From a virus: a stretch of 27,685 bases of DNA. Below the pieces are notes generated by a model that was not told the DNA's origin, did not search any database, and saw nothing but the letters and a program-made list of their open reading frames with translations. The position numbers and the translations under genes were made by a program. The DNA lies in IMG/VR virus record IMGVR_UViG_3300031576_000244, positions 1 to 27,685 of that record. One strand, given 5' to 3'. Shown here in pieces: positions 1-27,685 of the stretch; within the stretch, counting starts at the first letter, position 1, and each line of letters opens with the position of its first letter.

Positions 1-112
1 CGTAATGGACGACGCGAAGAGCGCACGTCTTGCACAGCCAGACACGTCCGATCGCACGATGGCCGATGACCGCCACGATGACGTGCCTCGAACGGTAGAG
101 GTCGATGCTCAT
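1..112 (-). CDS. Hypothetical protein, C-terminus cut by window edge
   Basis: A reading frame opens with ATG at 112 and stays open for 37 residues to the left edge. Its ATG overlaps the stop of the 60-residue gene upstream in an ATGA arrangement, which is the usual junction type in this genome. The visible part (MSIDLYRSRHVIVAVIGHRA and on) holds a CxxC pair near residues 27-30, so it may be a small zinc-binding protein. No family is recognised. It is called mainly from the overlap and from the tight packing of this end; it could be a chance frame. Confidence 0.5.
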   Translation of the reverse strand, partial: MSIDLYRSRHVIVAVIGHRAIGRVWLCKTCALRVVHY

Positions 113-291
113 GCCTCGGCCCGGAGTCGCGCGAGCTTCGCTTCGAGGCGGGCGATCTGCTCCTTGCGCTGGTACTCGCGGATCCTCGCCTTCACGTCCG
201 GCCGCTGCTGGTACTCGCGCTGGTACTCGTGCGCCGCTTCCCACGCTGCGACCGCCTGCTCGGCGGTGATGATCTTCCGTGGTCTACTCAT
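109..291 (-). CDS. Small charged alpha-helical phage protein (60 aa)
   Basis: The start at 291 is chosen because a strong GGGGAGG ribosome site lies 6 bases upstream (298-304); the same frame is open further upstream but the extension is Arg/Pro-rich shadow sequence. The protein begins MSRPRKIITAEQ and is rich in Glu, Arg, Gln and Tyr, with an EYQREYQ segment and a C-terminal heptad-like run ending LEAKLARLRAEA. It is predicted to be all helix with a short coiled coil, as in many small phage proteins of unknown or DNA-binding role. Its ribosome site is complementary to the loop of the hairpin at 342-416, which could control its translation. Function is not known. Confidence 0.7.
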   Translation of the reverse strand: MSRPRKIITAEQAVAAWEAAHEYQREYQQRPDVKARIREYQRKEQIARLEAKLARLRAEA

Positions 292-297
292 TGGGTA

Positions 298-304
298 CCT
301 CCCC
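298..304 (-). promoter_or_regulatory. Strong ribosome binding site, possible pairing partner of upstream hairpin loop
   Basis: On the minus strand this reads GGGGAGG, 6 bases before the ATG at 291. It decides the start of the 60-residue protein. It is exactly complementary over 7 bases to CCUCCCC (380-386) in the loop of the hairpin at 342-416, so the two could pair in the same transcript. The pairing is inference; the two sequences are directly visible. Confidence 0.55.
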
Positions 305-341
305 TTTCCAGTCGCCCCGGCGGCGGACGACTCCACGAGCC

Positions 342-416
342 GTCTTCGGAAGGGCCGACGCACGGATGGCACATAGCCCGGGGAGGGAAGTGCGCCACGT
401 CGGCCCTTCCGAAGAC
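342..416 (-). ncRNA. Perfect 19-bp inverted repeat forming a long hairpin (candidate cis-regulatory RNA)
   Basis: Arms at 342-360 and 398-416 are perfect reverse complements over 19 bases, separated by 37 bases. On the minus-strand RNA the interior can pair again as UGGC(g)CAC with GUGCCA, leaving an apical loop that contains UUCCCUCCCC. The element lies between a small membrane-protein gene (stop at 450) and the 60-residue gene (start at 291). There is no U-tract, so a classical terminator is unlikely. It might be a translation-control hairpin, an RNA-processing site, or a DNA recombination or protein-binding site. Confidence 0.6.
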
Positions 417-449
417 CGTTCGGTGAGCGATACGTTCGTCGGTACCTTC

Positions 450-629
450 CTAGTACGGCGCGTCGAGCGCGGTGATCACGTAGACGAGCACGGCCCATAG
501 GCCGACGATTGCGGGGATCGCCCCGGCGGTATAGCCGAGGCCGTAGCGAATGCCGCGCCACAGGCGGGCGCGGACGCAGCGGTCGCAGTCGCAAGCCGTC
601 AGGCGGTGCGCCTGGAAGCGACGGGTCAT
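450..629 (-). CDS. Small membrane protein with CxCxxC motif (59 aa)
   Basis: ATG at 629 overlaps the stop of the HTH gene (ATGA, 629-626), so the two are probably translationally coupled. The product starts MTRRFQAHRLTACDCDRC, giving a short Arg/Cys-rich N-terminus with C13, C15 and C18. A single hydrophobic span follows from about residue 33 to 53 (YTAGAIPAIVGLWAVLVYVI). The layout suggests a one-pass membrane protein with a small cytoplasmic metal-binding or redox head. No family is recognised. It is coexpressed with the regulator and could be a superinfection or membrane-associated early protein; that is speculation. Confidence 0.65.
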   Translation of the reverse strand: MTRRFQAHRLTACDCDRCVRARLWRGIRYGLGYTAGAIPAIVGLWAVLVYVITALDAPY

Positions 630-820
630 GCAGCACCGTCCGTCATTCGCGCGGCGAAGTACTCGCGTAGCCGGCGCGTCTCATCATCGGTCCCAGGGAC
701 GCCGCGCTCGATGAGCGAGAGCCGCCATGGCTCGATGCCGACCTCCCGCGCCACACGCCGCAGGGAGAGCCGCGGGAAGGACAGTCGCCATGCGCGCCAG
801 CCCGGGGGTGTTCGGTCCAT
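626..820 (-). CDS. Small helix-turn-helix regulator (64 aa)
   Basis: The protein (MDRTPPGWRAWRLSFPRLSL then RRVAREVGIEPWRLSLIERG) contains a helix-turn-helix of XRE/Cro style at about residues 18-40: LSLRRVAREVG is helix 2 and the turn, PWRLSLIERG is the recognition helix ending in the typical SxIERG. The short length fits Cro-like or MerR-less mini-regulators. The ATG at 820 has no Shine-Dalgarno; a -10 box lies exactly 6 bases upstream, so the mRNA is probably leaderless. A near-perfect 20-bp palindrome overlaps that promoter, consistent with autoregulation. It heads a group of small genes running to the left edge. It may control a lysogeny or early/late switch, but no integrase is in view. 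Confidence 0.75.
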   Translation of the reverse strand: MDRTPPGWRAWRLSFPRLSLRRVAREVGIEPWRLSLIERGVPGTDDETRRLREYFAARMTDGAA

Positions 821-826
821 GGCGGT

Positions 827-855
827 ACTGTACTACATGTAGGACAGCCCGTCAA
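827..855 (-). promoter_or_regulatory. Promoter of the HTH gene, predicted leaderless start
   Basis: On the minus strand a -35 box TTGACG (855-850) is followed by a 17-base spacer and a -10 box TACAGT (832-827). Six bases separate the -10 box from the ATG at 820, so transcription should start at or next to the start codon. The -35 matches consensus at 5 of 6 positions and the -10 at 4 of 6. This is the best promoter visible in the window. Confidence 0.6.
828..847. promoter_or_regulatory. 20-bp palindromic operator overlapping the HTH promoter
   Basis: The plus strand reads CTGTACTACATGTAGGACAG, a palindrome of 20 bases with one mismatched pair (832/843) and the perfect 10-base core CTACATGTAG at 833-842. 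It lies 7 bases upstream of the HTH start codon and covers the -10 box and much of the spacer. Position and symmetry fit a dimeric HTH repressor site used for autoregulation. Confidence 0.65.
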
Positions 856-865
856 GCGGGACATG

Positions 866-927
866 CGAAAGCCGCCCCGCCCCGATTGCCGGAGGAGGAG
901 GTCCGGATCGAGACGGGGCGGAGTTCG
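866..927 (-). ncRNA. Long structured hairpin with CCUCCUCC loop in the late/regulatory intergenic region
   Basis: The intergenic region 821-1061 holds a long hairpin. On the minus-strand RNA, 927-924 pairs with 869-866, then 921-907 pairs with 886-872 through 15 continuous pairs, and 906-902 pairs with 893-889, closing an 8-base loop CCUCCUCC (901-894). A CU/CU internal loop and a CA bulge are the only breaks. Two G.U wobbles in the middle (UCU against GGG) form only in the minus-strand RNA; on the plus strand the same bases are a CCC/AGA internal loop. The structure is therefore better as a minus-strand transcript. It sits 10 bases upstream of the HTH -35 box and may be a terminator without a good U-tract or a regulatory RNA. 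The rest of 821-1061 shows no supported gene. Confidence 0.55.
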
Positions 928-1061
928 TAACAGCGGCGCAGGCCGAGGTAGAGTGGAGGCGATGACGAGGACCGGTCGTTGGCCCTGCGCCTTTCTCAGC
1001 AGCTCCTGCCTCGAGGAGCCCACTACCGATAATCTCGGTTATGTAGCGATTAAACGCTCGC

Positions 1062-1529
1062 TCAGCGCAATGAGATCAGCGGGAGTGGTGGACGTCCTTG
1101 CAGTTGCCTGCCGGCCGTCCTCCCATCCTGCTCAAGCGGCAGCGGGCGATCTGGCCCACCGACCAAGTGGCGGACATCTCTACGTCCATGTTCATCAGGC
1201 CGCACCCCGGCGATCGCCTCTTCGATCGAACGCCGTTCGCGGACATGGCCGCTCGAGCGATGAATGAGCCGAGCGATCCGCTTGTGTCCAGGTGGACCCT
1301 CGAGCTCGACCCGGAAGTCATGCGCCCGGCCGCCGAGCCACTCCGGCCAGACCTTCGAGCCGACCGCGTTGCTAACCGACCAGATGTCTGTGTGCTCGCC
1401 ACCCGCTGCCTCGTGCGCCGCGAAGTCGACAAGCCCGAGGGGTATGCCTGTTACATCGAGCTGGACCAACGCATCGAGGGTCGCCACGACGTTACCGGCC
1501 ACGTCATAGGCGAGGAGCGCTCCAATCAT
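1062..1529 (-). CDS. Conserved-looking phage tail-region protein, unknown function (155 aa)
   Basis: Two starts are possible: position 1541 or the ATG four codons later at 1529. The second is preferred because MIGALLAYDVAGNVVATLDAL gives a natural N-terminus. The first 90 residues look folded (VGLVDFAAHEAAGGEHTDIW-like region, then VWPEWLGGRAHDFRVELEGP). The C-terminal third is Arg/Pro/Gly-rich and probably disordered. The gene follows the tail-tip genes and is the last of the late operon before the intergenic hairpin. No catalytic motif is seen; a minor virion or tail-tip role is inferred from position only. Confidence 0.65.
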   Translation of the reverse strand: MIGALLAYDVAGNVVATLDALVQLDVTGIPLGLVDFAAHEAAGGEHTDIWSVSNAVGSKVWPEWLGGRAHDFRVELEGPPGHKRIARLIHRSSGHVRERRSIEEAIAGVRPDEHGRRDVRHLVGGPDRPLPLEQDGRTAGRQLQGRPPLPLISLR

Positions 1530-1837
1530 GATGCCTCGCAAACGATGAGGCCGCCCACAACGGGTGGCCCGTTGATGGGCACGGCCACGATCGCGTGCTC
1601 GCCCAGCCCCAAGGTCGATGAGAACTCGACGGTGAACTGTTTCGCCCAGCCGCGTTCGTGGTAGACCGTTCCATCGACGACGACGAGGACGACGCTGCGG
1701 TTGAAGTCGCCATCCGGAAGCGTTACGTCGGCGTGTACACAGTCGCCCGAGATGTAACCCGCGGTCACCGTTGACGACGAGGCGATCAGAGCGAGCAGGG
1801 CAGTAGTAACAGCGACCGCGCCGACTAGGGCGATCAG
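1526..1837 (-). CDS. Small secreted or membrane-anchored virion-region protein, possible CTG start
   Basis: The conventional start is GTG at 1768, giving 80 residues (MTAGYISGDCVHADVTLPDG). The same frame is open upstream and encodes a hydrophobic stretch LIALVGAVAVTTALLALIAS that resembles a signal peptide or membrane anchor. The only plausible start that includes it is CTG at 1837-1835, which overlaps the upstream stop as CTGA, parallel to the ATGA, GTGA and TTGA overlaps elsewhere. The longer form has 103 residues. The mature part is beta-rich (FNRSVVLVVVDGTVYHERGW) and looks like a small beta-sandwich. No family is recognised. If CTG is not used, the start is GTG 1768. Confidence 0.55.
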   Translation of the reverse strand: MIALVGAVAVTTALLALIASSSTVTAGYISGDCVHADVTLPDGDFNRSVVLVVVDGTVYHERGWAKQFTVEFSSTLGLGEHAIVAVPINGPPVVGGLIVCEAS

Positions 1838-3456
1838 ATCGCGGTCTCGGCTAGGACGTAGTAGCGCTGTGATGCTGATCCTCCGGGGCTGGCGAGCATA
1901 GAGGCCACATCCAGGGCGATGACAACGTTGCCTGGACTGGCGCTGAGTTTGACGTATGACGATGCCCGCCAGTTCATGTGACCGCTAGCCAAGACGACCG
2001 CCATATCGGCATCGACACCGCGCTTCAGTGTAACGGAGGTATCGTCGGCGGTCGTGTAGAGGCACTGCGGTGGGGTCGTGTATGAACCTAGACCAGAGAG
2101 CGTCGTCTCCACACTGTCGCCAAGGCCGGCGGCTGGGAACGCGACGGTCTGGGTCCCCGTGGCCAGGATCTTGAACATGTTGCTGGTGCCGTCGATGATG
2201 ACCGTCGCACCATCGCTGCTCACCACCTTGAGCCCGTAATCGCTCGCGCCGATCTTGCCGAGCGTGACTCGTTCAACGCCGGTCGTGTCCTTAACGACTA
2301 GGGCCGCGCCGGGAACCGTGTCGCCCGCAGAAGAGAGCAGCTCCGACGCGATTGTCGTCGGCGTTACCGAAGCGCCCGGCGACGTGGCGAAATCCGAATC
2401 GCGACCGCGAACGGACCCGAGCTCGACCTCATAGCGGCGGGTCCCGGTGCCTTTCGTGAAGCGCGTCGTGACCCGCGCCAGCCGGAGCGACACTGCGGCG
2501 AGGTCGTTCTGCGCGTCGGTGACGGTGACGTTCTGGCCGGCGCGCCAGCCGTCATTCGGCTCCTCGGTGCTGAACGTCGCGCGGGTCCGAGGATTGGCAA
2601 CGCGGCCGAAATAGAGACGCGCGATCGACTGTGCCTTCGCCGCAGTCTCGGCTGTCGGCGCGTCGAGGAAGCCCTCCACCGGCCCGTATGTGCCGACCGA
2701 TGCGTCGTCCTGATAGAAGCCGGAACCAGCCGAGGTCGCGCCGCGGACATAAACCCGGTTGACGATCGTTGCGTCGCGCTCGACGCGCAGGTCGTCGGGC
2801 GCGATGTTCCCGCCACCGGGCGCGAGCGCGACGTTGATATTGAACGGCGCCGGGTTCGTCTCGCTGCCCGCGAACCAGTGCAGCTTGCCGAGCGGATCGA
2901 CGGCGAAGCGCACCGTCGAGCCGGCGTGCCCGGCGGTCTGGCGAAGCGCCTGACGGAGCGTGAGGTTGATGAGATCGTCTGCCGCGACCGAGGCGTTCGT
3001 CTGCGTCACGAATACCGGATCACCCGACAGGGGCGCCCGGGCGTACTTGCCCCAGAGATAGAGGACACGCGCCCGGTCGCTCTCGGCCGGGCGCGTCTCG
3101 CGAATGACGACAACCTCGTCAAGCTGGCGACTGACCGACTTCGCGGCGACGTCGATCCAGCGCCCGGTCGCGGTCGGGTCATACGCACGTGTCGTCACCC
3201 GGCCGAGGAAGACCTGATCGTCACCTTCCTGCTCGTAGACCGTAACGATCGAGCGTTCGGTGATCGTGAGCGTATTCGTCGGGTCCCACAGGCGGGCCGT
3301 GAAGTCGCCCGGCTCGTCATCGCCGTTATCCTGGAATTCGATCGAGTAGAGTTCGGCCAGTGTCGGCGCGACCTCGAGACCGCCGATCGTGATCGAATAG
3401 GGGTAGACCGTTGTCCCGAACAGTCCCGTCAGGAGCGAGACAGCGAGCCCGGGCAT
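1834..3456 (-). CDS. Tail-tip / baseplate hub-like structural protein (540 aa)
   Basis: The start is set at ATG 3456 (MPGLAVSLLTGLFGTTVYPY); the frame is open further upstream but overlaps the preceding gene with Arg/Pro-rich shadow sequence. Residues 20-230 have the look of a tail-hub domain (ITIGGLEVAPTLAELYSIEF, FTARLWDPTN, VFLGRVTTRAYDP). A central region (RATFSTEEPNDGWRAGQNVT) resembles the repeated beta-domain of siphovirus minor tail proteins. From about residue 390 the sequence becomes beta-rich and Thr/Ser-rich (VTLGKIGASDYGLKVVSSDG), as in receptor-binding or fibre-linking ends. It lies two genes after the tape measure, where distal tail genes are expected. Assignment as tail tip is from position and composition, not from a certain family match. 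Confidence 0.7.
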   Translation of the reverse strand: MPGLAVSLLTGLFGTTVYPYSITIGGLEVAPTLAELYSIEFQDNGDDEPGDFTARLWDPTNTLTITERSIVTVYEQEGDDQVFLGRVTTRAYDPTATGRWIDVAAKSVSRQLDEVVVIRETRPAESDRARVLYLWGKYARAPLSGDPVFVTQTNASVAADDLINLTLRQALRQTAGHAGSTVRFAVDPLGKLHWFAGSETNPAPFNINVALAPGGGNIAPDDLRVERDATIVNRVYVRGATSAGSGFYQDDASVGTYGPVEGFLDAPTAETAAKAQSIARLYFGRVANPRTRATFSTEEPNDGWRAGQNVTVTDAQNDLAAVSLRLARVTTRFTKGTGTRRYEVELGSVRGRDSDFATSPGASVTPTTIASELLSSAGDTVPGAALVVKDTTGVERVTLGKIGASDYGLKVVSSDGATVIIDGTSNMFKILATGTQTVAFPAAGLGDSVETTLSGLGSYTTPPQCLYTTADDTSVTLKRGVDADMAVVLASGHMNWRASSYVKLSASPGNVVIALDVASMLASPGGSASQRYYVLAETAI

Positions 3457-3463
3457 CGGCGGG

Positions 3464-4087
3464 TTAGAAGTTCGCTTCGGAGAACACCGCGTGGACCACG
3501 ACCGAGGCACCGGCGATGGCAGACAGGTTCTTGAGGGCGATCCCGTTCGAGGGGCCGGCGGCGATGCGCGGCATCTTCGAGCGCAACGACCAGTCCCACG
3601 TCTGGTCGTACTGCACGGGCGCGAGCCCATTGCCCGAGGTCGGCACAATCTGGATAAACTGGACGGTCACGCTGTCGAGCTGCGAGCCCTCCGTGCCCTT
3701 GGCGGTCGGGAGCGTCATCGCCGTCGCGCCCGACGCCGGATCCGTCGTGTCGTGCGGCACTGGCGTGACGGCAGAACCGCCCGTGCCGGCGGTCGTCAGC
3801 CGGAGGAGCGTCCAGCGCATGATCGCGGCCGTCGTCGCAAGGCCCGACTGGACAATCCGGAGCCGCCGCAGATATACGGTCAGCGACGAGCCAGCCATGA
3901 TCTGCATGACATGGTCGTTCGCCGTCGCCACCGACGGGCTGGCGATCGTCACGGCATACGTCGCGAGATACGCCTCAGCATCCAGGTGGACCTCGCGGTG
4001 CACCGTGTCGGGACCGATGACCTCGGTGACCGTATGCAGCTTGGTCGCACCGCCCTGTGTGACTTGGACGAAAGTCGAGGTTGCCAT
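3464..4087 (-). CDS. Predicted virion structural protein (207 aa)
   Basis: The ATG at 4087 gives MATSTFVQVTQGGATKLHTV. The sequence is beta-rich with many Thr, Val and Ala residues, has no hydrophobic anchor and has no catalytic motif. A segment QSGLATTAAIMRWTLLRLTT is followed by VQFIQIVPTSGNGLAPVQYD. Such proteins, seen next to distal tail genes, usually form part of the tail tip or a decoration on it. The gene starts 6 bases after the stop of the upstream gene and ends 7 bases before the hub-like gene, so it is inside the tail operon. The specific role is not recognised. Confidence 0.65.
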   Translation of the reverse strand: MATSTFVQVTQGGATKLHTVTEVIGPDTVHREVHLDAEAYLATYAVTIASPSVATANDHVMQIMAGSSLTVYLRRLRIVQSGLATTAAIMRWTLLRLTTAGTGGSAVTPVPHDTTDPASGATAMTLPTAKGTEGSQLDSVTVQFIQIVPTSGNGLAPVQYDQTWDWSLRSKMPRIAAGPSNGIALKNLSAIAGASVVVHAVFSEANF

Positions 4088-4093
4088 CGCGGC

Positions 4094-4564
4094 TTACTCC
4101 GATCGTCCGCAGGCGACTAGACAGCCGGCGTGGCAGGGCCGGTCCTCGGTCGCTAGCGGAAACGTCAGGGACCCGCAGGCGAGGAAGCCGAACGCCAGCG
4201 TCGGATCATCGCCGGCGACGAGGGCGCGGCCACAATCTGGACAGAGCAGCGCGCCGGGAATGCTCACCGCCCGCTCGACCTCCCAATAGGGCACGTCGCC
4301 GTCGTGCCCGGCCGGCTCGTCATCGGCCACGCCGAAGCGTCCGGGATCGAAGGTTCGGACGACCTCGCTGCGCATCGACGGCGGAGCATGGACCGGGTGC
4401 GGCGCCGTGCCCGACAGGGCGTCGAGGCGCAACAGCTCGGCGCCGATGACGGCCGCCAGGTGTTCCTGCTCGCGCTGCGACAGCTCGCGCTTGAACGTCC
4501 CAATCAGGGCGCCCGACTCGACGATGATCTCGATCTGGTCTATCTCATCCATTCCAGCCCTCAC
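4094..4564 (-). CDS. Tail-region protein with C-terminal Cys/His zinc-ribbon-like segment (156 aa)
   Basis: GTG at 4564 overlaps the tape-measure stop (GTGA, 4564-4561); an ATG four codons on (4552) is the alternative. The N-terminus (MDEIDQIEIIVESGALIGTF) resembles small tail-chaperone-like or helix/strand mixtures. The C-terminal third carries CPDCGRALVAGDD followed by ACG, then CHAGCLVACG, which gives several Cys and one His that could bind zinc. It is placed directly after the tape measure, where distal tail or baseplate factors are usual. No family is recognised. Confidence 0.6.
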   Translation of the reverse strand: MRAGMDEIDQIEIIVESGALIGTFKRELSQREQEHLAAVIGAELLRLDALSGTAPHPVHAPPSMRSEVVRTFDPGRFGVADDEPAGHDGDVPYWEVERAVSIPGALLCPDCGRALVAGDDPTLAFGFLACGSLTFPLATEDRPCHAGCLVACGRSE

Positions 4565-6339
4565 GACGGGGCCGCGCGGCGGCTGTAATAGAGATGCTCG
4601 TCGACGACGCGCGCGATCTCGCGGCCGTCGAGGATGAGCGCGATCTCGACGGGCTGGCCGGGCTGGGCAGCCCAGCCGACGTTGGCTGCGGTCCCCGCCG
4701 TGACCTGCGGAACGATCCGGCCCGTCACCTCGGGGACAAAGAGCTCGGGACCTCTCTCACCGACGATGTACGGCCGATCAGCCGTGGCAGGCCCGCCGTG
4801 CTGGCGGGCGACTGGCGGCCCGGAGATCGAGACGAGCGCCTGGTCGATACGGTCGATGTAGTCCTTGATGAACGTCACGGGTGCCACGGTGGCCGCTATG
4901 AGCGCGGCCGCCTTGAGATGATTCAGATAGGCGACGAGCTTCGGGTCAGCGTTCTCGAGAGCCGTCTGCTGCTTCGTGATCCAGGTGTAGAACGCCTTGG
5001 GGCCCTCCTCCCGAGCGAGTTGCGCCTGGAGTTCGAGGACCCGTGCGCGGGCCTGCGCGACCTCGCCCCGCCAGATCGCGACGTCCTGCGCCTTCCTGGT
5101 CTCCGGACCGGCCTTCAGCGTCTCGGCGAGATCCTTCTGCGCCCGCGCCAGGTCGCCCGCCAGGATCTCGGTGCCGTAAATCTCAGCCGACAGGCCGCCA
5201 AGGGCTGTATCGAGCTTCTCCGTGGCCGCGCGGACCATGTCCATCGTCCGTACAACATCGTCCTCGGCGACCTTCGCGAGGTCCTCCATCGCCGGGATCA
5301 CATCGTCCTTGACCAGCTCGGCCTGATGCTTCCACGACTCGATCGTGCGGCCGCTCTGGCGCTCGAACAGCAGAAGCGTCGCGGCCTGCACGTCAGCCGC
5401 GCCAGCTTGCGATCTCGTATGTGCCTCGGCGATCAGCCGGAGATCGGCGGTCGTGCGCTGCGCGAGACGGACGCGCGCCTCGGCGAACGCAACCTCGTTT
5501 CTGAACTGCTCGTCGAGAACGAAGGCAAAGCCCGTGGCGGCGGTCTCGGCGTAGCCGATGAGATGCTGGCCCAGGCGTGCCTGAGCGTTCTCGATGATGG
5601 CGTTGTTGCGACGCTGCTGATTAGCCAGCGAGGTCGAGGTCCTGGCGAAGTCGCCCTGGGCGTCCTGCGTCTCTTCGAGGATGAGCTGGTAGCGAGCCAG
5701 CACCTTCGCACCCTCGGACAGCTCGCCATGCGCATCGGCGAGGCCAAGTTGCATGGCCTTCGCCTTGACCTTCGCCTCGGTCAGGAAGACGCCGACGCGG
5801 CGCAGCGGCTCGGACTCGCCGGACAAACCGGCCCGGAGCTTGTCGAGCGTCTCGGTCGGGTCGAGGTTATTGAACGACGCGAGATCCGCAGCGAGCGTGA
5901 CCATCCGTTTCGACATGGCGGCCGCAGCAGCATCGGACTGGCCGGCGCCGGTAAAGAACTGGCCGAACGCGCCGGCAGCTTCGAGAGCGGCCCGCTTCGA
6001 GAGCCCGAGCGCAAGGGCGGCGCGATCACCGAACCGCTGGACACCGGCGGCCGCGCTGCCGAAGACGACGTTGCTCTTGTTGACCTGCTCGTTGAGGTTC
6101 GAGGCGGCCGTCGTCATGTCACCGAGCATCGGCGCGACGAAGGCAAGCCCCGCACCGGCTACGCCTAGACCCAGGAGCGCGAGCTTCGCCGGGCCTGCCG
6201 AGCGTGCGAAACCCGATAGGCCGCCGCCCGCCTTCTGGGCGTCACGCTCCAGCCCGCGGATGTCACCGCGGACCTGCGCGAATTCCCTGGAGGCGAGGTT
6301 CTTGGCATCGAGGAGGAACGTGACGCGCGGGTCGGGCAC
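4561..6339 (-). CDS. Tail tape measure protein (592 aa)
   Basis: The protein sets tail length and is threaded through the tail tube. It starts MPDPRVTFLLDAKNLASREF, typical for short tape measures, then a coiled-coil segment, then a hydrophobic span at about residues 52-75 (KLALLGLGVAGAGLAFVAPM). A long Ala/Glu/Arg-rich helical region occupies the middle, with a TaqMan-like phage pattern DLASFNNLDPTETLDKLRAG. The C-terminus has the common tape-measure ending RPYIVGERGPELFVPEVTGR. At roughly 0.15 nm per residue the tail would be near 90 nm; that figure is an estimate from known scaling. The gene directly follows the tail chaperone pair, as expected. Confidence 0.9.
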   Translation of the reverse strand: MPDPRVTFLLDAKNLASREFAQVRGDIRGLERDAQKAGGGLSGFARSAGPAKLALLGLGVAGAGLAFVAPMLGDMTTAASNLNEQVNKSNVVFGSAAAGVQRFGDRAALALGLSKRAALEAAGAFGQFFTGAGQSDAAAAAMSKRMVTLAADLASFNNLDPTETLDKLRAGLSGESEPLRRVGVFLTEAKVKAKAMQLGLADAHGELSEGAKVLARYQLILEETQDAQGDFARTSTSLANQQRRNNAIIENAQARLGQHLIGYAETAATGFAFVLDEQFRNEVAFAEARVRLAQRTTADLRLIAEAHTRSQAGAADVQAATLLLFERQSGRTIESWKHQAELVKDDVIPAMEDLAKVAEDDVVRTMDMVRAATEKLDTALGGLSAEIYGTEILAGDLARAQKDLAETLKAGPETRKAQDVAIWRGEVAQARARVLELQAQLAREEGPKAFYTWITKQQTALENADPKLVAYLNHLKAAALIAATVAPVTFIKDYIDRIDQALVSISGPPVARQHGGPATADRPYIVGERGPELFVPEVTGRIVPQVTAGTAANVGWAAQPGQPVEIALILDGREIARVVDEHLYYSRRAAPS

Positions 6340-6351
6340 GGACTCCTCCTG

Positions 6352-6642
6352 TCAGCGGCGTCGCATGGGCCGAGCGCCGGGAACACCGCGCTGCCTCGAA
6401 CTGGCGGCGTCGACTTCGAGCTGCTGAAAGATCATCCCGCGGCGCACCCAGCGCGCGATCTCGGGATCATCGCTGTCGAGGACCCACGGTGGAACGTTCC
6501 AGCGTTGCGCGAGGTGGTCGAGCGCATACTCGATCGGCACTGTGGCCTTCGTCTCGGGGCTGATGGCTAGACGGCCGAGGGCTCCGGCGAGCTCTCGGCG
6601 GATGCCGGGGGGAGCGCCTCCTCCAGAGAGGCTCGCTGCCAC
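6352..6642 (-). CDS. Tail assembly chaperone, -1 frameshift extension (gpT-like part)
   Basis: This frame overlaps the end of the upstream chaperone gene and is in the -1 frame relative to it. The informative part starts at GIRRELAGALGRLAISPETK and continues with EYALDHLAQRWNVPPWVLDS, DDPEIARWVRRGMIFQQLEV, a pattern seen in the second part of siphovirus tail chaperones. It has an own possible start at 6642, but expression by frameshifting at 6612-6606 is more likely. The fused product would have about 174 residues: 90 from the first frame and 84 from this one. It ends 12 bases before the tape measure start. Confidence 0.75.
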   Translation of the reverse strand: MAASLSGGGAPPGIRRELAGALGRLAISPETKATVPIEYALDHLAQRWNVPPWVLDSDDPEIARWVRRGMIFQQLEVDAASSRQRGVPGARPMRRR

Positions 6643-6875
6643 TCCTGCACGAGTCGCCGCGCCCGCGCCATCGGCCAGTCGAGGAAGCCCACGTCGTAGG
6701 AGTGGCTGACGACAAGCGCCTCGACACGCTCGTACCAGTCGCCGACCTCCACGGCATCTCGGACGAAGACGTGATCCCGGGGCGTAAACGGTCGCCGCAG
6801 CTCCGCGCTACCGTCACTGAGCGTCACCCGGATACGAGGGCCATCCGGCCCGAGGCCATTATCTCCTGAGCTCAC
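6567..6875 (-). CDS. Tail assembly chaperone (gpG-like, 102 aa)
   Basis: Its role is to bind the tape measure protein and guide tail tube assembly. The start GTG at 6875 is chosen for a GGGAGGAGG ribosome site about 10 bases upstream and for its slight overlap with the gp10-like gene. The product includes RIRVTLSDGSAELRRPFTPR and GDWYERVEALVVSHSYDVGF, then an acidic/Pro-rich tail PPASAESSPEPSAV. It is the gene expected between the tail tube region and the tape measure. Near its end lies the run CCCCCCG, which would move ribosomes into the -1 frame. Family assignment rests on position, size and the overlap rather than strong motifs. Confidence 0.8.
   Translation of the reverse strand: MSSGDNGLGPDGPRIRVTLSDGSAELRRPFTPRDHVFVRDAVEVGDWYERVEALVVSHSYDVGFLDWPMARARRLVQEWQRASLEEALPPASAESSPEPSAV
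6606..6612 (-). promoter_or_regulatory. Predicted -1 ribosomal frameshift site CCCCCCG
   Basis: On the minus strand the codons of the first chaperone frame are CTC-CCC-CCG (6614-6606), so the slippery heptamer C-CCC-CCG is exactly in phase. After a -1 slip both Pro codons re-pair as CCC-CCC, and reading continues GGC-ATC-CGC-CGA in the frame of the downstream chaperone part. The site lies 39 bases before the zero-frame stop. Frameshifting at this gene pair is well established in siphoviruses; this specific heptamer is a prediction. Confidence 0.7.
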
Positions 6876-7284
6876 GTCTGACTGCCTCCTCCCACAGTGG
6901 TCGCGTCGCCTCGACGGCGCGATCGACGAACGGATTGGGTCGCGTCCGCCGGCCCGTGTCCAGACCGCGCGACGTGACGATGCGGTGACCCCGGATGACG
7001 AGATGGCGATGCGGCGCGGTCGGGCCAGCGAGCGCCGCACCGAGCGAGCGCCCGGCGAGGATCGCCTCGACGCCACGCAGCCGGGGCCGGCGGGCGCGGA
7101 CCGACCGCCGCAGGTTCCCGGTCCTGCCCTTCGGTGCGGCGGCGCGGATCGCACGCGCCGCGATGCGCGCGCCGACCATCGAGGCGCGCGCCCACGCCGT
7201 CTCGATCGCGCGCACGCCGTACTTGTCGAGTGCCCGGTAGGCGCCGTCGAGGCCGAGCGTCCGGATGATAAGGGTGGCCGACAT
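6859..7284 (-). CDS. HK97 gp10-like head-tail joining / tail completion protein (141 aa)
   Basis: The protein starts MSATLIIRTLGLDGAYRALD and continues with helix-rich ARASMVGARIAARAIRAAAP and the motif PKGRTGNLRRSVRARRPRLR. The motif 'P..TG.L..S.. ....' followed later by PNPFVDRAVEATRPLWEEAV is the hallmark of the HK97 gp10 family, in which the protein helps close the tail or join head and tail. Many Arg residues give a very basic protein. In most siphoviruses this gene precedes the tail tube; here it follows it, by 8 bases. Function is assigned by family resemblance. Confidence 0.8.
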   Translation of the reverse strand: MSATLIIRTLGLDGAYRALDKYGVRAIETAWARASMVGARIAARAIRAAAPKGRTGNLRRSVRARRPRLRGVEAILAGRSLGAALAGPTAPHRHLVIRGHRIVTSRGLDTGRRTRPNPFVDRAVEATRPLWEEAVRRELRR

Positions 7285-7292
7285 GTGGTCCT

Positions 7293-8282
7293 TTACGTGA
7301 TCGTGGCGTCGGCGTTGACCACAACGGCCTGGAGGTCCGTCAGGGCGGTCGTGTCGTACTGCGGCACGAGGACGAACTTCTCGACGCCGATGCCGTCGAC
7401 CTCGCTCTTCTCGTAAGCATCACCATCGTAGACGCCGTACAGATCGAGGTCGATCTTGTAGTTCGAGGCGCCGAGAGCTGCCCCGAGTGTCCGCACGCGG
7501 ACCTTGCGGACGGTCTTGGCGATCATCGCGTCGAGCTCGGTGTCGTTGCGGTAGTAGCGCGTGAACTCGTAGCGCCATGTCTTGGGCATCGTCCGCAGGA
7601 GCTCGGCTGCGAACGCCGTGTTGTTGAGCGTATCGAGGTACTTCCACTGGTTCTGGAGCGTGAAGCTCGCCTCGAGGACGTCGGTATCGGCGGTCGTGCC
7701 GATCGTCGTCGGGTCGATGTAGCTCTGTGTGCCCGTGCCGAGCGCCGAGACGGTCGTGCGGTCCGAGAGCGAGCCCGTGAAGGCCGAGATCTGCGACGCA
7801 CCTTCGGCCGAGTAGAGGACGCCGTCGAAGCTAACGGTGTCGCCCTTCGTCCAGCGGATAACGAGCTCCTCGCCGAGGCAGCCCTGAAGCTCCCACGCCG
7901 GGCGTGTCGCGCCGATGCTGTCGGTGTAGCCGAACTGCACCGTGGCCGACTTGATATCGTCCGAGGTGTGCGTCGGCAGGAACGTCCACGTCTTATCGGC
8001 CCCGGCGCCGGTGCCCGACGCGACGGCCTTGAGCATGACGTTGAACCACCAGATCGCGTCGGTGATCGTGAAGTCACCCGCGAAGCGCAGGATGTCGCGC
8101 TCGATGCCAGCGTACGAACGGAAGGCTTCGACGAACGACGCGCGCCGTTCGGACGGTCGGATCGTCGCGACCTTCTGTTCGTGGCTGCCCTCGGTGAAGT
8201 AGAGCAGTCTCGTTGGCGTCACGCCGGTCCCGCGTGTCGCCTCGAGCCCGGCGCGGGCCGACAGAAGCGTGCCTACGGCCAT
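7293..8282 (-). CDS. Major tail tube protein (329 aa)
   Basis: The tube protein polymerises as rings around the tape measure. The sequence MAVGTLLSARAGLEATRGTG, then PTRLLYFTEGSHEQKVATIR, fits the start of many siphovirus tube proteins, and later parts alternate beta strands with short helices (FAGDFTITDAIWWFNVMLKA, ATVQFGYTDSIGATRPAWEL, DADTDVLEASFTLQNQWKYL-like). The length is at the upper end for a single-domain tube protein, which may indicate an additional surface domain. It sits between small connector genes and the gp10/chaperone/tape genes, which is the usual neighbourhood. Confidence 0.8.
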   Translation of the reverse strand: MAVGTLLSARAGLEATRGTGVTPTRLLYFTEGSHEQKVATIRPSERRASFVEAFRSYAGIERDILRFAGDFTITDAIWWFNVMLKAVASGTGAGADKTWTFLPTHTSDDIKSATVQFGYTDSIGATRPAWELQGCLGEELVIRWTKGDTVSFDGVLYSAEGASQISAFTGSLSDRTTVSALGTGTQSYIDPTTIGTTADTDVLEASFTLQNQWKYLDTLNNTAFAAELLRTMPKTWRYEFTRYYRNDTELDAMIAKTVRKVRVRTLGAALGASNYKIDLDLYGVYDGDAYEKSEVDGIGVEKFVLVPQYDTTALTDLQAVVVNADATIT

Positions 8283-8285
8283 CTT

Positions 8286-8519
8286 CTAGGTCTCCTCTCC
8301 GGCCGCTGCCGGGCTCTCGCTGGACTGCTCTGCGGGTGGATCGTAGAAGTCGGCCACGTCGCCATCGAACTCGACGGCACCATCCCCGCTACCCTCGATC
8401 GTGAAGGCTCCGGTTCGCACCAGCCTGGCGGCCGTGCGTGCGTCGGTGCGCAGCGGCACCGCAGGGACGCCCTGGAGGAACCGCTCCGGGACCGGATAAA
8501 TGGTGGTCTTCTTGGCCAT
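8286..8519 (-). CDS. Small acidic phage protein next to tail tube (77 aa)
   Basis: The protein starts MAKKTTIYPVPERFLQGVPA and ends in an acidic, probably disordered tail (EQSSESPAAAGEET). The central part LRTDARTAARLVRTGAFTIE looks like a small folded segment, similar to short proteins found between connectors and tube genes in other siphoviruses, often called head fibre or connector accessory proteins without firm evidence. It begins 10 bases after the preceding gene and ends 3 bases before the tube gene. GAGCCTCG precedes the start, a weak ribosome site. No function can be assigned. Confidence 0.7.
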   Translation of the reverse strand: MAKKTTIYPVPERFLQGVPAVPLRTDARTAARLVRTGAFTIEGSGDGAVEFDGDVADFYDPPAEQSSESPAAAGEET

Positions 8520-8529
8520 CGAGGCTCCT

Positions 8530-8976
8530 TCAGGCTGCGGCCGTCACCGGCTCGCGCGTCTTGACCCAGACCATGAACTCCAGACCGTCGTAACGCGTCT
8601 CGGCATAGTCGAACTGGCGCACGGCGACGCTCCTGATCTCGGCCCAATCGACGTACGTCGAAAGCCCGAGCTGGACCTGGCCGACGACCGTGTCGAGGAA
8701 CGCCTTGCGCCACTTCGAGAGCGCAGTGAGGGAGGGACCGAGATCGCCCTCGGTGCGGTAGAAGCGGACCGGCCAGCGCTGGACCGAGTGGCGCACGCCA
8801 CCCGGTCCCCATTCGAGGTCCTCCTCCGGCGGGTGGACGATGAGCGCCGGCGTCGCCCCGATCTGGGCCGGCGGCTCGACCGTCGTCAGCGCCAGCGCAT
8901 CCTCGCTGGCCGGTGTCGCCGCGGTCGCGAAGCGAGCCCGGATGGCCTCGCCGATGGCCTCGTAATCGAGCGCCAT
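8530..8976 (-). CDS. Tail terminator / neck protein candidate (148 aa)
   Basis: The ATG at 8976 follows directly after the connector stop (TAG-ATG), so the two are coupled. The protein (MALDYEAIGEAIRARFATAA, then PALIVHPPEEDLEWGPGGVR and QRWPVRFYRTEGDLGPSLTA) has the alpha-beta order and length of small tail terminator or tail-completion proteins that cap the tail and bind the connector. The sequence motif is not decisive. Its place between the connector and the tail tube supports the call. Confidence 0.6.
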   Translation of the reverse strand: MALDYEAIGEAIRARFATAATPASEDALALTTVEPPAQIGATPALIVHPPEEDLEWGPGGVRHSVQRWPVRFYRTEGDLGPSLTALSKWRKAFLDTVVGQVQLGLSTYVDWAEIRSVAVRQFDYAETRYDGLEFMVWVKTREPVTAAA

Positions 8977-9876
8977 CTAGGCGACCCTCACGACGCGGTA
9001 CCAGTCGAGCTTCTCGCGCTCCTCGGGCGAGACCCAGCGCAGGATACGCGCCCCGAAGTCCTCGGATCCGAGTGCCGTCGCGACGCCTGAGCCGCGTGCC
9101 TGGTAGCGCCTGATGACGGCATTGACGGCGAGGCCAGCGATGTCCGCCGGCACGCTCGCCCAGCCCAGCGCACCGGTGAGTCGGACGACGTTGTAGCCAA
9201 CGTAGAACTGCGGCACGGCACCCGTCGGGTTGTCGCGGATGACGATCCGCGTCGCCGGCCAGCCGCTATCGCGCTCATGGGCCGTCGGCCGCAGGAACCA
9301 GTCGGCTGCGGCCGCGGTCGTGTACGTGCCGCCAGTTTCGGGCTGGCTCGTCGTCGCGACTTCGAGCGTCGTGAGCGTTGCGATGCCCTGCGGCACCCAC
9401 AGCGTCCGACTCACGGTCGCGACATCGAACAGGAACGTCGAGCTGCCCGACAGCGGCGAGCGCACGAAGCGCCGGCTTGTGTAGCCCTGGATATCCGTCG
9501 TCGCCTCGGCGATGAACTCCAAGAGGAGTTCCTGATCGTTCGCCGAGACGGTACCAGTCAACCGTTGCGTGACGTCGTACAGCGAGCAGATGCGGCCGGC
9601 TTCCTCGGAACCGACCTGGAAGGCGGTCGCCCAGTCCGAGGCGGTCGTCCCGGCCGCATTCTCGAAGCGCGTCCGGTACCACGTCGAGCTCGTGCCGTCG
9701 GCGTCGTAATAGGTGTAGAGGCGCGTGCCCGAGACGAGGGCTACCGTTCCGTCGTCGGCGAAGGGTCCCGCCTCCGCGGTGCCCGACTGGACCTGGATGA
9801 CGGCACCCGCGCCATAGGCACCAGCATTGAGCAACTCATCCGCATTCTCGGCCGTGAGCTTGAGTTGATTGGGCAT
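8977..9876 (-). CDS. Head-tail connector (gp6-like) with N-terminal beta-sandwich domain (299 aa)
   Basis: Residues from about 95 onward carry the gp6-like connector pattern: YDVTQRLTGTVSANDQELLL, EFIAEATTDIQGYTSRRFVR, then a beta region and a C-terminal helical part AGLAVNAVIRRYQARGSGVA with SPEEREKLDWYRVVRVA at the end. This family forms the ring between portal and tail. The first 90 residues (AGAVIQVQSGTAEAGPFADD, LYTYYDADGTSSTWYRTRFE) resemble a fibronectin type III-like domain, an unusual fusion for a connector and possibly exposed on the neck. The ATG overlaps the stop of the repeat-protein gene (TGATG). Confidence 0.8.
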   Translation of the reverse strand: MPNQLKLTAENADELLNAGAYGAGAVIQVQSGTAEAGPFADDGTVALVSGTRLYTYYDADGTSSTWYRTRFENAAGTTASDWATAFQVGSEEAGRICSLYDVTQRLTGTVSANDQELLLEFIAEATTDIQGYTSRRFVRSPLSGSSTFLFDVATVSRTLWVPQGIATLTTLEVATTSQPETGGTYTTAAAADWFLRPTAHERDSGWPATRIVIRDNPTGAVPQFYVGYNVVRLTGALGWASVPADIAGLAVNAVIRRYQARGSGVATALGSEDFGARILRWVSPEEREKLDWYRVVRVA

Positions 9877-11054
9877 CAGGACTCCGGTGTCTGATGTGAG
9901 GCTGTCGCTTTCGGAACCGAATGTGAGGCTGTCGCTTTCGGAACCGAATGGCTGGCGTCGGCACCCGGTGTCACATGACCGGCCGTGCCACCCGGCGGCT
10001 GGCCACCCACGCCACCGAGACCAGTGACGATGGCCGAGACGACATCGCTGAGACCGAGGGCATCGGCCACTGAACGGACCAGCGTCAGGACCCGGACGAC
10101 GGCATCGCTGAGGCCGAGGCTGTCCGAGAGCGTTCGAACTGCGGTCATGCTCCGCGTCACGCTGTCCGTGAGCCCGAGGCTGTCCGCCGTCGTCCGTAGA
10201 AACGTTCCCGTCCGGCTCGCGCTGTCCGTCAGCCCGAGGCTGTCGGCCACCGAGCGGCCTAGCGTCAGGGTGCGGGCGACGCTGTCGCTGAGCCCCACGC
10301 TATCGGTCAGGGACCGCAGATACGTCCCTGTCCGGACGAGGCTGTCAGTGAGCGTCAGCGCGTCGGCCGCGGTCCGATTGAACGTGCCCGTTCTCGTCAA
10401 CGAGTCCGTCAACGCGAGCGCATCGGTCAACGAGCGGACGATGACCTTGATGCCCGCGACCGTCTCGCTGAAGCCGAGGCTGTCGGCCGCCGTGCGCAGG
10501 AACGTGCCCGTGCGCGTGAGCGTATCCGCCAGCGTCAGTGCATCGGTCGTCGTCCGGTTAAACGTGCCCGTCCGCGTCGGGCTATCGGCAAGGCCGAGGC
10601 TGTCCGAAAGGGAGCGGACTGCGGTCAGGACCCGGGCGACGCTGTCAGCGAGGCCGAGGCTGTCCGAGAGCGTGCGCAGGAACGTCCCCGTCCGGCTCGG
10701 GCTATCGGCGAGCGTCAGACTGTCGGCCGACGTTCGGCTGAATGTCCCCGTCCGGCTCGGGCTATCGGCGAGCGTCAGACTGTCGGCCGACGTTCGGCTG
10801 AATGTCCCCGTCCGCGCCGGGCTGTCCGCGAGTCCGAGGCTGTCGGCGAGGGTCCGCAGGAACGTTCCGGTTCGCGTGACAGCATCGGCCAGCGTCAGCG
10901 TGTCACCCGAAGTCCGGCTGAATGTCCCGGTACGGACGAGGCTGTCGGCCAGCGCGAGGCTGTCGGAGACCGTCCGCTCGATAGGACCGGCCGAAGGCTG
11001 AACGTAGCGCCGCGGCGGCTGCGGATGGGGCGGATGCCGGAAGAGGCCGGGCAC
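9876..11054 (-). CDS. Repeat protein, about 16 tandem 20-residue units (392 aa)
   Basis: GTG at 11054 follows an AAAGGAGCG ribosome site. After a Pro-rich N-terminus (MPGLFRHPPHPQPPRRYVQP), residues 28-347 form about 16 tandem units with the consensus xADSLxLxDSxxRTGTFxRT. The regular hydrophobic/Thr spacing suggests a beta-solenoid or a stacked-strand rod. The units differ from each other except for units 4 and 5, which are nearly identical at DNA level (10681-10800). The C-terminus has Gly/Pro-rich sequence and a second small repeat, ASHSVPKAT, which occurs about twice. It lies just upstream of the connector and could be a head- or neck-attached fibre; that is inference from composition. 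Unit number may vary among relatives. Confidence 0.75.
   Translation of the reverse strand: MPGLFRHPPHPQPPRRYVQPSAGPIERTVSDSLALADSLVRTGTFSRTSGDTLTLADAVTRTGTFLRTLADSLGLADSPARTGTFSRTSADSLTLADSPSRTGTFSRTSADSLTLADSPSRTGTFLRTLSDSLGLADSVARVLTAVRSLSDSLGLADSPTRTGTFNRTTTDALTLADTLTRTGTFLRTAADSLGFSETVAGIKVIVRSLTDALALTDSLTRTGTFNRTAADALTLTDSLVRTGTYLRSLTDSVGLSDSVARTLTLGRSVADSLGLTDSASRTGTFLRTTADSLGLTDSVTRSMTAVRTLSDSLGLSDAVVRVLTLVRSVADALGLSDVVSAIVTGLGGVGGQPPGGTAGHVTPGADASHSVPKATASHSVPKATASHQTPES
9898..9950. repeat. 27-bp tandem repeat, two copies, in the repeat-protein C-terminus
   Basis: The unit GAGGCTGTCGCTTTCGGAAC plus seven further bases occurs at 9898-9924 and again from 9925 to 9950 without change apart from the cut end. 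It encodes the nine-residue unit ASHSVPKAT on the minus strand. Being a multiple of three it keeps the frame. It looks like a recent slippage duplication near the end of the gene. Confidence 0.85.
10014..10973. repeat. Tandem 60-bp repeat array encoding 20-residue units
   Basis: About 16 units of 60 bp run without spacer inside the repeat-protein gene. Lines 10681-10740 and 10741-10800 differ at one base, while other units differ at many positions, so one unit was duplicated recently in an otherwise old array. There are no unique spacers, so it is not a CRISPR array. Confidence 0.85.
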
Positions 11055-11064
11055 GGCCGCTCCT

Positions 11065-11289
11065 TTAGATCACTGCGAAAGCACTGATCTCGTCAGCCTC
11101 GAAGCCGACCGTCAACGATCCAGCTTCGAGCTCGTAGCGCACCTCGGTATCACCGTACGGGAAGACGGCTCGCGCGACGGCGTTGGTGAAGACATGCTGG
11201 TGGCCATCGTGGCTGACGGTGATACTCGCCAGCGTCACACCCAAGGTGATCGGCCCGGCCGGTGTCACGAGCGTCGTCGGCAGCGGCAT
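11065..11289 (-). CDS. Small beta-rich structural protein (74 aa)
   Basis: The start ATG at 11289 is fixed by a TGATG overlap with the stop of the 165-residue gene. The frame is open well upstream, but that part is a His/Arg/Gly-rich shadow. The product MPLPTTLVTPAGPITLGVTL then VSHDGHQHVFTNAVARAVFP is beta-rich, with a DGHQH cluster and an acidic C-terminal half ending EADEISAFAVI. No family is recognised. Its neighbours are all probable virion proteins, so a structural or head-decoration role is likely but unproven. Confidence 0.65.
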   Translation of the reverse strand: MPLPTTLVTPAGPITLGVTLASITVSHDGHQHVFTNAVARAVFPYGDTEVRYELEAGSLTVGFEADEISAFAVI

Positions 11290-11786
11290 CACGTATGCTC
11301 GAGGTATGTGAGCGTCGCGTTCCAGCCGGTCAAAGTTGTGGGTGTGCCCCGCAGCTTGACGATGACGGCCTGGTCCGGCCCCAGGATGAGGCGCTCCTCT
11401 GGCGTCGGCACCCACAACCAGCCATTCAGGTTGTTGAAGCCCTCGGCATGGACCGTCGTCACCGCCCCGGCGCCTTCGGCCGAGGCATCCGTGCCGGCCG
11501 TCGCCGCCGCGCCGGCCGTGCCGCCGGCGATAGCCGAGGCGGCCGCGCCGATGATGTGCGGCGTTGGCGTCGTCGCGGTGTACGTGCCGAAGGCCGTAAC
11601 CTTGCGGGCCAGGATCGCGCCGAGCTGCTGGCTCGTCTCGGTCTCGTTCTGGCTGATCGTGGCGCGAACGACCTCGAGCAGCGAGCCGGCCGTGCCCCAT
11701 GCCGCGGCAGCGTGAACGATGACGAGCGTCGCATCGGCGACGATGGTCACGTTCTCCATGACGACGGTGAAGCTGGGTACGGCCAT
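11289..11786 (-). CDS. Predicted virion structural protein (165 aa)
   Basis: The protein starts MAVPSFTVVMENVTIVADAT. The first 60 residues are mixed alpha/beta, the middle is Ala/Gly-rich (AAASAIAGGTAGAAATAGTD), and the C-terminal part LNGWLWVPTPEERLILGPDQ with KLRGTPTTLTGWNATLTYLE is beta-rich. This last pattern (aromatic WLW, GPDQA, LRGTPTT) resembles beta-sandwich proteins that decorate phage capsids. It begins 9 bases after the preceding gene and overlaps the next by TGATG. Its function is inferred from context only. Confidence 0.65.
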   Translation of the reverse strand: MAVPSFTVVMENVTIVADATLVIVHAAAAWGTAGSLLEVVRATISQNETETSQQLGAILARKVTAFGTYTATTPTPHIIGAAASAIAGGTAGAAATAGTDASAEGAGAVTTVHAEGFNNLNGWLWVPTPEERLILGPDQAVIVKLRGTPTTLTGWNATLTYLEHT

Positions 11787-11795
11787 CGGGCTACC

Positions 11796-12407
11796 TCAGT
11801 GAGCGAGGAGTTGGGGGTAGGGTGTGGACCGCGGGACGGCGGCGACGGCGACAAACTCGGTGATGTTCTCCGTAAACGTGACATACGAGTCGCCCGAGGC
11901 CGCGGCGGTCGGGCCATCGATCGAGATGATCTCGTTCGCGCCGGCCCCGCCGCACGCGCCGACGCAATCGAAATGGACCTCGAGGACGATCCAGTCGCCG
12001 TCTGCGAACGCGGTCGATGTAGGCGTTGCCGTCCAGTTCCGGACCGCGCCGGGCGATCCCACAGCGAGCTCCACGCCGTCGGCATGGTTGGCATTGGCCT
12101 GCGCGACGACATCGCTGATGAACGAGCCGCTGTTGTCGTAGCGCGCCACGATCGCCGCGAAGCCGCGATTATCGGCCATCGCGACTTCCCAACCCCACCA
12201 GTTGAAGGTGATCGTCCCGGAGCAGGTGAAGGCATTGACGCGGTAGACCCAGCGGGTCGTGTGCAACTCATGGTCCACCGCCGGGTCGCCCATGAGTTCG
12301 CCGAGGCCGACCTGCGCCGCGCCGCGCGTCGTCGAGAAGTCCCGCACGGTGAACGCGAACGGTTCCGTCGCCGGCGTCGTGTTCCGCAAGAACAGCTGCG
12401 TCGCCAT
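11796..12407 (-). CDS. Predicted virion structural protein, beta-sandwich type (203 aa)
   Basis: The ATG at 12407 follows directly on the stop of the preceding gene (TAG-ATG). The sequence MATQLFLRNTTPATEPFAFT, then TFNWWGWEVAMADNRGFAAI, WIVLEVHFDCVGACGGAGAN and ISIDGPTAAASGDSYVTFTE is beta-rich and contains an FDCVGAC pair of Cys that could form a disulphide or bind metal. It resembles jelly-roll or carbohydrate-binding-like surface proteins. No enzymatic motif is seen. It lies within a run of small structural genes between capsid and connector. Confidence 0.7.
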   Translation of the reverse strand: MATQLFLRNTTPATEPFAFTVRDFSTTRGAAQVGLGELMGDPAVDHELHTTRWVYRVNAFTCSGTITFNWWGWEVAMADNRGFAAIVARYDNSGSFISDVVAQANANHADGVELAVGSPGAVRNWTATPTSTAFADGDWIVLEVHFDCVGACGGAGANEIISIDGPTAAASGDSYVTFTENITEFVAVAAVPRSTPYPQLLAH

Positions 12408-12647
12408 CTAGCAACCGCAATCCCGCGAACGACGCCACGGCCGCCAGTTCGGCCGCTCGGCGTTCCAGTCAGTCAGCGGCCAGCCCCAGCGCAGCCACCA
12501 CCACCAACGGCGCCAGAGGTGGGTCTGGGCCGTGTCGAGGCGCTGGGCGTGATCGCTGACATCGAGCCGCAACTGGCGGACCTGCGCCCAGAGGCTCCAA
12601 ATGACGACCTCCGCCTCCTCGATCGAGCGGACGCGCGGCGGATCCAT
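12408..12647 (-). CDS. Trp-rich small protein (79 aa)
   Basis: The protein starts MDPPRVRSIEEAEVVIWSLW, has a helical part AQVRQLRLDVSDHAQRLDTA and then a Trp/Arg-rich region HLWRRWWWWLRWGWPLTDWN followed by PNWRPWRRSRDCGC. A run of four Trp and about eleven Trp in all is extreme for a protein of 79 residues. The N-terminal half could be a short coiled coil and the Trp/Arg part membrane-binding. It shares its junctions with structural genes. No family is recognised. Confidence 0.6.
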   Translation of the reverse strand: MDPPRVRSIEEAEVVIWSLWAQVRQLRLDVSDHAQRLDTAQTHLWRRWWWWLRWGWPLTDWNAERPNWRPWRRSRDCGC

Positions 12648-12659
12648 CGTCGCGCCCTG

Positions 12660-12983
12660 CTAACTGACGACTAGGCGCGCCTCGGCGCGGTCGAGCGTCC
12701 GGATGCGGTTGGCGAAGTTGACGAGTGTCAGCTCGATCAGGCCGCCGCCGCCCGGCGGATCAGGCCACGACGGTGTGGCGGCCAGCGTCATCGTCGCCGT
12801 GCCATCGACGACGCGCCGGTACTGCGCCAGATCGACGTCGGCATCCTCGATGTCGAAGACGTCCTGGCGCACCCAGACTGAGCCCGATCTCGGCGGCTCG
12901 CCCTCGACCGTCACCTCGTAGCTCATGCTCGTCGCGCCCGCCGGCCAGACGACCTCGGCGGGTCCGGTGATCTTCATTGTCAT
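12660..12983 (-). CDS. Predicted beta-sandwich structural protein (107 aa)
   Basis: The ATG at 12983 is preceded by GGGCGAGGTACC, a reasonable ribosome site, and the region 12984-13043 upstream holds no gene. The protein MTMKITGPAEVVWPAGATSM, SYEVTVEGEPPRSGSVWVRQ looks like an immunoglobulin-like or fibronectin-like beta domain. The second half GGGGLIELTLVNFANRIRTL ends in a helix. Ig-like domains are common on phage capsid surfaces and tails. Assignment is from secondary-structure pattern only. Confidence 0.65.
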   Translation of the reverse strand: MTMKITGPAEVVWPAGATSMSYEVTVEGEPPRSGSVWVRQDVFDIEDADVDLAQYRRVVDGTATMTLAATPSWPDPPGGGGLIELTLVNFANRIRTLDRAEARLVVS

Positions 12984-13043
12984 GGTACCTCGCCCTTGAA
13001 ATGAGGGATCGTACTTTAGGCTGGCCGCACCTTCGGTCGCTAT

Positions 13044-13211
13044 CTAGACCGCGTCTCGTATCTCGAAGCGGTCGTCGAGCGAGCGGTTGACGGTGCGGGC
13101 CAACGAGCCACAGGCCGGGCACGGCCGCCGCCGGCGCTCGCTGAGAAGACGGCCGCAGGATGAGCAGGCGGTAGTCTGGCGGGGAGGCAGAAGACGTCGC
13201 AGCCAGCTCAA
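13044..13211 (-). CDS. Zinc-ribbon protein, 55 aa, TTG start
   Basis: A TTG at 13211-13209 overlaps the stop of the preceding gene as TTGA, and the frame runs 55 residues to TAG at 13044. The protein starts MSWLRRLLPPRQTTACSSCG and continues LLSERRRRPCPACGSLARTV. The pairs C16/C19 and C31/C34 form a classical four-Cys zinc ribbon. The small size and basic linker suggest nucleic-acid or protein binding. It is too short for many gene finders and uses a rare start, but the stop/start overlap and the four Cys support it. Confidence 0.7.
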   Translation of the reverse strand: MSWLRRLLPPRQTTACSSCGRLLSERRRRPCPACGSLARTVNRSLDDRFEIRDAV

Positions 13212-13999
13212 CTGAGCGTTACCGTCCAGGTTACGCTGAGCGTGTCCCCCGAAACCACGCTGGCGTCCGCGTTGAGATTCGTTTCGAAGAGCATGATGCC
13301 CGCCGCCGTCAGGGTCGAGGCGCTGAACAGCCCCGCCTTATGAACCGCCGGGAACGTCGCCGTGACGCTGAACGACTTGGTGAACGTCAGCGTCGCCGCG
13401 TTATCGGTGTGGGCATACGTGCCCAGCGCCCGCGACAGCCCACCGGTCGTGATCTCGCCGGTCAGGACGGTATCGCTCGCCGCCGGCGCAGTGACATTCT
13501 CGGTGAGCGCGATGTAGCGGCAACGCGTCGCCGGCAGGATGAGGTAGTTCGCCGTCGCGGCCGGCGTCGTGCCGGCCGTATCGTCGCCCGTCCGCCAGGC
13601 GTCGATCGTCAGGACCGAGGTCGTGTTCGAGCCGATGTTGCCCCACACCGGCGCGTTCGTGGCCTCCTCGGCGATGACGATCCAGCCTTTGTGCGCATCG
13701 GCCACGAACGGCGTGCCGGTCGCCGTCAGCGAGGTCGCCGTCGCCGCCGTGGCAACCGTCGATGAGATGCCGAAACCGACGTTGCCGAGGCCCGCGGCGA
13801 CGAGATCGCGGCCATCGGTCGTGAGCAGGTTCTCCGACACGCCGCAGTCGGTCCACGAGCCATCGGCATGGATGACCACCGCGTGGACCATGTTCGGCCC
13901 GAGGCGGATGCGGTCGGCAACGCGACGGCCGCGCATGATCTGCACCGCGCCATCGGCGGCGACTTCGACGCGCGGGATGAGCGGGCGGAGTAGATGCAT
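13208..13999 (-). CDS. Predicted virion structural protein (263 aa)
   Basis: The protein starts MHLLRPLIPRVEVAADGAVQ and has a region GVSENLLTTDGRDLVAAGLG that resembles the conserved 'N..t..G...ia..l' segment of several phage minor structural proteins. The remainder is Thr/Ala-rich and beta-rich (SVLTIDAWRTGDDTAGTTPA, LSRALGTYAHTDNAATLTFT, ILFETNLNADASVVSGDTLS-like). Such proteins often form fibres or decorations. It starts 29 bases after the nuclease gene, and its stop overlaps the TTG start of the zinc-ribbon gene. Confidence 0.7.
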   Translation of the reverse strand: MHLLRPLIPRVEVAADGAVQIMRGRRVADRIRLGPNMVHAVVIHADGSWTDCGVSENLLTTDGRDLVAAGLGNVGFGISSTVATAATATSLTATGTPFVADAHKGWIVIAEEATNAPVWGNIGSNTTSVLTIDAWRTGDDTAGTTPAATANYLILPATRCRYIALTENVTAPAASDTVLTGEITTGGLSRALGTYAHTDNAATLTFTKSFSVTATFPAVHKAGLFSASTLTAAGIMLFETNLNADASVVSGDTLSVTWTVTLS

Positions 14000-14028
14000 C
14001 GGGAACTCCCTACTTCCTTAGCCGAGCC

Positions 14029-14349
14029 CTAGCGGTAAGTCTGGTACGCAGCGTGGCCGTTCGTGACGAGCCAGTCTGAGATGTTAGTGGCATCGGCATA
14101 CAGCTCCACGATCCAGCGGTCGAATGAATCCGCCTTCGCGGTCGCGACGAGGAAGGCGCCGACGGCGCTCAGACGCTCGGCGAGGGCCGCCTTGGCGAGA
14201 ACGCCCTCGGGTGTTGAAAGCTCGGGCGCGTTGATCCGGGCAAGCCGGTAGCTCCGTCCGAGACGGTGCTGGTAGAACCCGAGATCGAGATCGAGGACGA
14301 CCGTGTCGGCGTCAACGATGCGCCGGAGTACAGCCGCATATTGATACAT
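14029..14349 (-). CDS. Staphylococcal-nuclease-like (SNase) endonuclease (106 aa)
   Basis: The start is ATG 14349 (MYQYAAVLRRIVDADTVVLD); upstream sequence in this frame is shadow. The pattern RRIVDADTVVLDLDLGFYQH, then SYRLARINAPELSTPEGVLA and DSFDRWIVELYADATNISDW, VTNGHAAY is the SNase fold: the D.DT calcium-binding strand, the RL..INAPE loop with its Arg and Glu, and the second Arg in FDRW. SNase family proteins cleave DNA or RNA with calcium. Free-standing SNase genes are frequent in phages, where they may act in DNA processing or host DNA degradation. It overlaps the upstream small frame by 38 bases. Family call is strong; role is not known. Confidence 0.85.
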   Translation of the reverse strand: MYQYAAVLRRIVDADTVVLDLDLGFYQHRLGRSYRLARINAPELSTPEGVLAKAALAERLSAVGAFLVATAKADSFDRWIVELYADATNISDWLVTNGHAAYQTYR

Positions 14350-14551
14350 CCGAGTCCTTCGTGTAGCGGAAGATGATGTCGTGCTTCCGCGGGTAGTCCT
14401 TCCGCGGGAGCGGGCGCAGATCATCCGCTGCCGGCCGGGTCTTCGTCGCGGCCGGCCCGTGGATGGCTTTGTCGGCCGGTGCTGACGACCGGTGCTTCAC
14501 GGACGGGGAGGCTGGTGAAGTCGCTTCCCCGTCCGTCTGTCTCTCGGTCAA
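14312..14551 (-). CDS. Small Pro/Lys-rich frame, possible methyltransferase remnant (79 aa)
   Basis: ATG at 14551 overlaps the stop of the 82-residue gene (ATGA). The first 45 residues are Ser/Ala/Pro-rich and probably disordered. The end RKDYPRKHDIIFRYTKDSDV resembles the 'YPRKHDxIFxYTK' stretch that occurs in some beta-class adenine/cytosine DNA methyltransferases, so the frame may be a remnant of such an enzyme or an independent small gene filling the gap before the nuclease. It overlaps the nuclease start by 38 bases. The motif similarity is from memory of the family and is weak evidence. Confidence 0.4.
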   Translation of the reverse strand: MTERQTDGEATSPASPSVKHRSSAPADKAIHGPAATKTRPAADDLRPLPRKDYPRKHDIIFRYTKDSDVSICGCTPAHR

Positions 14552-14796
14552 AGGAGGCCAACGGCCTTGAGCCGCGAGGACCGGGCGGCGGCTTCAAGCT
14601 TCGCCGTCTCGGCCGAGCGCTTCTCGTCCTCGAGCCGTTCCCTGGCCTCAGCCTCCATGAACGCCTGCATCTTGGGATGCTTCTTGGCGTGCTTGAGCAC
14701 GTCGGCGACGTCGCCCTCGTTGACCATCCAGCGAGCTTCGATCGAGCCCGTCTCGACGACCTTCTTGCGGGGCGCGTCGAGCGCGACCATAGTCAT
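14548..14796 (-). CDS. Small phage protein, mainly helical (82 aa)
   Basis: A strong GAAGGAGG ribosome site lies about 10 bases upstream of ATG 14796. The product MTMVALDAPRKKVVETGSIE begins with a beta part and continues with a charged helical region (DVLKHAKKHPKMQAFMEAEA, RLEDEKRSAETAKLEAAARS). It may be a small coiled-coil head-associated protein. It follows the putative decoration gene by about 20 bases. No family is recognised. Confidence 0.7.
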   Translation of the reverse strand: MTMVALDAPRKKVVETGSIEARWMVNEGDVADVLKHAKKHPKMQAFMEAEARERLEDEKRSAETAKLEAAARSSRLKAVGLL

Positions 14797-14816
14797 CGGT
14801 AAGATCCTCCTTCAAC

Positions 14817-15245
14817 TCAGGCCAGCGGCGGGATGACGTACAGGACGACGTCGAAGACGCCGGCCGTGAGCGCCGCGGTGGCGATGACGATGCTGATGTT
14901 GCGGGCGGCCGTCGTCTTGACGGCGGTGCTCGCGGTGAGCGCGCCCGTCGTCGGCGCCGGCAGGACGTTCTTGCGGCCGGTCGTCCACGACGCGACGGCG
15001 ACGGCGGTCAGGATGTCGTTGGCGGCCTCGATCTGCATGGCGATCGTGGCCGTCGCGCCGACGAGCGCCGTCGACACATCGACGTAGCCGCCGATGATGA
15101 CGGCACCCGATGGGATCGGCGTGCCCGACGTGATCGCGATCGTGCTGACCGCGCCGCCATCGACCGCGAAGTCGTACTTGCCCCGCACCGCGAGGACCGT
15201 CCGGCTGAGAACATCCTCGGGGATGGAGGGGATGACGAGAGGCAT
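14817..15245 (-). CDS. Putative capsid decoration / head structural protein (142 aa)
   Basis: ATG 15245 is preceded by AAAGGAGTTCCTAG. The protein MPLVIPSIPEDVLSRTVLAV then TIAITSGTPIPSGAVIIGGY and VDVSTALVGATATIAMQIEA is beta-rich with Ala/Thr/Val strands. The pattern 'SGTPIPSGAVI..gyvdVsTA' is common in proteins encoded next to phage capsids, presumed to be head decoration or minor capsid proteins. The HNH nuclease gene lies between it and the capsid gene, as expected if the nuclease inserted between two cotranscribed head genes. Function is inferred. Confidence 0.7.
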   Translation of the reverse strand: MPLVIPSIPEDVLSRTVLAVRGKYDFAVDGGAVSTIAITSGTPIPSGAVIIGGYVDVSTALVGATATIAMQIEAANDILTAVAVASWTTGRKNVLPAPTTGALTASTAVKTTAARNISIVIATAALTAGVFDVVLYVIPPLA

Positions 15246-15268
15246 CTAGGAACTCCTTTCGGTGCGGG

Positions 15269-15284
15269 GCCCCGGTGCCGGGGC
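15269..15284. other. GC-rich hairpin directly after the HNH nuclease stop
   Basis: GCCCCGG and CCGGGGC flank a two-base centre, giving a compact hairpin that starts one base after the nuclease stop codon (15287-15285). There is no U-tract on the minus strand (CCGCACCGAAAGGAG follows), so intrinsic termination is doubtful. It could stabilise a 3' end or separate translation of the nuclease from the decoration gene. Confidence 0.45.
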
Positions 15285-15887
15285 TCAGGTGAGGGGCTGA
15301 GCTTTCGCCCAACGGCTACGACTGACCGCCCGCGATCGACAGGAGCCCGAGCAGTACTTCGTCTCGTTTGCCCGGCTTGCCTTCCGCTCATACGGTTTCC
15401 CGCATTCGTGACAGGTGAATGTCAGACGAGATCGCTGGCGGCGTGCGTTCTCCGGGTGGTACGCCTGATGGACGCTTGGGCTGACGACGAGCAGATTCTC
15501 AACTCGGTTGTCGAGCTTGTCGCCATTGATGTGGTGGACTTCCTCACGGCGTCCCAGCGGCCGGCGGAGCACCGTCTCCATCACTAGACGGTGCTCCAGC
15601 CTGTACTGATGGACGCCGACCTTGACGATCCGATAACCGTCCTTGCGGATGTAGGTCGTGCCGGTAACCCGCTCTACTCCCCGAAGCGCCGCGTGGCGAC
15701 ACTCCCGTGAGCAATAGCGTCCAGCGCCTGGCCGGCGTATCTCGTTGGCTTGACGGTAGATGCTGGCGCCGCAGATCAGGCAATTACTTCGCGTTCCAGT
15801 TCGCGGCAGTCCGCCCGGATGGCACTGGTAGCAGCGATTGCCCCAACGCCCGCCGAGCGGACCGTGGCAGATAGGACATGTCGCCAT
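15285..15887 (-). CDS. HNH homing-type endonuclease with zinc-finger motifs (200 aa)
   Basis: The protein starts MATCPICHGPLGGRWGNRCY, with CxxC pairs at the N-terminus (CPIC ... CYQC, then NCLIC) and CSRECRHAAL. The HNH core is HRLVMETVLRRPLGRREEVHHINGDKLDNRVENLLVVSPS in two steps: the HH pair followed by N.D..DNR.ENL, and a later HQ. A second Cys cluster FTCHECGKPYERKASR and KYCSGSCRSR ends the protein. The HHINGDKLDNRxENL motif is the classical signature of phage HNH homing nucleases. It lies alone between capsid and decoration gene and has an own promoter, features of a free-standing mobile nuclease. Such enzymes cut alleles lacking the gene and spread by repair; the exact target here is unknown. 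Confidence 0.9.
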   Translation of the reverse strand: MATCPICHGPLGGRWGNRCYQCHPGGLPRTGTRSNCLICGASIYRQANEIRRPGAGRYCSRECRHAALRGVERVTGTTYIRKDGYRIVKVGVHQYRLEHRLVMETVLRRPLGRREEVHHINGDKLDNRVENLLVVSPSVHQAYHPENARRQRSRLTFTCHECGKPYERKASRANETKYCSGSCRSRAVSRSRWAKAQPLT

Positions 15888-15893
15888 GGGCCT

Positions 15894-15902
15894 ATCATAC
15901 CA
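15894..15902 (-). promoter_or_regulatory. Extended -10 promoter of the HNH gene, predicted leaderless start
   Basis: On the minus strand TGGTATGAT combines an extended TGn element with TATGAT (15899-15894), 5 of 6 consensus. Exactly 6 bases separate it from the ATG at 15887, the same spacing as at the HTH gene, and no Shine-Dalgarno is present. A clear -35 is not seen, which extended -10 promoters do not require. A small 5-bp hairpin (15907-15919) lies just upstream, after the capsid stop. Confidence 0.55.
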
Positions 15903-15920
15903 CGGTCACGGCGTCCGTGT

Positions 15921-17204
15921 CTAAATGCCCGTAATAGACACGAAAGCGCTAGGACGGTAGACCGCGAGCGCGAGCCGCTCGTAGATCAGGACCGCGGCCT
16001 TGCGCTCGGTGAAGAACGTCGAGTGCTCGGTCGAGATCTCGATCGTCGCACCCTCACGCCGGAAGACCTGCGCCCACGGCCGGAAGCCGCCGACGAGTCC
16101 GGTGTTCTGGGTGATCGAGTTCGACACCCGCGCACCGAGGCCCCAGATCCGCTCCGGGCCAGTCTCGGACGGGGACCCCCAGATGTAGACGCCGTCGATC
16201 GTCCGCAGGAGGCGGATGTCCTGCCAGTCCTGGGCGTGGAAGACCGCGCCAGTCGGCTCGGCATCGCCGGTCGTGCGAGCGAGGACCATCGCCTTGTAGA
16301 CGGCATCGGGCGTCGGATCGGCGCCCTTCGCCTGCGTCTGGATGCCCGACGTGTTCAGGATGCCGCGCAGGTTCGGCGATGTGCCGTTGCCGGTCAGGAG
16401 CTGCGAGCTCCGCCGCAGGTTGACCATGTGACCGAGCCGGCCCTCGACGTAGCTTTGCAGGCCGACGGTGTCGCTGAGCGCGCGCCGCGTCACGGGGATG
16501 AAGGTCGAGATCTCCTGGACCGGGAACGTCCGGAGCGTGAAGTCGATGGCCCCCTCTGGCGCGGCCGTGCCCTCGGCGGTTTCGGCGGCGGCGTTGGTGA
16601 ACGTCGTCTCCTCGTAGAACTCGACCGTGTCCGACTCGGTCGTGCCCGGCGTGAACAGGTCGGTCACGTCGGCCAGGAACTGCGCCGACGGCGCGACCGC
16701 CTGGCGGTCGGCCTGCGGCGCGATGTCGGCCGAGGTGAGCAGCACCTTGACGCCGGCCGCACCGAGCAGTTGGACGTACTCGCGCTCGGTCAGCTCGAAG
16801 TGGATCGAGCCCGAGCCGCCGGCGGCGATCGCCTTGAGCTCGGCGTTCTTGCCGCCGAAGACCTCGCGCAACGGGCGTGCCTTCGCGCCGCCCTCGCCGG
16901 CCGGCTGGCCGAGCGTGTCGGGCGACATGGCCGGCCGCAGGTTGGTCAGGCCCCGGAGGGCCTGCTCGTTGTCCCAGGCCGCCTTCTCGAGACTGACGGC
17001 GGCCTCGTAGGTGCGCGCCTTGGCGGCGATCGCCTCGTTCAGCTTCTGGGCCTGACCGACCCAATCGCCACCCTGGTAGCCATCGGCCACGCCGGCGGCG
17101 TCACGCTTGACATTGGCCGCGAAGAGATCGGCGACCTCCTTGCGCGCCTTGGCCAGATCCTCGCCCAGCGCGATCGTCGCGCTCGACGCTCGAAACTCGT
17201 TCAC
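15921..17204 (-). CDS. HK97-family major capsid protein (427 aa)
   Basis: This forms the icosahedral head shell. Residues 1-110 are a helical, charged delta/scaffold-like region (MNEFRASSATIALGEDLAKA, EVADLFAANVKRDAAGVADG). The HK97 fold follows: the N-arm, an extended E-loop-like part (EFYEETTFTNAAAETAEGTA), P-domain spine helix (RALSDTVGLQSYVEGRLGHM with NLRRSSQLLTGNGTSPNLRG) and the A-domain end (TEHSTFFTERKAAVLIYERL, ALAVYRPSAFVSITGI). The phrase LLTGNGTSPNLRGILN and the ending with 'AVxxPxAF' are typical for this family. It lies after the protease, overlapping it by four bases, as in HK97-like phages. Confidence 0.95.
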   Translation of the reverse strand: MNEFRASSATIALGEDLAKARKEVADLFAANVKRDAAGVADGYQGGDWVGQAQKLNEAIAAKARTYEAAVSLEKAAWDNEQALRGLTNLRPAMSPDTLGQPAGEGGAKARPLREVFGGKNAELKAIAAGGSGSIHFELTEREYVQLLGAAGVKVLLTSADIAPQADRQAVAPSAQFLADVTDLFTPGTTESDTVEFYEETTFTNAAAETAEGTAAPEGAIDFTLRTFPVQEISTFIPVTRRALSDTVGLQSYVEGRLGHMVNLRRSSQLLTGNGTSPNLRGILNTSGIQTQAKGADPTPDAVYKAMVLARTTGDAEPTGAVFHAQDWQDIRLLRTIDGVYIWGSPSETGPERIWGLGARVSNSITQNTGLVGGFRPWAQVFRREGATIEISTEHSTFFTERKAAVLIYERLALAVYRPSAFVSITGI

Positions 17205-18304
17205 GATACGGCTCCTTGTGGGATGCGGGGCACATCGACGCCGAGGAAGACGGCCTCCTCGAGGAGCGCCGCGACGGCATCGAACGACTTGTCGGGGTCG
17301 GTGTCTGCGAGGATCTGCTCGATCGAGTCGCGCAGCTCCGCGAGACGCCGCCTGTTCGCGGCCGACAACACGCGGCCCTCCTTCTGGCGGAGGGCGGCCA
17401 TCTGGCTGAGCCGTGCGGATAGCGCCTCGCCGTCGCCGAGGAACCGTGCGACGGACTCGGCAAGGCTGATACCGGCATCCGGCATCACACCGCGCAGCTC
17501 AGGAGGCTCGAGATCGGCGTCGCGAAGGTGGCCGGCGAGATGCCGCCAGACACCCTCGCGGTCGGCGTCGGGGATGTCCGCCCCGCCGCGCCCGCCGTTG
17601 AGGACGGCGATCCCCGCCGAGGCGGCGGTCGTGCTCGCAGCGCCGACGTCGCCATTCTCGGAGACCGTGTGGTGAATGAACTTGTATGTAGCCTTCGTCT
17701 CGGGATCGCCGTCCGGGTCGGCCCACGCATGAGCCGCGCGCAGCGCCGCCCGCGACGATGGCAGGCGCGCCTCGTTCGCCGGGCCGTCCCATGCGCCACC
17801 GTATGTCGACGTCGAATGCGGCGTGATCGCCGCCTTGGCGGCCTTGACCGCGGCCAGATTGGCCTCGCGGTTCATCGGCACCATGACGAAGCCGACCTCG
17901 TAGAGCGGGTTGATCGTCTTCAGGTGGCGGATGCCGTCGCTGCTGATCTCCTGGTCCTCGACGCCGTAGCCGATGGACAGGCCCGTCCGCTTGCCGGCCC
18001 GGCGGCGTTCGTAGGCGATCGTGCGGGCGCGCTGTCCCTCGGGCGTCGAGTGGAACTCACCGGCGATCCACAGGCCGTGATCGTCCTCGCGCGCCTGGCG
18101 CGGCATGCCGATCGGCTCGGCCCAGTCGTGCGACCAGGAGAAGAAGCCGTCGCGCAGGAATGCCGGGATCGCCTTCTTGAACGCGCCGCGCTCGATGATG
18201 TCGCCACCGGCGTCGAGGTTGCCGAAGACGGAGGCGTAGCCCTCGAACTCGCCCGAGGCCGCATCGACCTTGAGCTCCGCGAAGTCGACAGTCTTTCGTT
18301 CCAT
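17201..18304 (-). CDS. HK97 prohead protease with C-terminal extra domain (367 aa)
   Basis: The S78-type serine protease processes the capsid delta domain. The sequence EFEGYASVFGNLDAGGDIIE and SWSHDWAEPIGMP contains the active-site His (H59), and GLSIGYGVED the nucleophilic Ser (S110); NPLYEVGFVMVPMNREANLA ends the protease core. Residues about 165-290 form a second domain: the AWDGPANEARL, YKFIHHTVSENGDVG, LNGGRGGADIPDADREGVWR and HLAGHLRDADLEPPELRG pattern recurs in some phage proteases of unknown extra function. Its ATG overlaps the portal stop (TGATG). Confidence 0.93.
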   Translation of the reverse strand: MERKTVDFAELKVDAASGEFEGYASVFGNLDAGGDIIERGAFKKAIPAFLRDGFFSWSHDWAEPIGMPRQAREDDHGLWIAGEFHSTPEGQRARTIAYERRRAGKRTGLSIGYGVEDQEISSDGIRHLKTINPLYEVGFVMVPMNREANLAAVKAAKAAITPHSTSTYGGAWDGPANEARLPSSRAALRAAHAWADPDGDPETKATYKFIHHTVSENGDVGAASTTAASAGIAVLNGGRGGADIPDADREGVWRHLAGHLRDADLEPPELRGVMPDAGISLAESVARFLGDGEALSARLSQMAALRQKEGRVLSAANRRRLAELRDSIEQILADTDPDKSFDAVAALLEEAVFLGVDVPRIPQGAVS

Positions 18305-19584
18305 CAGACAGGCTCCCCTACCGGCTTCGCGCCGTTCCGCGAGGTCATCGTGGTCGTCGTGATCGAGCCGTCGGGATTGACGGTCGTCATGTTCAGTGGC
18401 ACGAGGTAGTCCTCTCCACCGGCGAACCGCTGCCAGTCCTCAAGGTCGGCGATCCGATCGCCGTTCACGAAACCCCACTGGCGACCGATGGCGTACGACT
18501 CGAAGCGCGTCTTGAGATCGGCCCGCTCGAGCGCCGCGACGTTGAACTTGACGTAGTGCTCGCCGCCGAGGCCCAGCCAGTCGCGGCCAAGGAGCTGGAG
18601 GCCGATGTCCTGCTCCCAGCGGACGATCCACGGCAGGAGCGTGTACTTCACGAACTCGAGCGACTGGTGCTCGATGTTGGTGAACGTCGCGCGCTCCAGA
18701 TCGGCCAGCATGTGCGGCGGGATGCGGAAGCGGCGCGCGATATCGGTGACCTGGAGCTTGCGCGTTTCGAGCCACTGCGCGTCGTCGTTCGGGATCGAGA
18801 TCGTGAGCGGCTTCAGGCCCTCCTCGAGGACCCACGGCTCCCAGGCGTGGAGGAGCCCCGACTTCTCGTCCTTTATCTGCCCGGCCAGACGCTCGATCGA
18901 ATCCTTCGACAGCGTCTTGTCGGTGCCGAGGACGAAGTTCGACGTCGCGCCAGAACCGAAGAACCGCGCACCGTGCTCCTCGGCGGCGAGCCCGAGGCCG
19001 ATCGTCTCGCGGGCCATGCGCAGCACCGAATAGCCCTGATCGCCGTCCCAGCCCAGGCCGGCCAGGTGGAAGACCTGATCGCGCGTCAGGTCGATGGTCG
19101 TGCCATCGCGGCGCGTGTAGCGGTAGATGAGCGCGAAACCGGGCGGATCGCGGCGGACCTCCATCCGATCCGTCGCCAGCGGCCGCAGCTCACGCAGCGC
19201 ACCGAGGCCGTCGTAGATCTTCAGCGCGTAGCCGTTGCCCCAGGTGACGGTGTGCGTCATCGCCGTCTCGACGAACCGGTACGCCGTCGTCTCGGGGTTC
19301 GTCGTGTAATGCAGCAGGCGATGGACGGGATGATCGCGCGCCACCGTCCGCTCGGCCGCCGGTCCGAGGCGCATGACATCGATCGGCAGGCTGGCCATCG
19401 ACTCGGCCAGGATGCGCACCGCCGCCCAGAACGCAGCGTAGCGCATCGCCCGGTCGGTGGTGATCGAGAGGCCCGTCACCGAGCGCCCGCCGCCGACCAT
19501 GATCTGCGCGATGTGGCCACCCGCGGCGAGCGTGCCGACGCCCTGATCGAAGGCTTTGACCGCGGCGCGCGCGAAGATAGCCAT
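18304..19584 (-). CDS. HK97-family portal protein (426 aa)
   Basis: The start at 19584 (MAIFARAAVKAFDQGVGTLA) is fixed by the TGATG overlap with the small membrane gene; the frame is open for 30 further codons upstream. The sequence YAAFWAAVRILAESMASLPI, WGNGYALKIYDGLGALRELR, FHLAGLGWDGDQGYSVLRMA, ISIPNDDAQWLETRKLQVTD and RRFRIPPHMLADLERATFTN with LPWIVRWEQDI contains the hallmarks of the HK97 portal family. The portal forms the dodecameric DNA channel at one head vertex and docks the terminase. Gene order TerL-portal-protease-capsid is the canonical one. Confidence 0.95.
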   Translation of the reverse strand: MAIFARAAVKAFDQGVGTLAAGGHIAQIMVGGGRSVTGLSITTDRAMRYAAFWAAVRILAESMASLPIDVMRLGPAAERTVARDHPVHRLLHYTTNPETTAYRFVETAMTHTVTWGNGYALKIYDGLGALRELRPLATDRMEVRRDPPGFALIYRYTRRDGTTIDLTRDQVFHLAGLGWDGDQGYSVLRMARETIGLGLAAEEHGARFFGSGATSNFVLGTDKTLSKDSIERLAGQIKDEKSGLLHAWEPWVLEEGLKPLTISIPNDDAQWLETRKLQVTDIARRFRIPPHMLADLERATFTNIEHQSLEFVKYTLLPWIVRWEQDIGLQLLGRDWLGLGGEHYVKFNVAALERADLKTRFESYAIGRQWGFVNGDRIADLEDWQRFAGGEDYLVPLNMTTVNPDGSITTTTMTSRNGAKPVGEPV

Positions 19585-19748
19585 CAGCGGCTGCCGAAGC
19601 GCACGGTCGCCATGAGGCCGAGCCCGAGGGCGATCGGGCCGAGAACTGCGCCCCAGCCGCCGGGGACCTGCCACGCACCATACGCAATCGTGGCTAGGCC
19701 GGCGATGACGAGAGCGTCAGGCAGGAGCCCCAGAAGCTGCTTCATCAT
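19584..19748 (-). CDS. Small membrane protein between terminase and portal (54 aa)
   Basis: ATG 19748 (or the adjacent ATG 19745) follows the ribosome site GGAGG at 4 bases and overlaps the end of TerL by 32 bases. The product (MMKQLLGLLPDALVIAGLAT, then WQVPGGWGAVLGPIALGLGL) has two hydrophobic helices joined by a WQVPGGWG turn and a basic C-terminus RFGSR. It could be a holin-like or a small membrane-anchored packaging-region protein. Small membrane proteins at this position occur in other HK97-type phages without a known role. The stop overlaps the portal start. Confidence 0.75.
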   Translation of the reverse strand: MMKQLLGLLPDALVIAGLATIAYGAWQVPGGWGAVLGPIALGLGLMATVRFGSR

Positions 19749-21870
19749 CGGACCTCCGGCGCAACACGAGGAAGCCGCGCGTCTCGTAGACGGATGCCGC
19801 GATTGGCGCTGCGGCGTGATACGTCGCCCGGTCATAGGCGCCGACGGCGCAGATACCGAGGTCGATGACGCGCGGCGAGCCGCGGTGCTCCTTGACCGGC
19901 CGCGGGCCAAGGCGATCGATCTTGATCGTCATGTTCGAGATGTGACGGACGAGGCGCGGGTCGCCGTCGTGCGTGATCCGACCGCCCAGCAACGCGTCCT
20001 GGAACTTGGCCCAGGCGGGCACCATGCGCGCCGGCGATGATGTCGGGTATTCGATGATCGGCAGCCCCTCGGCGCCCAGCTCCTCGATCTGCTGGGCCCA
20101 GCGAAAGGGGTCCATCGCAATCTCGACGACATCGTAGGTCTTCGGCAACTCGCGGATCATGGCCATGACCTCGGCCAGCGGCACCCGCCAGGCCGGGTTG
20201 TCGAGCGGTCGTTCCCAGCAGCCCAGCACGCCGAGATGACCGTCGAGCGTGGCACCGAGGAGCGCCGTGCAGTCGTGATTGAACGAGCCGTCAAAGAAGA
20301 CGACGATCTTCTCGCCCGGTTGCAGCTGCCGCGGGCGCGCCTGCTTCTCGAACAGGCCCGCCGGCACGGCCGCCAGCGTCGAGGCCACCCACTGGTTGCG
20401 GCGCTTGATCCGGAACTCCGACTCGGCCATGCCGCCGGTCAACGCCCGGCGGGCCTGAACGCGCAGCTCGGCGGCATCGAGGATATCGCCATAGCCGGGG
20501 TTCGCCTGACGATGGCCGCGTTCGTCGTCGAGCGCCAGGTCCTCGGCCTCCCAGCAAGCGAAGAAGAACGTCGGGTCGTCGATCTCACCGGCGGCCACGC
20601 GGCGGCCGTACTGGTAGAGCGTGTAGCAGATCGAGTCCTGGCCAGTCGTATCCGTCCGCACGCCGGCCGTCGTGACGATGAGCATGAGCGGATCGACGCG
20701 GGTGCCCATGGCGAGGGCCATCACGTCGTACAGCTCGCGCGTCGGCCAGGCATGCAACTCGTCGGCGATGACGAGCGTCGGGCTGAGGCCTTCCTTCGTG
20801 TACGCCTCGGCCGACAGCGCACGGTAGATGCCGCCAGTCTTCGGGTCCTCGATCGTGTGCGACGTCCGAAAGACCTTGAAGCGCTCCGAGAGATCGGTCA
20901 GCTCGACCGTCCGCACGGCCGCGCCGAAGACGATCCGTGCCTGGTCCCGATCGGCCGCGCAGGAGTTATGGCTGAAGAGGCCCTCGACGAACAGGGTCCC
21001 GGTGGATGTTCCGAGTGCGACGACCTCACGCTCACCTATAGGCTCGACCGTCGCGATGGTGGCCTCAGAGACGCCGTCAAAGAGGCCCGCCAGGTATCCG
21101 CCTCCACGCGACTCGTCGGTAACCCAGGGTGTCCCAAGATCACGGATCCTCGATCCTGGTCGCAGCGAGCGTGTTTCGACCCATTCGGAGATCCCGCCTG
21201 ATCGCCCTCGATGCGCAACCCATCGGTGGGTGGCGGATGCGACGACCTCTCGGCCATCAGTAAATACCAGCCGAAATGCCTGCTGGAAGATCCGGGCAGT
21301 CGACTCGACCGTTGCATACCGCAACTTCCGATAGCCACCGGCCGCATGTTCATCGAACGCCAATAGCTCGTCGCCAACGGACAAGTCACCGATCGGCCGC
21401 CAGACGAGGTCCGCGCAGAGCGCCCTTGCGTTCGGATCGAGACAGTAGACCTCGGCGCCCTCGCCGAATGTCAGCGCATTTAGTGCGATCGGCGCGACCG
21501 CGCTAGTCTTACCGTTCTTGCGGCCCATCGACCAGTAAGCCGTCCGGTGCAATCGGCGGTCGGTCTGAGGATCGCGGGCGAACGTCCGGCGGTACAGTTG
21601 CTGCTGCCAGCCGCGCAGGTTCAGCAGTTGGCCGGTCAGCCCGGCGATGCTGTCCTTCGTGATGACGCCGTAGGCGGCCACGAAATCGAGATAATCCTGG
21701 CCGTCACCGGCGGCGATGGCGGCCGGCGCAACCGGCGTCAGCCAGCGCGGCGGCCAGCCTTGCGCTCGGCGCGGCGATCCATGATCTCCTCGAGCTTCGA
21801 GCGCGTCTTGACCTCGGCCACGCCGAGCCGGCTTCGATCGGCCGGTGTCAGGCCGAGCAGTGACAGACAC
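19717..21870 (-). CDS. Terminase large subunit (TerL) interrupted by a mini-intein (717 aa precursor)
   Basis: TerL is the ATP-driven packaging motor and DNA-cutting enzyme. The Walker A motif is GRKNGKTSA (about 116-124), the Walker B and catalytic Glu are LVIADE followed by LHAWPTRELYDVMALAMGTR; the nuclease part starts near VVFFDGSFNHDCTALLGATL, with ITTAGVRTDTTGQDS between. The precursor carries an intein of 160 residues (143-302), so the spliced product has about 557 residues, normal for the family. Start is uncertain: GTG 21870 includes the family-like PPRWLTPV stretch but overlaps TerS by 133 bases; CTG 21741 overlaps the TerS stop as CTGA; GTG 21681 seems too short. The protein ends 32 bases inside the small membrane gene. 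Confidence 0.93.
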   Translation of the reverse strand: MSVTARPDTGRSKPARRGRGQDALEARGDHGSPRRAQGWPPRWLTPVAPAAIAAGDGQDYLDFVAAYGVITKDSIAGLTGQLLNLRGWQQQLYRRTFARDPQTDRRLHRTAYWSMGRKNGKTSAVAPIALNALTFGEGAEVYCLDPNARALCADLVWRPIGDLSVGDELLAFDEHAAGGYRKLRYATVESTARIFQQAFRLVFTDGREVVASATHRWVAHRGRSGGISEWVETRSLRPGSRIRDLGTPWVTDESRGGGYLAGLFDGVSEATIATVEPIGEREVVALGTSTGTLFVEGLFSHNSCAADRDQARIVFGAAVRTVELTDLSERFKVFRTSHTIEDPKTGGIYRALSAEAYTKEGLSPTLVIADELHAWPTRELYDVMALAMGTRVDPLMLIVTTAGVRTDTTGQDSICYTLYQYGRRVAAGEIDDPTFFFACWEAEDLALDDERGHRQANPGYGDILDAAELRVQARRALTGGMAESEFRIKRRNQWVASTLAAVPAGLFEKQARPRQLQPGEKIVVFFDGSFNHDCTALLGATLDGHLGVLGCWERPLDNPAWRVPLAEVMAMIRELPKTYDVVEIAMDPFRWAQQIEELGAEGLPIIEYPTSSPARMVPAWAKFQDALLGGRITHDGDPRLVRHISNMTIKIDRLGPRPVKEHRGSPRVIDLGICAVGAYDRATYHAAAPIAASVYETRGFLVLRRRSDDEAASGAPA
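20965..21444 (-). mobile_element. Mini-intein in TerL, with a residual LAGLIDADG motif
   Basis: The insert begins at Cys (TerL residue 143, CLDPNARALCADLVWRPIGD) and ends in VEGLFSHN followed by Ser (residues 302/303). Block A (SVGDELLAFDE), block B (SATHRWVAH), block F-like VEPIGEREVVALGTSTGT and block G are present, with the penultimate His, terminal Asn and +1 Ser, so splicing residues look complete. The flanking host sequence EVY/SCAADRDQARIVF reads through normally after splicing. Between blocks B and F only a short region remains, holding GGGYLAGLFDG: the first motif of a LAGLIDADG homing nuclease directly joined to block F. The endonuclease was therefore deleted, leaving a splicing-only element of 160 residues. 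Confidence 0.9.
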
Positions 21871-22220
21871 CCGATCAGCTCCTTCGTCAGGTCACGGTAG
21901 GCACGGAACGCCGGCTCGCTGAACTCGACGTCGAGCGCGGCCCGCAACCGTTCTGCGTCATCCCAGAGTCGCTGGGCGAGGCGCACGATCGGCATATCGG
22001 TCGGCCCGATCCAGACCGCAGCGCCGGATGTCACCAGAGCCTCGATCAGTGGCCCGTCCGGCGACAATGTGACGGCTGGCAGGAGCACCAGCGCGCGGCG
22101 CGCACCCGGATCACGATCACGACGATACGTCCCGCGGCGCTTCTTCTCTTCGATCGGCAACGGCGGCGGACCAGACAAGCGTTCTCCCAACTTGACAGCG
22201 AGTGCGCGTGACTTCGGCAA
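21738..22220 (-). CDS. Terminase small subunit, P27-like (160 aa)
   Basis: The TerS recognises phage DNA and regulates TerL. The frame begins with TTG at 22220 (MPKSRALAVKLGERLSGPPP); no ATG start is available and no clear ribosome site is visible. The central and C-terminal parts LTPADRSRLGVAEVKTRSKL with RAYRDLTKELIGCLSLLGLT are the pattern of P27-type small terminases, ending with a basic tail ERKAGRRAG. It sits directly before TerL with the usual overlap. An upstream HNH nuclease gene ends 19 bases before its start. Confidence 0.85.
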   Translation of the reverse strand: MPKSRALAVKLGERLSGPPPLPIEEKKRRGTYRRDRDPGARRALVLLPAVTLSPDGPLIEALVTSGAAVWIGPTDMPIVRLAQRLWDDAERLRAALDVEFSEPAFRAYRDLTKELIGCLSLLGLTPADRSRLGVAEVKTRSKLEEIMDRRAERKAGRRAG

Positions 22221-22239
22221 AGGTCAGGGGACCGCTCGA

Positions 22240-22530
22240 TTACCAGCGATTTAGACCCCCCTCCCACCGCCGACTACTGTTGCACGCGCGACACATGACG
22301 GCGTCGTTCGCGTGATCGGTCGTGAGATCGGTGGTCGCACCGCATACCACGCACCACGGCTGTTCGGCGATACGCCGTCTGGAGTACCGCTGCCAGCGCG
22401 AGCCGTATCCACGTTCGGCGGTACCGGGACGGCGCGCCCGGTCGAGAGCGCGGTCATGCTCGGGACAACGGGTCCGCGTCGTGAGGCGGCCACACACCAC
22501 ACCGGGGAGCCCGAGGCATGGACGCTTCAT
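22240..22530 (-). CDS. Short HNH endonuclease at the packaging region (96 aa)
   Basis: The ATG at 22530 (MKRPCLGLPGVVCGRLTTRT) is chosen over the TTG two codons upstream. The N-terminal part has CxxC-like CLGLPGVVCG and TRCPEHD, followed by GSRWQRYSRRRIAEQPWCVV, CGATTDLTTDHANDAVMCRA and CNSSRRWEGG. The C..C, DH and C..CN residues form an HNH/zinc core, but the loop between DH and the second Cys pair is shorter than in typical members. HNH genes next to TerS are common in siphoviruses, where they assist TerL in cutting; loss of loop residues here might affect activity. About 90 bases (22531-22624) upstream hold no gene. Confidence 0.85.
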   Translation of the reverse strand: MKRPCLGLPGVVCGRLTTRTRCPEHDRALDRARRPGTAERGYGSRWQRYSRRRIAEQPWCVVCGATTDLTTDHANDAVMCRACNSSRRWEGGLNRW

Positions 22531-22624
22531 GGGCAAGCTACCGCTAGATGACGGTCAGCGACGACGCGGCAGCCTGACCATCGCCGCGGCCTCTTGGAGG
22601 CGCTACAAGTTGTCGAGCGGCACT

Positions 22625-23263
22625 CTACGCCACGCTCACCTCGCCTGCAAGCACAGCATTGCGCTGGCTCTCGGATTGGCCGATCCAGGAGGGCTCGGGT
22701 CGCCATTGATGAGGCGCCGGCCCGGCGAGATAGCAGGACTGGAGACGTTCCAGAGACTGCTCTGCGTACGACCGCCAGACATACGGCAGAGCAGGAAACC
22801 AGCGCGCTGCGACGGAGCCCCAGTCGCCCTCGGCATAGGCGACCTGAGCAAGGAAGCGCGCCTGAAAGGCGGCGTCACCGTCACGATGACTGGCAAGCCG
22901 CTCGAGCGCCGCGCGCATCGGTCGGCTGAAGTAGCGACTCCCGTCGGCGGGATCCGTCATCCATTGCGCAGCGGGCTCCTCGAGAAGCTGGCGGAACGGC
23001 TCGTCGACGCGCGGTGAGCCGAGGATGGAGCCACCGACAAGATCGGGCGTAATCCCCGCGTCCGAGGGTCGACCCGGCTTCGGTGGGACGCCGACCCACT
23101 TGCCTGCAGCATGGAGGCGCTCCGGCGTCTCGGCAGCGAAGCCCCCGAGGAACCAGCGCAGCAGACCCGCGAAACCGCGAGGCCCGTCCGCAGCTCGGCT
23201 TCGCAGGTGCTCGTCGAGATACGGCTGCTCGCGGCAGCGCCGCTGCTGCGTCTGGCGGCTCAT
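22625..23263 (-). CDS. Unknown phage protein (212 aa)
   Basis: ATG 23263 overlaps the stop of the 90-residue gene in ATGA fashion. The sequence MSRQTQQRRCREQPYLDEHL, then WFLGGFAAETPERLHAAGKW, VGVPPKPGRPSDAGITPDLV and ALERLASHRDGDAAFQARFL is mainly helical, rich in Arg, Ala, Pro and Trp, and has no membrane span or known catalytic motif. A segment PAAQWMTDPADGSRYFSRPM repeats the theme of helical boundaries. It follows lysis genes and precedes the packaging genes. The function is not recognised. Confidence 0.65.
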   Translation of the reverse strand: MSRQTQQRRCREQPYLDEHLRSRAADGPRGFAGLLRWFLGGFAAETPERLHAAGKWVGVPPKPGRPSDAGITPDLVGGSILGSPRVDEPFRQLLEEPAAQWMTDPADGSRYFSRPMRAALERLASHRDGDAAFQARFLAQVAYAEGDWGSVAARWFPALPYVWRSYAEQSLERLQSCYLAGPAPHQWRPEPSWIGQSESQRNAVLAGEVSVA

Positions 23264-23532
23264 GCCGGCGGCACCAGCCGTAGAGAGCCGCCCGGCAAGG
23301 CGATCCGCCCGGCAGCTTCTCCGGCTCGCTCGGAGCGGAAGGCCGGGATGACGTTGACGAGCAGCCAGCCCGCGAGCTCGACGAGCTCGGCCTCGGACGC
23401 ATCGGTCGGGACGACGAGGACGGCCGAACGGCCAGTCGAGGAGATCGTGACCTGGATCTGCCGCATGACCACCGACCGCGCCGCAGCGATCGCGCTATCG
23501 ATGGCATCTGGCTCGCGGCCGTTATCGGTCAC
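23260..23532 (-). CDS. Small phage protein, alpha/beta (90 aa)
   Basis: GTG 23532 starts the frame (MTDNGREPDAIDSAIAAARS). The core VMRQIQVTISSTGRSAVLVV, PTDASEAELVELAGWLLVNV is an alpha/beta unit: a beta-beta hairpin followed by a helix, similar to small proteins with 'SGRxAxLxVPxDxSxAExxExxGWLL'. The length is minimal for a folded domain. It overlaps the next gene by ATGA. No known function. Confidence 0.7.
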   Translation of the reverse strand: MTDNGREPDAIDSAIAAARSVVMRQIQVTISSTGRSAVLVVPTDASEAELVELAGWLLVNVIPAFRSERAGEAAGRIALPGGSLRLVPPA

Positions 23533-23568
23533 GGCGCGACCACAAAGTCATCGCGGGCGAGCCCATCT

Positions 23569-23889
23569 CTACTCCTCGATCGGCGCGCTGGTCAGGACCG
23601 CGCCCGCCGCGCGGTGATCCAGCGTCGCGTTGATGCCGATGGCCGAGGTGGCGCACGACAGCCACGACAGGAAGGCGATGAACGCGCCGTCGGGAGTGTG
23701 CTCACCGACCGTCACGAAGGCGACGACGTACAACACGCCGGTGAGAGTGAAGGCGAGCGACGCGCCGCTGATCCGGGCGTCGATGACCGGGAAGGCGCGC
23801 TTGACCAGCTCGACCAGCTGGCGGGTGACCGCAGCGGCGGTGACGGCACCGCCCGCGGTCAGGACGACGGTGAGTGTCAGGTTGTCCAC
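23569..23889 (-). CDS. Holin-like membrane protein (106 aa)
   Basis: GTG 23889 follows the strong ribosome site GAGGAGGGAACCC. The sequence MDNLTLTVVLTAGGAVTAAA is an N-terminal hydrophobic span, followed by TRQLVELVKRAFPVIDARIS, ASLAFTLTGVLYVVAFVTVG and GAFIAFLSWLSCATSAIGIN, giving three hydrophobic segments and short charged loops. This is the size and topology of class I-like holins and of phage membrane proteins next to lysins. It follows the lysin gene, as usual for a lysis cassette. Holin function is inferred from topology and position. Confidence 0.75.
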   Translation of the reverse strand: MDNLTLTVVLTAGGAVTAAAVTRQLVELVKRAFPVIDARISGASLAFTLTGVLYVVAFVTVGEHTPDGAFIAFLSWLSCATSAIGINATLDHRAAGAVLTSAPIEE

Positions 23890-23907
23890 GGGTTCCCTCC
23901 TCTTTGT

Positions 23908-24579
23908 TTACGCCGGCGGTCGGGTCGGCACATAGCAGAACGACGTCCGCGGGATGTACTGGTAGCTCGTCGCGACCGCCGCGAACTGCGCCACGCTCAT
24001 CACGTCGTAGGCCGGTTTCTCGGGTCGAGCTGTCGAGCCGTGATTGGGCTCCCAGGCGTACACGAGCGTCCCCGCCGCGCCGAGCAGCAGGCCGGCGTGA
24101 CCGCCGCTGAAGCCCGAGAGCTGCGTCCGACCCGCCTTGCCCGAGGGCGTCGCGTAGCCGTTGGGCTTGCCGTCCGCGGTGACGCCCCGGTAGACGTAGC
24201 CGCGCCACTCAGGCCACCACGGGTACAGGTGCGAGACGAACACCGGCCCGAGCCTGGCTGCGGCGAGCATCTGTGCAGGCGTCCAGCCGGTCCGCATGAC
24301 GTACGGCAGGCCCGCCGCCCGGAAGAACGCGACCAGCTCCGTCGAGGTCATGCCACGTCTCGGACTCGTGACACTCATGTTCGGATAGCCGATCTTGCGG
24401 CTGATCTCGTCGTGCGTCCACCAGCGGCCGGTGTACAGCTCGGCCACGAACTGAGCGCAGGTGTGCGTGCAGCCGGTCGCGCCGTTGGCGGTGTAGGCAT
24501 CGCTGGCTTGGCCGAACTGCTGATACGGTCGGGCGGTGCGCGCCGCCAGGAGCCTCGCGAGGAGCGGTGAGATCGCCAT
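23908..24579 (-). CDS. Cysteine-peptidase-like lysin (endolysin candidate, 223 aa)
   Basis: The protein starts MAISPLLARLLAARTARPYQ. GCTHTCAQFVAELYTGRWW gives candidate nucleophiles C37 and C41, GGHAGLLLG gives H161, and AWEPNHGS (about 175-182) the third polar residue, the order expected for papain-like C39-type peptidases. Between them lies a helical part GMTSTELVAFFRAAGLPYVM. It is followed by the holin-like gene. The family resemblance makes it a candidate peptidoglycan-crosslink hydrolase; no cell-wall-binding repeat is seen. The first 7 codons lie inside the 28-bp direct repeat, so the gene start was duplicated by the adjacent insertion but remains intact. Confidence 0.75.
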   Translation of the reverse strand: MAISPLLARLLAARTARPYQQFGQASDAYTANGATGCTHTCAQFVAELYTGRWWTHDEISRKIGYPNMSVTSPRRGMTSTELVAFFRAAGLPYVMRTGWTPAQMLAAARLGPVFVSHLYPWWPEWRGYVYRGVTADGKPNGYATPSGKAGRTQLSGFSGGHAGLLLGAAGTLVYAWEPNHGSTARPEKPAYDVMSVAQFAAVATSYQYIPRTSFCYVPTRPPA

Positions 24580-24585
24580 TTACGA
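24558..24585. repeat. 28-bp direct repeat, copy 1 (lysin start)
   Basis: The sequence CGAGGAGCGGTGAGATCGCC plus eight further bases is identical at 25137-25164. On the minus strand this copy contains TAAATG and the first seven codons of the lysin. It is the downstream border of the zinc-ribbon insertion in transcription direction. Confidence 0.95.
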
Positions 24586-24590
24586 CATCC

Positions 24591-25118
24591 TCAGTCCGAC
24601 CACAAGCCGTCGGCACGCTTGACGTGGGGCTGCCAACGTGGCTGCGCTCGGCCGAGACCAACTGAGCCAACGACCTTGTGATACGCCGAGCGAACCGTTG
24701 TCCTCACTCGTTCATCGCGCTCCTCGGTCTGCTTGCGGCGATACTCGCGTCCGACAGCATCAGGCTCAAGATCGGCGCGGCCGACGTGAAGACGCGACGA
24801 ACCTAGTCCGGCGAGGCGCGCCAGCTTCGCCCCATAATGGCGATTGTGACAGGTCAGACAACGATGCGAACGTCTGGCCTTCGGACCGCCGCACTCACTA
24901 CAGATCGTGCCGCCGTGACGTCGGCTCGTCACGCACCACCGACAGACGGCAGCCTTGCGTGACTTCGGCCCATCGCAGGCCGGGCAGCGCGTCTCACGTC
25001 TTGCGAGCGCTCGCCCGTGAGCCGCCCGGGCCAGCAACGGGAGGACTGCTCGCACATCGCCGGCAAGCTGGCGCGAGCCCTCGTCGCGCACTCTGATGAT
25101 CGTCTGTCTAGCGGTCAT
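24591..25118 (-). CDS. Mobile-looking zinc-ribbon protein inserted at the lysin start (175 aa)
   Basis: The likely start is ATG 25118 (MTARQTIIRVRDEGSRQLAG); ATG 25130 is possible, and the frame upstream is shadow. The centre contains CPACDGPKSRKAAVCRWCVT, then ICSECGGPKARRSHRCLTCH, giving four CxxC pairs: two zinc ribbons in tandem. The C-terminal half (REYRRKQTEERDERVRTTVR) is helical and basic. No nuclease core is seen, although such zinc domains often accompany phage homing nucleases. The gene is the only content between two perfect 28-bp direct repeats, 579 bp apart. A peptide from the duplicated lysin start would end at TAG 25110-25108, overlapping this start, so translation may be coupled. 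Confidence 0.65.
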   Translation of the reverse strand: MTARQTIIRVRDEGSRQLAGDVRAVLPLLARAAHGRALARRETRCPACDGPKSRKAAVCRWCVTSRRHGGTICSECGGPKARRSHRCLTCHNRHYGAKLARLAGLGSSRLHVGRADLEPDAVGREYRRKQTEERDERVRTTVRSAYHKVVGSVGLGRAQPRWQPHVKRADGLWSD

Positions 25119-25136
25119 CGCCAACGCCATCGCGGC

Positions 25137-25164
25137 CGAGGAGCGGTGAGATCGCCATTTACGA
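25137..25164. repeat. 28-bp direct repeat, copy 2 (abortive lysin start)
   Basis: Perfect copy of 24558-24585. On the minus strand it contains the stop of the coiled-coil/membrane gene (TAA 25161-25159) directly followed by ATG 25158, the original junction with the lysin. From this ATG the frame now reads MAISPLLGRDGVGDDR and stops at 25110-25108. Confidence 0.95.
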
Positions 25165-25434
25165 GGGCAGTCCGAGCAGGCCGCGCAGCACGGGAGCCAG
25201 CAGCGTCGAAAGAAAGATCGCGACACCGATGGCGCCGGCGACCCACGCTAGCCGCAGCTCGATCCCGGCGATGCGCTTCTGCTGGTCTCCAACGATGACC
25301 GTCAGCTTCTCGACCGCCGCGTCAATCGAGGCGTGCACTCCGGATGCGACCTCGAGCTCGCGGCCGATCTGCTTGCCGAGGTTCTCGAACAAGACCTCGA
25401 GACGGGTCACGCGGTCGCCCAGCGTCTCAGACAT
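25159..25434 (-). CDS. Coiled-coil protein with C-terminal membrane anchor (91 aa)
   Basis: The protein MSETLGDRVTRLEVLFENLG has a long heptad-patterned helix (KQIGRELEVASGVHASIDAA, VEKLTVIVGDQQKRIAGIEL) followed by one hydrophobic span WVAGAIGVAIFLSTLLAPVL and GLLGLPS. This is the layout of XhlA-like haemolysin/holin-accessory proteins and of phage spanin-like factors. It lies directly upstream of the lysin in the original arrangement (TAA-ATG). No ribosome site is evident in front of the ATG, and 25435-25499 upstream holds no gene. Lysis-accessory function is inferred. Confidence 0.75.
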   Translation of the reverse strand: MSETLGDRVTRLEVLFENLGKQIGRELEVASGVHASIDAAVEKLTVIVGDQQKRIAGIELRLAWVAGAIGVAIFLSTLLAPVLRGLLGLPS

Positions 25435-25499
25435 CGCGAGGCGGGATGCATCGGCCGTTCACGTCGGGCGCCATCCTAACCCAAACGGTCAAGAGATTG

Positions 25500-26384
25500 C
25501 TAGCCGCGCGTCCGCAGGAGTTGCTGAGGCGTGAGCAGGTCCTCGACCGTAGGCAGCGTCTCGGGCTCGCGCTTCACGGGTGGGGCAAGCGTCGCACCGA
25601 ACAGCGTCGCCGGCTCTTGCGCTAAAGGATGCGTTCGGTCGAGTAGATCCTGTACCGGCACCAGCTCAATATCGAGGCCCATCTTGGCGCGTGCCCGAGC
25701 GACTTCTTCGTGGGCTCCGCGGCCGAAGCTGAACGCGATCACGTAGCCCTTCTGCTTCTCGTTCCGCTCGATGGCCGTCTCGACGCCGCTGGTGCTGATC
25801 CGCGACCGGTCGGGGTCGCCCTGTACGATGCGGACTTCCTCGGCTAGCACGACGGGCGGGCTGAACTTGCGATCCTCGGCCGGATCGGTCCCGTAGAACT
25901 TGACCAGCATCGCGTAGTCAACGTCGATGCCGAACGCCGACTCGACGGCCGGGAGGTACGGCCCGTGTCCGTCCGTGGTGAGTTGGACCCGGTAGCGGAG
26001 TCGGCCGGCAAGGTCATTCAGGAACCGGATCGCGCAGTCTGCGTCACGCTGGCCGACCAGCCATGTCGAAACGAGCTTCGTGTCGGGATCGTGGGCGACC
26101 CACGTCCAGATGTCGCCCCACCCCGGTTCGCCCCGATGTTCTTCGGGGACGTTGCGGTTCTTCGCCCGGACGAACGCCCAAATCTCGTCGCATTCGATCC
26201 GGGTGCTGGTCAGGTCCCGAAGGTGCTCGATCTGGTACGCCTCACACGCCGCGCCCAGCTCGACCAGCAGCTTCGTGACCGTGTTGATGGACCGGCCGGT
26301 CAGGCGCGTCGTGGACCGCAGCGAGTCGCCCTCAACGAGACAGCGGATGATCTGCGCCCGCTCCGCTCGACTCAATCTATTCAT
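25500..26384 (-). CDS. IS1-like transposase fused in frame to a DNA methyltransferase C-terminus (chimera)
   Basis: The start ATG 26384 (MNRLSRAERAQIIRCLVEGD) is the usual IS1-type N-terminus. The next part has an HTH (LRSTTRLTGRSINTVTKLLV) and catalytic Asp residues in RIECDEIWAF and QLTTDGHGPY, followed by DYAMLVKFYG. After VQGDPDRSRISTS the frame should continue with the third catalytic Glu region YVERQNLT; instead it reads GVETAIERNEKQKGYVIAFS, FGRGAHEEVARARAKMGLDI, ELVPVQDLLD, the pattern of the C-terminal domain of phage site-specific DNA methyltransferases. The junction is near 25787. The transposase therefore lacks its last catalytic motif and is probably inactive. No frameshift is needed to read through the joint. 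Confidence 0.75.
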   Translation of the reverse strand: MNRLSRAERAQIIRCLVEGDSLRSTTRLTGRSINTVTKLLVELGAACEAYQIEHLRDLTSTRIECDEIWAFVRAKNRNVPEEHRGEPGWGDIWTWVAHDPDTKLVSTWLVGQRDADCAIRFLNDLAGRLRYRVQLTTDGHGPYLPAVESAFGIDVDYAMLVKFYGTDPAEDRKFSPPVVLAEEVRIVQGDPDRSRISTSGVETAIERNEKQKGYVIAFSFGRGAHEEVARARAKMGLDIELVPVQDLLDRTHPLAQEPATLFGATLAPPVKREPETLPTVEDLLTPQQLLRTRG

Positions 26385-26406
26385 GCTGCAACTATGCTTG
26401 AGGAGT

Positions 26407-26425
26407 GTGACACCTAGTGTGTCAC
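26407..26425. repeat. Short inverted repeat, candidate IS end
   Basis: GTGACAC and GTGTCAC are 7-bp inverted copies separated by CTAGT. The element lies 23 bases upstream of the transposase start and near the junction with the P63C fragment, where one end of the IS should be. A -10-like CATAGT (N6 before ATG 26384) lies between it and the gene. The matching other end is missing, consistent with a truncated element. Confidence 0.5.
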
Positions 26426-26467
26426 GGTCCTCGAGAACGGGATTTGGGCCCACGATCCGATACGGAC

Positions 26468-26761
26468 TCACTCGCCCCAGTTGAATACGAGCTGCTGAAC
26501 GTCGCCGTACTTGCTGAACGCCTTGGCGAACATTCGGCGGAAGTCGTCCATCGTGTCGCAGTTGCGCATGAGAGCGAGATTCGCGTGGATTTGCGCCTGG
26601 ACCTTATCGCGCCCGAACCTTCGCAGCCATTGATGATGGTTCTGAAGGAAACGCGGGTTCGGGTTCCGCTTCCTCAGCTCACGGCCAACGTCCTCGTCAA
26701 TCGCGTCGTAGACGAACAGCATCACGTATTTGCCCCACCGCAGCGGGCGGTGCGAACTCAA
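26468..26761 (-). CDS. P63C-domain protein, probably N-terminally truncated (97 aa)
   Basis: The sequence WGKYVMLFVYDAIDEDVGRE, LRKRNPNPRFLQNHHQWLRR then FGRDKVQAQIHANLALMRNC and MDDFRRMFAKAFSKYG fits the P63C domain: 'k..NP......HHQWL....G...l...i....lmr......F...f'. This domain, of unknown function, usually forms the C-terminal part of a protein of more than 200 residues. Here a TAG lies four codons before the TTG start at 26761, so the remaining protein is cut away. The gene stop is next to the IS-like remnant, and the upstream neighbours look like unrelated small genes. It may be a decaying fragment. Confidence 0.7.
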   Translation of the reverse strand: MSSHRPLRWGKYVMLFVYDAIDEDVGRELRKRNPNPRFLQNHHQWLRRFGRDKVQAQIHANLALMRNCDTMDDFRRMFAKAFSKYGDVQQLVFNWGE

Positions 26762-26781
26762 TCCTGTGAGTAGCTAGGGGT

Positions 26782-27024
26782 TCACTGGGCATTGGGGTCC
26801 TCCGGTTGCGGCCAGCCGTTCGCAGCGATGATTGGGCGGCGCGCCTCCCCGGACGGGACCGGTTCGTAGCCGTCGTGTCCATGCGGGTGGATGTGGCCGC
26901 CATTCTTGTGTTGGTGAGGGTCGGCCAAGCTCTCCGGGTATGAGTGCTTATGGACGAGCCGCCGCAACCCATCATCGAACAGGTGCAAGTGCTCGTGGCG
27001 GAGTGCCCGCGCCACAGCGTTCAT
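26782..27024 (-). CDS. His-rich small protein (80 aa)
   Basis: ATG 27024 follows the ribosome site GGAGG in the repeated cassette GGAGGTAACGGTGCGATGA. The protein starts MNAVARALRHEHLHLFDDGL and has LVHKHSYPESLADPHQHKNG, GHIHPHGHDGYEPVPSGEAR. About 13 of 80 residues are His, mostly in H.H and H.H.H.H clusters that could bind metal ions such as zinc, nickel or copper. No other domain is seen. The role is unknown; metal binding is inferred from composition. Confidence 0.7.
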   Translation of the reverse strand: MNAVARALRHEHLHLFDDGLRRLVHKHSYPESLADPHQHKNGGHIHPHGHDGYEPVPSGEARRPIIAANGWPQPEDPNAQ

Positions 27025-27039
27025 CGCACCGTTACCTCC
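27021..27039. repeat. 19-bp start/stop cassette, copy 1
   Basis: On the minus strand GGAGGTAACGGTGCGATGA holds the ribosome site, the last codons of one gene (ending EVTVR) and the ATGA overlap that starts the next. The identical 19 bases occur at 27182-27200. Confidence 0.85.
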
Positions 27040-27185
27040 CTCACCAGCCGCACTTTACTGACCGCGTTCCAACAGCGGTAGCAGAAGTCCCACTCCACGT
27101 CGAATGACCGGCGCACGGTCCAGCGATGCCCACGGACCCAACAGAGGACCCGCCCGACGATCCGGTTCCAAAGCGTGCGCCTCAT
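27021..27185 (-). CDS. Small basic protein with Cys pair (54 aa)
   Basis: The start ATG 27185 (MRRTLWNRIVGRVLCWVRGH) is fixed by the cassette with its ribosome site and the ATGA overlap; upstream sequence in this frame is Arg-rich shadow. The protein contains RVLCWVRGHRWTVRRSFDVE followed by FCYRCWNAVSK, with C15 and a CYRC pair, a pattern 'C..GH.w......f.yC.rCg' seen in small zinc-ribbon proteins. The end REVTVR copies the end of the upstream protein. Function is not known. Confidence 0.65.
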   Translation of the reverse strand: MRRTLWNRIVGRVLCWVRGHRWTVRRSFDVEWDFCYRCWNAVSKVRLVREVTVR

Positions 27186-27200
27186 CGCACCGTTACCTCC
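27182..27200. repeat. 19-bp start/stop cassette, copy 2
   Basis: Identical to 27021-27039. It ends the RlpA-like gene (LEVTVR) and starts the small basic protein. Confidence 0.85.
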
Positions 27201-27685
27201 AGGAGTCCGCGAGACCGCGAGGCGAGGGCGGCGAAAGCCTCGTCGCTCAGGTCGATCAAGCGCTCCCGACCGTTCACGACGCAGGCGCAATGGTCATTGA
27301 GCAGGACCGAAACACAGGTCTGTCGTGTGTCCGCGCACACAGTCACGACACGTCCGCGCCAGTCGCCCACCCGCAAGGCAGGACCGGCGGCGGCGTACAT
27401 CCCGTCCCTGCCGGTGTCGTGCCAGCTAGCGATGCCGGTGAGGATAGTGGCCGGCGTGGACGCGACGGGGGGAACGTCGCGGGCCACGACCCGAGGATCG
27501 CGACCGCCGGCCGACAAAGAGACGCCTACCGGCCGCACGTCTGCGGAACCGGCTGCCGGCACGAAGGCCGGATCATGCGGCGCCCCGGTCCGCCCCCGGT
27601 CCGACTCGCCGGTGCCCGCTATGGAGGCAGTCGGAATGACGGGAGCGGGCCGCGGAGCCGCAGCCGCAGCCGCAGCCGCAGCCGC
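27182..27685 (-). CDS. RlpA-like double-psi beta-barrel protein, 5' end outside the window (167 aa visible)
   Basis: The frame is open from the right edge; a GTG at 27562 would be an internal start. The visible N-terminus is Ala-repeat and Pro/Ala/Gly-rich linker. The barrel domain is ILTGIASWHDTGRDGMYAAA, GPALRVGDWRGRVVTVCADT, CVSVLLNDHCAC and RLIDLSDEAFAALASRSRGL, LEVTVR: the 'GxASWYDxGxxxYAAAGPALR' and 'iDLS..AF..La..s.G...V' patterns of RlpA-type double-psi barrels. RlpA-like domains bind or cleave peptidoglycan strands in bacteria, and similar domains occur in phage lysis or virion proteins. Two Cys in HCAC may form a disulphide. A wall-related role is likely but the precise substrate is unknown. 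Confidence 0.75.
   Translation of the reverse strand, partial: AAAAAAAAAAPRPAPVIPTASIAGTGESDRGRTGAPHDPAFVPAAGSADVRPVGVSLSAGGRDPRVVARDVPPVASTPATILTGIASWHDTGRDGMYAAAGPALRVGDWRGRVVTVCADTRQTCVSVLLNDHCACVVNGRERLIDLSDEAFAALASRSRGLLEVTVR
27657..27685. repeat. GCCGCA hexanucleotide repeat at the window edge
   Basis: About five copies of GCCGCA run to the last base. On the minus strand they encode a run of Ala residues (GCG GCT codons) in the linker of the RlpA-like protein. Such a run can vary by slippage and may have ended the assembly here. Confidence 0.8.

Follow-up and report, generated by a model that had tools for sequence, protein, structure and literature searches.

The inteins in annotated phages that lie nearest to the one described here are those of the terminase-like protein Pham3880 of cluster C1 mycobacteriophages and of a Gordonia portal protein. 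The Pham3880-g intein, of the Bxz1 type and represented by ET08 gp239 and ScottMcG gp245, has 269 residues with a nuclease unit present and interrupts a terminase-like ATPase at SPY/S, a site close to where the ATPase domain ends (PMC5050341). This related intein of the C1 family has been found to splice in a reporter (PMC5050341). Natural mini-inteins such as MchDnaB-1, gp41-1, and the Ssp DnaB intein (1mi8) are HINT folds of about 125 to 170 residues with no nuclease, and it is accepted that mini-inteins arise when an intein that has homed loses its nuclease (PMC8966425).

The window analyzed here, a stretch of 27,685 bases, is the whole record of an uncultivated virus, and its TerL gene holds an insert of 160 residues. 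We consider it highly probable, at roughly 0.9, that the insert is a class 1 mini-intein in the ATPase half of TerL which arose from a full-length intein by deletion of the nuclease and which should still splice. Direct support comes from full-length relatives at the same site, intein-free alleles, the ends of the deletion, a complete set of splice residues, and the predicted HINT fold. The intein belongs to the known HEN-less mini-inteins, among which it is a new and well-resolved example, and it overturns no current view. Nuclease loss is a textbook stage of intein life. Its added interest is that all stages are visible at one TerL site and that the parent family has a single-unit nuclease. 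Empty site, five full-length alleles, and deleted form stand together as a clear late stage of the homing cycle in phage, and because all three are at hand, the deletion ends are directly readable.

Like Pham3880-g, the window intein lies in a terminase-like ATPase, with 40.7% identity in the splicing domain (tblastn, E = 1e-23) and GYLAGFxDG in the same place. Unlike it, the window intein lacks the nuclease unit and occupies a different site in a different host protein family. Where the window reads GYLAGLFDG, the Pham3880 and Gordonia inteins have GYLAGFMDGEG or GWIAGFFDGEG, followed by about 100 residues that are absent from the window.

Position of the insert in the TerL gene

TerS, TerL, portal, protease, and major head protein form one packaging and head gene block on the minus strand (Table 1). 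The intein comprises TerL residues 143 to 302, beginning with CLDPNARALC and ending with LFSHN, after which comes Ser. Its 480 bp are in frame, with C1 encoded at 21444-21442 and N160 at 20967-20965, and our reading of the sequence gave exactly the coordinates and the size that had been predicted. The insertion point also falls where it had been placed, between Walker A and the next ATPase segment, in a conserved stretch 20 residues past the Walker A threonine. Among the TerL1 sites a to e of Kelley et al. 2016, it is not the P-loop site, because the TerL of phage Henry, which has its intein there, carries GEIYGVARDKKQA uninterrupted, nor, by position, the Walker B site.

A spliced TerL of 557 residues had been anticipated, and this length depends on a start at the GTG at 21870. 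A TerL starting there overlaps the end of the TerS ORF by 44 codons (21738-21870); the true start may therefore lie downstream of this GTG, which would leave a spliced product of fewer than 557 residues.

An HNH gene next to TerS is a common arrangement in phages. We weighed the one at 22240-22536 as a possible homing nuclease acting in trans and rejected this role, since its matches are to generic phage HNH families and it adjoins TerS.

Table 1. Features of the TerL mini-intein and its surroundings (positions in the window)
Feature	Position	Strand	Evidence
Mini-intein, 160 aa, class 1 type, site EVY/SCAAD	20965..21444	minus	Empty-site, same-site, and family comparison
Block A, CLDPNARALCADL, nucleophile C1	21406..21444	minus	C1 in 99/99 relatives
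Block B, DGREVVASATHRW (S70, H73)	21220..21258	minus	H73 in 99/99; S/T at position 70 in 95/99
LAGLIDADG motif scar GYLAGLFDG, intein residues 116-124	21073..21099	minus	Alignment; partly predicted disordered
Deletion junction VSEA, intein residues 125-128	21061..21072	minus	Alignment to same-site inteins
Blocks F and G, TVEPIGEREVVALGTSTGTLFVEGLFSHN, H159 and N160	20965..21051	minus	T146, G155, N160 in 97-99/99; H159 in 90/99
+1 residue Ser of C-extein	20962..20964	minus	S/F at the same place in intein-free TerLs
Walker A GRKNGKT	21505..21525	minus	Sequence reading; kept in L001-L014
TerL ORF, N-extein, intein, and C-extein, 717 aa, stop-free	19717..21870	minus	Pfam TerL_ATPase E = 1.5e-20; phrog_9 E = 5e-96
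TerS	21738-22220	minus	PHROG match
Portal	18304-19674	minus	PHROG match
Protease	17201-18304	minus	PHROG match
Major head protein	15921-17204	minus	PHROG match
Endonuclease loci: two HNH genes and a match to one further endonuclease family	22240-22536, 15285-15887, 14029-14424	minus	Family matches

The empty site in intein-free TerLs

Viral contigs scanned with TerL yielded 13 close relatives in which the insert is absent and the joint can be read. The joint is exactly EVYSCAADRDQ in six of them, the reading that the original prediction had demanded of intein-free alleles, and EIYFCAADREQ (three TerLs) or EVYSAAADRPQ (four) in the others; extein identity to the window TerL is 59 to 69% for 7 of the 13. 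Given 13 uninterrupted joints, a conserved TerL strand is regained once the 160 residues are taken out, as expected of an intein. Since these close relatives lack it, the intein is sporadic at the level of the clade, as seen from one contig plus relatives, and a single contig does not justify the word "fixed" used in the original proposal. A DNA scan of viral contigs for GAEVYC[LV].P gave for the most part TerLs that lack an intein and naturally have a Cys at this place, together with L087 and L168, two of the full-length inteins described below.

Splice residues and predicted fold

The conservation values in Table 1 were scored over 99 relatives in a family of 100 distinct intein members that includes the window and was found by alignment queries; a scan of viral contigs with the window intein as a single protein query gave no match. 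The class 1 residue set is present, consisting of C1, H73, N160, and Ser+1. C1, H73, G155, and N160 do not vary within the family, and most members have His at position 159. The splice residues named in the original prediction hold for C1, the penultimate His, the Asn, and the +1 Ser, but block B, given there as T..H, is S-A-T-H, that is, S..H. A Ser three positions before the His also occurs in 43/99 relatives.

AlphaFold, with an alignment of 15 rows, gave a closed HINT fold (mean pLDDT 86.6, pTM 0.83), and Foldseek returned the Ssp (Synechocystis) DnaB intein 1mi8 as the best match (TM 0.83 by target length), with other inteins and hedgehog among its further matches, so that both methods point to the HINT fold. 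MchDnaB-1, gp41-1, and Ssp DnaB resemble the window intein in this fold, in their size, and in having no nuclease, whereas they belong to other families and are only about 16 to 20% identical to it. The insert is real and not due to chance because the tblastn match reaches E = 1e-23, a family of 100 aligns, and the predicted fold matches solved inteins. The mini-intein itself goes unrecognized by Pfam and NCBIfam at their cut-offs.

The GC3 of the intein is 0.675, against 0.873 for the C-extein and 0.81 to 0.92 for five neighboring ORFs, and this low value is in keeping with its having been acquired from another source. The contrast is not absolute, as the N-extein, which partly overlaps TerS, has a GC3 of 0.746.

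Probable loss of the nuclease

Five full-length TerL inteins in IMG/VR are inserted at the same codon boundary, namely L087 (250 aa), L168 (252 aa), L203 (255 aa), L204 (261 aa), and L223 (255 aa), so the search for relatives at EVY/SCAAD that had been recommended was productive. They share with the window the identical insertion point, GAE[VI]Y/[ST], and the clade, and unlike the window they have a complete single LAGLIDADG unit. Compared with them, the window intein is missing about 90 to 101 residues, in frame, from just after FDG to before block F. As had been noticed, GGGYLAGLFDG is joined directly to the block F region, the next residues being VSEATIATVEPIGEREVVAL; after FDG and VSEA the window continues with TIATVEPIGEREVVAL, which aligns to EVVSVEPLGMRTLIDI, SVTAIEFLGEREVVAI, and their equivalents in the same-site inteins. 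What lies opposite the gap in all five is the nuclease, and the internal deletion that had been proposed is thereby supported. GYLAG-x-FDGE is found at the aligned place in the full-length relatives, including those five, which is where the motif had to be if the proposal was right.

The proposal erred in calling this the first LAGLIDADG motif. It is the only one in the family, and its counterpart in two-motif nucleases is the second motif (block E). Motif counts gave a single LAGLIDADG motif per intein for almost every full-length member, and a single-unit profile applied to the few two-motif members (L116 and L162-L164) scored 40 to 47 bits on their second half and 1 to 6 bits on their first; the scar is thus not a "first" motif in the usual sense.

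In LAGLIDADG enzymes, the residue after DG carries the catalytic (metal-binding) acid. Of the 99 scored sequences, 94 have E at this position and 3 have D, but the window has V, and its motif is incomplete, having been cut before its catalytic acid. With the acid changed to V and the domain absent, the insert is not an active LAGLIDADG homing endonuclease, and judged by its sequence, no nuclease function can remain; a Pfam search of the window intein gave no LAGLIDADG match. The catalytic splice positions are kept while the nuclease domain is absent, and full-length allelic relatives have a nuclease at the gap, as is expected for a mini-intein. In the AlphaFold model, pLDDT falls below 50 at SRGGGYLAG only, and the prediction for the scar is thus a disordered, loose linker loop.

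We propose that the ancestor was an intein of about 250 to 260 residues with a single-unit LAGLIDADG homing endonuclease, and that an in-frame loss of about 90 to 100 residues, beginning immediately behind LAGLFDG and ending shortly before block F, would have removed the nuclease and therefore the ability to home. The HINT domain that was left would excise itself by an acyl shift at C1, transfer to Ser+1, cyclization of Asn160, and ligation, and the ligation would restore the conserved EVY-SCAADRDQ strand. From its residues, the window intein should splice. We infer the order of these events, and also that the loss came about because selection on the nuclease relaxed once homing was complete.

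Relatives at the same site and the wider family

The TerLs that host the five same-site inteins have only 26 to 31% extein identity to the window, whereas the splicing domains of four of these inteins (L087, L168, L203, and L204) are 43 to 52% identical to that of the window. The inteins are thus more alike than their host TerLs, which points to horizontal movement between TerLs. In a tree of the 100 family members, calculated with the LAGLIDADG motif columns left out, the window falls in a clade of nine (local support, 0.91) with L087, L168, L203, L204, and L223, as well as L086, L123, and L095. The chance of finding 5/5 same-site inteins among its eight tree neighbors is 8e-7 (hypergeometric), a value that is indicative only given the kinship among the five. 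The closest intein by sequence is L086 (56%), whose host is a phage protein other than TerL, and the family members collected did not include the immediate full-length parent. None of the family matches in 138 annotated phage records reaches into the EVY flank; these records are of the C1-mycobacteriophage type and the Gordonia-portal type, plus one unannotated record.

The family is a wide one among phages (L081, L082, and L086-L232), with inteins of about 240 to 290 aa that have a single LAGLIDADG unit and occur in TerL and portal as well as in many further phage proteins. The EVY/S site of TerL in distant uncultivated viruses, with its five full-length inteins, is an insertion hot spot. Because most of its 100 members have one LAGLIDADG unit, about 100 residues long, the family could reveal how a single-unit nuclease works inside an intein and how often it is lost, and the compact phage intein could serve as a tool in protein engineering.

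Alternative explanations

The mini-intein might be the ancestral form, with the nuclease gained later by the full-length relatives, and nuclease invasion is indeed an accepted route to the composite structure of inteins in general. However, the window retains a nuclease-derived motif, each column of which aligns with the nuclease in at least 90% of its relatives, and its intein nests within the clade of full-length same-site inteins, which makes this order of events hardly credible. An error of assembly or sequencing, hiding a true allele that has the nuclease, would be in line with a single metagenomic contig and with a scan of viral contigs for GYLAGLFDGV in which, the window's own record possibly being left out, no second contig had the deletion junction. 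Yet the reading frame is kept across the gap, whose ends coincide with the border of the domain, the predicted fold closes well, and a second, independent mini-intein of like design exists (L207), so we hold an artifact to be very improbable.

Two other readings accept the deletion and differ in what became of the intein. That it is retained because conditional splicing regulates packaging, and not as a leftover of homing, would agree with the clustering of inteins in TerL ATPase domains and with the regulatory role proposed for phage inteins (PMC5050341), but 13 close relatives manage without it and GC3 suggests a fairly recent arrival; we regard this as unlikely. A dead intein in a phage with inactive TerL is extremely improbable, for all splice residues and the open frame persist, the surrounding packaging genes are intact by family match, and TerL, if unspliced, would hold 160 extra residues in its ATPase core. 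We favor a mini-intein left by nuclease deletion that should still splice.

Other mini-inteins in the family

Only 4 of the 100 members are shorter than 200 aa: the window intein, L137, L159, and L207. The motif is kept in the window and L207 and absent in L137 and L159. L207 (positions 4001-4558, 186 aa) interrupts a phage protein other than TerL on the 147-kb contig IMGVR_UViG_3300028920_000035 of an uncultivated virus, and its nuclease is cut off after AWMAGIIDGEGWLSG. It resembles the window in belonging to the same family and in having lost the nuclease after the LAGLIDADG motif, and it differs in that its motif still has the catalytic acid (DGEG), with about 10 more nuclease residues kept, in its host protein, and in the deletion, which is independent. 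It is conceivable, though we offer it only tentatively, that a widespread intein family with a single-motif half-LAGLIDADG nuclease has a homing hot spot in the EVY/S strand of TerL, and that its members decay by repeatable deletions in which the motif stays behind as a linker scar; the window would then be the first TerL case of this decayed state. The L137 and L159 mini-inteins have 156 to 158 aa and share the site CT[YF]/C. For L159, two-motif alleles of 339 aa (L162-L164) are present in other cyanobacteria, another visible loss of a nuclease.
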